From Pseudofrankia coriaricola (GTDB lineage: Bacteria; Actinomycetota; Actinomycetes; Frankiales; Frankiaceae): 64,000 bases of DNA. The position numbers and the translations under genes are program-made. The stretch is from assembly GCF_001854805.1 (NCBI RefSeq), contig NZ_MBLO01000236.1, forward strand, positions 83,839 through 147,838. The letters are read 5' to 3'. How positions within the stretch are numbered: position 1 is the first letter of the stretch; every line of letters begins with the position of its first letter. A model generated the notes under the pieces. It was not told the origin of the DNA. It ran no database searches and saw nothing but the letters and a program-made list of their open reading frames with translations. Shown piece after piece: positions 1 to 64,000 of this stretch.

Positions 1-270
1 GGCCCAGGTCCCCTCCCGATCGCCGGGGGCGCGGTGCTGCCTGCGCCGGGGTGTCCGACGCACGCGGGGTCCGCGCCGCTCGACCGCCACCGGATCCGTC
101 AATCGCAGGAGCCGCTCGGCGAGGTACCAGGACAGGACGGAAAGGCGTGCCGGGTCGAGGCCCCGGACGGCCGCGTCGAATCTGCCTCGGACGAGACGGT
201 CCTCGTCGGGTGACAGCAATGGGGAGTCGTCCACCGTGGCCTCCGCCACGTTCAGTCTGCTGCTGGTCAT
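1..270 (-). CDS. Hypothetical protein, 3' part beyond left edge
   Basis: An open frame begins with ATG at 270 on the minus strand and stays open for 90 codons to the window edge. It begins MTSSRLNVAEATVDD and contains a leucine/arginine-rich stretch (VLSWYLAERLLRL). Third positions are mostly G or C, as in neighbouring genes. No domain is recognised and no clear ribosome binding site precedes the ATG. The end of the visible part is very arginine-rich, which weakens the case. It could be a real gene or a chance open frame; the next 500 bases (271-781) show no convincing gene. Confidence 0.35.
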   Translation of the reverse strand, partial: MTSSRLNVAEATVDDSPLLSPDEDRLVRGRFDAAVRGLDPARLSVLSWYLAERLLRLTDPVAVERRGPRVRRTPRRRQHRAPGDREGTWA

Positions 271-781
271 GCCCGGGACCAGGGACGTGTCTGGCGTGCC
301 GCGCGCCGGCGGGGACGGCCTGGGCACACGTCGCGTGCGCTGTGTACGCCAACCTCCAGGCCGCGCCGATCGATCTCGCGCCAAGTAACGATGTATGCGC
401 TAAAGGTGACTCGGACCCAGGATGGCCCGGGCGGGCAGCGATCGACGCCGAGAGCTGGCCAAAGCCCACATCGACACGACACCGGCCCGACGGCCACACC
501 CCCGGATGCCAGATGCCAGGCCGGGAGGACATCACGGATGTCGCATTACGCGCGATGTGCGAGGCGACGATCTCAGCAACGGCCGCCGCTCCGCTCCAAC
601 TCACCTGGCCGCGGCGGCTCCACGCCCCGGGAGCGTCTTCCCGCGAGGGCCAGCCGTCGGCCCCGTCAGTCGGGTTTGTCGGCTGGGAAGTGCCAGCGGG
701 CGGTGGTGTCCTGCCGTTGGAGCGCATTCAGGCGGAGTGCGAGTTCGGGCGCTGTTGGCACCATCGAACAGCGCTACGCGG
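271..781. other. Intergenic stretch without a supported gene
   Basis: About 510 bases between the partial left-edge frame and the TetR gene. Several open frames cross it on both strands, but they have poor third-position bias, no ribosome binding site and arginine/proline-rich products, so none is called. No hairpin with long perfect arms was seen. Confidence 0.4.
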
Positions 782-1408
782 TCAGGCGGTGCAGCCCTGC
801 TCGATCATGATGAGGGCGTCGGTGCCGGCGGTCATCAGCTCGGCGGTGAACTCCGGGCCTAGCCGGCCGTCGATCGCGGCCTGCTGGACGGCGCGCGACA
901 TGGCGCGGCTGACGCCGACCAGCGCGGTCGCGAGCACCCAGGGGCGCAGGTCGAGAGGCCCCACGACGAGTTCGGCCGCGACGAGTTCGGCGAGGGCGGC
1001 GGTGGACCGCTCCGCCTCCTGGCGCTCCCGCGCCTGCAGCGCAGGACTCTCGCGGATCACCCGGGCCACGACGGCCAGTTGCTCTCGCGCGCCCGGGTCG
1101 GGGGCGACGAGCAGGCCGCGCGGCTGGAGCAGGAACTCCCGGAACGCCGCCGGCACGGAGACCCCCGGGCGGCGGTCGCGGACCGCCCCCAGCAGAGCGG
1201 CGTGGAAGGCCGCCATGCCGTCGTAGATCAGGTCTTCCTTGGTCGGGAAGTAGTTGAAGACCGTCGCCGGCGACACCTCGGCCCGCTGCGCGATCTCGGT
1301 GACGGGCACCGCCTCGAAGCCCCGCTCGGCGAACAGCGCCACCGCGGCCTCGACGATCCGCTGCCGCCTCGCCAGCTTCTGGCGCTCGCGGAGGCCCACC
1401 TCGGTCAT
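782..1408 (-). CDS. TetR family transcriptional repressor
   Basis: This 208-residue protein has the N-terminal TetR helix-turn-helix (about residues 10-57: RIVEAAVALFAERGFEAVPV, then VTEIAQRAEVSPATVFNYF). The rest is a variable helical ligand-binding domain. The length is typical of the family. It is divergent from the MFS exporter at 1495, and the 86-bp gap contains a 20-bp-arm inverted repeat. That is the classical layout of a TetR repressor controlling its own gene and a drug exporter; the ligand is unknown. It lies at the outer edge of the type II PKS cluster, so the polyketide or an intermediate is a possible inducer (inference). Confidence 0.9.
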   Translation of the reverse strand: MTEVGLRERQKLARRQRIVEAAVALFAERGFEAVPVTEIAQRAEVSPATVFNYFPTKEDLIYDGMAAFHAALLGAVRDRRPGVSVPAAFREFLLQPRGLLVAPDPGAREQLAVVARVIRESPALQARERQEAERSTAALAELVAAELVVGPLDLRPWVLATALVGVSRAMSRAVQQAAIDGRLGPEFTAELMTAGTDALIMIEQGCTA

Positions 1409-1430
1409 GGGATCACCCTACCCCCTTGCT

Positions 1431-1479
1431 TTGGCGTCGCACAAAATTTAGAGTCACGATAAAGTTAGTTCGACACCAA
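1431..1479. promoter_or_regulatory. Long inverted repeat, likely TetR operator
   Basis: The arm 1431-1450 (TTGGCGTCGC then ACAAAATTTA) and the arm 1460-1479 are reverse complements at 16 of 20 positions, around a 9-base spacer centred on 1455. The segment is AT-rich compared with its surroundings and fills the gap between the divergent tetR and MFS genes, ending just before the AAGGAG ribosome site (1478-1483). Position and symmetry suggest the repressor's operator and both promoters. This is seen in sequence; binding is inferred. Confidence 0.65.
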
Positions 1480-1494
1480 GGAGACACTGACACC

Positions 1495-3111
1495 ATGCTG
1501 ACAAAGATCACGTCCCGTCCGGCCGGGCCACGGCCCGCGCACGACGCGACGGCTCCGGCCCCTCCCGACTCGACAACCCCCGCTCCCGCTCCCGCGGCCG
1601 CGGCCGCGAACGGGGGAAAGGCCACCGCCGAGCTGACGGCCCCCACCGCGCGGGGCGCGACGACCGACCCGGCCGCCGACCCGGCCATCGACCTGACGAC
1701 GAAGGCTCGGCGGCGGGAGCGGCCCGCGCCGCTGGACCGAGGCGCGCGCACCGTCGTCGCGCTCGTCGTGCTCGGCGCCATCACCACGGTTCTGGACGCG
1801 ACGATCGTCAGCGTCGCCCTCGACCGGCTGGCGGGCGACTTCGCCGTCGGGCTGACCACCGTCCAGTGGGTGATGACCGGCTACCTGCTGGCGCTCGCCG
1901 CGGTCATCCCGGTCACAGGCTGGGCGGTCGACCGGTTCGGCGCGAAGCCGGTCTGGCTGGTCGCCGTCGGGACGTTCACCGCCGGCTCGCTGGCATGCGG
2001 CCTCGCCTGGTCGGCGCCCAGCCTGATCGCGTTCCGGGTGCTGCAGGGCGTCGGCGGCGGGATGGTGTTCCCCGTCGGGATGACGATGGTCGCCAGGGCC
2101 GTGGGGCACGAGCGGATGGGCCGGGCGATGGCGGTCGTGGGCATCCCGATGATGCTCGGGCCGATCCTGGGCCCGGTCGTCGGCGGTGTGCTCGTCTCGG
2201 CCGCCGACTGGCGGTGGATCTTCTTCCTGAACCTGCCGATCGGCGTCGCCTGCCTGCTGTGGTCCGCCCGCGCGCTTGAGCCGCAGCCGGGCAGCCGCGC
2301 CCAGCGCCTGGACGCCGTCGGCCTCGGCCTGCTCTCCCCAGGACTGGTCGCGCTGGTCTACGGTGTCACCTCGATCGCCGGCGACACGGACGGGATCGGC
2401 GCCGCCGCGCTGGCCTGGATCGGCGCCGGCGTCGCCCTGCTGGTGGCGTTCGCGGTCCGCGCGCCTCGCGTCGCGGCGCCGCTACTGGACCTGCGCCACT
2501 TCACCGCCCGCGGCTTCACTCTCGCCGCCCTGGTCCAGGTCGTCAGCGTCGGCGCGCTGACCGGCGCGATGTTCCTGCTGCCGCTGTACTACCTGCAGGT
2601 CCGCGGCGCCTCGGCGCTGGAGACCGGCCTGCTGCTCGCTCCGCAGGGCGTGGGCGCGGCCGTGTCGCAGGCGCTCACCGGCCGCCTGGTCGACCGGGGC
2701 CGCGGCCGTCTCGTGGTCCTCGCCGGGACCACGCTGCTGACGCTCGGATTCGTCGGCTACGCCCTGGCCGGGAGCGCGGGGAACGACCTGGTCCTGCTGC
2801 CCGCGCAGGTCATACTCGGCCTCGGCGCCGGCTGCCTGTTCGCCCCGACGAGCGCGGCCGCGTACGCCACGCTCGACCGGGCCGCGATCGCCCGCGCGAC
2901 CACCCTGCTGAGCATCCTCCAGCGGACCGGCGGCGTCGTCGCCACCGCCGTGTTCGCCGTCGTCCTGCAGCACCAGCTGTCGGGAACAGCCGACCGCGCC
3001 CATGCGTTCAGCGTCACGTTCTGGTGGCCAGCCGTGCTGGCCGCCGTCGCCCTGGTCCCGGCCCTGGGGCTGAAGGCCCCCGCGGCGAGGCCGAAGGGAG
3101 CGCGGAAGTGA
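1495..3111 (+). CDS. DHA2-type MFS drug exporter (14-TM class)
   Basis: This 538-residue major facilitator protein has a cytosolic Ala/Pro/Thr-rich N-terminus of about 80 residues followed by many hydrophobic segments. The first membrane helix carries the DHA2 motif LDATIVSVAL. GWAVDRFGAKPVW is motif A, and LGPILGPVVGG is the antiporter motif C. Members export drugs by proton antiport. The ATG at 1495 was chosen because AAGGAG lies 11 bases upstream; the frame remains open 23 codons further upstream, but that region overlaps the operator. It is divergent from a TetR repressor and its stop overlaps the next start, so the two plus-strand genes are coupled. It probably exports the product of the adjacent aromatic polyketide cluster (inference). 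Confidence 0.9.
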   Translation: MLTKITSRPAGPRPAHDATAPAPPDSTTPAPAPAAAAANGGKATAELTAPTARGATTDPAADPAIDLTTKARRRERPAPLDRGARTVVALVVLGAITTVLDATIVSVALDRLAGDFAVGLTTVQWVMTGYLLALAAVIPVTGWAVDRFGAKPVWLVAVGTFTAGSLACGLAWSAPSLIAFRVLQGVGGGMVFPVGMTMVARAVGHERMGRAMAVVGIPMMLGPILGPVVGGVLVSAADWRWIFFLNLPIGVACLLWSARALEPQPGSRAQRLDAVGLGLLSPGLVALVYGVTSIAGDTDGIGAAALAWIGAGVALLVAFAVRAPRVAAPLLDLRHFTARGFTLAALVQVVSVGALTGAMFLLPLYYLQVRGASALETGLLLAPQGVGAAVSQALTGRLVDRGRGRLVVLAGTTLLTLGFVGYALAGSAGNDLVLLPAQVILGLGAGCLFAPTSAAAYATLDRAAIARATTLLSILQRTGGVVATAVFAVVLQHQLSGTADRAHAFSVTFWWPAVLAAVALVPALGLKAPAARPKGARK

Positions 3112-3491
3112 GCATCGAACTCAACCACACGATCGTCTGGTCGTCCGACCGGGACGCCACCGCCACCTTCCTCACCGAGATCCTCGGCCTGCCGGACGCG
3201 CCGATCTACGGGCCGTTCCGCGTCGTACAGGTCGCCGGCGTCAGCCTGGACGTCGGCCAGGCCACCGGCGAGGTCCACCCGCAGCACTACGCCTTCCTCG
3301 TGGGCGACCGGGAGTTCGACGAGATCTTCGGCCGCGTCCGCGACCGCGGCCTGACCTGGTGGGCCGACCCGATGCGCACCCGCCCCGGCGAGATCAACCA
3401 CCACGACGGCGGCCGCGGCGTCTACTGGGAAAGCCCCGACCGGCACATCCTGGAGATCATCACCGTCCCCTACGGCGGCCCGGCCGCGTGA
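3108..3491 (+). CDS. VOC (glyoxalase/bleomycin-resistance fold) protein
   Basis: This 127-residue protein starts with GTG at 3108, overlapping the exporter stop by four bases (GTGA) behind a GAAGGGAG ribosome site. It has one vicinal-oxygen-chelate domain: the first strand carries NHTIVW, the second half has QHYAFLV and ends with HILEI. The His and Glu are in the usual metal-ligand positions, with RGVYWESPD before the last strand. Such proteins are dioxygenases, isomerases or drug-binding resistance proteins. The tight coupling to an exporter under TetR control suggests self-resistance or a polyketide tailoring role, but the substrate cannot be read from the sequence. Confidence 0.8.
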   Translation: MSIELNHTIVWSSDRDATATFLTEILGLPDAPIYGPFRVVQVAGVSLDVGQATGEVHPQHYAFLVGDREFDEIFGRVRDRGLTWWADPMRTRPGEINHHDGGRGVYWESPDRHILEIITVPYGGPAA

Positions 3492-3516
3492 GCCGAACGG
3501 CGAACCGGTCACCCGG

Positions 3517-3545
3517 ACGGGGTCCGCGATCTTCGCGGGCCCCGT
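3517..3545 (+). terminator. Hairpin after the exporter-VOC operon
   Basis: Arms of 12 bases (ACGGGGTCCGCG and CGCGGGCCCCGT) pair with one G-U and enclose a 5-base loop (ATCTT). The hairpin starts 25 bases after the VOC stop and lacks a U-run, as is common in high-GC actinobacteria. Confidence 0.55.
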
Positions 3546-3722
3546 CCCTCGTCGTCGGACTGGTTCCAGGCGACCCGTCGTACGTCTCCACCGGTCCCGG
3601 TCGACACGGCCAGCGGCTCCAGGAATGGGCCGTCGGCCTGGCCCAGCACCCAACCGGACGCCGAGGCTTCCACGGCGCAGGATGAGATCCCGTGGCCCGG
3701 GCCGCGGGGCCGCGAGAACCGG

Positions 3723-4757
3723 TCAGGAGCCGACCATCGCGACCGAGGCGTCCCAGAGGCGGGCGGCGGCCTCCGGGTCGAGGGCGTGGGGGGCGACGCC
3801 GAAGCGGTCGCCGGGACCGGCGACCGTGGCCTCGTCGCAGTCCTCGAAGTACCGGCCGCCGACACCCTCGAGCAGCGGGGAGGAGGCGACCAGGACGGAG
3901 GTCGCCGCGCCCTGCGCGACGCTCTTGGGAGCTCCCGGCTTACGCACAGCGTCGCCGCCACCCGCGCCACCGGCACCGGCGGGATCCGCGGCGGTGGAGC
4001 CGCCGGACTCCTGAGCTTCCTTGGCGGCCACGGCGGCGGCCGAGCCGATACTGATCCGCTTCAGCTCCTCCCGGGAGAGGTAGCGGCCGAGGTTGGTGGC
4101 GATGGTGCCGGGGTGCACGGCGTTGGCGGTGATGCCGTCGTCGGCCCAGCGACGGTTCGCCTCGACGGCGAACAGCACGTTCGCCGTCTTCGACTGGCCG
4201 TAGGCGACCCAGGGGTTGTACTCGCTGGCCGTGAAGTGGATGTCGTCGAAGAGCACCGGCGAGCGCAGGTGCGCGGCGGAGCTCACGGCCACGACCCGGG
4301 CGCCGCCGGCCGCCGCGAGCGCGCCGCGCAGGCCGGTGGTGAGCGTGAAGTGGCCCAGGTGGTTGGTGGCGAACTGCCGCTCCCAGCCCTCCGCGGTGCG
4401 CACGAGCGGCGAGGCCATGATCCCGGCGTTGTTGACCAGGATGTGCAGCGGGCCGTCCCAGGCGGCGACGAACGCGCGCACGGACGCCTGCTCGGTCAGG
4501 TCGAGCGGGGCGACGGCGACGTCCTTGTTCCCGGTGGCCGCGACGATGTCGGCGGCGATGCGCTCCCCCGCCGCGGTGTCGCGCACCGCGAGGGTGACGG
4601 CGGCGCCCGCGCCGGCGAGCACGCGCGCGGTCTCGGTGCCGATGCCGGAGGAGGCACCCGTGACGACGGCGTGCCGGCCGGCGAGATCGACCCCGGCCGC
4701 CACCTCGGCCGCGGTCGACCTCGCGCCGAAGGGGGTCACAATCCTCGTTCCCGTCAT
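3723..4757 (-). CDS. Short-chain dehydrogenase/reductase with Ala/Gly insert
   Basis: This 344-residue SDR of the retinol-dehydrogenase/WwoX-like type has TGASSGIG for cofactor binding, NNAGIM, the serine in AVSSAAH and the catalytic YGQSK. It ends with the family motif GGRYFEDC and a C-terminal helix. Between the GTIATNLGRYL region and QGAATSVL it has about 35 extra Ala/Gly/Ser-rich residues (SGGSTAADPAGAGGAGGG and beyond) not found in most relatives. The ATG at 4757 gives the usual start MTGTRIVTPFG; an in-frame ATG at 4769 is possible. It sits next to the PKS glycosyltransferase with its own 300-bp upstream region holding an inverted repeat, so it may be separately regulated. Its role in polyketide tailoring is uncertain. 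Confidence 0.85.
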   Translation of the reverse strand: MTGTRIVTPFGARSTAAEVAAGVDLAGRHAVVTGASSGIGTETARVLAGAGAAVTLAVRDTAAGERIAADIVAATGNKDVAVAPLDLTEQASVRAFVAAWDGPLHILVNNAGIMASPLVRTAEGWERQFATNHLGHFTLTTGLRGALAAAGGARVVAVSSAAHLRSPVLFDDIHFTASEYNPWVAYGQSKTANVLFAVEANRRWADDGITANAVHPGTIATNLGRYLSREELKRISIGSAAAVAAKEAQESGGSTAADPAGAGGAGGGDAVRKPGAPKSVAQGAATSVLVASSPLLEGVGGRYFEDCDEATVAGPGDRFGVAPHALDPEAAARLWDASVAMVGS

Positions 4758-4874
4758 CGCCGATCCCATCCGTCTCGTGTGCGCTCCGACGGGCGGGGCC
4801 GGCACGGGACAGGCCCGCGGCGGGATCCCCCGCCCGGGCGACGACCCTAGACGCGCCCACCAGCTCGGCGCAAC

Positions 4875-4918
4875 TCGCTCTCATAGCCTGGTAGGCACTA
4901 TTCATTTAATGAGAGCGA
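4875..4918. promoter_or_regulatory. Inverted repeat upstream of the SDR gene
   Basis: TCGCTCTCAT (4875-4884) and ATGAGAGCGA (4909-4918) are perfect 10-base inverted arms with a 24-base AT-rich spacer. It lies about 120 bases upstream of the minus-strand SDR start, where a promoter and operator would be expected. No regulator can be assigned. Confidence 0.45.
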
Positions 4919-5078
4919 TGCTCTCGTGGCCGGAGGCCAGCGGCCCGACGGAGCCGGCGGGAGCCGGCGGGAGCCCGACGGAAGCGGCCAGGCGGGGCGT
5001 TTCCGCCCCGGCCTGGAACGGCGTGGAACCTAGGAGATCACGTCCAGGGGACCTGTCGGCGTGGGAACTGGCTCAGAG

Positions 5079-6227
5079 TCAACCGGTGGCGAGCTCGGCC
5101 AGGGTCGCCGCGACCTGCGTCGGGGTGGGCATCTCGGCGATCTGCTCGGCCACGCCCTTCGACTTCTCGGCGTAGCCGGCGTCGTCAAGCAGCTCGCGAG
5201 CCTCGGCGAGCACGGACTCGACGCCCAGCCGGTCGGGCATCAGCATCCGGCCGGCGCCGATCCCGGCCAGGGTGAACGAGTTGATGAACTGGTCGGAGCT
5301 CTGCGGCAGCGCGAGCTGCGGCACACCGTGGGCCAGCGCGGTCAGCAGCGAACCCGACCCGCCGTGGTGGATGAGCAGGTCGCAGGCGGGCAGCACGAGC
5401 GACAGCGGCTGCCAGCCGACGTCGACCACTCCGTCCGGCAGCGTGCCGAGCCGTTCGGCGAACGCGGGTTCCACCCCGACGACGACCTCCGCGCCGAGTG
5501 CGGGCAGCCCGGCGGCGAGCTCGCCGAGCACGGCGACGAAGTCGCGGAACCGCATGTGCGGCACCAGGCTGCCGAAGGTGAGCAGGATGCGCGGCCCGCT
5601 CCGCTTGGCCAGCGCCCAGTCGGGCAGCACGCCCGGTCCGTTGTACGGCACGTAGCGGGCGGGCAGGCCGTCGGGGTCCTCCTCGCCGGCGATGCTCGCC
5701 GGGACGACCTTCACCACCGCGTCCGGTTCCGGCAGGCCGTCGAGGCCGAGCTCGGCGAGCTCGCCGGCCAGCTCCTGCGCGGTGAACGGCAGGCTGCGCG
5801 GCAGCGAGGTGATACCCCAGTTGTGGCGCACCCAGGGGATGCCGCGCAGGGCGGCGACCAGCGGGCCGGCGATCTCGCTCGGCTCGGCGACGACCAGGTC
5901 GGGACGCCAGCCGTCGATGAGCGCCTCGGTCGCCGGCAGGGTGCGGGCCGCGAGCCGGCCCCACGCCTTGCCGCCGGAGACCATCAGCTCGTCCGGGGTC
6001 GCGGGCGGCGGCACGGGGCGGCCCTCGCGGTCCACCATCATGATCTCGGTGAGGCCGAGCGGTGGCCCGGTGACGGCGACGGGGAGACCGGCGGAGGTGA
6101 CCGCGTCGACGAGGCTCGCCGGCGTGGCGACCAGGACCTCGTGCCCGGCGGAGCGGAAGGCGTGCGCGAGCGGGACCATCGGATAGAAGTGGCCGTGCAT
6201 CGGAACGGTGGTGAACAGCACCCGCAT
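5079..6227 (-). CDS. GT1 (UGT/MGT-like) glycosyltransferase
   Basis: This 382-residue GT-B enzyme is close to the normal length of actinobacterial polyketide glycosyltransferases. The N-terminal acceptor domain begins MRVLFTTVPMHGHFYPMVPL, with the glycine/histidine entry motif and DLVVAEPSEIAG. The C-terminal donor domain has LLTFGSL, VDVGWQPLSLVLPACDLLIH and HHGGSGS, the conserved nucleotide-sugar motif, followed by GVPQLALPQSSDQ. It should move a sugar from an NDP-sugar onto the aromatic polyketide. No deoxysugar biosynthesis genes are in the window, so the sugar must come from elsewhere in the genome. It is transcribed with the PKS genes, after a 220-base gap rich in GGACGGA-like direct repeats. 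Confidence 0.88.
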   Translation of the reverse strand: MRVLFTTVPMHGHFYPMVPLAHAFRSAGHEVLVATPASLVDAVTSAGLPVAVTGPPLGLTEIMMVDREGRPVPPPATPDELMVSGGKAWGRLAARTLPATEALIDGWRPDLVVAEPSEIAGPLVAALRGIPWVRHNWGITSLPRSLPFTAQELAGELAELGLDGLPEPDAVVKVVPASIAGEEDPDGLPARYVPYNGPGVLPDWALAKRSGPRILLTFGSLVPHMRFRDFVAVLGELAAGLPALGAEVVVGVEPAFAERLGTLPDGVVDVGWQPLSLVLPACDLLIHHGGSGSLLTALAHGVPQLALPQSSDQFINSFTLAGIGAGRMLMPDRLGVESVLAEARELLDDAGYAEKSKGVAEQIAEMPTPTQVAATLAELATG

Positions 6228-6447
6228 CGGGTTCCCCTAGTTGATCTCGGTGGTGGTCAGCTGGCCTCCCCCACCGATTGGCCAGTGGACGGCTCGGCGC
6301 CCGTCGGCGCCCGTCGGCGCGCTCGGCGCCCGGAGCACGCGGCAGCCAGTCGGCGGGGACCCGTGGACAAGTCAGCGTAGAAGGACGGATCGGACGGAAG
6401 AGCGGAAGGACGGAACGGAGAGAACGGTCGGAGGGCCAGCGCTGGCG

Positions 6448-6798
6448 TCAGGGGGCGGTCTCCTTGAGGGGGCCGGTCTTCTCGTAGAGGGGGCCGGTCT
6501 CGCCGTAGGCGGCGACCTCCTCGTAGATCACCGGCCGGCGCTCGGGGTCGTGCAGGGAGCGCAGCGGCGACGTGGTGGGCTTGTGACTCGCGTCCTGCTC
6601 CCAGGCGACGAAGTCGGCCATGTTGGTCCACTCGCTGACCACGACGAAACGGCTCGGGTCGTGGATCGAGCGCATCAGGTGGTTGCCCAGCAGGCCCGGG
6701 GTGCCGACCAGCGCCTCGCTGATCTGGTGGTAGGTCTCCTCGACGGCATCCGGCCTGCCTTCCGGCGCGGCGGCCCAGATCATCACACGTATCTTCAT
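6448..6798 (-). CDS. ABM-domain monooxygenase-like protein (second copy)
   Basis: This 116-residue protein belongs to the antibiotic biosynthesis monooxygenase ferredoxin-like fold. It begins MKIRVMIWAAAPEGR, has NHLMRSIHDPSRFVVVSEW as the central strands and DFVAWEQDASHK in the helix. Small cofactor-free oxygenases of this fold convert anthrones to quinones in aromatic polyketide pathways. Its start overlaps the stop of the preceding ABM gene by four bases (ATGA), so the two are translated together and may form a heterodimer (inference). The last 25 residues contain a near-duplicate, GETGPLYEKTGPLKE, an unusual short repeated tail. Confidence 0.82.
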   Translation of the reverse strand: MKIRVMIWAAAPEGRPDAVEETYHQISEALVGTPGLLGNHLMRSIHDPSRFVVVSEWTNMADFVAWEQDASHKPTTSPLRSLHDPERRPVIYEEVAAYGETGPLYEKTGPLKETAP

Positions 6799-7250
6799 CC
6801 CGCGGCCACCGGGGTGCGCGCCGGCTCAGCCGAGGGAGTCATGATGGCGGCCATCGCCGGGGCGGCGGCCGGGCCGGCGCTCGCGGCGCCGGGCAGGAAG
6901 GCCAGCAGGGCACCGGTGGCCATGGAGCCGCGGGCCCGCAGCGGGTGCAGGATCTTCCGGTGCTCCAGGTGGCCCGGGGTGGCCTCGAACTCGCGGAACA
7001 GCCGCTCGTTCACCCAGTCGCTCACGATGTAGTAGGTGCTCGGCTCGTCGGCCGAGCGGACGAGCCACTGCCCGAGGTTCGCCGGGTGGCCGGTGACCCC
7101 GTCGCCGATGCGCAGCCAGGTCTGCTCGAACTCCTCCTCGCGCCCCGGGTGCACGTGCATGGTGAGCATGACCCGGAAGGGCAGGTCGGCGGCCGGTGTC
7201 CCGGCGCCGGTGCCTTCGGTCATCTCGGCGTCGTAGTCGCTACGGGCCAT
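6795..7250 (-). CDS. ABM-domain monooxygenase-like protein (first copy)
   Basis: This 151-residue protein has an ABM-type core at about residues 22-110 (FRVMLTMHVHPGREEEFEQT, then LGQWLVRSADEPSTYYIVSDW). It ends in an Ala/Pro-rich tail of about 30 residues. The start at 7250 is supported by GGAGG six bases upstream and shares one base with the ketoreductase stop (TGATG). The second ABM gene follows with a four-base overlap. The expected role is anthrone oxidation or another cofactor-free oxygenation of the polyketide. The two ABM proteins are only distantly alike, so this is not a recent duplication. Confidence 0.8.
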   Translation of the reverse strand: MARSDYDAEMTEGTGAGTPAADLPFRVMLTMHVHPGREEEFEQTWLRIGDGVTGHPANLGQWLVRSADEPSTYYIVSDWVNERLFREFEATPGHLEHRKILHPLRARGSMATGALLAFLPGAASAGPAAAPAMAAIMTPSAEPARTPVAAG

Positions 7251-7987
7251 CAGATACCTCCGTCGACTGAGTAGTTGGCGCCGTTGACGTAGCTGGAGAC
7301 GTCGCTGGCCAGGAACAGCACGACCGCGGCGACCTCCTCGGAGGTGCCGAGGCGGCCGAGCGGGATCCGGTTGGTGTAGGCCGCGCGAACCGCGTCGGGC
7401 ATGCCGTTCGCGTGGTCGGTCTCGGTCAGGCCGGGGGTGACGAGGTTGACCCGGATGCCCTTGGCGCCGAGTTCCTTGGACAGCGACCGGGTCAGGCCGA
7501 TCAGTCCCGCCTTGGCGGCGGTGTAGTGCGCACGCAGCGGCACCCCCACGACGCCGGCGCCCGAGCCGACGTTGACGACCGTGCCCGAGCCGCCCAACAG
7601 CGGCAGCGCGCCCTGGGTGACGAGGTGGGTGGCGGTCAGGTTGGTGGTGAGGACGGCGTTCCAGTCCTCGAGGGACAGCTGGTCGTAGGGGACATGGCTG
7701 ATCGTGCCGACGTTGTTCACGACGATGTCCAGCCCGCCCAGGTGGGCGCCGGTGGCGTCGAGCAGCGCGGTGATCGCGGCCGGGTCGGCCGCGTCGGCGA
7801 TCATCACCAGGTGGTTGCCGCTGGTCTCCTTCAGCTCGCGGCGCAGGCTCTCCGCGGCCTCACTCTCCTGCTGGTGGCTCACGACGACGTGGGCGCCGGC
7901 GCGGGCCAAGCCGAGGGCGACCGCGCGGCCTATGCCACGGGTCCCACCGGTCACCAGCGCGCGCTTGCCAGCCAGGTCGGCGAACAT
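7250..7987 (-). CDS. FabG-like SDR, probable polyketide ketoreductase
   Basis: This 245-residue SDR has TGGTRGIG for NADPH, NNVGTISH, the serine in VNVGSGAG and the catalytic YTAAK. It ends with the classic ASDVSSYVNGANYSVDGGI. Length and motifs match FabG and type II PKS ketoreductases. ATG at 7987 was chosen because AAGGAG lies a few bases upstream; an in-frame ATG at 8017, also with GGAG, would add ten residues. It follows the chain length factor after a 122-base gap that carries a hairpin element, and overlaps the first ABM gene by one base. It likely reduces a keto group of the nascent chain or a cyclised intermediate. Confidence 0.85.
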   Translation of the reverse strand: MFADLAGKRALVTGGTRGIGRAVALGLARAGAHVVVSHQQESEAAESLRRELKETSGNHLVMIADAADPAAITALLDATGAHLGGLDIVVNNVGTISHVPYDQLSLEDWNAVLTTNLTATHLVTQGALPLLGGSGTVVNVGSGAGVVGVPLRAHYTAAKAGLIGLTRSLSKELGAKGIRVNLVTPGLTETDHANGMPDAVRAAYTNRIPLGRLGTSEEVAAVVLFLASDVSSYVNGANYSVDGGI

Positions 7988-8051
7988 CGGGCTCCTTGTC
8001 TCGGGGTCTGAAGTCATGGAGAGTGCTCCGGGATCGTGATCTCCAGCTGGC

Positions 8052-8093
8052 CAAAGGGTGCGCGAAAATGTGCTCCTCGCACACCCGGCGGCC
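8052..8093 (-). repeat. Diverged copy of the 69-bp hairpin element
   Basis: Read on the minus strand this segment matches the element duplicated at 21282-21419: GGCCGCCGGGTGTGCGA, a variable loop, then ATTTTCGCGCACCCTTTG. The hairpin arms (8056-8065 and 8077-8086) pair with one G-U. It lies directly after the chain length factor stop in the same orientation that the other copies have after the TetR stop. That placement fits a terminator or an extragenic palindromic repeat. Confidence 0.7.
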
Positions 8094-8109
8094 CCTTTCC
8101 GCAGGGTCA

Positions 8110-9396
8110 TCAGGTGGGACGGCGCAGGACGAGGACGCTGTTGAAGCCGCCGAAGCCGCGGGCGACGACCATCGCCACCCGGGCCGCGCAGGGCCTCGGC
8201 TCGCGGACCAGGTCCAGCCCGTAGGCCGGGTCCGGCTCGTCGAGGTTGCCGACGGCGGGCAGCACCCCGTCGCGCAGCGCGAGCAGCGCCGTCGCCACGG
8301 CGAGCGCCGAGCCGCCGGCGCACAGCCGCCCGATCAGCCCCTGCGGGGCGGTCACCGCGACCGCGCCCGCGCCGAACACGTCGCGCAGCGCCGCCGCCTC
8401 CAGCGCGTCGAGGTCGCGCGAGCCGGCGCCGTCGGCGAAGACGACGTCGACCTCGCCCGGCTCGACGCCCGCGTCCGCGAGCGCCCGGCGCATCGCCGTC
8501 GCGAGCCACGCCGGGCTGTCGGCCGGGCGGCTGTGATGGTGGGCGTCGTGCGTGGCGGCGTAGCCCGCGATCTCGCCGTAGACCTTCGGCGCGCCCCGCT
8601 CGGCGGCGGCGGCCGGGTGCTCGACGAGCAGCGTCGCCCCGCCCTCGCCGGGCAGGTAGCCGTTGGCGCGCACGTCGAACGGCTTGTACGCCGCCCGCGG
8701 GTCGCGGGCGGCACTGACACGGCCGCTGGAGAGGTGGCAGGTCAGCGCGTACGGCGTCAGGCCCGACTCGGCGGCGCCGGCGAGCACGCTCGCCGTGCCG
8801 CGACGGATCGTGCGCCTGGCCTGCGCCAGGCTGTCGATGCCGCCGGTGCCGTCGGCGACGACGACCCCGCTGGGGCCCTTCAGGCCGTGGCGGATCGAGG
8901 TCTGGCCGGTGGTCGCCGCGTAGAACCAGGCGATCGACTGGTAGACCGACACCGCGGTGCGGCCCCGGGTGTGCAGGCGGGACAGCTCCTTCTGGCCGAA
9001 GTCGTTGCCCCCCGAGCCGGCCCCGAAGATCACCGACGTCTCGTAGGGGTCCCGCGTCGCCGGGTCGTAGCCGGCGTCGGCGAGCGCGAGCCGGCTCGCC
9101 GCCATGCCGAACCACGTCCACCGGTCGGTCTGCACGATGAACCGGTTGTCCAGGTGGTCGACCGGGTCGAAGTCCGGCACCTGGCCGGCGAGCCGGGCAG
9201 GATAGGCGGACGCGTCGAACCGGGTGATCTGGGTGATCGCCAGCTCGCCGCGCAGGGTCGCCGCCCAGAACTCCTCGACGCCGACGCCGCCCGGGGCGAT
9301 CACACCGAGCCCGGTGATGACCGGCCGCGCCAGCGGCGCCGTCTCCTCCCCCGCGGCCCGGCCCGTGCCCGGCGTGAGAACCGTGCCCGCGGTCAT
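8110..9396 (-). CDS. Type II PKS chain length factor (KS beta)
   Basis: This 428-residue ketosynthase-fold protein pairs with the KS alpha gene immediately upstream, whose stop overlaps this ATG by four bases. It keeps the thiolase fold ([38 protein letters not shown]) but the nucleophile region reads [14 protein letters not shown]. Glycine 183 stands where KS alpha has the active cysteine and where most chain length factors have glutamine. The heterodimer makes the polyketide chain and this subunit sets its length. The non-standard residue suggests a sub-class such as spore-pigment synthases (from memory, not checked). The frame stays open upstream, but the overlap fixes the ATG at 9396. Confidence 0.93.
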
Positions 9397-10685
9397 GCCG
9401 CCCGCCCCGGCGCGGTGAGCACGATCGCGGACTGGAAGCCGCCGAAGCCGCTCCCGACCGAGAGCGCCACGTCCACCCGGTGGTCGCGGGCGATGTTGGG
9501 CACGTAGTCCAGGTCGCACTCCGGGTCGCGGGTGGCCCAGTTCGCGGTCGGCGGGACGACGTCGTGCTCGATCGCCAGGGCGCACGCGGCGAGCTCGATC
9601 GAGCCGATCGCGCCGAGCGAGTGCCCGACCATCGACTTCAGCGAGCTGACCGGCACCTGGTAGGCGTGTGCCCCGAGCGACCGTTTGAAGGCGGCCGTCT
9701 CGTGCCGGTCGTTCTGCTTGGTGCCCGACCCGTGCGCGTTGACGTAGTCGACGGCGCTCGGGTCCACCCGGGCCTCGTCGAGGGCGAGACGGATCGCCTC
9801 GGCCATCTCCCTGCCGTCCGGGCGCAGGCCCGTCATGTGGAAGGCGTTCGAGCGGGACGCGTATCCGCCGACCTCGGCGTAGATGTGCGCGCCGCGGGCC
9901 ACGGCCCGCTCGTACTCCTCCAGCACCAGGACGGCGCTGCCCTCGCCCATGACGAACCCGTCCCGGCTCGCGTCGAACGGCCTGGAGGCGTGCTCCGGGT
10001 CGTCGTTGCGCGCCGAGGTCGCCCGGATCGCGTCGAAGCAGGCGATCGAGATCGGCGACAGCGGGGCGTCGGAGGCACCGGCGATCATGATGTCCGCCTC
10101 GCCGTCGACGATCAGCTGATGGGCGTAGCCGACCGCGTCGATGCCGGAGGTGCAGCCGGTCGACACCACGAACGCGGGGCCGTGCGCGCCGAACCTCGTC
10201 GCCACCTCGGTGGCCAGGCAGCTGGGGACCAGCGCGTGGTAGAGGAACTGGCTGCCGTAGCGCGGGTCGACCTCCCAGTACCGGCCGCCGTCGCTGACCG
10301 CGACGTACTCGTTCTCCAGCCGGGTGGTCGCGCCGACGGCGCTGCCGAGGCTCACCCCGACGACCGGGCCGGCGCCCGGCTCGGCGCCGTCCACGTCCTG
10401 GCCGGAGAACTCCAGGCCGGAGTCCGCGACCGCCTCGGCCGCGGCGACCAGCGCGAACTGGACGAACCGGTCGTTACGAGCCACCTCACGCGGACTCAGG
10501 CCCGCGACGAGCGGGTCGAAGTCGCACTCGGCCGCGACCTGGGAGCGAAACGGCGTCGGGTCGAAGAGCGACAGCCGCCGCGTCGCCGTGCGGCCGTCGG
10601 TGATCATCGCCCAGAACTCCTTGCGGGTGGTGCCGCCCGGCGCCACCACCCCGACGCCGGTGATGGCCGTGCGTCTGCGTGTCAT
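9393..10685 (-). CDS. Type II PKS ketosynthase alpha
   Basis: This 430-residue beta-ketoacyl synthase carries the full catalytic set: Cys178 in [10 protein letters not shown], His318 in [11 protein letters not shown], and Lys350/His355 in [11 protein letters not shown]. It ends [13 protein letters not shown]. Length and motifs are those of minimal PKS condensing enzymes that extend with malonyl-ACP. It is coupled by four-base overlaps to the cupin gene before it and the chain length factor after it, giving equal amounts of the two subunits. No acyltransferase is encoded nearby, so malonyl loading probably relies on the fatty-acid FabD, as in other type II systems. Confidence 0.96.
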
Positions 10686-11125
10686 GCGTTGCCCACATGA
10701 GGATGGGGCGCCGCCGCCTGCGCGGCGGACAGCTGCTCGGTGTCGACGTGCCCGAGGTCCGGCCGGGGCGCGAGCGGCCCCGAGCAGAAGACGAAGAACG
10801 CCTCCTCGGCGCCGTGGTTGACCAGCCGGTGCCGGGTCCCGACGGGGAGGTGGACGCCGCTCTCGGCGGGCAGCAGGTACTCCTCGCCGTCCAGCTGGAT
10901 CGTCACCTCGCCGCGCACGCAGAAGAGGAACTCCTCCGAGTACGGGTGCCAGTGCTCGGTGACGATCTCGCCGGGCGCGAGCGTCAGAGTGCCCATGAAG
11001 CCGGCCTTCGAGCCGACGGTGGCCGGCGAGAGAATCGTGCGGATGTCACCGCCTCGGCGGCGGTTGGCCGGGACGTCGTGGATCGATCTGATCTTCGGAG
11101 CCGCGACCGCGGTGGCGGGGGTCAC
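10682..11125 (-). CDS. Cupin protein of aromatic PKS cluster (WhiE ORFII-like)
   Basis: This 147-residue single-domain cupin has motif 1 as [18 protein letters not shown] and motif 2 as [12 protein letters not shown], so the metal-binding histidines and glutamate are present. It starts with GTG at 11125, overlapping the aromatase stop by four bases, and overlaps the ketosynthase start the same way. Small cupins of this type are standard members of spore-pigment clusters such as whiE and curamycin; their exact reaction is not settled. The C-terminal 30 residues are His/Pro/Ala-rich. Confidence 0.85.
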
Positions 11126-11607
11126 CGGGCGCTCCCGGCGATGGCGGCGGCGGACGCCTGGCGCGCGGCGTTCTCCACCTTCTCCTTGATGACGGCCTGC
11201 TCGCGCGGCGTGTTGGTGTTGATGCGCACCACCATTCCGGCGGTGTCGACGGGCGCGGCCGGCTTCATGCGGAAGTCCTGGACCCAGCGCATCCGGGTAC
11301 CGGTTCCCTCCGGGAAGTACGTCCACTCGATGTGCATGAACTCGAACGGGCCGGTCTCGACGCGATAGGCGCGCACCCGGTGGTTGACCGGGTCGAGGGT
11401 GCGCTCGGACACCCAGCTCCACACCTGGCCGTTCTCGTCGGGGTGCATCGTCAGGCGGAACTTGAAGGTGTTGTCCCTGGACTCGAGAATCTCAACGGAC
11501 GCGTACTCGGTGAACAGGCGGGGCCAGTTCTCCAGGTCGTTGGTGAGCGCCCAGACGGTTTCGATGTCCGCGTCGATCCAGATCGAGTTGTCGGTGTGCC
11601 CGTTCAC
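11122..11607 (-). CDS. Polyketide aromatase/cyclase (SRPBCC/START fold)
   Basis: This 161-residue monodomain protein begins with GTG at 11607 (VNGHTDNSIWIDAD), behind GAGGAG seven bases upstream. DIETVWALTNDLENWPRLF and the later MRWVQDFRMKPAAPVD are hallmarks of the TcmN/WhiE ORFVI cyclase family. These enzymes fold the poly-beta-ketone and catalyse first-ring cyclisation and aromatisation. It is translationally coupled to the cupin gene. Upstream, between it and the ACP gene, lies a perfect 30-bp palindrome that could reduce read-through. Confidence 0.92.
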   Translation of the reverse strand: MNGHTDNSIWIDADIETVWALTNDLENWPRLFTEYASVEILESRDNTFKFRLTMHPDENGQVWSWVSERTLDPVNHRVRAYRVETGPFEFMHIEWTYFPEGTGTRMRWVQDFRMKPAAPVDTAGMVVRINTNTPREQAVIKEKVENAARQASAAAIAGSAR

Positions 11608-11689
11608 GGGGGTCTCCTCGGGAGTAGGTACTGCCTCAAGGACTGTTGGGCTGGTTTCGCGGGGGCATGGGAGCGTCGGCTGGCGACGC

Positions 11690-11719
11690 GCCTTTGCCCG
11701 CCCGCGGGCGGGCAAAGGC
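11690..11719. repeat. Perfect 30-bp palindrome between ACP and aromatase genes
   Basis: The half GCCTTTGCCCGCCCG (11690-11704) is followed immediately by its exact reverse complement. In RNA it would make a very stable hairpin 22 bases after the ACP stop and 80 bases before the aromatase start. It may be a partial terminator or mRNA stabiliser that sets a high ACP-to-synthase ratio (inference). Confidence 0.7.
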
Positions 11720-11741
11720 CTGGTAGCGTGCGGTTTTCGGG

Positions 11742-11990
11742 CTAGCGGGCCGCGAGCGCGAGGTTCACGGCATCCAGGATGTCGGCCAGGGTGTAGCCAG
11801 GCGGGGGGTCGGCGGGCAGTTCCACACCGTGGGAGCCGAACACCTCCGACTGCAGCTGCAGGTAGGCCAGCGAGTCCAGGCCGATGTCCTCGAAGGTGAC
11901 GTCGAGCGTCGCCGGCAGGTCGGACTCGGGAAGACCGGCCTGGGTCACCAGGAAATCGAGCAGAGCGGCGGAGTCCCACTGCTGGGGCAC
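11742..11990 (-). CDS. Acyl carrier protein of the type II PKS
   Basis: This 82-residue acidic helical protein has the phosphopantetheine site DIGLDSLAYLQL, with Ser40 as the attachment residue. It starts with GTG at 11990 behind a strong GAGGAGGG site. It is the third part of the minimal PKS and carries the growing chain. In the transcript it comes before the aromatase, cupin, KS and CLF genes, and is separated from them by a palindrome. An untranslated region of about 650 bases lies upstream, so the main promoter of the biosynthetic operon is probably there. Confidence 0.93.
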   Translation of the reverse strand: MPQQWDSAALLDFLVTQAGLPESDLPATLDVTFEDIGLDSLAYLQLQSEVFGSHGVELPADPPPGYTLADILDAVNLALAAR

Positions 11991-12641
11991 AGTTATCCCT
12001 CCTCTAGAGCGTAACTATCCAAGGATTACCACCGACGATGGGCCATGAGTACCAGAACTAGCGGACAATGTCGCCGCCGTCACTTTCCTGCCAACCGGCC
12101 GGCCGCCTGGCGAGAGTCCGTGGCGGGTGTGGGACGATAACGCGCGCGCAAAAGCACCCCGCGTGGCCACCGACCGAAAATGGGCAGCTTGATGCCAAGC
12201 ACCGAGCCAATGCCGAATTCACGGGGACCAGCCCGTGAGAAGCCGTCACGACCGGTCCGCGCGCCCACTTCTCACGTTTGGCGAGAAGGTGCCCGCGGCG
12301 GTCGGCACCGGCCGCGGCGGGGCATGCGTGTACGGCCCCGCCCGCACTCGGGCTCCGGATGGTCAGGCCAGGGCCTGGGGCGGTGACGCGGGTGAGTTCC
12401 GACACGCGGGCGGCGCAGTGGGAGGGCGGCTGTCACGGGCGCGAGGTCGCGCGGCACCTGGGGTCACGAGGCCTCGGCGTGTGACATGGCCGCGCCGTCG
12501 CCGCGGGGCGCGGCGGGAGAACGGCGCTGGCGCCGCGCGCGGCGCCAGCGGGGCTGGCGTCCGGCGGGTCTGGCGCGGGTCAGGCGCCGCGCGGCGGCGG
12601 TGGGCCGGCGGCCGACGGCTGATGGCCGCCGCCGGGCACCC
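11991..12641. other. 650-bp non-coding region with palindromes upstream of ACP gene
   Basis: No convincing gene; open frames here give Arg/Pro/Ala-rich products. The part next to the ACP gene (12001-12060) is less GC-rich and likely holds its promoter. A perfect 26-bp palindrome (12525-12550) and a hairpin with 8-base arms (12606-12631) sit near the end of the cyclase gene. The interval 12520-12640 is full of GGCGC/GGCGGC repeats. Confidence 0.5.
12525..12550 (-). terminator. Perfect 26-bp palindrome downstream of the cyclase gene
   Basis: The half CGCTGGCGCCGCG is followed by its exact reverse complement, about 90 bases after the cyclase stop on the minus strand. A second hairpin (CGGCGGCC / GGCCGCCG, 12606-12631) begins only 11 bases after that stop. 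Together they suggest that the cyclase transcript ends before the ACP operon. Confidence 0.5.
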
Positions 12642-12977
12642 TCAACGGACGGAGTCCGCCCTCCAGGTGTAGAAGCTCTTAGCCATCGCGTCGCGCGGGC
12701 CGCGCCACGTCGCGGGGTCGTACGCGGTGATGTACTTCGCGAGCTTGGTGTTGACGTCGACGAACAGCGGGTGGTCCCGCACGTCGGCGAGCGGCGCCTG
12801 GATGCTCTCCTCCGCCTCGATGAGGTGGAAGTACAGCCCGTGGAAGGCGAACAGCTCCCGGCGCGACACCCCGACAAGGTGCGGCAGCTCCCCGCCGTCG
12901 GACTCGGTAAAGACCTCCGCCACGGATTGTTCATCCGATGGATTCATCCGAGCGACGATCAGCGTCCGGTGGCTCAC
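12642..12977 (-). CDS. TcmI-type polyketide cyclase
   Basis: This 111-residue protein starts with GTG at 12977 behind GGGAGG. It contains the family signatures HRTLIVARMNPSDEQSVAEV, FHGLYFHLIEAEE, HPLFVDVNTKLAKYI and YDPATWRGPRDAMAKSFYTW. This dimeric ferredoxin-like family closes later rings of aromatic polyketides (TcmI; WhiE ORFVII). It is the first gene of the PKS region in transcription order, downstream of the regulator and conservon, and is set apart from the ACP gene by hairpins and 650 bases. Confidence 0.9.
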   Translation of the reverse strand: MSHRTLIVARMNPSDEQSVAEVFTESDGGELPHLVGVSRRELFAFHGLYFHLIEAEESIQAPLADVRDHPLFVDVNTKLAKYITAYDPATWRGPRDAMAKSFYTWRADSVR

Positions 12978-13426
12978 CGCGCACCTCCCGCTGGGCACTG
13001 CGCGGGTGTACGCGGTTGGGTTGTCGACACTTTCTCTCCTCACAGCTCTATCTATCGGTCGAGCAGGCCGAGCCGTGAGAACCGCTCCGGTGGCCGGCGG
13101 CGCAGGGGCCGAGGCGGCCGTTGCGGCGCTGACGAGGCCGATGTGCTGTTTGGGCCTGGCGCCGCGTCCGGTCCGGATGCGGTGTCTCGCAGGAAGTCTG
13201 TGCCCAGTCACCCCGCTTCGTCCGGCGTTCCCGGACGCCTCCCCATGGCAACTAGTTGCGCTGGCACACTGTTGCCACAACTAGTGCACTTAACCCAGCG
13301 GTGTTACAACCATCCTTTCTCCAGCCCGGCACCCGCCGGGTCCTGTCTCACGCCGCTCGCGCCAGCGGCGGCGCCTGTCCAGCCCCGGCGTCACAGCCAG
13401 CCCCGGTGCTACAGCCAGCCCCGGTG
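12978..13426. promoter_or_regulatory. Promoter region of the cyclase gene with operator-like repeats
   Basis: No gene is called here. Within 13249-13285 there is a palindrome CAACTAGTTG, then TGGCA-N6-TGCCA, then a second CAACTAGT, in a local AT-richer patch about 275 bases upstream of the cyclase. Such clustered symmetry is what an operator looks like. The regulator encoded just upstream is a candidate binder (inference). Confidence 0.4.
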
Positions 13427-13447
13427 CTACAGCCAGCCCCGGCGCTT
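13394..13447. repeat. 18-bp tandem repeat across the regulator stop codon
   Basis: Three copies of CAGCCAGCCCCGGTGCTA (13394-13411, 13412-13429, and 13430-13447 with two changes), with a partial copy before them. The TAG stop of the regulator lies in the second copy, so repeat expansion or loss would alter or shift the C-terminus. Confidence 0.75.
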
Positions 13448-14707
13448 CGCCAGGATGCCAGCCTGGAAGCGGCTGCGGGCCTCCAGGCGACGCATCAGGT
13501 CGGCGACCATCCGGCGGACCGTGCGCACCGAGACACCGAGCGAACGGGCCGCGGACTCGTCCTTCGCGCCGTCGGCGAGCAGCTGCAGCAGGAGCAGCTC
13601 CGCCGGCGACGGGGGCGCGTTGTCGTCGCCGTCACCCGGCCGCCTGTCCGGTTCCGCCTCGCCCGGCTCGTCCGACCAGTCGGCGTCGTCCTGGCCGCCA
13701 TGCCCGGCCTGCCCGGGCCCGCCCCGCGGCTCGCCGAGCCGGCCGGACACCGCGCCCGCGGCGGGCCGCGCGCCGGCCAGTGCCAGCTCACCGCTCTCCT
13801 GGGTGACGCGGAGGCCACCGGCGCTGCCAGGACCGGTCCCGGCGCCGCCGGGACCGCTGGTGCCGGCCGGGACGCCGAACCGGTCGGCGTTCTCCCACAG
13901 CTGCTCGAACAGCGCGGTCACCAGGCTCGCGAGATCCGTGCCACGCACGACCATGGCGGCGACGTCGGCGCCATGCGCCGCGCCCGCCGCGCCGGGCCCG
14001 CCGCCGCCAGCCGGACCGACGCCACCCGAGCCGCCGATGAGCCGCACGAGACCGAGCCGGCGGTCGACGATCGTCAGGTCGACCGCGGGGTCGTCGGCCA
14101 GCCGGATCTCGGCGCCGGCGGCCACCACCTCGGCGAGGTGCTCGACAGCGGTCGACCACGCCAGCCCGGCCCGCGGCCGGGCGATGACGGCGCGTATCCG
14201 CACGCCGCGGCGCAGGGCGTCGAGCTCCAGCGGCAGCAGGTCCGCGGCGAGCTCGGCGAGCGTCGCCCTGGTTCGCACCGAGACCACCTCGCGCTGCGCG
14301 GCGCCGACCATCCCGATGAGCTCGGTGCGCACGGCGGCGGAGCTCGCGACCCGGTCCAGCCCTCCCCCGCCCGGCGCCTCCTGGCGGCTCGCGCGGAACT
14401 CCGAGACGAGCGCCGCCACCTGCGACTGCGCCCGGACGAGGTGTTCGTGCCGGCGGATCAGCTGCTCGTGCTGGGCCTGGATGAGCTGGTCCAGCGGCCC
14501 CTCGGGATGGGCCGCCACCAGCCTGCCCGGCCGGTCCGGCAACGCGACCAGGAGCGACAGCGCCACCAGCCGGTCGCGCGACCGGGTCACCACCGCCATC
14601 GGCTGGCGCAGCGCGGCCGCGGCACCCTCGATGCTGAGGTTCTCGTCGCGCAGCCACAGCCGATAGAGCGCCGCCGTGATGTCATCGAGCCCGAGAAGAT
14701 CCAACAA
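13427..14707 (-). CDS. HTH regulator: TrmB-like N-terminus, LuxR-type C-terminus
   Basis: About 426 residues. The N-terminal part (DITAALYRLWLRDENLSIEG) resembles the winged-helix start of TrmB-like regulators. A middle domain with SVRTRATLAELAADLLPLEL, RIRAVIARP and VDLTIVDRRLGLVRL looks like the phospholipase-D-like effector region of such proteins. The C-terminal 60 residues are a LuxR/GerE-type helix-turn-helix (LLLLQLLADGAKDESAARSL, then GVSVRTVRRMVADLMRRL). About 100 Gly/Pro/Asp-rich residues link the halves. The TTG at 14707 was chosen for GGAGGGGG directly upstream; the frame is open to a GTG at 14872 without a ribosome site. It lies between the conservon and the PKS genes on the same strand, so it may be the pathway regulator. 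Confidence 0.75.
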   Translation of the reverse strand: MLDLLGLDDITAALYRLWLRDENLSIEGAAAALRQPMAVVTRSRDRLVALSLLVALPDRPGRLVAAHPEGPLDQLIQAQHEQLIRRHEHLVRAQSQVAALVSEFRASRQEAPGGGGLDRVASSAAVRTELIGMVGAAQREVVSVRTRATLAELAADLLPLELDALRRGVRIRAVIARPRAGLAWSTAVEHLAEVVAAGAEIRLADDPAVDLTIVDRRLGLVRLIGGSGGVGPAGGGGPGAAGAAHGADVAAMVVRGTDLASLVTALFEQLWENADRFGVPAGTSGPGGAGTGPGSAGGLRVTQESGELALAGARPAAGAVSGRLGEPRGGPGQAGHGGQDDADWSDEPGEAEPDRRPGDGDDNAPPSPAELLLLQLLADGAKDESAARSLGVSVRTVRRMVADLMRRLEARSRFQAGILAKRRGWL

Positions 14708-14878
14708 TGCCCCCTCCGCCCGCCAGTACGCCGCTCCTTCGACGTGTCCCCGCGCGCCGCGCGCCCCGCGCTCCCGGTGCCGGCCGGGAGCGACTGGGTG
14801 GACGGCCAGGTTCCGCGGGCCGGCTGGCGGGTCGGCAGCCCCACCACCCGGCCGGGACGCCGGGTCGTCCACGCCCGG

Positions 14879-15505
14879 TCAGGTGCCGGCGAGGTCGCGC
14901 TCGCGGTTCTCCGCCGAGACCACGTCCAGCGCGTGCCGGACGAGGGCCACCAGGGTCTGGCGAACCGACTCCCGCCGCCGAGCGTCACACATCACGACCG
15001 GCCGGTTCGACTCGAGGTCCAGCGCCTTGCGGACGTCCGCGACCTCGTACCGCTTGGCGCCGTCGAAATGGTTCAGCGCGATCAGGAACGGAATGTCCCG
15101 CTCTTCGAAGTAGTCGATGGCGGGGAACGAGTCGGCCAGCCGGCGGGTGTCGACCAGCACCACCGCGCCGATCGCGCCGAGCACCAGCTCGTCCCACATG
15201 AACCAGAACCGGTCCTGGCCGGGCGTGCCGAACAGGTAGAGGATCACGCTGTCCAGCAGGCTGATCCGGCCGAAGTCCATCGCCACGGTGGTCGTCGTCT
15301 TGCCGTTGACGGCCGACGTGTCGTCGATGCCGATGCTGGCGGCGGTCATCGCCGCCTCGGTCGTCAGCGGGGTGATCTCGCTGACGGAGCCCACAAAGGT
15401 CGTCTTGCCGACGCCGAACCCGCCCGCGATAATGATCTTAACTGGACTCGGGGCTGGTGCGGCGTCGGTTCTGGGCGGCCTCGCACTAGAGGGCCTGTAG
15501 TCCAC
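14879..15505 (-). CDS. cvnD: Conservon GTPase, CvnD-like
   Basis: This 208-residue Ras-like ATP/GTP-binding protein has P-loop GGFGVGKTT (residues 28-36), switch/Walker B region LYLFGTPGQDRF, and LNHFDG in the NKxD position. These small proteins are the fourth member of actinobacterial conservons, where they act with the CvnA kinase-like sensor, CvnB and CvnC as a membrane-associated signalling complex reminiscent of G-protein systems. It starts with GTG at 15505, overlapping the 3' end of cvnC by 20 bases. The LuxR-type regulator follows about 170 bases later on the same strand, in the place where many conservons carry a cytochrome P450 gene. Confidence 0.92.
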   Translation of the reverse strand: MDYRPSSARPPRTDAAPAPSPVKIIIAGGFGVGKTTFVGSVSEITPLTTEAAMTAASIGIDDTSAVNGKTTTTVAMDFGRISLLDSVILYLFGTPGQDRFWFMWDELVLGAIGAVVLVDTRRLADSFPAIDYFEERDIPFLIALNHFDGAKRYEVADVRKALDLESNRPVVMCDARRRESVRQTLVALVRHALDVVSAENRERDLAGT

Positions 15506-15857
15506 TGAGCACCTTCTCGATCAGGGCCTGGTCAGGTCGGTTCGTGGGACGTGCGGGCCGGTGCACCGTGACAAGGCCCGCGTCGAGCATGTCGCCCACG
15601 AGGACCCGGACCACTCCGACCGGAATGTTCAACCGGGCAGAGATCTCCACGATGGACTGCAGCCGCAGGCAGAGCGCCGCGATGGCGCGCTGCTCATGGT
15701 CGAGCGACGTGGCCGCCGCCCGTCCTTGCGACGTGGTGGTGACCAGCGCGACCAGTTCGAGCGAGCCCTTGCTCGGCCTGGTGCGTCCCCCTGTGACCGC
15801 ATAGGGACGCACGACCGGACCGGCCTCGTCGTCGAACCACTCCTCTTCTCGCGACAC
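15486..15857 (-). CDS. cvnC: Conservon DUF742 protein, CvnC-like
   Basis: This 123-residue protein has the DUF742 pattern: an N-terminal VVRPYAVTGGRTRP, a middle helix EQRAIAALCLRLQSIVEISA, and a winged-helix-like end (IPVGVVRVLVGDMLDAGLV). The GTG at 15857 is preceded by GAGGAG; upstream in-frame codons back to 15917 look non-coding. It is part of the four-gene conservon and its stop lies inside the first codons of cvnD. The helix-turn-helix-like end suggests protein or DNA contacts, but its function is not established. Confidence 0.9.
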   Translation of the reverse strand: MSREEEWFDDEAGPVVRPYAVTGGRTRPSKGSLELVALVTTTSQGRAAATSLDHEQRAIAALCLRLQSIVEISARLNIPVGVVRVLVGDMLDAGLVTVHRPARPTNRPDQALIEKVLSGLQAL

Positions 15858-15989
15858 TCCGACTCTCCTCGGGATGTCCGTGCCGATCCTCAGGATGTCC
15901 GTGCTGACTTGAAACATTTTCCGTCGTCACCTGGGGCGCCGTGGTGGCCATCTCAAGCCCAGCTGAGCGGGAAAAGGTTCACTTGCGAT

Positions 15990-16409
15990 TCAGATCGGCA
16001 GTGCCGCCTGCATCTCGGCGCGTAGCTCTGGGGTAAGGAACTCTCCCACCCGGGCGACCAGGAGAGCCATCTCGTAGGCGATCAGGCCGATATCCGCGCC
16101 CGGGCTCGAAAGGATCGCCAGGCAGGCGCCGTCGCCGACGGCGGTGACGAACAGGAAGCCCTGCTCCATCTCCACGATGGTCTGCCGGACGCTCCCCCCA
16201 CCGAAGAACCGCCCCGCGCCCCGGGCCAGGCTGTTGAAGCCCGACGCAACGGCGGCAAGCTGGTCCGCCGTTGCCCGGTCCATTCCCGCCGACGTGGCGA
16301 GCAACAGACCGTCCGAGGAAAGCGCGATCGCGTAGGTGACCTCAGGCACCTTCTTCACGAGGTTGTTGAGCAGCCAGCTCATGTTCTCGGACGGCCCAAC
16401 CGGGCTCAT
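15990..16409 (-). CDS. cvnB: Conservon roadblock/LC7 protein, CvnB-like
   Basis: This 139-residue roadblock/LC7-fold protein has NLVKKVPEVTYAIALSSDGL, ADQLAAVASGFNSLARG, VEMEQGFLFVTAVGDGACLA and a final helical LVARVGEFLTPELRAEM. Roadblock proteins regulate small GTPases, which fits its place in the operon with the CvnD GTPase. Its ATG shares one base with the cvnA stop (TGATG), so the two are translationally coupled. A 132-base gap separates it from cvnC. Confidence 0.92.
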   Translation of the reverse strand: MSPVGPSENMSWLLNNLVKKVPEVTYAIALSSDGLLLATSAGMDRATADQLAAVASGFNSLARGAGRFFGGGSVRQTIVEMEQGFLFVTAVGDGACLAILSSPGADIGLIAYEMALLVARVGEFLTPELRAEMQAALPI

Positions 16410-19381
16410 CAGGTCACCTTCCTCTGATCGTCACCGTCACTGGAACCCTGCGCGTCCGCCAGCCCTCGTCCGAAGTTGGACTGGAAGGACGACATCATCG
16501 ACCGGATCTCCTCCGGCGAGCGTGGCCCGGCCACCACCTGCGGCGGGCGGTTCTGCGCTGGGTTGTCCCGGCGCAGCTCGGGAGCCAGGTTCGCCCGTCG
16601 CATCCGGCGGGGCAGCCCGACCTCGGTGGTCGGCTGTGGAGTCGCCTGGCTTCCCCGCTGCCCGCGGGTCCGGCCGCCCCCGGCGATCCCGCCGCCGGGC
16701 GTAGCCTGACCGTGCGGATCCTCGGGAGCCGAGTACGACGGGCCACCGGGCTGCGCGCCGCCGGGCTGGAAGTGCCGCGGCGAGGTCCGGTTCGGCAGGG
16801 CACCGAAGCGCGGGTCAGGCGCGTCATCGGCGGGGTGCTGCGTCGGGGTCACGGGCGCCGAGTAGGCAGTGGGGTACGCCGGCCGCGCCGACGGTGCCGT
16901 CACGGGCCCGGACGGCACGCCGAGCAGCGGGTCGTCGGGCGGTGGCGGTGCGGCGTTGCGGCGCGGCCGGTCGGCGATGAACCAGCTCGACCGCACGGTG
17001 GCGAACACAGGGAGGTCGTCGAGCAGCGGCTCGTCGTCGCCGCGGGCCGGCAGGCCGCCGAACATCGCGCGCGGGCCGGACTCGTCGCCCGGCAGCTCCG
17101 GCGGCACCGGTGGCACCGGGCTGGTCAGCGGCGGCGGGGCGGGAAGCTCTCCCGGGTCGAGCGTGCCGGCCGGGGCCGGCAGCGCCAGCGCCCCGGACAA
17201 CGGTCCGGGCGGCACCGCCAGGTCCGTCGTCATCGACCCCGGCTCGTCGGCCGCCAGCCCCCGGTCGCCCGCGCGGCCGACGGCGGCGGGGCCGCCGTCG
17301 GCCGGCGGCAGGGCGAGCATCCCACCGGGGACCCCGGCGCCGCGCCCGTTGGGCGCGCCGAGCTCCAGCGGCTCCGCGTCAGCACCGCCCGCGGGCCGGG
17401 CGCCGCCCGCGCCGACGGCCGCGAGCTCACGAGCGTCATCCCGCCCGCCGCCGGCACCGGCGGGCGTGAGCTCGTCCACGACGCCTTCGTTCGGCCGCAG
17501 CAGCGTGCCGGGGATCAGGACGATCGCCATCGTGCCGCCGTAGGGCGAGGTGCGCAGGCGGACCTTGATGCCGTGCCGCTCGGCCAGCCGGCCGACGACG
17601 AACAGGCCCAGGCGCTCGGAGGTCGTCAGGTCGAACGGCGGCGGGTTCTCCAGCCGGTCGTTCAGGGACTTGAACTCGGCCGGGTTCATGCCCAGGCCGC
17701 GGTCCTCGATCTCGATGGCGAAGCCGTTGGAGACCTCGTGGCCGGTGACGTGCACCGGGGTGTGCGGCGGGGAGAACGAGGTGGCGTTCTCGATGAACTC
17801 GGCGAGCATGTGGATCACGTCACCGACGGCATGGCCGCTGATCGCGCCGCCGCCGACCGGCAGGACCTTGACCCGGGTGTAGTCCTCGACCTCGGCGACG
17901 GCACCGCGGATGACGTCCTTGATCGGGACCGGCCGGCGCCAGCCACGGGCCGGCTTGGAGCCGGAGAGGACGATGAGGTCCTCGGCGTGGCGACGCATAC
18001 GGGTCGCGAGATGGTCGAGGCGGAACAGCTCCTCGAGCTCGTCCGGGTCGGTCTCCTTACGCTCCAGCGCGTCGATGATCTTCAGCTGGCGGTGGATCAG
18101 CGCCTGGCTGCGGCGCGCGAGGTTGAGGAACGTGTCCCCGATGCTCTTGCGCATCGCGGCCTGTTCGACGGCGGTGCGCACGGCGACCTCGTGCACGGTG
18201 CCGAACGCGTCGGCCATCTGCCCGATCTCGTCCCGGGTGGTCGCCGGGACGGGGAACGTCTCGGCCGCGAGGTCGACGGGCTCGCCGCGGTGCAACCGCT
18301 CGACGACATCGGGCAGGCTGTGGTCGGCGACCTCGAGCGCGCCCTCCCGTAGCCGGCGCAGCTGGCGGATCATGGGGCTCGCGACGAGCAGCGCGATGAG
18401 CACCGACAGCGCGAGGACGAGCGCGACAGCCAGGGAGTTGATCGCGGCCTGGCGGGTCGCCTGGGTCGCGATCCGGTCGGCGGTGGCGGCGAGGTCGGTG
18501 GCGATCCGGCGCTCGACGTCCTCCATCTTGGAGATCTTCTGCGCCGAGACGGTCAGCCAGGTCTCGCGCTCGGTCGTCTGCCGCCCGCCCATCATCAGCG
18601 ACTTGAGCACCGCGTCACGCATGGTCGCGACGTTCCTGGCCAGCGGGGTGACGGTCGCCTCGTAGAGCTGGCGCTCCTCCGGGGTCGCGGTGATCCTCAG
18701 CTGCGCCTGCCAGCCGTCCTCGGCGCCTGCCTGGCCCTGAATCTGCAGGACCAGGTCCGGGTCGGACTGCTGCAGGAAGAAGATCCGGGCGATGTTGCCG
18801 CGCACCTGGGCGGCGGCTTCCTTCTCCCGCGAGATCGCCGTCAGCGTGGCGGCACCCGAGATCAGGTCGGCGTTGCGGCTGCCGGACGCCACCCGGGCGT
18901 CCAGCTCCAGGAGGTCGGTGATCAGGCCGTCGTAGTAGAGGATGTCCTGCGGCAGGGTGGCCTGCCTGCGGTCGACCGTCTGGCGGTAGGCCGGCAGCTT
19001 GGACAGCCGGTCGTCGATGCTGGCCAGGGTGTCGCCCAGGCTGTTACGCGCGCTCCCCGGCAGGTCCCGCGCGGCGGTGTTGTAGTCACCGGCCGCCCGG
19101 TCCACGAGCGGCCGGACATCGGTGAGGATCTGTTTGACGATGACCGCCGGCGCCCCGTAGCCCGTACCGATCACCGTGTGCGAGCCGTTGCGCTCGGTCT
19201 GCAGGGCCGCGATCAGGGCGTTCGCCCTGATGGCGAAGCCGGCGAGTGCCTTGGTCCGGTTCGCGGACGACACGCTCTCGACGTTGCCGCGCACCTGTAT
19301 AGCGCTGAGCACGGCGAGGGCCACCAAGGGGACGATGAGAATTACCACCAGCTTCGAGCGGATGGGCCAGTTCTGGAGCAT
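16409..19381 (-). CDS. cvnA: Conservon sensor kinase-like protein, CvnA-like
   Basis: This 990-residue membrane sensor begins with a transmembrane helix (LVVILIVPLVALAVLSAI). An extracytoplasmic NIT-type helical domain (about residues 45-310) includes QTERNGSHTVIGTG. A second helix (SLAVALVLALSVLIALLVA) leads into a HAMP-like linker. The ATPase region has N-box EFIENATSFSPP, G1 EDRGLGM and GLFVVGRLA. There is no convincing phospho-acceptor His box, typical of conservon sensors. From about residue 640 the protein is a Pro/Gly/Asp-rich disordered tail of 350 residues ending just before the stop. NIT domains are linked to nitrate/nitrite or related small-molecule sensing; the ligand here is unknown. 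It is the first gene of the operon. Confidence 0.93.
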   Translation of the reverse strand: MLQNWPIRSKLVVILIVPLVALAVLSAIQVRGNVESVSSANRTKALAGFAIRANALIAALQTERNGSHTVIGTGYGAPAVIVKQILTDVRPLVDRAAGDYNTAARDLPGSARNSLGDTLASIDDRLSKLPAYRQTVDRRQATLPQDILYYDGLITDLLELDARVASGSRNADLISGAATLTAISREKEAAAQVRGNIARIFFLQQSDPDLVLQIQGQAGAEDGWQAQLRITATPEERQLYEATVTPLARNVATMRDAVLKSLMMGGRQTTERETWLTVSAQKISKMEDVERRIATDLAATADRIATQATRQAAINSLAVALVLALSVLIALLVASPMIRQLRRLREGALEVADHSLPDVVERLHRGEPVDLAAETFPVPATTRDEIGQMADAFGTVHEVAVRTAVEQAAMRKSIGDTFLNLARRSQALIHRQLKIIDALERKETDPDELEELFRLDHLATRMRRHAEDLIVLSGSKPARGWRRPVPIKDVIRGAVAEVEDYTRVKVLPVGGGAISGHAVGDVIHMLAEFIENATSFSPPHTPVHVTGHEVSNGFAIEIEDRGLGMNPAEFKSLNDRLENPPPFDLTTSERLGLFVVGRLAERHGIKVRLRTSPYGGTMAIVLIPGTLLRPNEGVVDELTPAGAGGGRDDARELAAVGAGGARPAGGADAEPLELGAPNGRGAGVPGGMLALPPADGGPAAVGRAGDRGLAADEPGSMTTDLAVPPGPLSGALALPAPAGTLDPGELPAPPPLTSPVPPVPPELPGDESGPRAMFGGLPARGDDEPLLDDLPVFATVRSSWFIADRPRRNAAPPPPDDPLLGVPSGPVTAPSARPAYPTAYSAPVTPTQHPADDAPDPRFGALPNRTSPRHFQPGGAQPGGPSYSAPEDPHGQATPGGGIAGGGRTRGQRGSQATPQPTTEVGLPRRMRRANLAPELRRDNPAQNRPPQVVAGPRSPEEIRSMMSSFQSNFGRGLADAQGSSDGDDQRKVT

Positions 19382-20335
19382 CCGGTCCTCTCGTCCGACG
19401 CCCGGCCAGCAGGGCGCCTTGGGTGCGGGCCACGTGTGGGGCGACTATGTAGGGTGAACGGCGGGCCACGCCGTCCGCGTAACTGCCAACTGCCCCCACC
19501 AGACGATGCGAGCGCACTGGCGGACCACCGATTCCCGGGTGGTCCCCCTGGCCGCGTCCCATTGCCTGGAAGGTATGGGCAACTGTACTGACCCCCTGCA
19601 TCCGCAGGATGACGGGGCATCGGCGAACAGCCACCGCGAGCATCGTGGCGAGCGGAATCGCATCGCCAGAACAACGGGGCACGGCCGCCGTTTTGGCAGC
19701 GGTGACCTCCCGTCACACACAGTAGTTCTCATGCGCGGTCAACCCTCTCGCCGCCGAGTCCGTCCGGACCGCCCGCCGACGGCGAGAACGAAACAAACCC
19801 GCAGGTCGAACAACGGAGTGGAATGACGCGCGCCGCGGGTTCGCACCTGGTTCGGCCGCCGTGTTCCCCACCCCCTCCGATCCGTACACGGAGTAATGGG
19901 TGTGGCCCGCCTGGGGGCGCACTGGCGGCTATCAACGTGACAGCAGTCACCTCCCACTGGCCCGCGGCTTCCCGCTCCGCGCCGGATGCGGGGCCGCCGA
20001 CCCGTGGCGACAGGCGCCGCCGCACGGGCCCGCGGTAGCAAGGTCGGCGGACCTCTCGTCACGGCCCGCGGCGTCCGGCGGAGACCCTGAGTGGATCACC
20101 GTCGCGGAGCGGCCAGGGCACTGCCTCATCCGATGTTGCGGGCCATCCGTCGGTTCGTTGTGGAGCCGGCGGGGGAACAGAATCTTCCCTGTAATGGTTG
20201 AAAGAGCACCGCTGGGCGCCGGGAGTCCCGCCGAGTACCGGACGAGTCCTGGGCAGTGGCCAGCGGGCGGGCGACGTGCGACGCCCCTCGGCCTGACCGG
20301 CGCCGCTGGTCGCGTCCGGTGCGACACTGGGGGAC
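19382..20335. other. 950-bp divergent intergenic region, no gene seen
   Basis: It lies between the conservon and the divergent TetR gene. Open frames on both strands are short, Arg/Pro-rich and have no ribosome sites. A perfect 8-base inverted repeat (GGACCACC / GGTGGTCC, 19522-19545, 8-base spacer) lies 140 bases upstream of cvnA and could be an operator. The part 19700-19950 is less GC-rich and may hold promoters. Confidence 0.5.
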
Positions 20336-21283
20336 ATGGCCACCACGTCGCCGGGGAGGACCTCCCGTCCCGCCCCGGCCGCCCCCGCCGAGGCCCGCCC
20401 GGCCGCCACCCACGCGGCCGCCGCCGGCGCCCGCGGCGCGCAGGCGCGCACCGCGCGGCCGGCGGACGCGACGGCGACGGCGACGGCGAGCGACGGGGCC
20501 ACGGGCACGGCGCGGGGCGAAGCCGTCGTGGCCGACGGCGCGGGCACGGGCGCGGCCGGGACTGACGGCGGCACGGGGAAGAGCGCCACGGGCACGGCCA
20601 GGCACGGCACGGGCACGGCGAAGGACGACGCGGGCGGGCCCGCGGTCCTCAGCCCACGCGAGCTGCGCCGACAGGAGCGGCTGCGCGTCGGCAGGGAGCA
20701 GATCCTGGATGCGGCCGAGGAGCTGTTCGGCCGGCAGGGCTACCGCGGCACCAGCCTGCAGCAGGTCGCGAAACGGTGCGAGTTCTCGATCGGCGCCCTG
20801 TACCTGTTCATCGACAGCAAAGAAGAACTGCTGCAGGCAGTGCTCAACCGGCGCACCGTCGAGCTGATGGAGCTGATGGCCTCCTGCCTGGCGGCCGAGG
20901 GCACCGGCGCCGAGCTGCTGGCGCGGCTGGCCCGCACACAGGTCGATTTCCACCGGCGCTACCCGGAGTTCGGCCGGCTCTCGATCCAGCTCATGTCCGC
21001 GCCCGGCGTACCCGGCACACCCGGCTTCCGCGAGGGCTTCGCCCGTGGCTACGACGCGGCAATCGAGCTGGAGGCCGAGCTGTTCGTCAGGGGTCAGCGC
21101 GACGGCACGCTGCGCCCCGGCGACCCAGGCTGCCTTGCCCGGCTGTACTCGGCGATGGTCACCGCGTATCACGCAATGGACCCGGAGGTCTCCGCGGACA
21201 GCGCGGCACTTCCTGACGACATCTTCCTGTCCACTGTCGCCGCCGCCTTCGCGCCGCCTCCGGACGGCTCGCCGGCCCGTTAG
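20336..21283 (+). CDS. TetR regulator with 100-residue low-complexity N-terminus
   Basis: 315 residues, about 100 more than usual. Residues 1-105 are almost entirely Ala, Gly, Thr and Asp/Arg. Residues 110-160 are a clear TetR helix-turn-helix (REQILDAAEELFGRQGYRGT, then SLQQVAKRCEFSIGALYLF), followed by a helical ligand domain. The ATG at 20336 has a GGGGGAC stretch upstream. Third-position bias continues through the N-terminus, so it seems genuinely translated, but a shorter start near VLSPRELRRQ cannot be excluded. Downstream lie two copies of a hairpin element, then the acyl-CoA ligase in the same direction. It may control that ligase. Confidence 0.85.
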   Translation: MATTSPGRTSRPAPAAPAEARPAATHAAAAGARGAQARTARPADATATATASDGATGTARGEAVVADGAGTGAAGTDGGTGKSATGTARHGTGTAKDDAGGPAVLSPRELRRQERLRVGREQILDAAEELFGRQGYRGTSLQQVAKRCEFSIGALYLFIDSKEELLQAVLNRRTVELMELMASCLAAEGTGAELLARLARTQVDFHRRYPEFGRLSIQLMSAPGVPGTPGFREGFARGYDAAIELEAELFVRGQRDGTLRPGDPGCLARLYSAMVTAYHAMDPEVSADSAALPDDIFLSTVAAAFAPPPDGSPAR

Positions 21284-21419
21284 TGATCCTGGGGACAACG
21301 GCCGCCGGGTGTGCGAAGGAAGATCATTTTCGCACACCCTTTGACCCTCTAGTGATCCTGGGGACAACGGCCGCCGGGTGTGCGAAGGAAGATCATTTTC
21401 GCACACCCTTTGACCCTCT
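21282..21419 (+). repeat. Perfect tandem duplication of a 69-bp hairpin element
   Basis: Bases 21282-21350 and 21351-21419 are identical. Each copy begins within a TAG (the first is the TetR stop) and contains a hairpin with 11-base perfect arms, GGGTGTGCGAA and TTCGCACACCC, followed by TTTGACC. A diverged copy lies at 8052-8093 in the PKS cluster. The hairpin plus short T-run looks like an intrinsic terminator, and the element appears dispersed. Confidence 0.9.
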
Positions 21420-21808
21420 AGCCGGACGGACATTTTTAGGTCGTCCGACCGGGACAGGCAGTCCCGGCCCGCATACCCAAGAAGTGATCTTCACCCGTCG
21501 CCATAGCCGTTCCCGGACGGCCACGGACCGGCTATGGCGCAAAGCGGACGAATCTGGGCGCGAAACATCCGCCGCATTCCCACACGTCGGCCGTAGGCCG
21601 TCGCTTCGCGACGATCCACGATCCGATTGGCCCACGTTCGAAGAACGCATATCGTCATGAGCCGCGCGCGGGAGTCCAGCCGCGGGCCCACGTCAGCTTC
21701 TTCTCGCCACCGCCGAGACAGCCTCGGGCGGCCCACGGGAGGGCACCCGGACAGGGCGGCCCTCGCGCCGGCCACCGAACCATCGAGCCACAGGGAGCGG
21801 AGCGCCGG
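21420..21808. promoter_or_regulatory. Region upstream of the acyl-CoA ligase with inverted repeat
   Basis: No gene is supported. CGCCATAGCC (21499-21508) and GGCTATGGCG (21530-21539) form a perfect 10-base inverted repeat with a 21-base spacer, and CGTCGC-TTC-GCGACG makes a small hairpin near 21600. These lie 200-300 bases upstream of the ligase ATG and are candidate regulator sites. Confidence 0.45.
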
Positions 21809-23494
21809 ATGACCACCAGAGACAGCGACGACGACTTAGGCGCAAAGCCGGGCGATCATGGCGGGGCCCGCGCGGACGGCGGCCCGGGCGCGGGGGCGTC
21901 AGCCGTCGAGGACGTGCCGCCGGCCACGATCCCGGCCGTGCTGGAGCGGGCCGCCCGGCGGTGGCCCGAAGACGAGGCCGTCGTCGACGGCGACGTCCGG
22001 CTGACGTTCGCCGGGCTCGCGGCCGCCGCCGACGAGGTGGCGCGGGCCCTGGTCGGCAGCGGTGTCGAGGCCGGCGACAGAGTCTCGATCTGGGCGCCGA
22101 ACGGCTACCGCTGGATGGTCGCCGCGCTCGGGATCTACCGGGCCGGCGCGGTCCTCGTCCCGGTGAACAGCCGGTTCAAGGCGGGCGAGGCCGCGGATCT
22201 CCTGCGCGCGACCCGGGCGAGGATCCTGTTCACCGTCACCGACTTCCTCGAGACGGACTACGCGGCCGCGATCCTCGCCGAGCCGGACCTGCCGGACCTC
22301 GGCGAGGTCGTCGTGCTCGACGGACCGGTCAGCCCCGGCACCATCCCCTGGGACGACCTCACCGCCCGCGCCGCCTCGGTTCCCGCCGAGACGACCGCCG
22401 CCCGCGCGGCCGCGCTCACCGGCGACAGCCTCAGCGACATCATCTTCACCTCGGGCACCACCGGAAAGCCGAAGGGCGCGATGCTCGCCCACGGCCCGTC
22501 AACCCGGCTCTACAAGGCCTGGGCCGACGTCATCGGGCTCGGCCACGGCGACCGCTACCTGCTCGTCTACCCGTTCTTCCACACCGCCGGCCTCAAGGCG
22601 GGCCTGCTCGCGACCATCCTGGTCGGCACGACGCTCGTCCCGTACCCGGTCTTCGACGTGCCCGCCGTGATGCGGCTCGTCAGCGAAGAGAAGATCACCA
22701 TGCTGCCCGGCCCGCCGGCCGTATACCAGACGATCCTCAACAGCGACCTGACCGGCTACGATCTGTCGAGCTGGCGGCTCGCCGTCACCGGCGCCGCGGC
22801 GGTGCCGGTCGAGCTGGTCCGCCGGCTGCGCGCCGACCTGGGCCTGCGCACCGTCGTCACTGGCTACGGCCTGACCGAGACCACGGGAACGGTCGCCATG
22901 TGCCGGCACACCGACGACCCGGAGCTGGTCGCGCGCACTTCCGGCCGCGCCCTCGAGGGCATCGAGATCCGCGTCGTCGACGACGCGGGCAAGGAGGTGC
23001 CGCGCGGCGAGCCCGGCGAGATCCTGGCCCGCGGGTTCAACATCATGAAGGGCTATCTCGACAGCCCCGAGGCGACCGCCGAGACCATCGACGCCGACGG
23101 CTGGCTCAGGACCGGTGACATCGGGGTGATGGACGACGGTGGCAACATCGCCATCACCGACCGGAAGAAGGACATGTTCATCGTCGGCGGCTTCAACGCC
23201 TACCCGGCGGAGATCGAGGGCATGCTGGCCGAGCACCCGGTGATCGCCCAGGTCGCCGTCGTCGGCGTCCCCGACGAGCGGCTCGGCGAGGTCGGCATGG
23301 CGTACGTCGTCCCGCGGGCCGGCCAGCCGGCGCCCGAACCGGCGGAGATCATCGCCTGGGCCCGGCAGCGCATGGCGAACTACAAGGCGCCGCGCTACGT
23401 CGAGATCGTCGACGCGCTCCCACTCAACGCCACCGGGAAGGTCGTCCGCTACGAGCTGCGCGACCGCGCCGCCACCCTGGTCCGCCGCTCCTGA
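21809..23494 (+). CDS. AMP-forming acyl-CoA ligase (FadD-like)
   Basis: This 561-residue ANL-superfamily enzyme carries the P-loop IIFTSGTTGKPKGAM, the TGYGLTETTG motif, DGWLRTGDIGVMDDGGN with the ribose-binding aspartate, DRKKDMFIVGGFNAYPAEIE, and the catalytic lysine in LPLNATGKVVR. It activates a carboxylic acid as an acyl-AMP and then makes the CoA thioester. Sequence style is close to FadD3-like and medium-chain ligases, but substrate cannot be assigned. The first 35 residues are a Gly/Asp/Ala-rich extension; ATG at 21809 follows AGGGAGCGGAG. The TetR gene upstream is in the same direction. Confidence 0.92.
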   Translation: MTTRDSDDDLGAKPGDHGGARADGGPGAGASAVEDVPPATIPAVLERAARRWPEDEAVVDGDVRLTFAGLAAAADEVARALVGSGVEAGDRVSIWAPNGYRWMVAALGIYRAGAVLVPVNSRFKAGEAADLLRATRARILFTVTDFLETDYAAAILAEPDLPDLGEVVVLDGPVSPGTIPWDDLTARAASVPAETTAARAAALTGDSLSDIIFTSGTTGKPKGAMLAHGPSTRLYKAWADVIGLGHGDRYLLVYPFFHTAGLKAGLLATILVGTTLVPYPVFDVPAVMRLVSEEKITMLPGPPAVYQTILNSDLTGYDLSSWRLAVTGAAAVPVELVRRLRADLGLRTVVTGYGLTETTGTVAMCRHTDDPELVARTSGRALEGIEIRVVDDAGKEVPRGEPGEILARGFNIMKGYLDSPEATAETIDADGWLRTGDIGVMDDGGNIAITDRKKDMFIVGGFNAYPAEIEGMLAEHPVIAQVAVVGVPDERLGEVGMAYVVPRAGQPAPEPAEIIAWARQRMANYKAPRYVEIVDALPLNATGKVVRYELRDRAATLVRRS

Positions 23495-23595
23495 GCGGCC
23501 CTGCCGAGCACCGGTCGTGCCCCGCCATCCCTCCGGGTGGCGGGCGGTCGGCTCCCGCGCGCACGATGGGGTGGCAACGGTCCGGGGGGTGACGC

Positions 23596-25476
23596 ATGGC
23601 GGACCAGGCTCACGCCGACAGCGACGACCACGGCGACGGCACCGATTCCGCCACCCGGCTCGTCTGGCCCGCGGCCGGCCCGGGGCCGTACGGCTCCGGC
23701 CTGTCCAGCCCGTACGCTCCCGACCCCTACGCCCAGTTCGGCGCCCGGCGCCGGGACGGGCCTTCCCCCTTGGACAGCGGCGTCGCCGACGAAGACTTTG
23801 ATGAACGCGGCGAACACGACGTCGATGACCACGACGACCGCCACAACGACGACGCTGGCCACGGCCACGATCCCGACCACGGCGCCGGCGCCGGCGCCGG
23901 CCATGACCACGGCCGCAACGGTCACGACGTCGTCGAGCGACACATCTGGAGCGCCGGGGCCGGGGGGCACGCGGAGCATCCGCACCTGGCCGAATGGGCG
24001 GAGCGGGCCGACCGCGCCGCCGAGCGCGCCTGGTCCTGGTTCGGCAGGCTCGCCGACCAGGCGGCGGCCCGGCTGCCCGCCCACCCACCGGGCAGCGCCG
24101 GCCCGCGGGAGACGCAGGAGCCGGCACCTGAAGTACCGGCAGGTACCGCGCACCAGGCGCCGGTCACGGCGCGGCCCGGCACCACCGTCCCGCCCGCCGC
24201 CACCGCCCCGCCCGGCGCTGCTGCCTCACCCGACGCTGCTGCCTCACCCGGCGCTGTCGCCCCGCCCGCCACCGCCCCGCCAGGCACGGCCCCGGGCCTC
24301 CGCGCGGGCCAGCACGTCAGCCATGACCAGCCCCAGGAGATCACCGTCCACCGGTTCCCGCCTCCCGTGCCGCCGGTCCTCCCACCGGGCGAGGTCCCAG
24401 CGGCCGAGCCGCCGTCCTCGTCCTCAGCCGCGTGGCCGCCAGGCCCGGAGCCATCACCCGCGCGGGCGCCGGCTGGCGCCCCACCGGCCGAGGCGGCGGG
24501 CGGGGCGACGTCCCCGTCCACCGGGACACCGTCGGACCGGACCGCAGCGGCGCCATCCACGCGTGCGGCCGCGGCACCGTCGGCGCGGGCCGTCGCTCCG
24601 CCGGCCGAGACACCCGCCGGTGCGAGGGCTGTGCGGCCGACGGTCGGCTACGCGCTGCACGGCGGGGAGGCCGACGCGCATCGGCTGGCCAGGCAGTCCA
24701 GGGCGCTGGAACCGGGCACGGAGGCGTTCCTGACCGGGCTGGGCCTGGGACCGGGCTGGCGCTGCCTGGACGTCGGGTGCGGGCACGGCCAGGTCAGCGT
24801 GCTGCTGGCAAGCCAGGTCCGGCCCGGCGGGCGGATCGTGGGCGTCGACGGCGACCCGGCGTCGCTGCGGGTCGCCCGCCACAACGCGGCCCGGGTGGGC
24901 GCGCGGGTCGCGTTCCTGAACGCCGAAGCCGGCTGGCTGCCCGCCGCGCGCGGCCGGTTCGACCTGGCCTACTGCCGGCTGCTGCTTGGGCATCTCGCGG
25001 ACCCGATGGAGACGCTGCGCGCCATGGCCACCGCGGTCCGTCCCGGCGGCGTGGTAGCCGTCGAGGACGTCTACTTCACCGTCCCGTCGACGACGGCGAC
25101 GCCGGACGACCCGCTTCCAGGGGCCCTGGCCGAGTTCATCGAGCTTCTGACCATGACGATCCGCGCCCAGGGCGGTGACCCACAGATCGGCCCGCGGCTG
25201 CCCGCGCTGTTCACGGCCGCCGGCCTGACCGACATCTCGGCCGGCCTGAGCGCCGCTCCCCTGCCGTTGGACTCGCCGCTCCTGCTGGCCGAGGCTCTGG
25301 ACGCGACCCGGGACGCGACTCTGGCCGCGGGCCTCGCCTCCGCCACCCACCTCGACGACCTGCGCGCCGCGCTGCTCGCCCTCCCGCGGACGGCCCTCAC
25401 CGCCACGATCGACACCGCGCGTATCCACCAGGTCGCCGGCCACCGCCCGCGACGCCCCTCGGCCCAGGCCGCCTGA
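23596..25476 (+). CDS. SAM methyltransferase with long disordered, His/Asp-rich N-terminus
   Basis: 626 residues. The C-terminal 280 residues form a class I methyltransferase: YALHGGEADAHRLARQSRAL, SAM motif LDVGCGHGQVSVLL (around residue 391), VGVDGDPASLRVARHNAARV, and LRAMATAVRPGGVVAVEDVY. Residues 70-115 are rich in His and Asp (DDHDDRHNDDAGHGHDPDH), plausibly metal-binding. Residues 150-345 are Pro/Ala/Ser/Thr-rich. No ATG lies near the methyltransferase domain, and third-position bias runs through the whole frame, so the extension looks translated; an internal GTG near residue 345 is the alternative. The start follows GGGGGGTGACGC. Substrate unknown. Confidence 0.8.
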   Translation: MADQAHADSDDHGDGTDSATRLVWPAAGPGPYGSGLSSPYAPDPYAQFGARRRDGPSPLDSGVADEDFDERGEHDVDDHDDRHNDDAGHGHDPDHGAGAGAGHDHGRNGHDVVERHIWSAGAGGHAEHPHLAEWAERADRAAERAWSWFGRLADQAAARLPAHPPGSAGPRETQEPAPEVPAGTAHQAPVTARPGTTVPPAATAPPGAAASPDAAASPGAVAPPATAPPGTAPGLRAGQHVSHDQPQEITVHRFPPPVPPVLPPGEVPAAEPPSSSSAAWPPGPEPSPARAPAGAPPAEAAGGATSPSTGTPSDRTAAAPSTRAAAAPSARAVAPPAETPAGARAVRPTVGYALHGGEADAHRLARQSRALEPGTEAFLTGLGLGPGWRCLDVGCGHGQVSVLLASQVRPGGRIVGVDGDPASLRVARHNAARVGARVAFLNAEAGWLPAARGRFDLAYCRLLLGHLADPMETLRAMATAVRPGGVVAVEDVYFTVPSTTATPDDPLPGALAEFIELLTMTIRAQGGDPQIGPRLPALFTAAGLTDISAGLSAAPLPLDSPLLLAEALDATRDATLAAGLASATHLDDLRAALLALPRTALTATIDTARIHQVAGHRPRRPSAQAA

Positions 25477-25489
25477 GGCGCTGAGCCTC

Positions 25490-25521
25490 ACCTCCCAGAT
25501 CGCTGACCTCCCAGATCGCTG
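25490..25521. repeat. Two copies of a 16-bp dispersed repeat
   Basis: ACCTCCCAGATCGCTG occurs twice in direct tandem (25490-25505, 25506-25521) between the methyltransferase stop and the next start. The same unit occurs at 39796-39842, and its ACCTCCCAGATC-like core forms the hairpin at 38417-38447. Confidence 0.8.
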
Positions 25522-25530
25522 CGCCCGCCG

Positions 25531-25899
25531 ATGACCTTCCCGGAGCTGCGGGCCTTCCTGACGAGCCAGCGCCAGCTGCGCCGCGACGAGGAGCAGGTCG
25601 ACGCGATGCTGCGCCGCCTGGACGACGCGGGTCTGCTCACCGGGCTCGACGGTGCCGGCCCGGTGAGCGTGACCACGCGGGGGGCGGAGCTGCACGCGGC
25701 CGTGTTCGCGTCGGTGCAGCGGGTCGGCGGACAGGTCTTCAGCGGCTTCGATCCGGCCGAGCTGGCGGCCGAGCTGGCGGCCGAGCTGGCGGCCGAGCTG
25801 GCGGCCGAGCTGGCGGCCGAGCTGGCGGCCGCCAAGCATGTCCTCGCCGAGGTCACCCAGCGGGCACTGCGGCTGCGGACCGAGCTCACGGCGGCCTGA
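25531..25899 (+). CDS. Small protein with (ELAA)6 repeat, MarR-like remnant
   Basis: 122 residues. The first half (MTFPELRAFLTSQRQLRRDE, then EQVDAMLRRLDDAGLLTGL and VSVTTRGAELHAAVFASVQR) looks like the wing and C-terminal helix of a MarR-type regulator that lacks the start of the DNA-binding domain. It is followed by DPAELAA and six exact ELAA units, then AKHVLAEVTQRALRLRTEL. It could be a truncated regulator with an expanded helix or an unrelated small helical protein. No strong ribosome site precedes the ATG at 25531. The third-position pattern is coding-like. Confidence 0.55.
   Translation: MTFPELRAFLTSQRQLRRDEEQVDAMLRRLDDAGLLTGLDGAGPVSVTTRGAELHAAVFASVQRVGGQVFSGFDPAELAAELAAELAAELAAELAAELAAAKHVLAEVTQRALRLRTELTAA
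25759..25830 (+). repeat. Six perfect 12-bp units inside the small gene
   Basis: GAGCTGGCGGCC is repeated six times without change, encoding ELAA each time. Exact identity suggests recent slippage. Because the unit is a multiple of three, copy-number change keeps the frame. Confidence 0.95.
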
Positions 25900-26178
25900 C
25901 CGCGGCGGCCCGACCCGTGTGCCGGTCCGGTGATCTGGCCCGCCGGACCGGCCCACAGGCTCAGGCGCCGACACTGGCGCTGGCGTCAGGGCCCTGGGGG
26001 TCGGCAAGGAAACCCAACCGACGCTCGATGCGTGTGGTCCGCGAGACGGTTGCGGTGACGCGCGGCGGACGTCCCGGGATCGGATGGCGGTCGCAACGGG
26101 TGCGGGTGACCGCGGTCCGTGCTGGTATGAGGACGCTCGCGGCGAGGGCCACGGCGCATCACGGAGACGAGGTTCGGC

Positions 26179-26988
26179 GTGGACACGGGTCTTACGGGGC
26201 GGACGGCTGTTGTCACCGGCGGGAACTCCAACATCGGCCGGGGCATCGTGCTGGCGCTGGCGGCCGAGGGCGCGAACGTCGTAATCGCCGCGAGGGACGA
26301 GGCCGCGGGTGAAAGGGTGCGTGAGCAGGCGCTCGCCGCGGGCGCGAAGAACGCTGTGTTCCACTCCGTCGACGTCCTCGACCGCGCGCAGGTAGGCAGG
26401 ATGGTGGCCACGGTCGAGGAGCGTTTCGGCGCGGTCGACCTACTGGTGAACAACGTCGGCGGCAACGTCGCGTTCGCCTACTTCGCCGAGTCCGACCCGG
26501 ACACCTGGCGCCGCGACGTCGACCTGAACTTCACCAGCACGCTCAACTGTGCGCACGCCGTGCTGCCCGGCATGATCCACCGAGCCTCCGGGCGCATCAT
26601 CAACATCGGGTCGACGGCGGGACTGATCGGTGACCCGACGCTCGCCGTGTACTCGGCGATGAAGGGCGCGGTGCACACGTTCACCAAGATCCTCGCCAAG
26701 GAGGTCGGGCCGCATGGGATCACGGTCAACGCCGTCGCCCCTTACGGCACGCTCCCCGACGACTGGGCGAACGACGTGAGCGCGGGCAGCCGCTGGCATG
26801 CCGACGGCGTCATCGCGAAGCGGGCACACGGCGGCGACTCGCCCAGCATCGGGCGCCGCACAGTCCTCGAACGCCAGACCGCGACGCCACGGGAGATCGC
26901 CGCCGCGGTCGTCTACCTGGCCTCCGACGCAGCGGCTTTCGTCACCGGCCAGATCCTCGCTGTCGAGGGCGGCACTCTCCTGGCCTGA
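26179..26988 (+). CDS. FabG-like SDR oxidoreductase
   Basis: This 269-residue SDR starts with GTG at 26179 behind GAGG. It has TGGNSNIGRG for the dinucleotide, NNVGGNVA, the serine in INIGSTAG, the catalytic YSAMK and a C-terminal ASDAAAFVTGQILAVEGG. Between the NAVAPYGTLPDDW segment and the C-terminus it has a longer substrate loop (SAGSRWHADGVIAKRAHGGD). Substrate is unknown; such enzymes often act on hydroxyacyl-CoA or sterol-type compounds. It stands alone, convergent with the nuclease-like gene. Confidence 0.88.
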   Translation: MDTGLTGRTAVVTGGNSNIGRGIVLALAAEGANVVIAARDEAAGERVREQALAAGAKNAVFHSVDVLDRAQVGRMVATVEERFGAVDLLVNNVGGNVAFAYFAESDPDTWRRDVDLNFTSTLNCAHAVLPGMIHRASGRIINIGSTAGLIGDPTLAVYSAMKGAVHTFTKILAKEVGPHGITVNAVAPYGTLPDDWANDVSAGSRWHADGVIAKRAHGGDSPSIGRRTVLERQTATPREIAAAVVYLASDAAAFVTGQILAVEGGTLLA

Positions 26989-27114
26989 CTACCTACCGAC
27001 ACGGAACCAGCCAGACGGCACCGCCGGCACCGCCGGTCAGGTGCACCTCGACACGTCGCGCGGACCGAGGCGGTTCTGCGCTGCGACGCACATTCTTGCC
27101 AGCCAGGGCCTGGT

Positions 27115-28017
27115 CTATTCGCGGATGACGTCGTCGATGGTGCTGGCAATCATCGCGCGGCGGAACCACGTGTCGAGTTGGTCCAGGTCTGTGCAGGTAT
27201 GGATCCGCTCGCGGACGTCCTCGGAAACGAGGATTCCGCGTGCCTCAAGCACGGTCAGCAACATCCGCCCCGCGCCGAGGGCCTCACCCTCGGCCTTGCC
27301 CTCGGCGTGGGCACGAGCGTCGGTCTCGTTGAGAAGTTCACTGCGGTACCGACGGCCGACGGTGCTGGTCATATACGTCTCCCAACGCTTCCAGAGCGCC
27401 TCTGGCAGCCCAGCTAGAACGATCTCATGATACAGGGGTTTCTTCTTCGGGCCGAGCGCCCGCAGCGCCTCCAACAGTGCGGGAAAAGCGGCCTCGATGT
27501 CAGCATCCCCGCCATGGCAGAGTACAGAGAACAGGGCCAACGCCGGTTCGGCCTGTGCCCGCTCGACGTCGACGACCAGAGGAACGTCGCCCGGCGTGAA
27601 GACGAGCGGGCGCAGGTGCAGGCTCACACCCTCCGACTCGAACATGGCCCGGTATCTGCGGGCGACCGCCGCACCAGGGCAGTAGACCAGCAGCGCGGCA
27701 TTGACCTCCAGCTCCGCTTCCAGGTGCGCCACGTAGGTCTTCCAGGTCCAGCGCTTGCCCGGATCCCAGGCACGCTGAACCTCCAGCACCACAGACAGCA
27801 ACGACCTGTCGGTCGCGTCGCACAACAGTGTCATCCCGTCGGCGCGGTAGGTGCTGGGCACCAGCTTCCGGACCTCCGTCGGCTGCGGCCGGGCATGGTG
27901 AAAGTCGGAGACCTTGACGTCAAAAAGTTTATCCAACAGCCAGACCAGGACCTCCGGATTCTGCTCGGCCAGCTCCAGCGGCGACTCGTGTTCCCCACTC
28001 GGCATGCCGTCAACCAT
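27115..28017 (-). CDS. Rpn/PD-(D/E)XK nuclease-like protein
   Basis: 300 residues from ATG 28017. After LELAEQNPEVLVWLLDKLF comes a likely PD-(D/E)XK core: Asp60 (YRADGMTLLCD), then Glu79 and Gln81 in LLSVVLEVQRAWDPGKRWTW. This pattern is found in Rpn/transposase-related nucleases. The C-terminal part has the typical charged helix LNETDARAHAEGKAEGEALG and a final helical bundle. Rpn-like genes are often lineage-variable. No ribosome site is obvious, and ATG 28005 is an alternative start. The upstream region (28018-28110) is clearly less GC-rich than its surroundings, suggesting acquired DNA. Confidence 0.7.
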   Translation of the reverse strand: MVDGMPSGEHESPLELAEQNPEVLVWLLDKLFDVKVSDFHHARPQPTEVRKLVPSTYRADGMTLLCDATDRSLLSVVLEVQRAWDPGKRWTWKTYVAHLEAELEVNAALLVYCPGAAVARRYRAMFESEGVSLHLRPLVFTPGDVPLVVDVERAQAEPALALFSVLCHGGDADIEAAFPALLEALRALGPKKKPLYHEIVLAGLPEALWKRWETYMTSTVGRRYRSELLNETDARAHAEGKAEGEALGAGRMLLTVLEARGILVSEDVRERIHTCTDLDQLDTWFRRAMIASTIDDVIRE

Positions 28018-28260
28018 AAAGAACACGGACAGGAAATAGCAAATCCGGAAGACGCTGGTTAAACCCACTCTACCTTTCAAGCCGACTTGCACTCGCGCAT
28101 TCTTTCCCTGGCCAGAAAACCGCCAGAAGAGCCCCCAACGAGCTTTCACCACGAAGGAGCCAGGTTGGCGGTCTCAGCGACGCCGCATCGTCAGGGGAGC
28201 GGAAAGAGGCGGCTTCCGGCCAAACCCGGGATGTCGCCGTCGCAAGCGGCATTGGTCAGG

Positions 28261-29304
28261 TCACGGATGGACCGCGTCGGCCCGGTCACCCAGCGTCGAG
28301 GTGGCCGTGGTCGGGCGATGCAGGCGTGGCGCGGCGAGCTTCGCGGTCAGGTGTTCGCCCGCGACGACCGGCGGGTAGCGCGGCGGGTCGTCCGGCCCGG
28401 TGCACGTGGGCAGGCATTCGACGACGGCGTCGTAGTTGCCGTCATGGAAGAACGCGATCGAGCGGCGCCGGGCCTCGCGGCCGGCCACTGGCGCGGGCAG
28501 CACCACCCGGTGCACGGTCGAGCGCCAGTGGTCGTTAGTCCACTGGGCGAGCAGGTCCCCCAGGTTCACCAGCAGCCCGCCCGGCCCCGGGACGACCGAG
28601 TGCCAGGCGCCGTCAGGACCGACGATCTCCAGGCCGGGCACCCGGTCGCCGTAGAGAACGGTGAGGATGCCGTAGTCGGTGTGCGCGCCCATCCGGGCCG
28701 GCTCCCCCGAGTCGCTGGCGTCGGGGCGGGCGGCGGTCACGTAGCTCAGCGCGCGCAGCGTCTCGGTCGAGTGGTCGGTGAACGGGGCGAAGTAGCCCTC
28801 CGGCAGCCCGAGCGCGACGGCGAAGATCTCGGCCAGCCGGCGGGCGAGCCCGGCGACGGCGCCGAAGTAGGCGGTCAGCGCCGGCCGCAGCGCCTGGACC
28901 TCGCCCGGCCACAGGTTCGCGGCGAAGACGCCGTCGCGCTCGCGCTCGTACACCGGGTCGCCGGCCGGCCAGCCCTCCGGGCCGATGTTGAACGCCTCGA
29001 ACGTGTCCGGGCCGGCGTCGACGCCGAGGCTGTAGGCCAGCGACTCGGCACGCGGCGGGCTGTAGCCACGGTTGGTCATGAGGTCGGTGGGGACGTGGCG
29101 CAGCTTGGCGCTGGCGGGCAACGACCACAGGGTGTCGAGCGCGGCAAGCGCCGCGCCGATCGTGGCCGGCTCGACGCCATGCCCGACGATCTCGAGGAAG
29201 CCGACCCGACGGCAGCCGTCGTCGACCGCGGCGGCGATCTCCCGGCGGCGGGCGCCGCCGCCACTCCATCCGGACAGGTCGACCAGCGGGACGAGGCGGG
29301 CCAT
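28261..29304 (-). CDS. 2-oxoglutarate/Fe(II) oxygenase (isopenicillin N synthase-like)
   Basis: This 347-residue enzyme has the DIOX_N-type start (LVPLVDLSGW, VGFLEIVGHGV) and the double-stranded beta-helix core. Iron ligands are His208 and Asp210 in MGAHTDYGILTVLY and His265 in STVHRVVLP, with the RRS motif (Arg281, Ser282) for 2-oxoglutarate. ATG at 29304 follows GGAGGG at 11 bases; an upstream in-frame start exists. Members hydroxylate, desaturate or cyclise small molecules. It is divergent from a VOC gene, and no pathway partner is evident. Confidence 0.9.
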   Translation of the reverse strand: MARLVPLVDLSGWSGGGARRREIAAAVDDGCRRVGFLEIVGHGVEPATIGAALAALDTLWSLPASAKLRHVPTDLMTNRGYSPPRAESLAYSLGVDAGPDTFEAFNIGPEGWPAGDPVYERERDGVFAANLWPGEVQALRPALTAYFGAVAGLARRLAEIFAVALGLPEGYFAPFTDHSTETLRALSYVTAARPDASDSGEPARMGAHTDYGILTVLYGDRVPGLEIVGPDGAWHSVVPGPGGLLVNLGDLLAQWTNDHWRSTVHRVVLPAPVAGREARRRSIAFFHDGNYDAVVECLPTCTGPDDPPRYPPVVAGEHLTAKLAAPRLHRPTTATSTLGDRADAVHP

Positions 29305-29489
29305 CAGCGTGCGTCCCTCCGTCCGGTCGGCGTCACCTGCCGACAAGGGCGAATATAGGCAGGAGCGATACCGGCCGTCCCGGGGAAGTGGCCGCCGTCG
29401 CGGCCGGTGACGGCCGTTCGAGGGCGGGGCGCGGACAGGGCGGCGGATCTACGCTCGGCCGAGGGGACCAGGCGTTCGGAGGAAGCCAC

Positions 29490-29906
29490 GTGACCAGCAG
29501 CGCCAGCACAGCCACCGCCGTCGACAAGCCGTTCACCGGCGTCGTCGGCCTTCATCACCTGCAGCTGGCGATCCCCGCCGGCGCGGAGGATGCCTGCCGG
29601 GCGTTCTGGGTCGGGCTTCTCGGCCTCACCGAGGTGCCGAAGCCACCGCCGATGGCGGCCCGCGGCGGCGCCTGGTTCCGCGGTGCGGGCTTCGAGCTGC
29701 ACGTCGGCGTCGACCCGGCTTTCACCCCGGCGACCAAGGGTCACCCGGCGATCCTCGTCGACGACCTCGACGCGCTAGCCGAGCGCCTGGCCGCCGCGGC
29801 CGTCGCGGTGACCTGGTCGCACGACTTCCCAGGCCACCGCCACTTCTACAGCCCCGACCCGGTCGGCAACCGGATCGAGTTCATCTCCCCCGAGCCCGCC
29901 GCCTAG
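29490..29906 (+). CDS. VOC family protein
   Basis: 138 residues from GTG at 29490, which has GGAGGA eight bases upstream; the frame extends further upstream but overlaps the divergent promoter area. It holds one glyoxalase-like domain: LHHLQLAI (first metal His), FELHVGVDPAF, GHPAILVDD, and DPVGNRIEFISPE (Glu ligand). It could be a dioxygenase, epimerase or binding protein. Divergent from the 2OG oxygenase gene. Confidence 0.82.
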   Translation: MTSSASTATAVDKPFTGVVGLHHLQLAIPAGAEDACRAFWVGLLGLTEVPKPPPMAARGGAWFRGAGFELHVGVDPAFTPATKGHPAILVDDLDALAERLAAAAVAVTWSHDFPGHRHFYSPDPVGNRIEFISPEPAA

Positions 29907-29975
29907 CACCGCTTCAGCCAGGTTGGCCCGGCCGCGCCACCGCGCCACCAGCCTGATCGGCGGATCTGTACTCGG

Positions 29976-30006
29976 ATCCGAACTGGCGAGGGCCCGGAGT
30001 TCGGAT
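29976..30006. terminator. Bidirectional terminator-like hairpin
   Basis: ATCCGAACT and AGTTCGGAT are perfect 9-base arms around a 13-base spacer. It sits 70 bases after the VOC stop and 105 bases before the end of the convergent CoA-transferase gene, followed on the plus strand by TTTGGG. Confidence 0.5.
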
Positions 30007-30111
30007 TTGGGTGACATCTGCCGCGGACGGTACCGGTCCGGTCTGCCACCTCATTCCAGCCGGCGGCGAACGGCGGCGGTCCCTTGTGGGCCGCGGCCGG
30101 GTCGCCGCCGG

Positions 30112-32673
30112 TCAGCCGTCGGCGGAGCGGGAGGACGGCGGTGCTGGGGGGCCGTAGGGGGAGCCTTCGGGGACGTCACGCAGGTCGATGTCGGCGACCG
30201 TGTTCGCGGCGAACAGGGCGTCGATTTCGGCGGGCGGGCAGCCGAGCTCGGCGAGGACCTCGCGGGTGTCGTGGCCGACGAGCACCGAACGCGCCGGGGG
30301 CCGGCCCGCGTCGCGGCTCCAGGCGCCGTAGCCGCGGACGATGTGGAACCGGCCGAACCGGGGGTCGTCGACGAGGTGCGTGAAGCCGTTGGCGGCCAGG
30401 TGCTCGTCGGTGGCGTGGTTGTCCCCCATGACGGCGCGAACGGCGGGGATCCCCCGGGCGGCCAGCTCGGCCGCCGCGGCACGGACCGTCCGCGCCGCGA
30501 ACGCCGCCGCGGCGGCATCGACGGCCTCGTCAGGGGCGATGGCCGCGTCAGGGGCGGGGGCGGCCTTCCCAGGTGTCCCGACGCCGAGAACGCCGAGAAC
30601 GCCGAGCAGGTCGCGGGTCTGCGCCGCCGTGACGGCGGCGACGGCGATCCAGCCGTCGGCGCACCGGTAGTAGCGGTGCCCGGCGGTGGGGCCGGGGAAG
30701 TTGGTGGCGCCGCGGGCCGGCTCGGGGCGGCCGGCGAACTCGGTGAACTCGGGCGCCTGCAGGTAGGTCGCCGTGTTCGCCAGGCTCAGGCTGAGCCGCT
30801 GGCCGGCGCCGTCGCGGGCGCGGGCATAGAGCGCGGCGAGCACCCCGAGGGCACCGAGCACGCCGGTGCCCGTGTCGTTGAGCGGGATCGGGGTGAGTAC
30901 CGGGTCGCCGTCGCCGCCCTGTGCGTCGGCGAGGCCGGACAGGCCCTGGAACACCGGGTCGAAGCCGGGCGCGCCGGCGTAGGCGCTGGCTCGGCCGTAG
31001 GCGGAGACGCTGCAGCGCACCAGGTTGGGTCGCGCCGCGGCGATCCGCTCGGATGGCAGCCCGAGCTTCTCCAGCCGTCCGGGCCGCATGTTCTCGACGA
31101 GGACGTCCGCTCCGGCGAGCAGCCGCAGCAGCAGGTCGGCGCCGCCGGGGCGGGCGATGTCGAGCGCGAGGTCGCGCTTGTGCTGGCTCGCGACGAACAC
31201 CGACATCGGGAACGCGCGGAACGGGTCGCCGTCCGGTGGCTCGACCTTGACGACGTCCGCGCCCCAGTCGGCCAGGATCTCCCCGATCAGCGGCCCCGCG
31301 AGGTAGGAGGACAGGTCGACGATCGTGACACCGCGCAGTGGCAGGCCCCGGTCGACCCCGTCGCCGTCACTGGCACGGGCGGCGGCGGGCGATTCCGCGG
31401 CGGGCGCCTCGGTGGCCGGCCAGAGCTCGCCTTCCGGGTCGAGATTCAGGTCGGCGGTCGCGAAGGGGCCGGGGCTCGCGGGGGTGCCGGCCAGGTCGAC
31501 CGGGAAGCCGGGCATCCTGACGGTGCCCAGGGTGGGGTGCGCACGCTGGACGAAGCTCCGGTTCGCCTCGGCGATGTCGCGGACGGCCCACTCGGCGCGG
31601 GTCGCGATCGGCGCGCAGGGCACGTCCGCGGCGGCGAACAGGTCCAGCCACTCCCGCAGCGGCCGCTTGCGGAACTCCTTCTCCAGTTCGTCGGCGACCA
31701 GCTGGCCGCCCTCGTCGTATACGACGACCTTGTTCCAGTCGCCGTCAACGCCGGGGAGGACGAGGACGTCCATCCGATCCATCGCGTCCAGGGCACGGAA
31801 GAAGATCTCCGGGACGAGCGCGGCAAGGTAGAGCCAGCGGCCGTCGCCGGCCTGGTAGATGCGCCAGAACGGGACGCCGCGGCCGGAGCGGTTCCCCTTC
31901 ACGACCGGCTGGTCGACGCCGACCTGCGTCATCATGCCGAGCTGGGCGGAGGCGGCGTGCAGCCCGCTCACGGTGACGGCATGCCCGCGCCCACCGTCGC
32001 GGCGCCGGCCATGCAGCGCGGCGACGGCCGCGGCGGCGGCGAGCGCCCCGTGCAGCTGGACGATCGTCGTGGCGACGGGCGCGACCGGGCAGTCGAGCGT
32101 CGCCGGGTTGCGCGCCGCGGTCCCACCGAGGCCGGCGAGCAGCAGCGGGTCCTCGGCGACCTCGCGCCACTCGCCGTGCTCGCCATAAGGCGGCAGCCGC
32201 ACCTGGTTGAGCCCTGGGTGACGCTCGGCGAGGGTCACCGCGTCCAGTCCAAGTTCGGCCAGCCGGCCGGGGGTGTGGTCGACGATCAGCACGTCCGCCC
32301 CGCCGGCCAGCCGGCCGACGTCCTCGGAGGTCATCCGCACGACGCGCTTGCCCCGGTCCCACAGCAGCCCCGCGGGCGACGCCAGCCTCGCCGCCCCCTC
32401 CGCCACCGCCCGCCCGTCCGGCCCAGCCCGCCCGTCCGGCCCAACAGGCGCGTCGAACTCCGCCTGTTCGTCGGCCAGCGTCGAGCCGGCCGTGGCACCG
32501 TCGGTGCGAGCCGGGAACCGCGCGCGCACGACGTCCGCGCCCAGGTCGGCGAGCAGCATCCCCGCGACCCGGCCCGCCCGGGTCACCGAGGCCTCGAGAA
32601 CCCGAACTCCGGCTAACGCGGGAAGCCGGCCGCCCGCCCCCGCCTCGCCGGCCGCCTCAGGTCCCGCCGCCAT
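30112..32673 (-). CDS. Fused tandem CaiB/BaiF CoA-transferase
   Basis: 853 residues, twice the family length, with two family III CoA-transferase domains in one chain. The second (about residues 430-830) is canonical: GVTIVDLSSYLAGPLIGEIL, DVVKVEPPDGDPFR, SVFVASQHKRDLALD, VLVENMRPGRLEKLG, GFDPVFQGLSGL and PLNDTGTGVLGALGVLAA with an aspartate at the expected nucleophile site. The first (about 10-400) keeps the fold (LEASVTRAGRVAGMLLADLG) but reads VATTIVQLHGALAA at that site, without the aspartate. Such enzymes move CoA between carboxylic acids. The fusion may act as a built-in heterodimer. ATG at 32673 was preferred over GTG at 32682. Confidence 0.88.
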   Translation of the reverse strand: MAAGPEAAGEAGAGGRLPALAGVRVLEASVTRAGRVAGMLLADLGADVVRARFPARTDGATAGSTLADEQAEFDAPVGPDGRAGPDGRAVAEGAARLASPAGLLWDRGKRVVRMTSEDVGRLAGGADVLIVDHTPGRLAELGLDAVTLAERHPGLNQVRLPPYGEHGEWREVAEDPLLLAGLGGTAARNPATLDCPVAPVATTIVQLHGALAAAAAVAALHGRRRDGGRGHAVTVSGLHAASAQLGMMTQVGVDQPVVKGNRSGRGVPFWRIYQAGDGRWLYLAALVPEIFFRALDAMDRMDVLVLPGVDGDWNKVVVYDEGGQLVADELEKEFRKRPLREWLDLFAAADVPCAPIATRAEWAVRDIAEANRSFVQRAHPTLGTVRMPGFPVDLAGTPASPGPFATADLNLDPEGELWPATEAPAAESPAAARASDGDGVDRGLPLRGVTIVDLSSYLAGPLIGEILADWGADVVKVEPPDGDPFRAFPMSVFVASQHKRDLALDIARPGGADLLLRLLAGADVLVENMRPGRLEKLGLPSERIAAARPNLVRCSVSAYGRASAYAGAPGFDPVFQGLSGLADAQGGDGDPVLTPIPLNDTGTGVLGALGVLAALYARARDGAGQRLSLSLANTATYLQAPEFTEFAGRPEPARGATNFPGPTAGHRYYRCADGWIAVAAVTAAQTRDLLGVLGVLGVGTPGKAAPAPDAAIAPDEAVDAAAAAFAARTVRAAAAELAARGIPAVRAVMGDNHATDEHLAANGFTHLVDDPRFGRFHIVRGYGAWSRDAGRPPARSVLVGHDTREVLAELGCPPAEIDALFAANTVADIDLRDVPEGSPYGPPAPPSSRSADG

Positions 32674-32867
32674 GCGCCCCACCCGCCCTCGCGCCTCGTC
32701 TCCGGCCGGCGCGGCATCCGGCCCCGCCAGGCACCACCACCCGAGTCCCGGCGCCCTCCCTTGTCGTATCAGCGAACCGTCTGACCGGCATCAAAAGCCG
32801 GCCTCCGCCCGCCTTCCGGCCGGGCAGGGCGCCGGCACGCAGCCCGGCGGGCCGATGCCGGCCGCGG

Positions 32868-33374
32868 TCAGGACGGGCCGTCGAGGGTCTCCAGGGCGGC
32901 GAACCAGCCGACCCAGCGACGCTGGCCCGGGGTCTCGACGGCGCGGGCGCGGTAGTGACGCCGGGTCCAGGCCACGGCGTCGCCCGCCGGATGACCGGCG
33001 AGGATCGCCATGCAGGCCAGCACGGTGCCGGTCCGCCCGGTGCCGCCGCCGCAGGCGACCTCCACCCGCTCCCCCGCGCGCGCCCGCCCGTACGCCTGCT
33101 TGATCACCGCGGCCGCGGCCCTGGGGTCACGCGGTGTCCGGAAGTCCGGCCAGTCGAGCCACACCGCCGGCCACGCCGGCTCCTGCTCGGCGGCCCGGCG
33201 CGCCGACGCCCGCCGCGGCAGCCCCCGCGACCGTCCGAGATACAGCCCGAACTCCGGGAGTGGCCCGTCCGGCAGCCCCTCCCGGCGCCCGCGGCCTCGG
33301 ATGTGGGTGCCATCCGGGAGCTGGATCGCTCCGTTGAGTCGCGAGGTCACACCCGTAGTGTGCATGCCCGTCAC
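32868..33374 (-). CDS. Tyrosine/dual-specificity phosphatase-like protein
   Basis: About 168 residues. The signature loop VEVACGGGTGRTGTVLACM contains Cys108 and Arg114 in the C-X5-R arrangement of protein tyrosine phosphatases, with WLDWPDF upstream supplying a likely general-acid aspartate. The usual His before the catalytic Cys is Ala. GTG at 33374 or ATG at 33365 are both possible; the longer upstream frame looks non-coding. It is separated from the CoA-transferase gene by 195 bases. Likely substrates, proteins or small phosphates, cannot be told. Confidence 0.75.
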   Translation of the reverse strand: MTGMHTTGVTSRLNGAIQLPDGTHIRGRGRREGLPDGPLPEFGLYLGRSRGLPRRASARRAAEQEPAWPAVWLDWPDFRTPRDPRAAAAVIKQAYGRARAGERVEVACGGGTGRTGTVLACMAILAGHPAGDAVAWTRRHYRARAVETPGQRRWVGWFAALETLDGPS

Positions 33375-33778
33375 GCACCGCTCTCGCCGGGTTGTCAGTA
33401 TGCGGGCTAACCGGGCTACTCGTGCCCCCATCCCCCGCCCTCGCGCCCCCCGCTCCGCCCGCGTAGGCAGGCGTCGTGCCCCTCCAGGCTCCGGGCCGGC
33501 GTCGGGACGGAGGTGGCCCGGAGGCCGCTGGGTGAGGTTTTCCCCAGTACGGATTGGTGGGTCTGCGCGGTCGTGCGACCGGGTCACGGCGATCTACGGT
33601 CGAGGCGACGCCCCGGCATCGCGGGGCGGGCGGCGGGCGGACAGCGCGCCGGTGGTGACAGACAGCGGGACGCGAAGGACATGACGACGCGACCAGACTC
33701 CCGGCGGGCTCACGCCCGCGCGGGCACGGACACACCGCCCTCGGCGGCTCTCAGAGCGAGGCCCGGCGGGTGGGTCCG

Positions 33779-35119
33779 ATGACCGGGCCCGCGGGCGGCG
33801 GCCTCGCGGCCAGGCCAGGCCCGCTGGGGAGACCAGCGCACGCCCTCGTCGCGGCGCTGCGCGCTACCTACTCGCGACGCAACTGGCTGGCGACGGCATT
33901 CGCCGCGCAGACGCTGCTCTTCGGGACGATCACGTTCGCCGTGACGCTCGCGTTCGGCATCGCCGGCGTGTCCTCGTCGTTCTTCATCGTCATCGGGCTG
34001 CCGTTGCTGTGGGTAGCCCTGGCGGCCGCCCACCGGTTCGCGCGGTTCGAGTCGTGGCGCTACGAGGCCTACTTCGGCGAGCGGCTGCGCCTGCGGCCGA
34101 CGCCGGTGCCCGCCGGGACGCCGTCCGGGAGGATCGGGCGGGCCTGGTCGCGGATGTGGGCCCGGATGTCGGCCGGCGGCAGCTGGCTGGAGCTCCTGTG
34201 GGCGCTGATCGTGCTCCCGGTGCTCGGCTGGGCCGGCGGCTGGGTCGTCGCCACAGCGTGGGGCGGTGGGCTCGCGTTCCTGCTGTTCCCGGCCTACGGG
34301 CACGTCCTCGGCAACGGCGGCCGGTTGGTCGGGCTCGACCTCGGCTACGGCGGCTCCGTCGCCACGCACGTCGTGGTCGGCGTCATCGCGCTCCTCGCGG
34401 CGCCGTGGCTCGCCCGCGGGCTCGTCAGGCTGCAGCTGGCGATCGGACGCAGGATGCTCTCGCCCAGCGAGACCGCCGCGCTGACCCAGCGGGTGGCGGA
34501 CCTGGAGTCCAGCCGCGCCGGCATCGTCTCGGCCTCGGCCGCCGAGCGCCGCCGGATCGAGCGCGACCTGCACGACGGCGCGCAGCAGCGACTGGTGGGC
34601 GTCGCGATGACACTCGGCCGGGCGCAGGAAAGGTTCGCCGAAGACCCCGCGGGGGCGCACGAGCTCGTCACCGAGGCGCACGCCGAGACCAAGCGCGCCC
34701 TCGTCGAGCTGCGTGACCTCGCCCGCGGCCTGCACCCGGCGGTGCTCACCGACCGAGGGCTGGACGCCGCGCTCGCCGGTCTCGCCGCCCGCTGCCCGAT
34801 TCCGGTGACGCTCGACGTCGACGTGACACCGCGGCCCTCGGCCGAGGTGGAGGCGGTCGCCTACTTCTTCGTCGCCGAGGCGCTCACGAACGTCGCCCGC
34901 CACGCGGACGCCGCGTCCGCGCGGATCGTGGCGCGCCGCGCCGACGGCCGGCTGGCGGTCGAGGTCAGCGACGACGGCCACGGCGGGGCGAGCGAGCGCG
35001 GCGGCACCGGCCTGTCGGGGCTACGCGACCGGGCGGTCGCCGTCGACGGCACCTTCACGGTGCGCAGCGCCCCCGGCGAAGGCACCACCGTGCGGCTGGA
35101 CCTGCCATGCCAGAACTGA
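33779..35119 (+). CDS. HisKA_3-type sensor histidine kinase
   Basis: 446 residues. The N-terminal membrane sensor has several hydrophobic helices (LLFGTITFAVTLAFGIAG, FFIVIGLPLLWVALAAAH, LLWALIVLPVLGWAGGWVV, HVVVGVIALLAAPWLARGL). A coiled-coil leads to the H-box ERRRIERDLHDGAQQRLVG, with the phospho-histidine near residue 264. The C-terminal ATPase domain has EALTNVARHADA, VEVSDDGHGGA and GTGLSGLRDR. This is the NarX/LiaS/DesK class that normally pairs with a NarL-type regulator, but none is adjacent. An in-frame GTG at 33770 would add three residues. A DUF4097 protein follows 59 bases later and is probably co-transcribed. Confidence 0.92.
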   Translation: MTGPAGGGLAARPGPLGRPAHALVAALRATYSRRNWLATAFAAQTLLFGTITFAVTLAFGIAGVSSSFFIVIGLPLLWVALAAAHRFARFESWRYEAYFGERLRLRPTPVPAGTPSGRIGRAWSRMWARMSAGGSWLELLWALIVLPVLGWAGGWVVATAWGGGLAFLLFPAYGHVLGNGGRLVGLDLGYGGSVATHVVVGVIALLAAPWLARGLVRLQLAIGRRMLSPSETAALTQRVADLESSRAGIVSASAAERRRIERDLHDGAQQRLVGVAMTLGRAQERFAEDPAGAHELVTEAHAETKRALVELRDLARGLHPAVLTDRGLDAALAGLAARCPIPVTLDVDVTPRPSAEVEAVAYFFVAEALTNVARHADAASARIVARRADGRLAVEVSDDGHGGASERGGTGLSGLRDRAVAVDGTFTVRSAPGEGTTVRLDLPCQN

Positions 35120-35178
35120 ACCAGCCCGAGCCGGCCCCACCGCCACCCGCCCGCCCCGCGTCCGAGGGAGACCGCACG

Positions 35179-36180
35179 ATGGCCGCGACGGCCGACCCGA
35201 CATCCACGGCCGCATCGACGGCCACGGCCACGACGCCCGCACCCGCCTCCCAGCCCGTCCCCGAGCCCACGCAAACGTCGACGTCTGGCACCGTGACACC
35301 AGAGCCAGCTCACACTGCCGCCACGGCGACCACACCGCCCGGTGGAGGCGGGGCCGGCGGACGGTCCCTGGACGACCAGCCGCCAGCGGGCGGGCCGCGC
35401 CGCGCCCGCGGCGTGCTGCTCGCCATCGGGGTGCTGCTCGCCGCCGCGCTGGCGGTCGGAGCCGGCACACAGGCCGTCAACCTGACCACCGGTGAGGAAC
35501 GGCGCGACGAGCACCTCACCCTGCCGGCGTCGGTCGACCGGCTGGAGGTGCGGGCGTCGTCCGGCAGCCTCACGCTCACCGGCACGCCCGACGACGAGGC
35601 GGTCGTCGACGCCAAGCTCTCCGGTACCGTGCACCCGCCCGCGCTGAAGGTCGACATCGACGGGCACACGGCGCGGGTGCACGCGGACTGCTCCTGGCAG
35701 ATGCTGCTCAGCTGCGAGACCACGCTGCGCCTGGCGGTCCCGGCGGGCGTGACGGTCGTGGCGCGTTCCTCGTCGGGCGACATCCGGGCGGCTGGCCTGA
35801 CCGGGTCGTTCGACCTGCACACGTCGTCGGGCGACGTGTCCTCCGACGGATGCTCGGGCACCGCCAGACTTTCCACGTCGTCGGGCGACGTGCGCGCCAC
35901 CCGCCTCGGCGCGGCCACGGTGTATGCGCACTCGTCGTCGGGCGACGTCAACGTCGGCCTCACCGTCGCGGCGACGGACGTGGAGGCGACGACGTCGTCC
36001 GGCGACGTCCGGGTCACCGTGCCGCTCGGTTCGGAGACCTATGACGCGACCGCGCACACCTCGTCCGGCAGCGACTCGGTCCGGGTCGCCACCGACCCAC
36101 GGTCCTCCCGCCGGATCGAGGCGAGATCCAGCTCGGGCGACGTCTCGATCCGCTACGCGGACGCCGGCGAGGCGTCGTAG
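35179..36180 (+). CDS. DUF4097-type beta-repeat membrane-anchored protein
   Basis: 333 residues from ATG 35179, chosen for GAGGGAG eight bases upstream; an upstream ATG at 35107 lies inside the kinase gene. A Pro/Thr-rich cytosolic start is followed by one membrane helix (GVLLAIGVLLAAALAVG). The outer part is a beta-helix-like region with repeated (S)SSGDV/I motifs (at least six) typical of DUF4097. Proteins of this family are common next to envelope-stress kinases and phage-shock-like regulators. Position directly after the kinase suggests it is an output or co-sensor of that system. Confidence 0.85.
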   Translation: MAATADPTSTAASTATATTPAPASQPVPEPTQTSTSGTVTPEPAHTAATATTPPGGGGAGGRSLDDQPPAGGPRRARGVLLAIGVLLAAALAVGAGTQAVNLTTGEERRDEHLTLPASVDRLEVRASSGSLTLTGTPDDEAVVDAKLSGTVHPPALKVDIDGHTARVHADCSWQMLLSCETTLRLAVPAGVTVVARSSSGDIRAAGLTGSFDLHTSSGDVSSDGCSGTARLSTSSGDVRATRLGAATVYAHSSSGDVNVGLTVAATDVEATTSSGDVRVTVPLGSETYDATAHTSSGSDSVRVATDPRSSRRIEARSSSGDVSIRYADAGEAS

Positions 36181-36201
36181 CGGCCGGCACGCCAGCCCGG
36201 A

Positions 36202-36245
36202 GTGTGGTGGATGGGCACGCCTGGAGACACGCCCGTCCACCACAC
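36202..36245 (+). terminator. Strong hairpin after the kinase-DUF4097 operon
   Basis: Fifteen-base arms (GTGTGGTGGATGGGC and GCCCGTCCACCACAC) pair with a single G-U and enclose a 14-base loop, 21 bases after the stop codon. Confidence 0.75.
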
Positions 36246-36627
36246 TCGCGGGGCTGGTGGTCGGACTGTGTCACAGGGCCAGGCCTATGGGCTTGCTGGT
36301 CCGACACGGACCGGCCTCGAGGTTGCGCAGCGGCGGGAGGGCGGCGAGAGGGCGGCGCCGGGGCGGGCGGACGGGACCTGCGCGTCGCGACGTCCGGGCG
36401 CTCCGGAAGATCGCCGATACGCGGATCGGGCCTAACGGCCCGAGGTGTCGTACAGCGGACACAGCGGCGTTGAACCGGCCCGGCGAGCAGGAGCACTACG
36501 ATCCCGGTATCGCACGGCAGTCGCCGACGCGGAGCCAAAAAATGCAGAACCGCTGCCACAGATCGGTGGAAGCGCGAAAATACTCTCTTCGCACCCTCGA
36601 CGGCCTAAGGATTGCGTGGGTGGTCGC
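36246..36627. other. Intergenic region, no gene seen
   Basis: About 380 bases between a terminator and the next plus-strand gene. An open frame continues upstream of that gene to 36445 but is not coding-like. Bases 36530-36610 are less GC-rich and may hold the promoter. Confidence 0.4.
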
Positions 36628-37344
36628 ATGCCTGACGACCGCGGTCCGCATCACCAGGAAGACCCAGACCATATGCACGGCGCGCTCCGCCGGGGCGACG
36701 GGGCGCGCCTCATGGCCCGGTCCGTCGTGGGCCGGCGGTTCTTCCTCGCCGACCCGCGGTCGCAGACCGCGCCCGGGCGCACCCGGCTGACCGAGATCGC
36801 GGACGAGCTGGCCGACCCGGCCGCCGCCGCCCGCTGGTACCGCAGGCTGAACCTTGGTCCGCTGGTCGAGGTCGCGGCGCCGCACGACCGGATCGCGCAG
36901 CTGTTGGCGGGTGACCCGCCGGCCGAGAACGCGGGCACGGCCGGCCGGCGGGTCCGGGCCGAGCTGGAGGCGCGCCGCCTCGGCTGGCTACGCGACAACG
37001 ACGAGCGGCTCGCGCACGCCCAGCGGGCCTGGGACGGCCTCTACGCCGCGCACCATGGCGTCGCCGAGGCCGTCGCCCAGGTCGAGCCGCTGAGCAACGT
37101 GCTGCGGGTGTGCCGGCTGGCCGAGCTCGCCTACTCGGCGTCCGAGCCGGACTGGCGTGAGCTCGCCGACGCGGCGGCCGCCCGGCCGATGGTGCCCGCG
37201 GAGATCTACCGTTCCCAGCGGGAGCGCCGGCTGCGCCCGCCCGACCACGTCGTCCAGGCGGTCGCGGTCCCGGGCGACGGCGGCGAGCTGGGCGGGCCCG
37301 TGCTCAGCCCGGCCGCCCTCACCTCCTGCGCCGAGGAGACCTGA
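36628..37344 (+). CDS. Hypothetical protein, 238 residues
   Basis: No family is recognised. The protein is helical and Arg/Ala-rich, with RSVVGRRFFLADPRSQTAPG, RLTEIADELADPAAAARWYR, AQLLAGDPPAENAGTAGRR and PLSNVLRVCRLAELAYSASE. It has no membrane segment or signal peptide. ATG at 36628 gives MPDDRGPHHQEDPDH; ATG at 36712 (MARSVVGRRFF) is also possible. It lies between a terminator and the convergent Spo0M gene, so it is probably monocistronic. Confidence 0.6.
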   Translation: MPDDRGPHHQEDPDHMHGALRRGDGARLMARSVVGRRFFLADPRSQTAPGRTRLTEIADELADPAAAARWYRRLNLGPLVEVAAPHDRIAQLLAGDPPAENAGTAGRRVRAELEARRLGWLRDNDERLAHAQRAWDGLYAAHHGVAEAVAQVEPLSNVLRVCRLAELAYSASEPDWRELADAAAARPMVPAEIYRSQRERRLRPPDHVVQAVAVPGDGGELGGPVLSPAALTSCAEET

Positions 37345-37453
37345 GGCGCTCCCGTGACCGGACGCTCCGCGCCCCAGACCTCCCTACGCCGCACCTCGCG
37401 GCTTGACGCCCAAGCCATGGGATGTGTCTGACGCCGTCTCTCCCACGGACTGG

Positions 37454-38233
37454 CTAGAACCAGCCGCGGCGGGCGCCGAGCTGCTGGAGCTGCTCGTGGA
37501 TCTGGTGGGCGAGGCGGCCGCGGTCGAGGTCGCCGTGGCCGACCCGGAAGCGGCTGAGCGCATCGCCGCCGGAGCGCAGCAGCCCGCCGCGGCGGTCGGC
37601 CTCCAGGACGACGTCCATGCCGTGGTCGTCGACCAGGAAGGTCACCTCCAGCTCCTTGATCCGGCGGCCGTACTCGCCGGACGGCTTGAGCTCGATCTCC
37701 TGGTAGAACGGCAGCGACGAGCCGCCGACGTGCCCCTTCTCCACATCCGCCGAGTGGAAGTGGAACCCGAGGTCGCCGAGCGCGGCGAGCACCGCCTCCT
37801 GGACCGGCAGCGGGTGGACGGAGACCGGGTCCAGGTCACCCGGGTCGAGCGCGCCCGGGATGGACAGGGTGGTGCGTACGCCGATCTTCATGCCCTTCAG
37901 GTGCCAGCCGCCCACGTCGGTGATCGGGGTCTGCCACGGCACCGGCAGCTCGAAGCGGCCGCCGATCTGCTGGCCCGGCGCGATCACCAGGTTGCCGCCG
38001 ATCTGCTGGGTGCCGAACGCGACCTGCTCGTAGTAGGTGCTGTCGTCGCGCTCGATCTCGACGGTCGCCTCGAGCGCGACGAGGATCTTCTCGATCCGCT
38101 GGTCGACCTTGCCACCCGTGACGGTGGTCGTGCCGGTGACGACCGCTCCCGGCCTCGTCTGGTCGTGGTCCAGCACGGTCTCCACCTCGGCGGCCCCGAC
38201 GCCCAGCCGAGACATGAACCGCTTCATTCCCAT
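37454..38233 (-). CDS. Spo0M family sporulation-control protein
   Basis: 259 residues with the arrestin-like fold of Spo0M: MKRFMSRLGVGAAEVETVLD at the start, RPGAVVTGTTTVTGGKVDQR, IEKILVALEATVEIERDDST and ALGDLGFHFHSADVEKG. It ends with a helix LAHQIHEQLQQLG. ATG at 38233 follows GGAAGG at eight bases. Spo0M influences sporulation in Bacillus and related proteins are common in sporulating actinobacteria; the mechanism is unclear. It has a 350-base upstream region with a strong repeat hairpin. Confidence 0.88.
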   Translation of the reverse strand: MGMKRFMSRLGVGAAEVETVLDHDQTRPGAVVTGTTTVTGGKVDQRIEKILVALEATVEIERDDSTYYEQVAFGTQQIGGNLVIAPGQQIGGRFELPVPWQTPITDVGGWHLKGMKIGVRTTLSIPGALDPGDLDPVSVHPLPVQEAVLAALGDLGFHFHSADVEKGHVGGSSLPFYQEIELKPSGEYGRRIKELEVTFLVDDHGMDVVLEADRRGGLLRSGGDALSRFRVGHGDLDRGRLAHQIHEQLQQLGARRGWF

Positions 38234-38385
38234 CGCGCAAACCTTCCGACCGGGTGGCATACCCATCAGAGCTTCTATTCGGCACTAGTTTCTTACCGGC
38301 CGGCCCGTGACCATCGCCAGCGGGGGTCGGTCAGGCGACAGCGGTCAGGCCAGCCACGACTGGTGACGGCGCAGCGGCGCAGCGC

Positions 38386-38447
38386 CCGGGGTCCCCGCCG
38401 GATCGGCGACAGGGTCCCTCCCAGATCTGCGGAGCAGATCTGGGAGG
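38386..38447. repeat. Dispersed-repeat cluster with 14-bp-arm hairpin
   Basis: Bases 38386-38424 hold about two units that are the reverse complement of the units inside the gene at 39846-39936. They run into CCTCCCAGATCTGC (38417-38430), GGA, then its exact reverse complement (38434-38447). On the minus strand this hairpin follows the 38590 gene and would serve as its terminator before Spo0M. Confidence 0.75.
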
Positions 38448-38589
38448 TAAGCGATCTGGGTGGTCTGGCGACCACCTACCCCACACCCGGCCAGACCAGC
38501 CACCGCCATGAAGCCCCACCCCGAAACGGCGCGGGGAGGGCGCCCCAGCGCCCGACACGGGGGGGGAGCGCGTCCAGCGCCTCGCCCCG

Positions 38590-40299
38590 TCAGGCTGGCA
38601 GGACGCCGGCGGCGCCGGCGAGCAGTGCGTGGCCGGCGGCGGGGTCGCCGCCGACGGCGGTCGCGGCCGCGGCGGTCTCCGCCGGGGTGCGCCGACCGGC
38701 CGCGAGCAGGCAGAAGTCGACGACGCCGAGCCGAAGCTCGGCGGCGGGCGACGGGTGGCCGGCGGCCGGGTCCGGCGCCGCCAGCGGCGGACGACCCGGG
38801 CCGACGAGCCAGCGGCCGACGGCCACCCGGTCGCCACCCACACCGCCCACGCCGCCCGCGCCGGTGTCGCCGCCGGCCGGCCCGGCGCTCGGGCCGCCTC
38901 CGTCCAGGTCGCCGGGGATCAGCGTCAGCGCCAGCGGGCCGTCGCCGAGGCCAGCCTCGGGACCCGTCCGCCAGCGGACCCGGTGCAGCGCGAGCTCGGT
39001 CACGGCGCTCAGCTCGGCCACGTCGAGCGCGGGGAGCTGGACACCGGCCGCCGCCGCGAGCGCGGCCCCGTCAAGCCAGGTGCCGAGCACGCGGGAGGTC
39101 AGGTGGTCCTCGACAGGCGCCGTCCAGCCAAGCGCGTCGATCATGATGTGCGCCGACTCGGGCTCCCGCCCCGCCAGCCAGGCGCACAGGCCGCGTGCGC
39201 CCTCGTGCCAGGTCCGCCAGAGGAGCACCGGCGGCCAGAACACCGGAGGCCAGAACACCGCCGGCCAGTAGGAGGTCGCCCGGCCCGGCCCCGGCCGGGC
39301 CGTCGCGCCGTCCGCGCGCGGTGCGCCGGCCGCGCCGCCCGCGTCACCCGGCCCGGCTTCGCCGTCAGAGACCGTTCCAGCGTCTGGGACCGTTCCAGCG
39401 CCCGGCCCGGTGGCGCCGGCGAGGCCTGCGCTCAGGATGCCCTGCGCCCGGGTGTCAACGGCCGGGGGCGCGAGGGTGCCGGCGACCGGAATGCCGATCG
39501 CGCCGGCCAGCGCGGCGTCCAGGCCCGCGAGGCGGGCGACGACCTCGCGGGGCGTGCGGCCGTCGCTGCCCGTCGGACGGTCCCAGTCCCGGGGGGAGAG
39601 CTCGGCGAGCACCCGGTCGACGGCCGCGGTCCAGGCCGCGAACGGGGCGGCGAACGGGGGTGCGGCCGCGACGGCGGGCCGGCGCGCGAGCGCCGCGGCC
39701 AGCAGCGCCGCCCGCGGGTCGGCCTGGTCGACGCCCGCCGGGCCGGCCGACGGCCGGGCCGGGCGGGAGCGGGGCCCGGACCTACCGGATCGCTGACCTC
39801 CCAGATCACGACCTCCCAGATCGCTGACCTCCCAGATCGGCTCCGCCGATCCGGCAGGGACCCCGTCGCCGATCCGGGAGGGACCCCGTCCGCCGATCCG
39901 GGAGGAACCCTGTCGCCAATCCGGCAGGAACCCCGGTGACGGCTCGGGCCTGCCCCGGCGCGCCGGCTCGTCGGCGTCTGATGAGCGCTCGGCGGCGAGC
40001 CGGCCCGCGGCGGCGGCCAGCGTCTCGGCGAGCGCGGCGTCGTCGGCGGGGAAGCGCAGGGGATGCTCCCAGACCTCGACGAGCACGGCGCGCGCGACCG
40101 CCGCGGCCTCCGCCGGAGGCTGCCCGGCCGCGGCGGCGACCGCGAGCAGCCGGTCACCGTGACGGGTGTAGGCGTCGGCGAGCGCGGTCGGGTCGCCGGC
40201 GACGAGCCGGTGGCGGGGCGAGGCATGGGCCGCGGCCGGTTCCACGCCGAGATCCGCCGGCGGGTCCACCGGGAGCTCGGGGCGTCGGGAACCGGTCAT
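38590..40299 (-). CDS. Sigma-region-2-like / DinB-MDMPI-like fusion protein
   Basis: 569 residues from ATG 40299. Residues 33-105 (GDPTALADAYTRHGDRLLAV, AVARAVLVEVWEHPLRFPAD, LAETLAAAAGRLAAER) resemble ECF sigma region 2. Residues 105-200 are a linker encoded by a DNA repeat array. Residues 200-270 (WTAAVDRVLAELSPRDWDRP, then TPREVVARLAGLDAALA) resemble the N-terminal domain of mycothiol-dependent maleylpyruvate isomerases. A later Trp/Pro-rich part (FWPPVFWPPVLLW) and DVAELSAVTELALHRVRW follow. No DNA-binding region 4 is visible. The assignment is by pattern only. Very long antisense and upstream open frames here are not coding. Confidence 0.6.
   Translation of the reverse strand: MTGSRRPELPVDPPADLGVEPAAAHASPRHRLVAGDPTALADAYTRHGDRLLAVAAAAGQPPAEAAAVARAVLVEVWEHPLRFPADDAALAETLAAAAGRLAAERSSDADEPARRGRPEPSPGFLPDWRQGSSRIGGRGPSRIGDGVPAGSAEPIWEVSDLGGRDLGGQRSGRSGPRSRPARPSAGPAGVDQADPRAALLAAALARRPAVAAAPPFAAPFAAWTAAVDRVLAELSPRDWDRPTGSDGRTPREVVARLAGLDAALAGAIGIPVAGTLAPPAVDTRAQGILSAGLAGATGPGAGTVPDAGTVSDGEAGPGDAGGAAGAPRADGATARPGPGRATSYWPAVFWPPVFWPPVLLWRTWHEGARGLCAWLAGREPESAHIMIDALGWTAPVEDHLTSRVLGTWLDGAALAAAAGVQLPALDVAELSAVTELALHRVRWRTGPEAGLGDGPLALTLIPGDLDGGGPSAGPAGGDTGAGGVGGVGGDRVAVGRWLVGPGRPPLAAPDPAAGHPSPAAELRLGVVDFCLLAAGRRTPAETAAAATAVGGDPAAGHALLAGAAGVLPA
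39796..39936. repeat. Two-type direct repeat array inside the fusion gene
   Basis: Three units of ACCTCCCAGATC (39796-39842, period 15-16) are followed by four units of about 23 bases based on CCGATCCGGGAGGGACCCC (39846-39936). They encode the linker of the fusion protein. The same sequences occur at 25490-25521 and 38386-38447 outside genes. Confidence 0.85.
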
Positions 40300-40518
40300 C
40301 GCCACGGGCGCAGTGTCCCATGCAACAGAGCCTGGATCACCAAACGATCGCGATCCGCCCGACCAGAGCAACGCGGGGCCACTGTCCCACGCCGTCAGCA
40401 CGCTTTCCCAACCCACCGCGGCGTAGAACCGCCGCAACGGCCATCGCCGTGCCGGCCGCCCCGCCGCGCGGTGAAGGCTGGCGTATCCAGGCGCTGACGC
40501 AACGGGGACAGTGGAGGC

Positions 40519-41490
40519 ATGGGACGAGCGAGCGCGCGGCGTCGGGTGGTGCGGGTGACGGTGGGCGGCCCGGCGACGGCCCGTGCCGACACCGTCGTCG
40601 GCGAGGAGCCGCTGGAGATCCGGATCCACGGCCAGCCGCTCGCGGTGACCATGCGCACTCCAGGCGACGACATGGACCTCGCGGTGGGGTTCCTCATCGG
40701 GGAAGGGCTGATCGGCGGCGGCGGCGACGTCCTGTCGATGCGCTACTGCGCTGGTACCGAGCCGGCCGAAGAAGACGCGGCCCCGCCCCTCCTCGCGTCG
40801 GCGGAGGCATGGAGCGGGCATCGCGGGCGGCAGACATACAACGTCCTCGACCTCACGCTCGACCCGTCGATTCCCCAGCCCGATCTCACGGCCGCGGCCC
40901 GATCGTTCTACATGACGAGCTCGTGCGGGCTGTGCGGCAAGGCGAGCATCGACGCGATCCGGATGCGCGCCCGGCACCGCGTCGCCGACGACCCGCTGCG
41001 CATCGAGGCGGCGACGCTCGCGGGCCTGCCGGGGGCGCTGCGGCGGGCGCAGCGGCTGTTCGCGACCACCGGGGGGCTGCACGCCGCGGCGCTCGCCGAC
41101 GCTGCCGGGCGGATCGAGATCGTGCGCGAGGACGTCGGCCGACACAACGCCGTCGACAAGGTCGTCGGCGCGGCGGCGAAGGCGGGCCCGCTGCCCCTGC
41201 GCGGCCGGGTGCTGCTGGTCAGCGGGCGGGCGTCGTTCGAGCTCACGCAGAAGGCCCTGCTGGCCGGGATCCCGATGCTCGCCGCTGTCTCGGCGCCCTC
41301 GGCGCTGGCCGTCGACCTCGCCGCCGAGAGCGGGATGACCCTTGTCGGGTTCCTCCGCGGGGACTCGATGAACGTCTACGCCGGCGCCCACCGGGTACTC
41401 AGCGCCGAAGCTCCGACCGGCCGGTCGAGTGAGGAAGGACCGTCCGTAGTGGCGCAAAATCCGCAAACATCCCTGGACGTAACCCGATAG
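40519..41490 (+). CDS. fdhD: Formate dehydrogenase accessory sulfurtransferase FdhD
   Basis: 323 residues. FdhD hallmarks: EEPLEIRIHGQPLAVTMRTP, DDMDLAVGFLIGEG, the redox-active TSSCGLCGK (Cys136, Cys139), REDVGRHNAVDKVVG, LVSGRASFELTQKALLAGIP and VSAPSALAVDLA. It passes sulfur from a cysteine desulfurase to the molybdenum cofactor of formate dehydrogenase. No formate dehydrogenase or molybdenum-cofactor gene is nearby. ATG at 40519 is 219 bases from the divergent fusion-protein start. Confidence 0.95.
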   Translation: MGRASARRRVVRVTVGGPATARADTVVGEEPLEIRIHGQPLAVTMRTPGDDMDLAVGFLIGEGLIGGGGDVLSMRYCAGTEPAEEDAAPPLLASAEAWSGHRGRQTYNVLDLTLDPSIPQPDLTAAARSFYMTSSCGLCGKASIDAIRMRARHRVADDPLRIEAATLAGLPGALRRAQRLFATTGGLHAAALADAAGRIEIVREDVGRHNAVDKVVGAAAKAGPLPLRGRVLLVSGRASFELTQKALLAGIPMLAAVSAPSALAVDLAAESGMTLVGFLRGDSMNVYAGAHRVLSAEAPTGRSSEEGPSVVAQNPQTSLDVTR

Positions 41491-41501
41491 AGTCCGCCTT
41501 C

Positions 41502-42056
41502 GTGACCTGCATCGTCGGGGTGGAGCAGAATGGGCGGGTCGTGATCGGCGGCGACAGCGCGGGCATCGCCGGATGGTCGGTCACCGTCCGCGCCGACACC
41601 AAGGTCTTCCGCAACGGGTCCTACGTCATGGGGTTCACCGACTCGTTCCGGATGGGTCAGCTGCTGCGCTACAGCCTGGTCCCGCCGGTGCCGCACACCT
41701 GGGACCTCGACCGTTTCATGGCGACCGACTTCGTCGCCGCGGTGCGTGACTGCCTGCGCGACGGCGGCTACGCGCGCAACGACTCGGGCAACGAGAGCGG
41801 CGGCTGCTTCCTGGTCGGCATCCAGGGCCGGCTCTACCGGATCGACTCGGACTTCCAGATCGGCCGCAGCGTCGACGACTACTTCGCTGTGGGCGCCGGC
41901 GAGGACTTCGCCCGCGGCTCGCTGCACAGCAGCGCCGACCTCCCGCCCGACGAGCGGGTCCGCAAGGCACTGGCGGCGGCCGTCCACCACTCCACCGACG
42001 TCCGCGGCCCGTTCCACCTGATCTGGGACCCTGAGGAGCCTCCGAACCCAGGCTGA
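41502..42056 (+). CDS. Proteasome-beta-like Ntn hydrolase
   Basis: 184 residues from GTG 41502, eleven bases after fdhD. It begins MTCIVGVEQNGRVVIGGDSA, the start of proteasome/HslV-type Ntn hydrolases, with Thr2 as the likely nucleophile after Met removal. FRMGQLLRYSL, ESGGCFLVGIQGRLYRI and FAVGAGEDFARGSL match the fold's later strands. It is shorter than proteasome beta subunits and has no propeptide. Its substrate and whether it forms rings are unknown. It may be co-transcribed with fdhD, though no functional link is known. Confidence 0.8.
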   Translation: MTCIVGVEQNGRVVIGGDSAGIAGWSVTVRADTKVFRNGSYVMGFTDSFRMGQLLRYSLVPPVPHTWDLDRFMATDFVAAVRDCLRDGGYARNDSGNESGGCFLVGIQGRLYRIDSDFQIGRSVDDYFAVGAGEDFARGSLHSSADLPPDERVRKALAAAVHHSTDVRGPFHLIWDPEEPPNPG

Positions 42057-42082
42057 CGGCGCGACCGACGCACCCGGCCCGG

Positions 42083-43093
42083 CTACTGGCGCCCGCCACG
42101 GCCGAGGCGTTCGGCGGCCAGGGCGGCCCACGCGGACGGGCCGGCGATCGGGGTGAACCTGGCGGCGGCGTCGGTGAGGGCGGCGTACTGGTCGTCGGTG
42201 AGCTCAAGGTCGGCGGCGGCCGCGTTCGCCTCCACCTGGGCGACGCTGGAGGCGCCGGGGATGGCGATCACGCACGGCTGGTGGATCGCCCAGGCCAGCG
42301 CGACCTGGGCGCAGGTCGCGTCATGCGCCGCGGCGACCTCGCGCAGCACGTCGAGCAGCGGGGCGAGCCGGGCAAGGTTCTCGGTAAGGAAGAGCGAGTT
42401 GGTCGCCCGGATGCCGCCGGACGGGCGGTTGGTGACGTCGTAGCGGCCGGACAGCAGGCCCTGCGCGAGCGGGCTGTAGGCGATGACCAGCCGGCCGGCG
42501 CGCTCGGCGTACGGGATCAGCGCGTCGTCGGCCGCCCGGTGGACGAGGCTGTACGGGACCTGGTTGGACAGCACCGGCGAGCCGAGCGCCGCCTCGGCGG
42601 CCTGCCAGCGGGCGAGCGAGTAGTTCGAGACGCCGACCTCGCCGACCAGCCCGACGTCGAGCAGGCGGCGCATGCCTCTCATCGTCACGGTGTCGGCGAC
42701 GATCGGGTTCGGCTGGTGCACCTGGTACAGGTCGATCGTGCGGACGCCCAGGCGGCGGGCGCTCGCGACGCCGCGCTGCTCGACGATCGCGGGCGCCGGC
42801 ACGAGCGGGAGGAGCTTCGTCGCGACGAAGACGCCCTCGGTGGCCTCCTCGCCGGCCTCCCGCAGCGCCTCGCCGACGATGCGCTCGCTGCGGCCGAACG
42901 CGTAGATCTCGGCCGTGTCGATCACGGTGATCCCCAGCTCGAGCGCCCGGCGCAGGATCAGGTGGGCCTCCCGGGCCGCGTAGTCGGTGCCGTAGCCCCA
43001 TTCCCGCGACCCGAACTGCCAGGTCCCCAGCCCGATCTTCGAGAGCTTCTTCCCGCTCTTGACCGCGTCCCCGAGCCCCGTGACATAGCGCAT
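42083..43093 (-). CDS. Aldo/keto reductase
   Basis: 336 residues from ATG 43093. The catalytic tetrad is visible: Asp and Tyr in VIDTAEIYAFG, Lys in FVATKLLP and His in YQVHQPN. NADPH-binding elements include GEVGVSNYS, AYSPLAQGLLSG and IPGASSVAQVEANAAA. It begins MRYVTGLGDAVKSGKKLSKI, with GLGTWQFG next. The frame is open 53 codons further upstream but that stretch is not coding-like. It ends close to the convergent Ntn hydrolase gene and is divergent from the enoyl-CoA hydratase. Confidence 0.93.
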   Translation of the reverse strand: MRYVTGLGDAVKSGKKLSKIGLGTWQFGSREWGYGTDYAAREAHLILRRALELGITVIDTAEIYAFGRSERIVGEALREAGEEATEGVFVATKLLPLVPAPAIVEQRGVASARRLGVRTIDLYQVHQPNPIVADTVTMRGMRRLLDVGLVGEVGVSNYSLARWQAAEAALGSPVLSNQVPYSLVHRAADDALIPYAERAGRLVIAYSPLAQGLLSGRYDVTNRPSGGIRATNSLFLTENLARLAPLLDVLREVAAAHDATCAQVALAWAIHQPCVIAIPGASSVAQVEANAAAADLELTDDQYAALTDAAARFTPIAGPSAWAALAAERLGRGGRQ

Positions 43094-43271
43094 GCCCCAA
43101 GTCAACGCCAAGAACCGGCCGGCCGTCCTCCGACCCCCAAACCATTCCCGGCCCAATCGCCCATACCCGCCCAGGCGCGAACCGCGCTGGCCGGGTATGC
43201 GCAGGCACCCCGGCTGGCCGCGGTCCGCTTGTGGGTGGGACGGGGGTCGCATATCGTCCGGGGCGGCTTGG

Positions 43272-43285
43272 TGGAACGTGTTCTA
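43272..43285 (+). promoter_or_regulatory. KstR-like operator upstream of enoyl-CoA hydratase
   Basis: TGGAACGTGTTCTA fits the published KstR pattern TnnAACnnGTTnnA exactly. It lies 69 bases before the GTG of the hydratase gene and 179 bases from the divergent aldo/keto reductase start. Confidence 0.6.
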
Positions 43286-43353
43286 GTCTGGCCTCGCGGT
43301 CCCGTCGCGGCCACCTGGCCGGAGGCCGTCGGTGAGGAGAGCCGAGGCCCTCG

Positions 43354-44193
43354 GTGACGACAGTCTGGGAGGTCGGTGTGCCCGAGTCCGGAGCGAGACC
43401 GCTGGTGCTGGCCGAGGCGGACGGGCCGGTGCTGACGGTGACGCTGAACCGGCCCGAGAAGCGCAACGCGACGAACGCGGAGGTGCTCTGCCGCCTGTAC
43501 GACGCCTGGCGGCGGCTCGACGAGGACGACACCCTGCGGGTGGCGATCCTGACCGGCCGGGGCGGCACGTTCTGCGCGGGCATGGACCTGGCCGAGATCG
43601 GCCGGCTGCGCGCCGGGGTGCGGGACAACGAGTGGATCATCCGGCTGCAGGACGACCCGGGCATCCCCCTCGCGGCCTATTTGAAGAGATACCGGCCCAC
43701 CAAGCCGATCATCCTGGCCGCCGAGGGGCACGCCCGCGCCGGCGGCACCGAGATCCTGCAGGGAACCGACATCCGCGTCGCCGGCGAGAGCGCCGTGTTC
43801 GGGGTGACGGAGGTGCAGCGGGGGCTTTTCCCGATGGCCGGGTCGGCGGTCCGGCTGCGCCGGCAGACGGGCTACGCGGTCGCGGCGGAGATGCTGCTCA
43901 CCGGCGAGGACCTGCCCGCCCGGCGCGCGTACGAGCTCGGCCTCGTCAACCATGTCGTGCCAGACGGGCAGGCACTGGCGAAGGCGCGCGAGATCGCCGG
44001 CCGGATCGCCCGCAACGGCCCGCTCGCGGTGAAGGCGATCCTCGCCACCCTGCGCGAGACCGAATGCCTGCCCGAGGCCGAGGCATTCCCCATCGAGGAG
44101 CGCCACGGAAACGCCGTGATGCGTTCCAAGGACGCCGTCGAGGGGCCGGTGGCCTTCCTCGAGAAGCGCGACCCCGTCTTCACCGGCTCCTGA
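43354..44193 (+). CDS. Enoyl-CoA hydratase/isomerase (crotonase) family
   Basis: 279 residues from GTG 43354. Crotonase features: VLTVTLNRPEKRNATNAEV, the oxyanion-hole loop GGTFCAGMDLAEIG, GHARAGGTEILQGTDIRVAG, FGVTEVQRGLFPMAGSAVRL with a Glu at the catalytic position, and ARRAYELGLVNHVV. It likely hydrates or isomerises an enoyl-CoA during lipid or steroid-type acid catabolism. A KstR-like palindrome in its promoter supports that view (inference). A conserved unknown gene follows after 170 bases. Confidence 0.9.
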   Translation: MTTVWEVGVPESGARPLVLAEADGPVLTVTLNRPEKRNATNAEVLCRLYDAWRRLDEDDTLRVAILTGRGGTFCAGMDLAEIGRLRAGVRDNEWIIRLQDDPGIPLAAYLKRYRPTKPIILAAEGHARAGGTEILQGTDIRVAGESAVFGVTEVQRGLFPMAGSAVRLRRQTGYAVAAEMLLTGEDLPARRAYELGLVNHVVPDGQALAKAREIAGRIARNGPLAVKAILATLRETECLPEAEAFPIEERHGNAVMRSKDAVEGPVAFLEKRDPVFTGS

Positions 44194-44361
44194 CACCAGG
44201 ACCGCCCGGCCTTGCCCCGGTCGGCGTGGCACCGAAGGCGGCCGAGGCGGTGGCCCACCCGCTCTCCGGCGCCCGGCCGCGATTGGGCGCCGGCCGCGCC
44301 GCGCGGGGTCGACATCCACGCGGCGGCGCGCGACGCTGGCGGGACGAAAAGGGGGTCGGAG

Positions 44362-44874
44362 ATGCTCAGCGTGTTCTGTTTCGACCGGCTGGCGGTGACC
44401 GTCCGGGACATGTACTTCGTCGACCCGGACCCGGCCCCGGGGCAGGAAGGCCCGGAGCGGGGAGTGCGTGTCGAGCTGCGGCTCGTCGAGCCGCAGCCGT
44501 GGCGCGGGTCGATCTACGCGTCGCAGCGGATCGTCGTCGACACGTCGCTGCTGCGCGTGGATCTGCTCGAGTCCGTCGAGCGCGGGCCAGGCAGCCGTGA
44601 CCGGGTGCACCACCACCCGACGATGACCGACAACGAGCCCGGCGCGCGTGTCTTCGACCGCGGCCTCACCACCGACCCGGTCGCCTGGCTGCGACAGCGC
44701 CTCGCCGACCCGATGGCGTTGCTCGCCGCGGCCGGCGTCGAGAACCCGGCCGAGTACGAGGAGTCCGCCGACGAACTGGTCGCCTCCCTGCCCGACGTCG
44801 TCGACGCCGTCGCGGCGAGTCTCGAGAAGGTTCGCGCGGGCGAGCTGGCCCTCACCCGGACGCGCGGCACCTGA
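44362..44874 (+). CDS. Hypothetical protein, 170 residues
   Basis: From ATG 44362, preceded by GGGGGTCGGAG. The first half is beta-rich (MLSVFCFDRLAVTVRDMYFV, GVRVELRLVEPQPWRGSIYA, SQRIVVDTSLLRVDLLESVE). The second is helical (DPVAWLRQRLADPMALLAAA, ADELVASLPDVVDAVAASLE). HHHPTMTDNEPGARVFDR lies between them. No family is recognised. It sits between the hydratase and the amidohydrolase, both with KstR-like boxes, so it may belong to the same catabolic unit. Confidence 0.65.
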   Translation: MLSVFCFDRLAVTVRDMYFVDPDPAPGQEGPERGVRVELRLVEPQPWRGSIYASQRIVVDTSLLRVDLLESVERGPGSRDRVHHHPTMTDNEPGARVFDRGLTTDPVAWLRQRLADPMALLAAAGVENPAEYEESADELVASLPDVVDAVAASLEKVRAGELALTRTRGT

Positions 44875-44966
44875 ACGACGCTCCGGCGGCCGGACGTTCC
44901 GAGACGGCCCGCCGCGCGGCGCGGGCGTAAGGCGGAATTTCCGCCGCGAAGTGCGGGCACATCAAA

Positions 44967-44980
44967 TAGAACGCGTTCTA
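44967..44980 (+). promoter_or_regulatory. KstR-like operator upstream of amidohydrolase
   Basis: TAGAACGCGTTCTA is a perfect 14-bp palindrome and an exact match to TnnAACnnGTTnnA. It ends 10 bases before the GTG start, where binding would block transcription or initiation. Confidence 0.75.
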
Positions 44981-44990
44981 AGATTCGGCT

Positions 44991-46175
44991 GTGGACCAGC
45001 TCGGGCACCCGGTGTGGGACGCGGACAACCACTACTACGAGGCCGTCGACGCCTTCACCCGCCATCTCGACCCGCGAGACGGGCCGCGGTGCGTGCAGTG
45101 GGCGACCATCAACGGCCGGCAGTACCACGTGCTGGGCGGCCGGGTCAGCCGGGCGGTGTCCAACGCGACGTTCGACCCCGTCTCCAGGCCCGGCTGCCTC
45201 AACGAGTACTTCCGAGGCAACCCGAACAAGGCGAACCCGCTGGAACTGATCCGCGACAGCGAGCCGGTCCGCGCGGAGTACCGCGACCCGGCCGCGCGGC
45301 TGCGGGTTCTCGACGAGCAGGGCCTGGCGGGCTGTTTCCTCTTCCCGACCCTCGGGATGATCTACGAGGAACCGCTCCGGCACGACCCGGTCGCGGTCAC
45401 GAAGACCTTCCGCGCGTTCAACCGGTGGTTGGCCGAGGACTGGACCTTCGACTACCAGGGCCGGATCATCGCCGCGCCCTACCTCTCGCTCGCCGACGTC
45501 GGCTGGGCCGTCGAGGAACTGGAATGGGCGATCGGCCAGGGCGCCCGGATGGTCGTGATGCGCGCCGCCGCGCCGACGACCGCGACCGGCCAGCACAGCC
45601 CGTTCGACGAGACGTTCGCGCCCTTCTGGGCGCGGCTCAACGAGAGCGGGCTGACCCTGGTGGTCCACGCCGGCGACAGCGGCGTCTCGACTGACGGGTA
45701 TGCCGGCGGCGGGCACAGCTTCAGCTTCTCCGGCAACAGCTACGGGCCGACGATCGCGAGCTTCGCCATCGAGAAGGCGGTGCACGACTACCTGCTCTCG
45801 ATGCTGCTCGCCAACCATTTCGCGAAGTACCCGAACTTGCGGGTCGCCTCGGTCGAGAACGGCGCCGAGTTCCTCCCCGACCTGTTCCGCAAGGCACGCT
45901 CACAGGCGAGGAAGCTGCCAGGCTGGTTCCGGGAGGACCCGGTCGAGATCTTCCGGCGGCACGTCTGGATCAACCCGTTCTGGGAGGACGACCTGGAGTC
46001 CGTCGTGCGGTGGATGGGTGCCGACCGCGTCGTCTTCGGCTCCGACTGGCCGCACATCGAGGCGCTCCCGCGCCCCCTCGACTACCTCCCCGAGACCAAG
46101 CCCCTCTCCCCCGCCGACCGCCGCCTGGTCCTCCACGGCAACGCCCTCGACCTGGCGACGCCCCGCCCCGCCTGA
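44991..46175 (+). CDS. Amidohydrolase_2 family metal-dependent hydrolase
   Basis: 394 residues from GTG 44991. TIM-barrel metal-site motifs: HPVWDADNHYYEAVDAFTRH near the start, LVVHAGDSG in the middle and VFGSDWPHIEALPRPLDYL near the end, as in ACMSD-like decarboxylases and hydrolases. Family members in actinobacteria often appear in steroid or aromatic catabolism. The perfect KstR-type palindrome immediately upstream supports such a role. Substrate unknown. Confidence 0.88.
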   Translation: MDQLGHPVWDADNHYYEAVDAFTRHLDPRDGPRCVQWATINGRQYHVLGGRVSRAVSNATFDPVSRPGCLNEYFRGNPNKANPLELIRDSEPVRAEYRDPAARLRVLDEQGLAGCFLFPTLGMIYEEPLRHDPVAVTKTFRAFNRWLAEDWTFDYQGRIIAAPYLSLADVGWAVEELEWAIGQGARMVVMRAAAPTTATGQHSPFDETFAPFWARLNESGLTLVVHAGDSGVSTDGYAGGGHSFSFSGNSYGPTIASFAIEKAVHDYLLSMLLANHFAKYPNLRVASVENGAEFLPDLFRKARSQARKLPGWFREDPVEIFRRHVWINPFWEDDLESVVRWMGADRVVFGSDWPHIEALPRPLDYLPETKPLSPADRRLVLHGNALDLATPRPA

Positions 46176-46229
46176 CCGCGAGGCGGGGCGCCCCAGGCGC
46201 CCGGTGGGGAAACATCGCGCGGGAACCGC

Positions 46230-47483
46230 TCACGACCCGGCGCCGATGGTGACCACCGTCGCCCAGGCGGGCGGCGGCTCTGACCCGAAGGACTCCTGCC
46301 CCGGCGACGGCCGCCGGTCGAACAGCCCGACGACGGTGCGACACGACGGGCTCCGCTGGGGCCAGGGAGTCTGCCCGTCGGTCAGGACGACGAGAACGTC
46401 CGGGCGGGGCCGGGCCCGCAGCGCCGCGTCGAGACCGGCACGCAGATTTGTCCCCCCGCCGCCGAGCAGGGGGATGCCCTCGGCGTCGCACAGCGAGCGG
46501 ACCGCCTGGGCGGCCGCGTCGCACGGCACGACGGTGACCAGGTCACCGCGGCCGCCGACGGCCCGGCCGATCGCGGTGACCTCGAGCAGGGCGCTTCCCA
46601 GCTCGGCGTCGCTCACGGACCCGGATGTGTCGATGACGACGCCGACACGGGGCGGCCTGCGCCGCAGGCTCGGCAGGACGGCGCCGTGAATGGCGACGCC
46701 TCTGCGCGCCGGGCGGCCGTAGGTGTAGTCGTCACCGACGCCGGGAGCGGAGACCGCGGACCGCACGGCCGCGCCGAGCAGGTCCCGCCACGGCTGGGGT
46801 GGGTGGAACACCTCCTCCGCCCACCGCCGCCAGCCGGCGGGGGCACTGCCAGGGCTGCCGGTGATGCCCCGGGCGACCCGGAAACGAATCGCGTCGCGTT
46901 CCTGGGCGGTCAGCGCGTGCGCGCCGAGGGGACCGAGATCCCATCCCCGTTCCAGGCCGTCGGCACCGCTGCCGCAGTCCAGCCAGGCGAGGCCCTGCGT
47001 GTACGGGCCCAGCCGGAACATGCCCAGGTAGTCCTCCATGAGCCTCCCCGGGGGCAATCGGAGAAGATCGGGCTCGACGGCACCGTCTGGGCGGGCGAGG
47101 CCGTCGCCGTAGATGTCGTCGTTGATCTCGCAGTCGGCGGCGATGTTCATCCGCAGCCGCTCCCCCGGCCCGTCGACGCCGTGTTCACGCGCGTACCGGT
47201 CGCCACGGCCGGGATGGTCCCGCAGCAGGTGCGAAACCTCGTGCACCCACACCCCGGCGAGCTCCTCCAACGGTGTCCGATCCACGAACGCCGGCGAGAC
47301 GTAGCAGCGCCAGTGGCGGTCGACGGCCATCGTCGGCACCCGCCGCGACTCCACCGGGCGCAGCGCGAACAGGGCGGTCGCCAGGTAGGGGCGCACCCGG
47401 GCGGCAAGCAGCCGGGCGGCGAACAGCTTCTCCGTGTCCAGGGTGATCCGCGCGCCCGGTGTGACCGGCACGCCCGTCGTCAT
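46230..47483 (-). CDS. HExxH / VWA-like protein (DUF2201 type)
   Basis: 417 residues. The N-terminal half is metallopeptidase-like: AGVWVHEVSHLLRDH contains HEVSH (81-85), with AADCEINDDI downstream. The C-terminal half is a VWA-like domain with a MIDAS-type motif VGVVIDTSGSVSDAELGSAL (DTSGS 285-289), GGGGTNLRAGLDAAL and VLVVLTDGQTPWP. Such proteins are partners of MoxR ATPases. The ATG at 47483 overlaps the stop of the MoxR gene by four bases (ATGA). The two probably form a chaperone or maturation module whose client is unknown. Confidence 0.88.
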   Translation of the reverse strand: MTTGVPVTPGARITLDTEKLFAARLLAARVRPYLATALFALRPVESRRVPTMAVDRHWRCYVSPAFVDRTPLEELAGVWVHEVSHLLRDHPGRGDRYAREHGVDGPGERLRMNIAADCEINDDIYGDGLARPDGAVEPDLLRLPPGRLMEDYLGMFRLGPYTQGLAWLDCGSGADGLERGWDLGPLGAHALTAQERDAIRFRVARGITGSPGSAPAGWRRWAEEVFHPPQPWRDLLGAAVRSAVSAPGVGDDYTYGRPARRGVAIHGAVLPSLRRRPPRVGVVIDTSGSVSDAELGSALLEVTAIGRAVGGRGDLVTVVPCDAAAQAVRSLCDAEGIPLLGGGGTNLRAGLDAALRARPRPDVLVVLTDGQTPWPQRSPSCRTVVGLFDRRPSPGQESFGSEPPPAWATVVTIGAGS

Positions 47484-48787
47484 CGGGCGGCCCCGGCCCC
47501 GGCCGCGCGCCGGGCCAGGGACACCGCGCCGGCGAGCCGCTCGATCGCCTCGGGGACCTCCCAGTCGGAGTCGCGCAGCGCGGCGAGGGTGTTCGCCGGG
47601 ACGACCACCAGGTCCGGCGCGCCGGTTTCCAGGGCCCGGACAAGCAGTGTCCAGGCCGCGTTCCAGCGGTCCTTGCCAGGGCGGCGGCGGACCGCGTCGA
47701 CGACACCGTCCAGGACGGCCTGCCGAAGGTCGCCCCGCTCGGGCAGGTCGGCCGCCGCCGGATCGGCGAGCAGGGTCTCGGGATCGGGCAAGTCCAGCCG
47801 GTCGAGGCTGGCCAGCAGCTCCAGTCCCGGGCCGTCCCCGACCGTGCCCCGGGCCAGCATCGACAGCACCTCCCGCGAGGTGCCGGCGGCCGTCGCGAAG
47901 GCGACCAGCCGCAGCGTCATCTCCCAGCTGCGGGGTGACGGCCAGGCGCCGCCCCGGCGGGCGTTCCCGTCCGGCAGCCGGTGCACGAGCCCGGGGCGGG
48001 CGGCGAGCAGGCCGCACACGGCGCGGCGGGCGAACACCACCGCCTCGGGCAGCCTGGCCCGGTCGAGCCGCGGCAGCGTCACCGCCGGCCACGTCCCGCC
48101 CAGGCCGCGCACGACGACGTCCGGGTCGTGCGTCCAGGGGAGGTGGACGAACCGGTTGGCGAGCGGCGGGCTGAGCTCCCAGCCGTCGGCCGCCGACGAC
48201 CGGGGGTTGGCTGCGGCGACGATCCGTACTCCGGCCGGCAGCCGCAGAGCGCCGATGCGCCGTTCGAGGACCAGGCGCAGCAGGGCCGCCTGCACGGCCG
48301 GCGGCGCCGTCGACAGCTCGTCGAGGAAGAGCAGCCCGCGGCCGGCCCGGACCAGTCGCACCGCCCAGTCCGGCGGTGCCATCGGGATGCCCTGCGCGGC
48401 CGGGTCGTCTCCGACGACAGGCAGGCCGGCGAAGTCGGACGGCTCGTGCACGCTCGCGATCACGGTCGTGAGCGGCAGGTCGAGAGAGGCGGCGAGCTGG
48501 GTCAACGCCGCCGTCTTGCCGATCCCCGGCTCACCCCACAGCAACACAGGTAGGTCGGCGGCCACCGCGAGCATCAGGGCCTCCAGCTGTGGGTCCTGGC
48601 GCGGCTCGCTCACGGTGCTCGTCAGCAGGGCCAGCAGGTCGTCGGCGACGGTGAGCTGGCCGGTCGCATCCCAGGACGAGGCGGCGGCCGGGGTCGGCGC
48701 GGGCGATGCGGCCATGGGTGGGGCGGTCATAGGTGGTACGGGCTCGAACGGCATGGACGTGGGCAGCGTGGACGTGCGTGTGGGCAT
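47480..48787 (-). CDS. MoxR-type AAA+ ATPase
   Basis: 435 residues. AAA+ motifs: Walker A GEPGIGKTAA (85-94), VHEPSDFAGLPVV, Walker B GRGLLFLDELSTAPPAVQAA, sensor 1 RIVAAANPRSSAADG, and LSPPLANRFVHL with the arginine finger. A C-terminal lid domain follows. The first 40 residues are Pro/Ala/Met-rich. ATG at 48787 follows AGGTGAT. MoxR ATPases work with VWA-domain proteins in assembly or maturation of complexes, matching the coupled downstream gene. The gene before it encodes a large unknown protein that appears to be the third member. Confidence 0.92.
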   Translation of the reverse strand: MPTRTSTLPTSMPFEPVPPMTAPPMAASPAPTPAAASSWDATGQLTVADDLLALLTSTVSEPRQDPQLEALMLAVAADLPVLLWGEPGIGKTAALTQLAASLDLPLTTVIASVHEPSDFAGLPVVGDDPAAQGIPMAPPDWAVRLVRAGRGLLFLDELSTAPPAVQAALLRLVLERRIGALRLPAGVRIVAAANPRSSAADGWELSPPLANRFVHLPWTHDPDVVVRGLGGTWPAVTLPRLDRARLPEAVVFARRAVCGLLAARPGLVHRLPDGNARRGGAWPSPRSWEMTLRLVAFATAAGTSREVLSMLARGTVGDGPGLELLASLDRLDLPDPETLLADPAAADLPERGDLRQAVLDGVVDAVRRRPGKDRWNAAWTLLVRALETGAPDLVVVPANTLAALRDSDWEVPEAIERLAGAVSLARRAAGAGAAR

Positions 48788-48891
48788 GTGTGATCACCTG
48801 TGGGGGCGGGCGCGGGAGTCGCGCGGCGGGAGAGCTCGTCAGGGAACGGCGTCAGAGGACGGCGTCAGGGAACGGCGACCGAGGCCGGCCG

Positions 48892-50346
48892 TCAGCGGTA
48901 GTGCGCCTGCCGAGGGCGGCGGCGGCGGTCATGGTCGCGACGCCGCGAGGCGTGCGGCCCCCTGCGGTCGGCCAGACCCGACCGGAACAGCCCGTGGGCG
49001 ATCCGGCCGCGTGCCGCCGCCATCAGTTCGTCGCGCAGGGCTCCGTCCCGGAGCACGGCCTCCGGGCCGAGGAGCGCCTCCACGACCGCCAGGGCACCAG
49101 CGAAGTCGCCGTGGTCCAGCCGGGCGCGGATGTCGTCGAGGTGTTCCGGATGGCGGTAGGCCTCGTCGATCACGCGTAGGCACGGCAGCGGGGTGCCACT
49201 CAGCGCGGTGAGCAGCTCCTCGCGGCGGATCTCGGCCGGGTCGTGGTCCAGCGGGACGAGCACCCCGTCCACCAGGCCGATCCGGTGCCGTACGCCACCG
49301 CAGTCGACGAGCCACGGCGAGACGCCGCCGTCGGGCGCCGGGCCGGGCCGCGGGCTGCCGGGCACCAGCGCCTCGGCCACCAGCGGGTGGAGCTGGCCGG
49401 GGTCGATCAGCCCGGCGCGCAGCAACAACAGGTCGGGCGGCAGCCATGTCGCGGCGTCCGGCAGTACCGGCAGGGCGGCCAGCCGCGACGCGACGCGCGG
49501 GACGCCGGCGAGTTCCGGCCCCGGGCCGGCGAGCCGCAGCGCCAGCAGCCGCCGGGCACCGAGCCGGACCGCCACGGCGTCCTCGGCCCGGCCGTCGGCG
49601 CGCAGCAGGATCTCGGCCTCCGCCGCCCAGTGGTCCACGGCGCAGCCCGCTGGGGCTGCCCAGCCCGGTGGTCCGGCGCGGCCGGGTGGCGACGTCCGGT
49701 CCTCCGGCACTGCCCAGGCCGGCGACACAGCACAGCCCGGCGACACAGCCCAGCCCGCGGGAACGGCGCGGTCCGGCCGCGGCTCATCCCACGCCCGGTC
49801 GAGCGCCCGGTGGACTCCGGCCCTGGTCCGCAGCTCACCGGCATGGCTGGCGTCCCAGAGGTGCCGGTGCAGGTCGAGGCGGAACCGTCGATGCGGGCGA
49901 GGACGAGGATGCCGGCCCGCGCTCGCCGAAGACCCGTCCCACACCCCGAGGCTGAACCGTTGACCGCCGGCGGCCGAGGCTGGAGGAGTCCGGGCGACGA
50001 GGTGCAGCGGTCTGCCGTCGCCCGTCGCGTACCGGGCCAGGGAGATGGTCAGACCCGGGAGGATCAGCCCCTGGGGTGTGGCCCGCGGGAGGTGCCATCG
50101 GAGCAGGTCGGGCGCGAGATGACGTAGGTCGTCCCGGAGCCGGGCCGCGATCTCCCGGCCGTGGGTACGTGCCGTGGATCGCGGATGTAGATCGACATCG
50201 ACGTGGGCGGCGGCGCAGGCCCCGGCCCAGTCACCGACCGCTCGACGGGCGGCCGCCTGATCGATCATGGGCGGCGGCACCGCGAACGCGCGCACCCGCC
50301 GCCAACAGGAAAGACGGGAATCCTCGGTCATTTCCGACGAGTGCAT
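48892..50346 (-). CDS. Unknown protein of the MoxR-VWA cassette
   Basis: 484 residues from ATG 50346, which has AAGG nine bases upstream. The N-terminus (CWRRVRAFAVPPPMIDQAAA, then RRAVGDWAGACAAAHVDVDL) and HLAPDLLRWHLPRATPQGL look like conserved blocks that I recall from actinobacterial proteins next to MoxR/VWA genes (not checked). Residues 190-240 are a repetitive Trp/Pro/Ala linker (GWAVSPGCAV, SPAWAV, GWAAPAGCAV). The C-terminus has PLPCLRVIDEAYRHPEHLDD and ends His/Arg-rich. It is 104 bases upstream of moxR on the same strand, so it is likely the first gene of the operon. No catalytic motif is visible. Confidence 0.75.
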   Translation of the reverse strand: MHSSEMTEDSRLSCWRRVRAFAVPPPMIDQAAARRAVGDWAGACAAAHVDVDLHPRSTARTHGREIAARLRDDLRHLAPDLLRWHLPRATPQGLILPGLTISLARYATGDGRPLHLVARTPPASAAGGQRFSLGVWDGSSASAGRHPRPRPHRRFRLDLHRHLWDASHAGELRTRAGVHRALDRAWDEPRPDRAVPAGWAVSPGCAVSPAWAVPEDRTSPPGRAGPPGWAAPAGCAVDHWAAEAEILLRADGRAEDAVAVRLGARRLLALRLAGPGPELAGVPRVASRLAALPVLPDAATWLPPDLLLLRAGLIDPGQLHPLVAEALVPGSPRPGPAPDGGVSPWLVDCGGVRHRIGLVDGVLVPLDHDPAEIRREELLTALSGTPLPCLRVIDEAYRHPEHLDDIRARLDHGDFAGALAVVEALLGPEAVLRDGALRDELMAAARGRIAHGLFRSGLADRRGPHASRRRDHDRRRRPRQAHYR

Positions 50347-50603
50347 CAGCACTCACCTTCGATGAACCAAGCCCCCATTCCACCAGAGAAGTTACTCATC
50401 GGGCATAGCGTACAGCGTCCCGACCAACGCTCCCAGTACCCAGTCGTCCGAACCCTTCGAGCGACATTCGAGTCAGAACGGCCGCGCTCGGCAGGACGGT
50501 GCGGCCGTCGATGACGTCCTCGTCGATCTGGGCAGTGCCGCGCCGAGGACCGGGCAGGCGGAATCGACGAGGCCCCGCTCCCCGGCCCTGTTTCGCCGGC
50601 GGC

Positions 50604-51029
50604 TCACAACTGGCGCATCAGGCGGAAGGACTTGATGGCGAAGCCGTGGCGCAGGTAGAGGCGGTGGGCGTCGTAGCGGTGGGTGCCGGCGTCGAGGTGG
50701 ACCTGGGCGCAGTACTGGTTGCGGGCCTCGCGTTCGAGCCAGGCGAGCAGGCGGGAGGCGTGGCCCTGGCCGCGGGCCGCCGGGATGGTCGACAGGTCGT
50801 CGACGACGAGGACGCGGCCATGCGCCAGCATGTGCAGGACGCGGAAGCCCGCGGCGGCGACGACCTTGCCGGACGTCGGCTCCCAGGAGCCGACCAGCCG
50901 GTAGCCCTGCGGGCGCTGCACCTCGTTGACGAGCCGGACGAAGCCGGCCGAGGTCAGGTGCGGGCGCAGCTGACGCATGGCGTCGTACGCCTGCTCGGTC
51001 CCGTCCGCACCCAGCTCCTCGATCTTCAC
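50604..51029 (-). CDS. GNAT family N-acetyltransferase
   Basis: 141 residues from GTG 51029 (VKIEELGADGTEQAYDAMRQ). GNAT motif A is VLVVDDLSTIPAARGQGHAS, where the RGQGHA acetyl-CoA loop sits, followed by RLLAWLEREARNQ and the family end LYLRHGFAIKSFRL. Substrate unknown. The start is uncertain: there is no clear ribosome site and the frame continues to 51077. It lies downstream of the amidotransferase gene on the same strand, 325 bases away and past a hairpin. It may acetylate the product of that gene group (inference). Confidence 0.85.
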   Translation of the reverse strand: MKIEELGADGTEQAYDAMRQLRPHLTSAGFVRLVNEVQRPQGYRLVGSWEPTSGKVVAAAGFRVLHMLAHGRVLVVDDLSTIPAARGQGHASRLLAWLEREARNQYCAQVHLDAGTHRYDAHRLYLRHGFAIKSFRLMRQL

Positions 51030-51353
51030 AGTTGGTATTTTGTCAGTTGCGGGACGTGATACCGGGCATCCGGCCACACGGGACCGTCAACACCTGTTGC
51101 CAGACAGTCACCCAGAGGAGAACCTCGCGCGGAATGAAGCCGCAGTGGACACCGTCTCGTCCAGGCGACCAATACGAACAACCCAGCCGCAGCAGGTGAC
51201 CGCGCATCAGCGCTGGCGCCAACGCATCCACCTCGCCAGCCCGTAACCAGGCCGGCCACGCCATACGCCTGTGGCAGACCCAGGTGGCGAGGGCGCCCAG
51301 CGCCCGCGCCCGGCGCCCGGCACCGGGCGCGGAGCGTCTGGCGCGGGACCGCC
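51030..51353. other. Intergenic region with terminator-like hairpin
   Basis: No supported gene; short open frames lack coding bias. GCGCCCGG and CCGGGCGC (51313-51330, 2-base loop) form a perfect hairpin 24 bases after the amidotransferase stop on the minus strand. Bases 51030-51060 are AT-rich and probably hold the acetyltransferase promoter. Confidence 0.5.
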
Positions 51354-53135
51354 TTAGATGCCGTGGGTCTGAAGCCACATCTCCAGGAGGGCGGCCTGCC
51401 AGAGGGCGTTGGCGCCGAGCCGAGTGCGGTTGTCGTTGGGGGCCGCGAGCATGGTCTTCACCCAGTCGGGGCGGAACAGGCCGCGGCGCTGGGCGGCCGG
51501 GTCGGAGAGCGCGGAGGTGACCCGGTCGAGGAACGGGCCGGACAGGTGGCGGATCGCCGGCACCGGGAAGTAGCCCTTCGGACGGTCGATGACCTCGGCG
51601 GGCAGCAGCGCGCGGCTGATGTCCTTGAGCACGCCCTTGCCCCCGGCGGCGAGCTTGCGCTCCGGCGGGCAGGCGGCGGCGAGCTCGACCAGCTCGTGGT
51701 CGAGGAACGGCGTCCGCGCCTCCAGGCCCGCGGCCATCGTCATGTTGTCGACCCGCTTCACCGGGTCGTCGACGAGCATGATCGTGGAGTCGATCCGCAG
51801 TGCCGCGTCGACGACGGTCTCGGCGCCGGGGGCGGCGAAGTGTCCCTGGACGAAACCGCGACTGGCGTCGGTCTCGAGCGCGTAGCCCGGCGCGACGACC
51901 GCGGCGATGTCGGCGTGCGAACGGTCGGAGAACACCCCCAGGTAGGCGTCGACGGCCTGGTCGCGCGCAACGCCCGCCAGCGGCGGGTACCAGGAGTAGC
52001 CGGCGAACACCTCGTCGGCGCCCTGGCCCGACTGCACCACGGTGACGTGCCGGCTGACCTCCTGGGAGAGCAGGTAGAACGCGACGCAGTCGTGGCTGAC
52101 CATCGGCTCGCTCATCGCCTCGACCGCCGCGTCGACGGCCGGCAGGAGCGCCTCGCCGGGGACCATGATCTGGTGATGGTCGGTGCCGAAGTGCTTGGCC
52201 ACGATGTCCGAGTAGTGAAACTCGTCGCCCGACTCGCCGGCAGCCGCCTCGAAGCCGACGCTGAAGGTCGCCAGGTCCGCCTGCCCGGCCTCGGCGAGCA
52301 GCGCGACGATCATGCTGGAGTCGAGCCCGCCGGACAGCAGCACGCCGACCGGGACGTCGGCGACCATCCGGCGGCGCACCGCTGTGCGCAGCCGCTCGCC
52401 GACGGCGTCGCGCCAGTCGGCCGGCGTCCAGCTGGCCTGCTCGGCCTGGCGGGTGAAGTCGGGCCGCCAGTAGACCTCGTCGGTGCTGGTGCCGTCGGGC
52501 TCGATGACCCGGATGGTCGCCTGCGGCAGCTTGCGCACGCCGGTGAGGATCGTGCGCGGCGGGGGCACGACGGCATGGAACGACAGGTAGTGGTGCAGGG
52601 CGACGAGGTCGATGTCGGTGTCCACCCCGCCGCCGGCGAGCAGCGCCGGCAGCGTGGAGGCGAACCGGATCCGGTGCGCGTCCGCGGTGACATAGAGCGG
52701 CTTGATGCCGAGCCGGTCGCGGGCGAGCACCACCCGGCCGGAGTCACGCTCGTGCACGGCGAAGGCGAACATGCCCGCGAAGCGGTCGACGCAGCGCGTT
52801 CCCCAGCGGTGGTAGGCCTTGAGCACGACCTCGGTGTCCGACGTCGAGAAGAACCGGTAGCCGGCGGCCGCCAGCTCGTCGCGCAGCTCGCGGTAGTTGT
52901 AGATGCAGCCGTTGAAGACGACGGTGAGGCCCAGTTCGGCGTCGCTCATCGGCTGGGCGCCGCGTTCCGAGAGGTCGATGATCTTCAGCCGCCGGTGGCC
53001 GAGAGCGACCGGCCCCGCCGCATGGACCCCGACGCCGTCCGGTCCGCGCCGCTGCATCGCGGCGGTCATCCGTGCGACCGCCGCGACGTCGGCCGGCCGT
53101 CCGTCGAGTCGTAGTTCACCGCTCAGCCCGCACAT
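51354..53135 (-). CDS. Asparagine-synthase-like amidotransferase (NAGGN amidotransferase type)
   Basis: 593 residues. Class II glutaminase domain: Cys2 (MCGLSGELRL), RRGPDG, GHRRLKIIDLS, VFNGCIYNY. The synthase domain has the ATP-pyrophosphatase loop VGVLLSGGLDSSMIV, FSVGFEAAAGESGDEFHYSD, QSGQGADEVFAGY and NMTMAAGLEARTPFLDHEL. GESGDEF and the overall length recall the amidotransferase of N-acetylglutaminylglutamine amide synthesis rather than AsnB of primary metabolism, but this is from memory. It is 154 bases downstream of the GCS2/ATP-grasp gene on the same strand, pointing to a shared peptide-amide pathway. Confidence 0.88.
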   Translation of the reverse strand: MCGLSGELRLDGRPADVAAVARMTAAMQRRGPDGVGVHAAGPVALGHRRLKIIDLSERGAQPMSDAELGLTVVFNGCIYNYRELRDELAAAGYRFFSTSDTEVVLKAYHRWGTRCVDRFAGMFAFAVHERDSGRVVLARDRLGIKPLYVTADAHRIRFASTLPALLAGGGVDTDIDLVALHHYLSFHAVVPPPRTILTGVRKLPQATIRVIEPDGTSTDEVYWRPDFTRQAEQASWTPADWRDAVGERLRTAVRRRMVADVPVGVLLSGGLDSSMIVALLAEAGQADLATFSVGFEAAAGESGDEFHYSDIVAKHFGTDHHQIMVPGEALLPAVDAAVEAMSEPMVSHDCVAFYLLSQEVSRHVTVVQSGQGADEVFAGYSWYPPLAGVARDQAVDAYLGVFSDRSHADIAAVVAPGYALETDASRGFVQGHFAAPGAETVVDAALRIDSTIMLVDDPVKRVDNMTMAAGLEARTPFLDHELVELAAACPPERKLAAGGKGVLKDISRALLPAEVIDRPKGYFPVPAIRHLSGPFLDRVTSALSDPAAQRRGLFRPDWVKTMLAAPNDNRTRLGANALWQAALLEMWLQTHGI

Positions 53136-53289
53136 GTCCGCTCCCTGGATCTCCCGAATCGGCCTTCAAGGCGCACGCCGCGCCGCGTTACGTACTCGTG
53201 CTCACGCCTGGAAGGGACTGCCCTCGGCCGCCGACCGCCTCCCGTCGTTCATGGCTGATCACCGAACGGCGCCGACGCGGGCGCCGCCG

Positions 53290-56070
53290 TCAGGCGCGCA
53301 GGAGCCAGGTGTCCTTGCAGCCGCCGCCGCGTGAGGAGTTGACGACGAGGCTGCCGGAGGGGGCGACCCGGCTGAGCGCCGCTGGTGCCACCACGGTCTG
53401 CTCGCCCTCATAGACGAACGCCCGCAGATCGACCGCGCGCGGCTCGAGCCGGCTCGCGCTCCCGTTGGTCCGGTTGCCGACGTCCGTGGCCGTGGCGCTG
53501 ACGGGTGCCGCGCCATCGCCGTCCGACGGGTCGATGCCGGGCCAGGTCGGATGAGTGGACAGGGAGACGACCTCCTGCGCGATCCAGTGGCGCGGTTCGG
53601 CCAGCAGGCGCTCGCGGGCGGCCGTCAGCTCGTGCGGCTCAGCCGCGGGGCCGATCAGCACGCCGGCGCCGCCGTAGCCGTCGGTCGGCTTGACGACCAG
53701 CTCGTCGAGATGGCGCAGCACGTGGTCGAGCTGGTCGGGGTCGCCGCAGAGGTAGGTCTGGACGTCGTCGAGCAGGGGGCGTTCACCGAGGTAGTAGTTG
53801 ATCATCCGGGGGACGTACGCATAGACGACCTTGTCGTCGGCGACGCCGTTGCCGGGGGCATTTGCGAGGGAAAGCGTGCCGGCGGTGAGCGCGCTGATGA
53901 GCGCGGGACCCAGCGGCGCGCCATCCGCGCCGAGGGCGGCGAACAACTCGTCCTCGTCGATCCGGCGGTAGAGCACGTCGACCCGCCGGCGCCTGCCGCC
54001 CGGCACCCGATGGCTGACGACGTCGTCCTCCACCATGAGGTCCGCCGGCTGTACCAGCGGAACGCCCATGCGGTCCGCGAGGAAGGCGTGCTCGAAGTAG
54101 GCCGAGTCGTGCGGGCCGGAGGTGAGCACCGCGAGCGCCGGCTCGCCCAGCCCGTCCCGGCCGCCGGCGCCGGCGGGGGCGGCGGCCACGAGCGCGGTGC
54201 GCAGCAGCGCCGGCACCCCTTCGAGGCCGAGGATGCCCGACGGCGAGGACAGCTCCGGCAGCGTCGCGCGGGTCAGCCGGCGGACCGCGACCGCATAGCC
54301 GGCGCCGGACGGGACCCGCAGGTTGTCCTCGAGCACCAGCCACCGGCCGTCCTGGTCGTGGACCAGATCGATGCCGCTGACGGTCGCGCGGATCGTCCCC
54401 GCTGGGACGGCGTGGCCCCAGTGGCGCAGGCCGGGCGAGGCGGTGACGATCCAGTCGGGGACGATCCCGTCGGCGACGGCGAACCGGTCGGAGTAGACGT
54501 CGCGGAGGAACGCCTCCAGCGCCCGGACGCGCTGGACGAGGCCGGCGCTGATCGTCGCCCAGTCGTCGGCTTCGACGATGCGCGGGACGAGGTCGAACGG
54601 CAGCGGGCGGCCCTCGGCCTCGCCTGCGACCCGGAACACCATCCCCCGGGACTCCTGCTCGGCGACCAGGGCGGCGCAGCGCGCGGTGAGGACGTCAGGG
54701 CCGAGCCGTTCCAGGGCGCGCAGCACCCCCCGGTACGGCGAGCGGACCGGGCCCCGGGCGTCGACCGCCTCGTCGACGCCGCCGGCGTGGAAACCGGGAT
54801 GGGCCAGGTAGCCGGCGAGCAGCGTCGGCGCCACCCGCTCGGCGCGCACGAGCCCCGTGGAGCCCTCGGCCGCCGCCGGGGCCTGGTCGGCACCCGCACC
54901 GGCGCCGGCGGGAACGCGGGCGGCGACGGGGACGCCGGCGGGCGTGCCCGAGGCGGTGGTGGCGGGTCCGGTCTGACGGGTCCGCGCCAGCACGAGGTCC
55001 GCGACGTCGGTGAGCAGGCCGCGCCGATGGAACGCACGCCTGGCCGCGGCCGCCGCGCTGCCCCGGTCGACGGCCTGCTCCGCGAGGCCGCCGACCAGCT
55101 CCCAGTCCCCCGCGGCCGCGAGCTGCGGGCGAATCTGCTGCAGCAGCCGGGCCAGCAGGTCCTCGGCCGGCACCGGCCCGGCACCGACGCCGGACAGCTC
55201 GATCAGGTCGCCCTCCAGCCCGGAGCGGGCGGCGCGCCACATGGCGGCGCGCAGGAGCTCGGGGCGGGGGGCACCGAACGGCGCGCCGGTCTCGATCGTC
55301 TCGATGGCATGGCTGACCAGGCCGCGGAACAGGCCGGCGACGAGCACCACGGTGTCGACGTCCGGGCAGGCGTCGCAGACGCGCATCTCGAGCGTGGGCA
55401 GGTGGGCCGACGGGCGGACGTCGAAGTAGACCATGCCCGGGTCGCTGATCACGCCCGACTTCACCAGGTCCGCGACCAGGTGCTCGTACTCGGCGGCCGT
55501 CTGGAACGTCCCGGCTACGCCGGCGGTCGGCCAGCGCCCCCAGACCATGGTGCGCATGCTCGCGTAGCCGCTGTCGGCGCCCTGCCAGAACGGTGAGCTG
55601 GCCGAGACGGCGAGCAGCAGCGGCAGCCACGGGGCGACGCGGGCGATCACCGCCATCGCGGTCTCCCGGTCGGGGACGTCGACGTGCACGTGGGCGCCGC
55701 AGATCACCTGCTCGCGGGCGAGGATCTGGTACTCCTCGGTCATCTGCAGGTAGCGCGGGTCGCTGTTGATCTCCAGGATCGTCGGGTCGACGATCGGGAC
55801 GGTGCCGGCCGCCGCGGGGCCGAGGCCGAGCGGCTCGGCAGCGGCGGCGAGGCGTTGGCGCAGGTCGACGAGGTCGGCGCGAAGCGCGGCCAGATCCCGC
55901 GTGGGTGCGCTGTTCGTCTCGACGACGGAGTTCAGCAGCTCGGGGGCGAAAGGGCCGGCGGGCAACTGTTCCAGGATCTCGCCGGCGCGGGGCACGAGCT
56001 GCCGGGTGGCCAGATCGAGGATGTGAAACTCCTCCTCGACGCCGACGGCTGGAATGGGCGCGCCGCTCAT
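53290..56070 (-). CDS. GCS2-type carboxylate-amine ligase fused to circularly permuted ATP-grasp
   Basis: 926 residues. Residues 1-370 are a YbdK/GCS2 carboxylate-amine ligase: VGVEEEFHILDLATRQLVPR, VVETNSAPTRDLAALRADL, VICGAHVHVDVPDRETAMAV and RPSAHLPTLEMRVCDACPD. After a Pro/Ala-rich linker, residues 440-926 form a circularly permuted ATP-grasp enzyme: GIDLVHDQDGRWLVLEDNLR, PSGAGYAV, DVLYRRIDEDELF, LANAPGNGVADDKVVYAYVP, LVVKPTDGYGGAGVLIGPAA and, near the end, SSRGGGCKDTWLL. Both halves should form amide bonds with ATP. The fusion plus the amidotransferase next door suggests stepwise synthesis of a small peptide. ATG at 56070 begins MSGAPIPAVG. Confidence 0.9.
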   Translation of the reverse strand: MSGAPIPAVGVEEEFHILDLATRQLVPRAGEILEQLPAGPFAPELLNSVVETNSAPTRDLAALRADLVDLRQRLAAAAEPLGLGPAAAGTVPIVDPTILEINSDPRYLQMTEEYQILAREQVICGAHVHVDVPDRETAMAVIARVAPWLPLLLAVSASSPFWQGADSGYASMRTMVWGRWPTAGVAGTFQTAAEYEHLVADLVKSGVISDPGMVYFDVRPSAHLPTLEMRVCDACPDVDTVVLVAGLFRGLVSHAIETIETGAPFGAPRPELLRAAMWRAARSGLEGDLIELSGVGAGPVPAEDLLARLLQQIRPQLAAAGDWELVGGLAEQAVDRGSAAAAARRAFHRRGLLTDVADLVLARTRQTGPATTASGTPAGVPVAARVPAGAGAGADQAPAAAEGSTGLVRAERVAPTLLAGYLAHPGFHAGGVDEAVDARGPVRSPYRGVLRALERLGPDVLTARCAALVAEQESRGMVFRVAGEAEGRPLPFDLVPRIVEADDWATISAGLVQRVRALEAFLRDVYSDRFAVADGIVPDWIVTASPGLRHWGHAVPAGTIRATVSGIDLVHDQDGRWLVLEDNLRVPSGAGYAVAVRRLTRATLPELSSPSGILGLEGVPALLRTALVAAAPAGAGGRDGLGEPALAVLTSGPHDSAYFEHAFLADRMGVPLVQPADLMVEDDVVSHRVPGGRRRRVDVLYRRIDEDELFAALGADGAPLGPALISALTAGTLSLANAPGNGVADDKVVYAYVPRMINYYLGERPLLDDVQTYLCGDPDQLDHVLRHLDELVVKPTDGYGGAGVLIGPAAEPHELTAARERLLAEPRHWIAQEVVSLSTHPTWPGIDPSDGDGAAPVSATATDVGNRTNGSASRLEPRAVDLRAFVYEGEQTVVAPAALSRVAPSGSLVVNSSRGGGCKDTWLLRA

Positions 56071-56487
56071 GTTCTCCCACGCTACGTCGGGGCCGTTACA
56101 ACGGCATGTCCACTGATCGGGATCTTCCCGATGTTCCGCTGTGAAACCTACATTCCAGGCGTCACAATCGGTGACAATGCCAACAGTTTACCGTTTTGTC
56201 CGGTGGCCCGGCGCCGCGGGCCGGCCCCCGGAGGTGACGAGCGGGCCTCTCCGCGGGCCCGGCAAGGCCCGCGGGACGCCAGGCGCCCCGGTCACGCCGA
56301 GCGATAGCCAGCACGAGCGGCGTCGGCTCCAGGGCTCGCGGCGTAGGGTTGCGAGCATGCCCGCGAATACCGGTCCGAATGCAGTGAAAATGGTTTCGGA
56401 AACCGAATCGGCGCGCATTTCGACGGGGGTCCGGGAAATCACGGCGCGCACGGCCGGCCGGCGCGTTCTCACGGGGTCCGCGCACCC
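56071..56487. promoter_or_regulatory. Divergent promoter region between ligase and CDF genes
   Basis: 417 bases with no convincing gene. A weak open frame ends with a four-base overlap onto the CDF start but has poor coding bias. The stretch 56340-56440 is AT-richer. It contains TGAAAATGGTTTCGG (56385-56399), similar at 11 of 15 positions to zinc-repressor (Zur) boxes as I recall them, overlapping the palindrome GGTTTCGGAAACC. Confidence 0.35.
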
Positions 56488-57879
56488 GTGAGCATCCAGG
56501 ACGGCGCGGGCGTCGACGGCGCCCGCGGGCTCGCGCCCCAGCCAGGCGGCACTCCGCACGCCGGCCGTCTCCGCAAGGACGATCCGGCCGCGGACCCGGC
56601 GGGCAGCCGAGGAGCCGGGGAGCCCCTGGCCGGCGCCCATGCTGGCCATCCGCCCCGCGACGGGCGCCCGGACCGCGACCGGTACGAGCACCAGGACGAC
56701 CACGGCCACGTGAACGACGAGCATCACGACGGCAGGCACGCCGGCGACGAGCAAGGCCACGACGAAGGGCACGGCGACGGCCGCGGGCACCGGGGCGGGC
56801 ACGGCGGGCATGTGCATCGGCCGTCGGCGACGGCGGACGCGCGTCTGCTGTGGGCGGCGCTCGCGCTGATCGGCGGCTTCCTGTTGGTGGAGGTCGTCGT
56901 CGGCATCATCGCCGGCTCGGTCGCGCTGCTCTCCGACGCGGCGCACATGCTCACCGACGCCGGGGCGCTGGTGCTGGCGCTGGTCGCGATGCGGCTGGCG
57001 GCCCGGCCGGCGGGTGGGCGGCTCACCTACGGCTGGCGGCGGGTGGAGATCCTCTCGGCGCAGGCGAACGGCTTCGCGCTGCTGGCGCTCGCCGCGGTGC
57101 TCGCCGTCCAGGCCGGCCAGCGCCTGGCCCACCCGAACGACGTGGCTGGCGTCCCGGTGCTCGTCACGGCGCTGGTGGGCGTCGTGGTCAACCTCGCCGC
57201 GACGGCGCTGCTGGCCCGCGCCGACCGGCGCAGCCTGAACGTCGAGGGCGCCTTCCAGCACGTGCTCACCGACCTGTTCGCGTTCATCGCGACGGCCGCC
57301 GCCGGGCTGGTGATCATAGTCACCGGCTTCACCCGGGCGGACCCGCTGGCGGCGCTGGTCGTCGCCGGCCTGATGGTTCGCGCCGGTGCCGGGCTGATCC
57401 GCGACACCGGCCGGGTGTTCATGGAGGCGGCGCCGGTCGGCGTCGACCCGGCCGAGATCGGCCAGGCGCTCGCCTCGATCGACGAGGTGGCGGACGTCCA
57501 CGACCTGCACGTCTGGGAGGTCACCTCGGGCCTGCCGGCGCTGTCCGCGCACCTGCTGGTGGACGAGGGCGGCGACTGCCACCGGGTCCAGAACACGGCG
57601 CGGCTGCTGCTGCGGGAGCGCTGGCACATCGACCACGTGACACTGCAGGTCGACCACGCCGAGCCAGCCGTTCTCACCATCACGCTCGGCCCTCGCTGGC
57701 AGTGCTCCGTCACGCCGGTCGCCCCGGCGCCAGCGTCCGTACGGCAGGCGTCGCCGCGGCCGACCTCGCCGGCATCGCCAGCCGCACCGGCGGCGCCAGC
57801 CGCACCGGCATCGCCAGCCGCACCGGCGGCGCCGGCGTCAGTCGGCCACGGGGACGAGCGGCAGGGCGGTCCCGGGTAG
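56488..57879 (+). CDS. Cation diffusion facilitator (zinc-type) transporter
   Basis: 463 residues from GTG 56488. Residues 50-111 are strongly His/Asp/Gly-rich (DHGHVNDEHHDGRHAGDEQG). Six membrane helices follow, with the transport-site HxxxD pairs in SDAAHMLTDAGALVL and FQHVLTDLFAFIA, and GGRLTYGWRRVEILSAQANG between them. A cytosolic domain with DLHVWEVTSGLPALSAHLLV completes the ZitB/CzcD-type architecture. It exports Zn2+ and possibly Co2+ or Cd2+. The end is an Ala/Pro repeat coded by tandem 18-bp units; its last 42 bases overlap the 3' end of the convergent oxyR. Confidence 0.92.
   Translation: MSIQDGAGVDGARGLAPQPGGTPHAGRLRKDDPAADPAGSRGAGEPLAGAHAGHPPRDGRPDRDRYEHQDDHGHVNDEHHDGRHAGDEQGHDEGHGDGRGHRGGHGGHVHRPSATADARLLWAALALIGGFLLVEVVVGIIAGSVALLSDAAHMLTDAGALVLALVAMRLAARPAGGRLTYGWRRVEILSAQANGFALLALAAVLAVQAGQRLAHPNDVAGVPVLVTALVGVVVNLAATALLARADRRSLNVEGAFQHVLTDLFAFIATAAAGLVIIVTGFTRADPLAALVVAGLMVRAGAGLIRDTGRVFMEAAPVGVDPAEIGQALASIDEVADVHDLHVWEVTSGLPALSAHLLVDEGGDCHRVQNTARLLLRERWHIDHVTLQVDHAEPAVLTITLGPRWQCSVTPVAPAPASVRQASPRPTSPASPAAPAAPAAPASPAAPAAPASVGHGDERQGGPG
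57773..57833 (+). repeat. 18-bp tandem repeat at the 3' end of the CDF gene
   Basis: CATCGCCAGCCGCACCGG (57773-57790), a variant starting CGGCGCC (57791-57808), a third copy (57809-57826) and a partial fourth. It encodes (S/A)PAAPA repeats just before the convergent oxyR gene begins to overlap. Confidence 0.8.
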
Positions 57880-58779
57880 GGAGCCCCGGATATCGGCGGC
57901 GAGCAGGGACCAGTCGCGGGCGCGGGCCGAGGTCTCGCGGTAGGCGAGGCCGATCCGCCGCCGCGGCGGCGGGGTGCGGAAGGTGGCCACGGCGAGCCCC
58001 CTGCCCCGGCCCTCGCCGACCTCGACGGTGACAGCGGAGGCGGGCAGCAGGGTGACGCCTAGGTTGCCGGCGACCATCTGCACGACCGTCGACAGGCTCG
58101 CCGCCCGCAGCGAGGAGCGCTCGCGCGCGCCGGCCTCGTGGCAGACCTCGAGCGCCTGCGCCCGGAAGCAGTGGCCGTCCTCGAGCAGCAGCAGGTCCTG
58201 GCCGCCGAGCGCGGCGACCGGAACCGCGGCGCCGCCGGCCAGCGGGTGGCCGTCGGGGGTGACGAGCACGAAGTCCTCGTCGTAGATGGGGATCTCGGCG
58301 ATCCCTCGCTCCTCGATCGGCAGGGCCAGCAGCGCGACGTCGGTCGCGCCGGCACGCAGGCTGGCCAGCAGCGGGGCGGTCTGCTCCTCCCGCAGCGCGA
58401 ACCGGGCCTCCGGCCGGATGTCACGCAGCATCGGCATGAGCCGCGGCAGCAGGTACGGCGCGACCGTCGGGATGACACCGAGCGTGATGTCGCCGGTGAG
58501 TGGGGCCTGGGCGCGCAGTGCCACCGTCACGATGTCGTCGACGGCGGTGAGCACGTCGCCGGCGCGGCGGACGACCTCGTCGCCGACGGGGGTCAGCAGC
58601 ACGCTGCGGGTGGTCCGCTCCACGAGCTGGACGCCCATCGTCTTCTCGAGCGCGGCGACGGCGCTCGAGAGCGTCGGCTGGCTGACGTGCAGCGCGGCGG
58701 CGGCCCGGCCGAAGTGGCGGTGCTCGGCCACGGCGACGAGCGCGCGCAGCTGAGCCAGCGTGGGCTGGGGCTTGGCCAT
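57838..58779 (-). CDS. oxyR: LysR-type peroxide sensor OxyR
   Basis: 313 residues. The N-terminal winged helix has HFGRAAAALHVSQPTLSSAV, AALEKTMGVQLVERTTRSVL. In the regulatory domain, EDGHCFRAQALEVC holds Cys204 and Cys213, nine apart as in the Cys199/Cys208 pair of E. coli OxyR, so it should sense peroxide by disulfide formation. It is divergent from ahpC, and the gap holds an OxyR-like box that overlaps its own ATG, suggesting autoregulation. It is convergent with, and overlaps by 42 bases, the CDF transporter gene. Confidence 0.95.
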   Translation of the reverse strand: MAKPQPTLAQLRALVAVAEHRHFGRAAAALHVSQPTLSSAVAALEKTMGVQLVERTTRSVLLTPVGDEVVRRAGDVLTAVDDIVTVALRAQAPLTGDITLGVIPTVAPYLLPRLMPMLRDIRPEARFALREEQTAPLLASLRAGATDVALLALPIEERGIAEIPIYDEDFVLVTPDGHPLAGGAAVPVAALGGQDLLLLEDGHCFRAQALEVCHEAGARERSSLRAASLSTVVQMVAGNLGVTLLPASAVTVEVGEGRGRGLAVATFRTPPPRRRIGLAYRETSARARDWSLLAADIRGSLPGTALPLVPVAD

Positions 58780-58814
58780 AGGGAAACGCTATCAATTCTT
58801 CGGAATCTTTCGAT
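58778..58814. promoter_or_regulatory. OxyR-like binding site
   Basis: The spacing ATAG-N7-CTAT-N7-TCGG-N7-CGAT matches the OxyR layout of four 4-base elements seven bases apart. The first two elements are perfect and the last two each have mismatches. The first element overlaps the oxyR start codon. Confidence 0.6.
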
Positions 58815-59170
58815 TTCTCTTCTGAGTCGGGCCGATCCACAGTGGACACACGGCCCTGACGGACCGGATCCCGACACCCCTTCGATCTGCCCAGCGACCA
58901 GGGACAGGACCCTCAAGCGCAGCCAGTCTCAGGTGGGGACGGGCAGACCGGCCGGCCCGCCCGTCCATCAGGGCACCCCGTACCGGTCCTCCGCGCCCGT
59001 ACCGAGACCAGCACCGCGCACCACGAGACCGCGCACCACGAGCAGGCCAGCCGCCCCACCCGCGCGCCGCCCGGCGGAGGCCGGCGCCCGGCGAGACGGG
59101 CGAGCGGCGCCCCGGCACCACCCGGACACCGCCCCACGCGGATCATCCAAGAGAGAGGACACGCGCTACC
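58815..59170. other. Leader region of ahpCD, no gene seen
   Basis: About 350 bases between the OxyR box and ahpC. The stretch 58800-58900 is AT-richer and probably includes the ahpC promoter, giving a long untranslated leader. No open frame looks coding. The ribosome site is AGAGAGAGGA before the ATG at 59171. Confidence 0.45.
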
Positions 59171-59749
59171 ATGCTTACCGTCGGTGACGCTTTCCCCACA
59201 TACGACCTGACCGCCGTCGTCTCCAACGACGCCGACACCGCGTTCATCCAGGAGACCTCCGTCAGCCGTCCCGGCCAGTGGCGCGTCGTCTTCTTCTGGC
59301 CGAAGGACTTCACCTTCGTCTGTCCGACCGAGATCGCCGCGTTCGGCCGTCTCAAGGAGGAGTTCGCCGACCGGGACGCCCAGGTGCTCGGCGTCTCCAC
59401 CGACAGCGAGTTCGTCCACCTGGCGTGGCGGCAGAACCACGAGGACCTGCGCGACCTGCCGTTCCCGATGCTCGCCGACATCAAGAAGGAGCTCACGGCG
59501 GCCTGCGGTGTCCTCGGTGCGGACGGAGTCGCCCAGCGGGCGACCTTCGTCATCGACCCGGACAGCGTGATCCAGTTCACCATGGTCACCGCCGGCAGCG
59601 TCGGCCGTAACCCGAACGAGGTCCTGCGGGTGCTCGACGCCCTGCAGACCGACGAGCTGTGCCCCTGCAACTGGCAGAAGGGCCAGAACACGCTGTCGGT
59701 CGGCGGCAAGCTCGTCCCCGAGCAGGGCAAGGTGGAGGTGCCGGCCTGA
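59171..59749 (+). CDS. ahpC: Alkyl hydroperoxide reductase / peroxiredoxin AhpC
   Basis: 192 residues, the usual length. The peroxidatic Cys51 is in [14 protein letters not shown]; the resolving cysteine region is [14 protein letters not shown] (Cys164, Cys166). It reduces peroxides and is recycled by AhpD in actinobacteria. It is divergent from oxyR and overlaps ahpD by one base (TGATG), so AhpC and AhpD are made together under OxyR control. Confidence 0.97.
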
Positions 59750-60288
59750 TGGGCGTCGATACCCTGCGCGCCGCGCTGCCCGAGTATGCCAAGGACCTGC
59801 GGCTCAACCTGGGCTCGGTCACCAGCCAGACCCAGCTCACCGAGCAGCAGCTGTGGGGCACGGTGCTGACCGCCGCGCTCGCCAGCCGGGGCCGCACCGT
59901 CATCGCCGAGCTCGACGCCGAGGTACGCGGGCACCTGTCGCCGGAGGCCTACCGCGCGGCGAGGACGGCCGCGGCGCTGATGGCGATGAACAACGTCTAC
60001 TACCGGTCGCTACACCTCCTCGAGGACGAGGAGTACGACCGGCTGCGGGCCGGACTGCGGATGAATGCGATCGCCAACCCGGGCGTCGACAAGGTCGACT
60101 TCGAGCTGTGGTCGCTCGCGGCCTCCGCGGTCAACGGCTGCGGCCGCTGCCTGCAGGCGCATGAGCACGAGCTGCGCGGCCGGGGCGTGGCCCGCGAGGC
60201 CGTCCAGGACGCGCTCCGGATCGCCTCCGTGGTCCATGCCGTCGCCGTGACCCTCGAGGCCGAGGAGTTCACGCCCGTCGCGGCGTGA
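59749..60288 (+). CDS. ahpD: Alkyl hydroperoxidase AhpD
   Basis: 179 residues. The AhpD catalytic motif is [14 protein letters not shown], with Cys131, Cys134 and His138, and the proton-relay glutamate near [13 protein letters not shown]. It uses its CXXC pair to regenerate AhpC from a lipoyl protein, as in mycobacteria. The ATG shares one base with the ahpC stop. A strong hairpin ends the operon. Confidence 0.96.
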
Positions 60289-60296
60289 CCCCGCTT

Positions 60297-60333
60297 CCCC
60301 GCCGGTTCCACCTGAGAGACGGAACCGGCGGGG
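60297..60333 (+). terminator. Terminator hairpin after ahpCD
   Basis: CCCCGCCGGTTCC and GGAACCGGCGGGG are perfect 13-base arms with an 11-base loop, starting nine bases after the ahpD stop. There is no U-run. Confidence 0.8.
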
Positions 60334-60570
60334 ACCGGGCGCCCCTGCTGATTCACACCGACCCACATCGATCCACACAACATGTTCCACGGCCTGTCCG
60401 CGCCGAGGCGGGATGACGGGACGGATAATCCCGGCTATTCCGACATAGATGTGAAATAACCACGACATTCGCAATGCGTCATGTTCTATGTAGAAATTCA
60501 AACGTGATCCCCGTCACCCGAGCAGGGGCGGTCGTTCTGGAGGCGGCCCGATCCTGCTAGACAGAACCCC
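60334..60570. other. Intergenic promoter region
   Basis: About 240 bases upstream of the hotdog gene. Bases 60420-60510 are AT-rich for this genome and probably contain its promoter. A near-miss to the KstR pattern (CACAACATGTTCCA, 60376-60389) has C instead of T at the first position. Confidence 0.4.
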
Positions 60571-62121
60571 GTGATCGGGGACGAGGCGGACATCCTGGCC
60601 ACCGACGGCGCACCCACGCCGTCGGCGGGCACCAACGTCGCGTCACCGCCGCGGCCCCTGGCAAGGCGTGGCGGTGGGCCGGGCGACCGCCCGCCCCGCG
60701 CCGCCCTGGCGGACACCACGCCGGCAGGCGCCGCTGCCCGCCCTGACGCCGGGCCGTCGACCGGCGCCCCGGCGCTCCGCGACAACCTCGCCCAGGCCGA
60801 CAACCTTGCCCAGGCCGAGGGCGGCCACACCATGGCCGGCGGCGACCTCGCGGTGGTCGGCGGCGCCGCGCGGCTGGAGAGCCTGCGGCGGCTGAGTGCC
60901 TGGTCCCGTGCCGTCGCCGGCCCCGCCGCCCCGCTCCCGCCGCCCCGCCCGGCGGTCTCCGGCGCCGACGGCCCCCAGGATCTCCGCCAGGCGCGGCCCA
61001 TGGGCGCCGAAGCTCCGGTCGCGGGCGCGACGGTCCCCGACGCGGCAGGCGGCGAGCTGGCCGACGACGCGGGCGTATCGCCGGGCGACCCGTTTGGGGA
61101 TGCGGCCGGCACCCGGGTGCTGACGGCCGCCGAGGGGCTCGCCAGCCTCATGATGACGGTGCCGACCTGGCTGACCGGCCCGGCGCCCGGCCCCCGGCTC
61201 AGTACCACCGCCGTCGCGGCCCTCGCCGAGATGGCGGTCGCCTCCGCCGCCGGGACCTGCCTGAGTCCCGGCGATCTGACCGTGACCACCGCGCTGCAGC
61301 TGCGCACCCACGGGCCGGCCGCCGGCTGGTCCGACCCGGACGACGCCGACGGGCCACGCCCACCCGCGTCGATGTTCATCCCCGACCCGGCGGCCGACCG
61401 CCCGCGTGAACGACCGGTCCGGCTGCGCGCCGAGGCGTCGGTGGCCACCCTCGACGGCGACGAGCCGGATGCCCGGCTACGGCGGGCGACCGCGACGGTC
61501 AGCACGCCCGACGGCCGCCCGCTGGCCGAGGCGTCCGCGATCTGCGCGGTGGTCCACCCGGCCGCCTCGTCACCGGTCGTACCGGCGAAGGGCACCGCCG
61601 CCGCCGCGGCCCCACGCCTGGACGAGCCCGCGGCGAGCGACCGGCCCCGCCCGGTCGGCCCGGAGCGCGAGGCGGACGAGGCGGGCGTCGCCACCAGGGA
61701 CGAGACGGCGAGCGGGCCCGTCAGTCACCTACCGCCGCCGCACCCGCTGCTCGGTGCGCTCGGCGCGGACGTCCGCGGCGAGGGCGACCGGCTGCTGCTG
61801 CGCCTGCCGCCGGCCGGCTGGCTCGCGAACCGGCTCGGCCGGGTCCACGCCGCCGCCTGCTGCGCGCTCGCCGACGCGGCGGTCAGCACCGTGCTCGCCC
61901 GCCGGCTGCCGACCGGGTCGGCCATCCATGTCCTGTCGTTGGACCTGACGGTGATCCGCCCACTGCCGATGGAGGACGACGTGGCGGCCGTGGCCACGGT
62001 CCGACATGTCGGGCGGCGACTGGCCGTGGTCGACGTGGAACTCGGCCCCGCGGATGCGCCACCGAGCGTGCTCGCCAGGACCATGGTGGCCCTGAGCGCA
62101 TATCGCCGTCCGCAACCGTAA
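60571..62121 (+). CDS. Double-hotdog thioesterase-like protein
   Basis: 516 residues. The C-terminal hotdog domain (about 390-515) is PaaI/thioesterase-like: HPLLGALGADVRGEGDRLLL, GRVHAAACCALADAAVSTVL, AIHVLSLDLTVIRPLPMEDD and RHVGRRLAVVDVEL. An earlier region (205-325) appears to be a second, more divergent hotdog half (LSTTAVAALAEMAVASAAGT, RLRAEASVATLDGDEPDARL, ATATVSTPDGRPLAEASAIC). The first 170 residues are Ala/Pro/Gly-rich without a recognisable domain. The GTG start at 60571 has no clear ribosome site, so the true start could be later. Likely an acyl-CoA thioesterase; substrate unknown. Confidence 0.72.
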   Translation: MIGDEADILATDGAPTPSAGTNVASPPRPLARRGGGPGDRPPRAALADTTPAGAAARPDAGPSTGAPALRDNLAQADNLAQAEGGHTMAGGDLAVVGGAARLESLRRLSAWSRAVAGPAAPLPPPRPAVSGADGPQDLRQARPMGAEAPVAGATVPDAAGGELADDAGVSPGDPFGDAAGTRVLTAAEGLASLMMTVPTWLTGPAPGPRLSTTAVAALAEMAVASAAGTCLSPGDLTVTTALQLRTHGPAAGWSDPDDADGPRPPASMFIPDPAADRPRERPVRLRAEASVATLDGDEPDARLRRATATVSTPDGRPLAEASAICAVVHPAASSPVVPAKGTAAAAAPRLDEPAASDRPRPVGPEREADEAGVATRDETASGPVSHLPPPHPLLGALGADVRGEGDRLLLRLPPAGWLANRLGRVHAAACCALADAAVSTVLARRLPTGSAIHVLSLDLTVIRPLPMEDDVAAVATVRHVGRRLAVVDVELGPADAPPSVLARTMVALSAYRRPQP

Positions 62122-62369
62122 AATCGCAGGTCGCCAGCCGTTGATGGGTGCGCCCGACCCGGGGGTCACCGATGGTCAGCACTCCATCTATATATACAGA
62201 CAGTAATCAACAATCTTCACAGTGTGTTACATTATTCGTATCACACCGTGGTATTACCTTACCCGTAACCGTACGACTACAGCACCCCCTGTAAGACTCG
62301 CGGCGACATCGCGACAGCGATCCACGCGGCCTGGCGGCAGGCCGCCGCCACCTACAGGGGGACGACGTC
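62122..62369. promoter_or_regulatory. AT-rich promoter region of the GntR gene
   Basis: Bases 62180-62290 are strikingly AT-rich for this genome and contain CTATATATACAG. GTGTGTTAC (62222-62230) and GTATCACAC (62238-62246) are inverted arms matching at eight of nine positions with a seven-base spacer, a FadR/GntR-like operator shape. GGGGG before the ATG at 62370 serves as ribosome site. Confidence 0.55.
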
Positions 62370-63356
62370 ATGGCGTTACTGCAACCGGCCACGAATCTGG
62401 ACGCGACGCGACGGTCCGTGCACCCGGTCCGCGTGACCCGGGTTGCCGGCGGCCTCGGCTCGGCCGGCGTCGCGCGCCCGACCCCGACCACCGTGCTCGA
62501 CGACGGGCGCGTCGGACGGCACGTGCGGGTACCCAAAACCGCCGAACTCGTGGCGGCGCACCTGCGCCGCCAGATCGTGCGCAGCGAGCTGGTCGAAGGC
62601 GACGCTCTGCCGCCCGAAGCCGTACTGATGGAGCAGTTCGGCGTCTCCCGGCCGACGCTGCGCGAGGCCTTCCGGGTGCTGGAGTCCGAGGCGCTCATCT
62701 CGGTTCGCAGGGGCGCTCACGGCGGCGCCCGGGTCCACCGGCCGGACGGCCACGTGGCCGCGCGCTACGCGGGCCTGGTCCTCGAGCACCGCCGCACCAC
62801 CGTCTCCGACGTCCAGCACGCGCGCGCGTCGCTGGAGACACCGGCGGTGCGGATGCTCGCCGAGGCACCGGCGCAGCCGGCGCTGGGCCGGCTGCGCGCG
62901 GCGCTGTCCGAGTCCGCGGCGGCGATCGACGGCGGCCGACGGGACGGCCAGGGGAGCCACGGCGCTCCCGGCGGGCACGGCGCGGGCCAGCTCGGCGCCG
63001 CCGGCGCGGGCCTGGACACCGTCACTCCCGACCCATGGGTGTCCCTGAACAGGTTCCATCACCTGCTCGTCGAGCTGGCGGGGAACCAGACACTCACGGT
63101 GATCGACAACATGCTCCGGCACATCCTGCACGCGGCGACCAGCCACCAGCCGGGCGACCACTCGGATGTCGCCGGATCCACCGTCACCGCGGACACGCAT
63201 GGCTCGCTGGCCGAGCACCAGGAGGTCCACAACCGCCTCGTCGAACTGATCGAGCGAGGCGAATCGGACGCCGCCGAGGCGCTCTGGCGCCGCCACCTGG
63301 CCGAGGCGGCCGACGAGCTCCCCTCGTCGGCCGTCCTCGACCTCCTGGGCGGCTGA
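62370..63356 (+). CDS. GntR/FadR-family transcriptional regulator
   Basis: 328 residues. The winged helix-turn-helix (about 55-120) has KTAELVAAHLRRQIVRSELV, EGDALPPEAVLMEQFGVSRP, TLREAFRVLESEALISVRRG. The C-terminal FCD domain has MLAEAPAQPALGRLRAALSE, NRFHHLLVELAGNQTL and HQEVHNRLVELIERGESDAA, with metal-binding His residues in the normal places. A Gly/His-rich loop (residues 190-215) and about 50 extra N-terminal residues are unusual. It may regulate itself through the AT-rich inverted repeat upstream and possibly the thioesterase-like gene. Confidence 0.92.
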   Translation: MALLQPATNLDATRRSVHPVRVTRVAGGLGSAGVARPTPTTVLDDGRVGRHVRVPKTAELVAAHLRRQIVRSELVEGDALPPEAVLMEQFGVSRPTLREAFRVLESEALISVRRGAHGGARVHRPDGHVAARYAGLVLEHRRTTVSDVQHARASLETPAVRMLAEAPAQPALGRLRAALSESAAAIDGGRRDGQGSHGAPGGHGAGQLGAAGAGLDTVTPDPWVSLNRFHHLLVELAGNQTLTVIDNMLRHILHAATSHQPGDHSDVAGSTVTADTHGSLAEHQEVHNRLVELIERGESDAAEALWRRHLAEAADELPSSAVLDLLGG

Positions 63357-63476
63357 CCGGCGCCCAGGCCACCCGGCCCCGCGCCGGTCCTGGGTGACGC
63401 CGAAGGTGTCCGAGCCACCGGCCCCGCCACAGCGGGAGGGCTCCGACCCGCGGGGTCTCGCCGCGCTGCCACGGAC

Positions 63477-63518
63477 AGGGCCCTCGGTGACCCGCTGACG
63501 CGGGTCACCGAGGGCCCT
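63477..63518 (+). terminator. Very strong terminator after the GntR gene
   Basis: Perfect 19-base arms (AGGGCCCTCGGTGACCCGC and its reverse complement) enclose a four-base TGAC loop, followed by TTGT. It lies 120 bases after the stop. Confidence 0.85.
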
Positions 63519-63683
63519 TGTGGCATGGCACGCACCGGATCCGCCCCGGGCGGCCACCCGGGGCCCCGGCGCCCGGCGCCGGGTGGGTCATGGTTCGTCA
63601 CGCGCAGTGGGAAAACCGGCATCGGCGCACCGAATCATGTGGCCATTTGGTGGAGCGGGGGCGACGGGGGCTAGCGTGTCGGC

Positions 63684-64000
63684 ATGGCGCCAGCGGGTCT
63701 TGCCTGGCAGACGCTTCCTGAGCCAGGCGCGTTGGCACTCGTGGACACCGTCTCCCGACGGGCCGCGGCTCTTGCCCGTCCGCATCCCGCCGACCTGCCC
63801 ATCGCGGAGATCGTCGCCGTCGAGCGCGAGGTCCTGCGCTGGCTCGACCCGGCGAGCCGGGCCGACGCCGAGGGCGCCCTCGCCGACAGGCTCACCGGCG
63901 ACCCGATGCCCACGCTGCGCGCGGTCTGCTGGCTGACCGCCTCCTGGGCGGTGGTGCTGCACCTGCGCACCGGCTACGCCCCGACGGAGGTGCTGCGCCA
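63684..64000 (+). CDS. Unknown protein, 5' part (continues past right edge)
   Basis: ATG at 63684 opens a frame with clear coding bias that remains open to the window end (at least 105 codons). It begins MAPAGLAWQTLPEPG and contains DTVSRRAAALARPHPADLPI, AEIVAVEREVLRWLDPASRA and TLRAVCWLTASWAVVLHLRT. No family is recognised. The gene is preceded by the terminator at 63477-63518, so it probably has its own promoter in the AT-richer stretch near 63600-63660. Confidence 0.7.
   Translation, partial: MAPAGLAWQTLPEPGALALVDTVSRRAAALARPHPADLPIAEIVAVEREVLRWLDPASRADAEGALADRLTGDPMPTLRAVCWLTASWAVVLHLRTGYAPTEVLR

Follow-up and report, generated by a model that had tools for sequence, protein, structure and literature searches.

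A 64,000-nucleotide stretch of the Pseudofrankia coriaricola genome (contig NZ_MBLO01000236.1, positions 83,839 to 147,838; hereafter the window) carries three neighboring genes on the forward strand, which encode an enoyl-CoA hydratase, a 170-residue protein, and a PF04909 protein annotated as an amidohydrolase (Table 1). The initial annotation reported two palindromes at 43272 and 44967 that fit TnnAACnnGTTnnA, the pattern of KstR operators, and placed them ahead of the hydratase and amidohydrolase genes. Both statements were confirmed. Predicted KstR-type operator 1 is TGGAACGTGTTCTA, directly upstream of the hydratase gene, and predicted operator 2 is the perfect palindrome TAGAACGCGTTCTA, directly upstream of the amidohydrolase gene. 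Both operators are intergenic, and they are the only two matches to TnnAACnnGTTnnA in the window (0.03 expected). LexA-type boxes have the form GAAC-N4-GTTC; a LexA reading of the palindromes was rejected because their spacing is two bases.

Table 1. Features of the hydratase-PF04909 locus (window coordinates).
Feature	Position	Strand	Remarks
Putative sigma-70-like promoter of the hydratase unit, TTGTGG-N17-TATCGT	43229..43257	+	Putative, from eight-genome alignment
KstR-type operator 1 (predicted)	43272..43285	.	18-mer 43270-43287; 24.7 bits; conserved in the genus
EchA19-type enoyl-CoA hydratase	43354..44193	+	PF00378; start uncertain, GTG at 43354 or later
170-residue protein, downstream of hydratase	44362..44874	+	No box of its own
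KstR-type operator 2 (predicted)	44967..44980	.	18-mer 44965-44982; 23.7 bits; conserved in the genus and in distant species
Putative -10 element TAAGAT, overlapping operator 2	44979..44984	+	Start codon 7 nt on
PF04909 'amidohydrolase', probable dinuclear metal oxygenase	44991..46175	+	Predicted ligands D12, H14, H226, E289, D352, H355, E357

Across the 11.2-Mb genome, the loose 14-mer has 32 matches, compared with 24 for the reversed control; it is thus weak evidence alone, and a matrix was used instead. When two mismatches were allowed, the control gave more matches than the pattern among the matches listed. The matrix, symmetric and 18 bp long, was derived from 43 distinct mycobacterial sites (Kendall et al., 2007; PMC1995591) and is independent of the Pseudofrankia genome. 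The scores of both operators (Table 1) lie within the range of the training sites (19.5-33.5 bits), and approximately zero sites of at least 18 bits are expected per 11.2 Mb under a third-order background. On the genome-wide distribution of the motif, a check raised by the initial annotation, the loose 14-mer barely exceeds its control, whereas the matrix separates both sites from the background.

A candidate for the regulator presupposed by this reading is present; KstR is the repressor that governs cholesterol breakdown in tuberculosis bacteria. A KstR homologue (E of about 1e-30; 1.3e-30) is encoded at C234:171224-171781, on contig C234 and outside the window. Along almost its entire length it shares 36-37% identity with Mycobacterium tuberculosis KstR, the helix-turn-helix is nearly identical, and its reciprocal best solved relative is KstR (109 bits; second-ranked protein, 70 bits). 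Its score of 154 bits falls short of the NCBIfam cut-off (280), which makes it a distant member. A box of 20.1 bits lies 0.1 kb upstream, in its own promoter (C234:171100), and the kstR promoter contains a box in all eight genus genomes. The homologue was found in 8/8 searched genus genomes and in 2 of 27 other genomes of the family. On C234, kstR adjoins ipdAB-like genes. Two further TetR-type DNA-binding domains are encoded in the window (1172-1384, minus strand; 20642-20857, plus strand) and resemble KstR only in the helix-turn-helix.

The operators are conserved in the genus. A box of at least 23 bits is located upstream of the orthologous hydratase gene in all eight genomes, and a box of 15-24 bits upstream of six of seven amidohydrolase orthologues; in genus alignments, both stand out within otherwise diverged intergenic DNA. 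In one genus member (G007), the box ahead of the PF04909 gene is broken. No close amidohydrolase orthologue was found in another (G005), in which a decayed KstR-type box of 14.3 bits (L196:2892-2909) remains behind the 170-residue gene and is the relic operator of the absent amidohydrolase. The more distant set comprised 75 loci of amidohydrolase relatives (57-77% identical), mostly from uncultured Acidimicrobiia. Ten of them have a box of at least 16 bits within 100 bp upstream of the PF04909 orthologue, compared with eight boxes of the same score in the remaining 784 kb of these loci (odds ratio 130, p 2.5e-16); 0.035 boxed loci were expected by shuffling. Two pairs among the ten look closely related, leaving about eight independent lineages. 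A KstR-family gene is present in 10/10 boxed and in 31/40 box-less distant genomes. The association is consistent with KstR control but not significant (p 0.17), and with so many box-less genomes containing the gene, box presence is not predicted by KstR.

The hydratase scores above the cut-off for NCBIfam PRK07799 and reaches 330 bits against the EchA19 equivalog (cut-off 400). Its best solved relatives are the EchA19 structures 6wyi and 4f47, by which it is classed as EchA19-type and not as an assigned orthologue. A closer EchA19 homologue (389 bits) is encoded in a boxed cluster on contig C11, so the hydratase in the window is a second paralogue. EchA19 (Rv3516) is a sterol side-chain enoyl-CoA hydratase whose gene also has an upstream box in M. 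tuberculosis. The initial annotation had named enoyl-CoA hydratases as a gene type found in steroid degradation. The two hexamers of its putative promoter are almost invariant in the eight-genome alignment, and operator 1 begins 15 nt past the second of them; a generic consensus promoter scan did not call this element.

The 170-residue protein has no Pfam or NCBIfam match; its predicted model is of low confidence (pLDDT 65), and no structural match to it was found. The gene keeps its position behind the hydratase gene in 7/8 genus genomes. Homologues with 67-68% identity occur in two relatives in which no KstR was detected, which makes the protein a weak regulon candidate. Possible co-transcription is the sole argument for its membership. 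The earlier proposal of this protein as a pathway member is therefore retained only in this reduced form. In the two relatives, the homologues (L222-L224, G026:C13:130788-131336) match in three pieces within one open frame, in an insert-like manner.

PF04909 includes carboxylases, hydratases, hydrolases, and monooxygenases (PMC10811679). In this family, AibH2 has six dinuclear ligands and an extra acidic residue that is missing in the mononuclear AibH1 (PMC7782822). As read from the alignment, these residues correspond to the seven predicted ligands in Table 1, which are invariant in 48 sequences. The predicted structure (pLDDT 89) has as neighbors, in order, 4dzi (MAP2389c, the closest solved relative, 40%), then PtmU3, SfbO, and DitZ, and then ACMSD decarboxylases. 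By sequence and by fold, the best functionally characterized neighbor is PtmU3, a nonheme diiron monooxygenase of Streptomyces platensis that belongs to PF04909 and takes CoA-bound diterpenoids. The predicted model has the fold and the complete dinuclear ligand set of PtmU3, AibH2, SfbO, and DitZ; it differs from them in its low identity (17-23% by structural alignment) and its candidate KstR-type control. We consider it reasonably likely that the protein is an oxygenase and that 'amidohydrolase' is a misnomer: a hydrolase is less likely than a dinuclear oxygenase. TAnnnT occurs directly past the palindrome in most boxed PF04909 orthologues. TAAGAT overlaps operator 2 and lies 7 nt ahead of the start codon, and this recurrent layout suggests a leaderless promoter that the repressor would block.

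The box census of the genome is a lower bound, and the boxed genes are at least the following. The box at C234:112989 adjoins an F420 Rv3520c-family oxidoreductase gene and an aldehyde dehydrogenase gene, and that at C234:121170 adjoins a FabK/nitronate-monooxygenase-like gene, behind which lies an HsaB-like flavin reductase gene. Four KstR-type boxes (24.9, 17.3, 15.3, and 13.4 bits) share one gap at C234:145411-145627 (L032:10411-10627), which divides ChsH2-like, lipid-transfer, and thiolase genes from a branched-chain-type ABC transporter operon. Two acyl-CoA dehydrogenase genes, the EchA19 homologue, and a ligase-like gene adjoin the box at C11:37673; an aldehyde dehydrogenase gene and a luciferase-type oxidoreductase gene adjoin the box on C132; and SDR genes adjoin those on C106 and C40. 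Boxes of at least 16 bits include those at the Rv3520c-family, ChsH2-like/lipid-transfer/thiolase, acyl-CoA dehydrogenase/EchA19, aldehyde dehydrogenase, and SDR genes. The high-scoring boxes thus precede genes of lipid beta-oxidation type, and several of these genes are homologous to mycobacterial KstR targets. The mycobacterial gaps listed with boxes include those at echA19 (Rv3515c/Rv3516), Rv3520c/Rv3521, and kstR (Kendall et al., 2007; PMC1995591).

It is highly probable that a KstR-type repressor controls both genes of the locus via the two palindromes. In the proposed mechanism, the TetR-family repressor encoded on C234 would bind each palindrome as a dimer. It would shut off the EchA19-like hydratase gene, probably together with the 170-residue gene behind it, from operator 1, which is predicted to lie just downstream of the promoter-like element and over the likely transcription start, and would shut off the PF04909 gene from operator 2, across the putative -10 element. 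The proposed inducer, which would detach the repressor, is a CoA-thioester intermediate of a polycyclic or branched lipid. Side-chain beta-oxidation would be the task of the hydratase, and the PF04909 protein would probably hydroxylate a CoA-bound polycyclic substrate, like PtmU3.

Two other explanations of the boxes were considered. The small excess of the loose 14-mer over its control would fit chance matches in a GC-rich genome, but the matrix scores far above background, the genus-wide footprints of both boxes, and the enrichment of boxes at one position in distant species make chance extremely improbable. The boxes might also be bound, with or without KstR, by a different TetR-family paralogue whose recognition helix is similar. 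The protein encoded at C239:30587, for example, is a full-length, weaker homologue (32% identical to KstR) and shares 54% identity with the Pseudofrankia KstR across 64 N-terminal residues. However, no box of at least 9 bits occurs in the 15 kb surrounding its gene (L044), whereas a box accompanies the C234 KstR gene in all genus genomes, and we regard binding by such a paralogue as very unlikely.

With KstR-type control of the boxes as the preferred reading, the pathway and the chemistry also have competing explanations. The initial annotation saw a sterol or lipid catabolic regulon. The lipid part agrees with the KstR homologue and with the boxes at beta-oxidation-type genes; the sterol part is in doubt. 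The full classical route of sterol degradation known from mycobacteria and rhodococci would fit the EchA19-type hydratases, the lipid-transfer and thiolase genes, the IpdA homologue close to kstR, and KstD-like proteins with up to 54% identity, the value of the match in the source genome. However, a validated full-length HsaC query had no match at 1e-30 in 7/8 genus genomes, the source genome included (one genus genome has an HsaC-like match of 38%), and a validated full-length KshA query found no close KshA, only partial Rieske matches of 30-35% (E 1e-26 to 2e-30). A KstD-like match at 1e-80 is absent from two of the eight genomes, both of which keep KstR and boxes. Both KshA and HsaC are required of a putative steroid degrader by Bergstrand et al. 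(2016), who do not mention Frankia. With HsaC missing from seven genomes and no close KshA, 'sterol catabolic' is unproven, and a complete classical pathway is unlikely. Judging by its gene content, the regulon seems detached from the canonical 9,10-seco ring pathway; its role may be limited to side-chain oxidation, or it may act on another polycyclic isoprenoid or rely on different enzymes for a ring pathway. As for the PF04909 protein, ACMSD-type zinc decarboxylases share its fold and are close structural neighbors, which leaves oxygenase chemistry a prediction. No redox partner was recognized next to the gene. The protein could accordingly be a hydrolase or decarboxylase with a single zinc or manganese ion, but the invariant AibH2-type ligand set with the acidic residue absent from AibH1, and PtmU3 as the best characterized neighbor, make this doubtful.

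Compared with the mycobacterial KstR (Rv3574/MSMEG_6042) regulon (PMC1995591), the predicted one of Pseudofrankia has the same 14-bp operator core, TAGAACnnGTTCTA, a TetR repressor whose own promoter contains a box, and further boxes at EchA19-type genes, Rv3520c-family genes, and lipid-transfer/thiolase genes. It differs in the distant repressor, which falls under the NCBIfam cut-off, in targets spread across many contigs, in the ring-cleavage enzymes KshA and HsaC, which were not found, and in boxes at PF04909 and branched-chain-type ABC transporter genes. A literature search for links of KstR to amidohydrolases, Frankia, or diterpenes found nothing relevant. Among the lipid-catabolism switches of M. 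tuberculosis, KstR is the best studied; the findings extend it to a plant-associated and soil lineage for which the literature search returned no KstR work, and they suggest that a KstR-type switch may persist without the ring-cleavage enzymes known for it. Tentatively, KstR regulons across Actinomycetota may exist apart from classical sterol ring degradation, with a PtmU3-like dinuclear oxygenase as a recurrent, previously unrecognized member, and may, in the same speculative reading, point to an undescribed route by which Frankia relatives and uncultured Acidimicrobiia would break down steroids, hopanoids, or diterpenoids. A short list of candidate enzymes results, foremost the probable oxygenase misnamed amidohydrolase.

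Three minor observations concern the wider genome. A squalene-hopene cyclase gene (L210:14229-16499; C11:32229-34499) lies at a distance of approximately 3 kb from the boxed cluster of acyl-CoA dehydrogenase and EchA19 genes, a proximity that may be chance or a hint of hopanoid turnover. A box of 16.0 bits is located upstream of an SDR-like gene (L183; C113:46939), and one of 20.2 bits upstream of a Fur-like regulator gene (L187; C252:14939).
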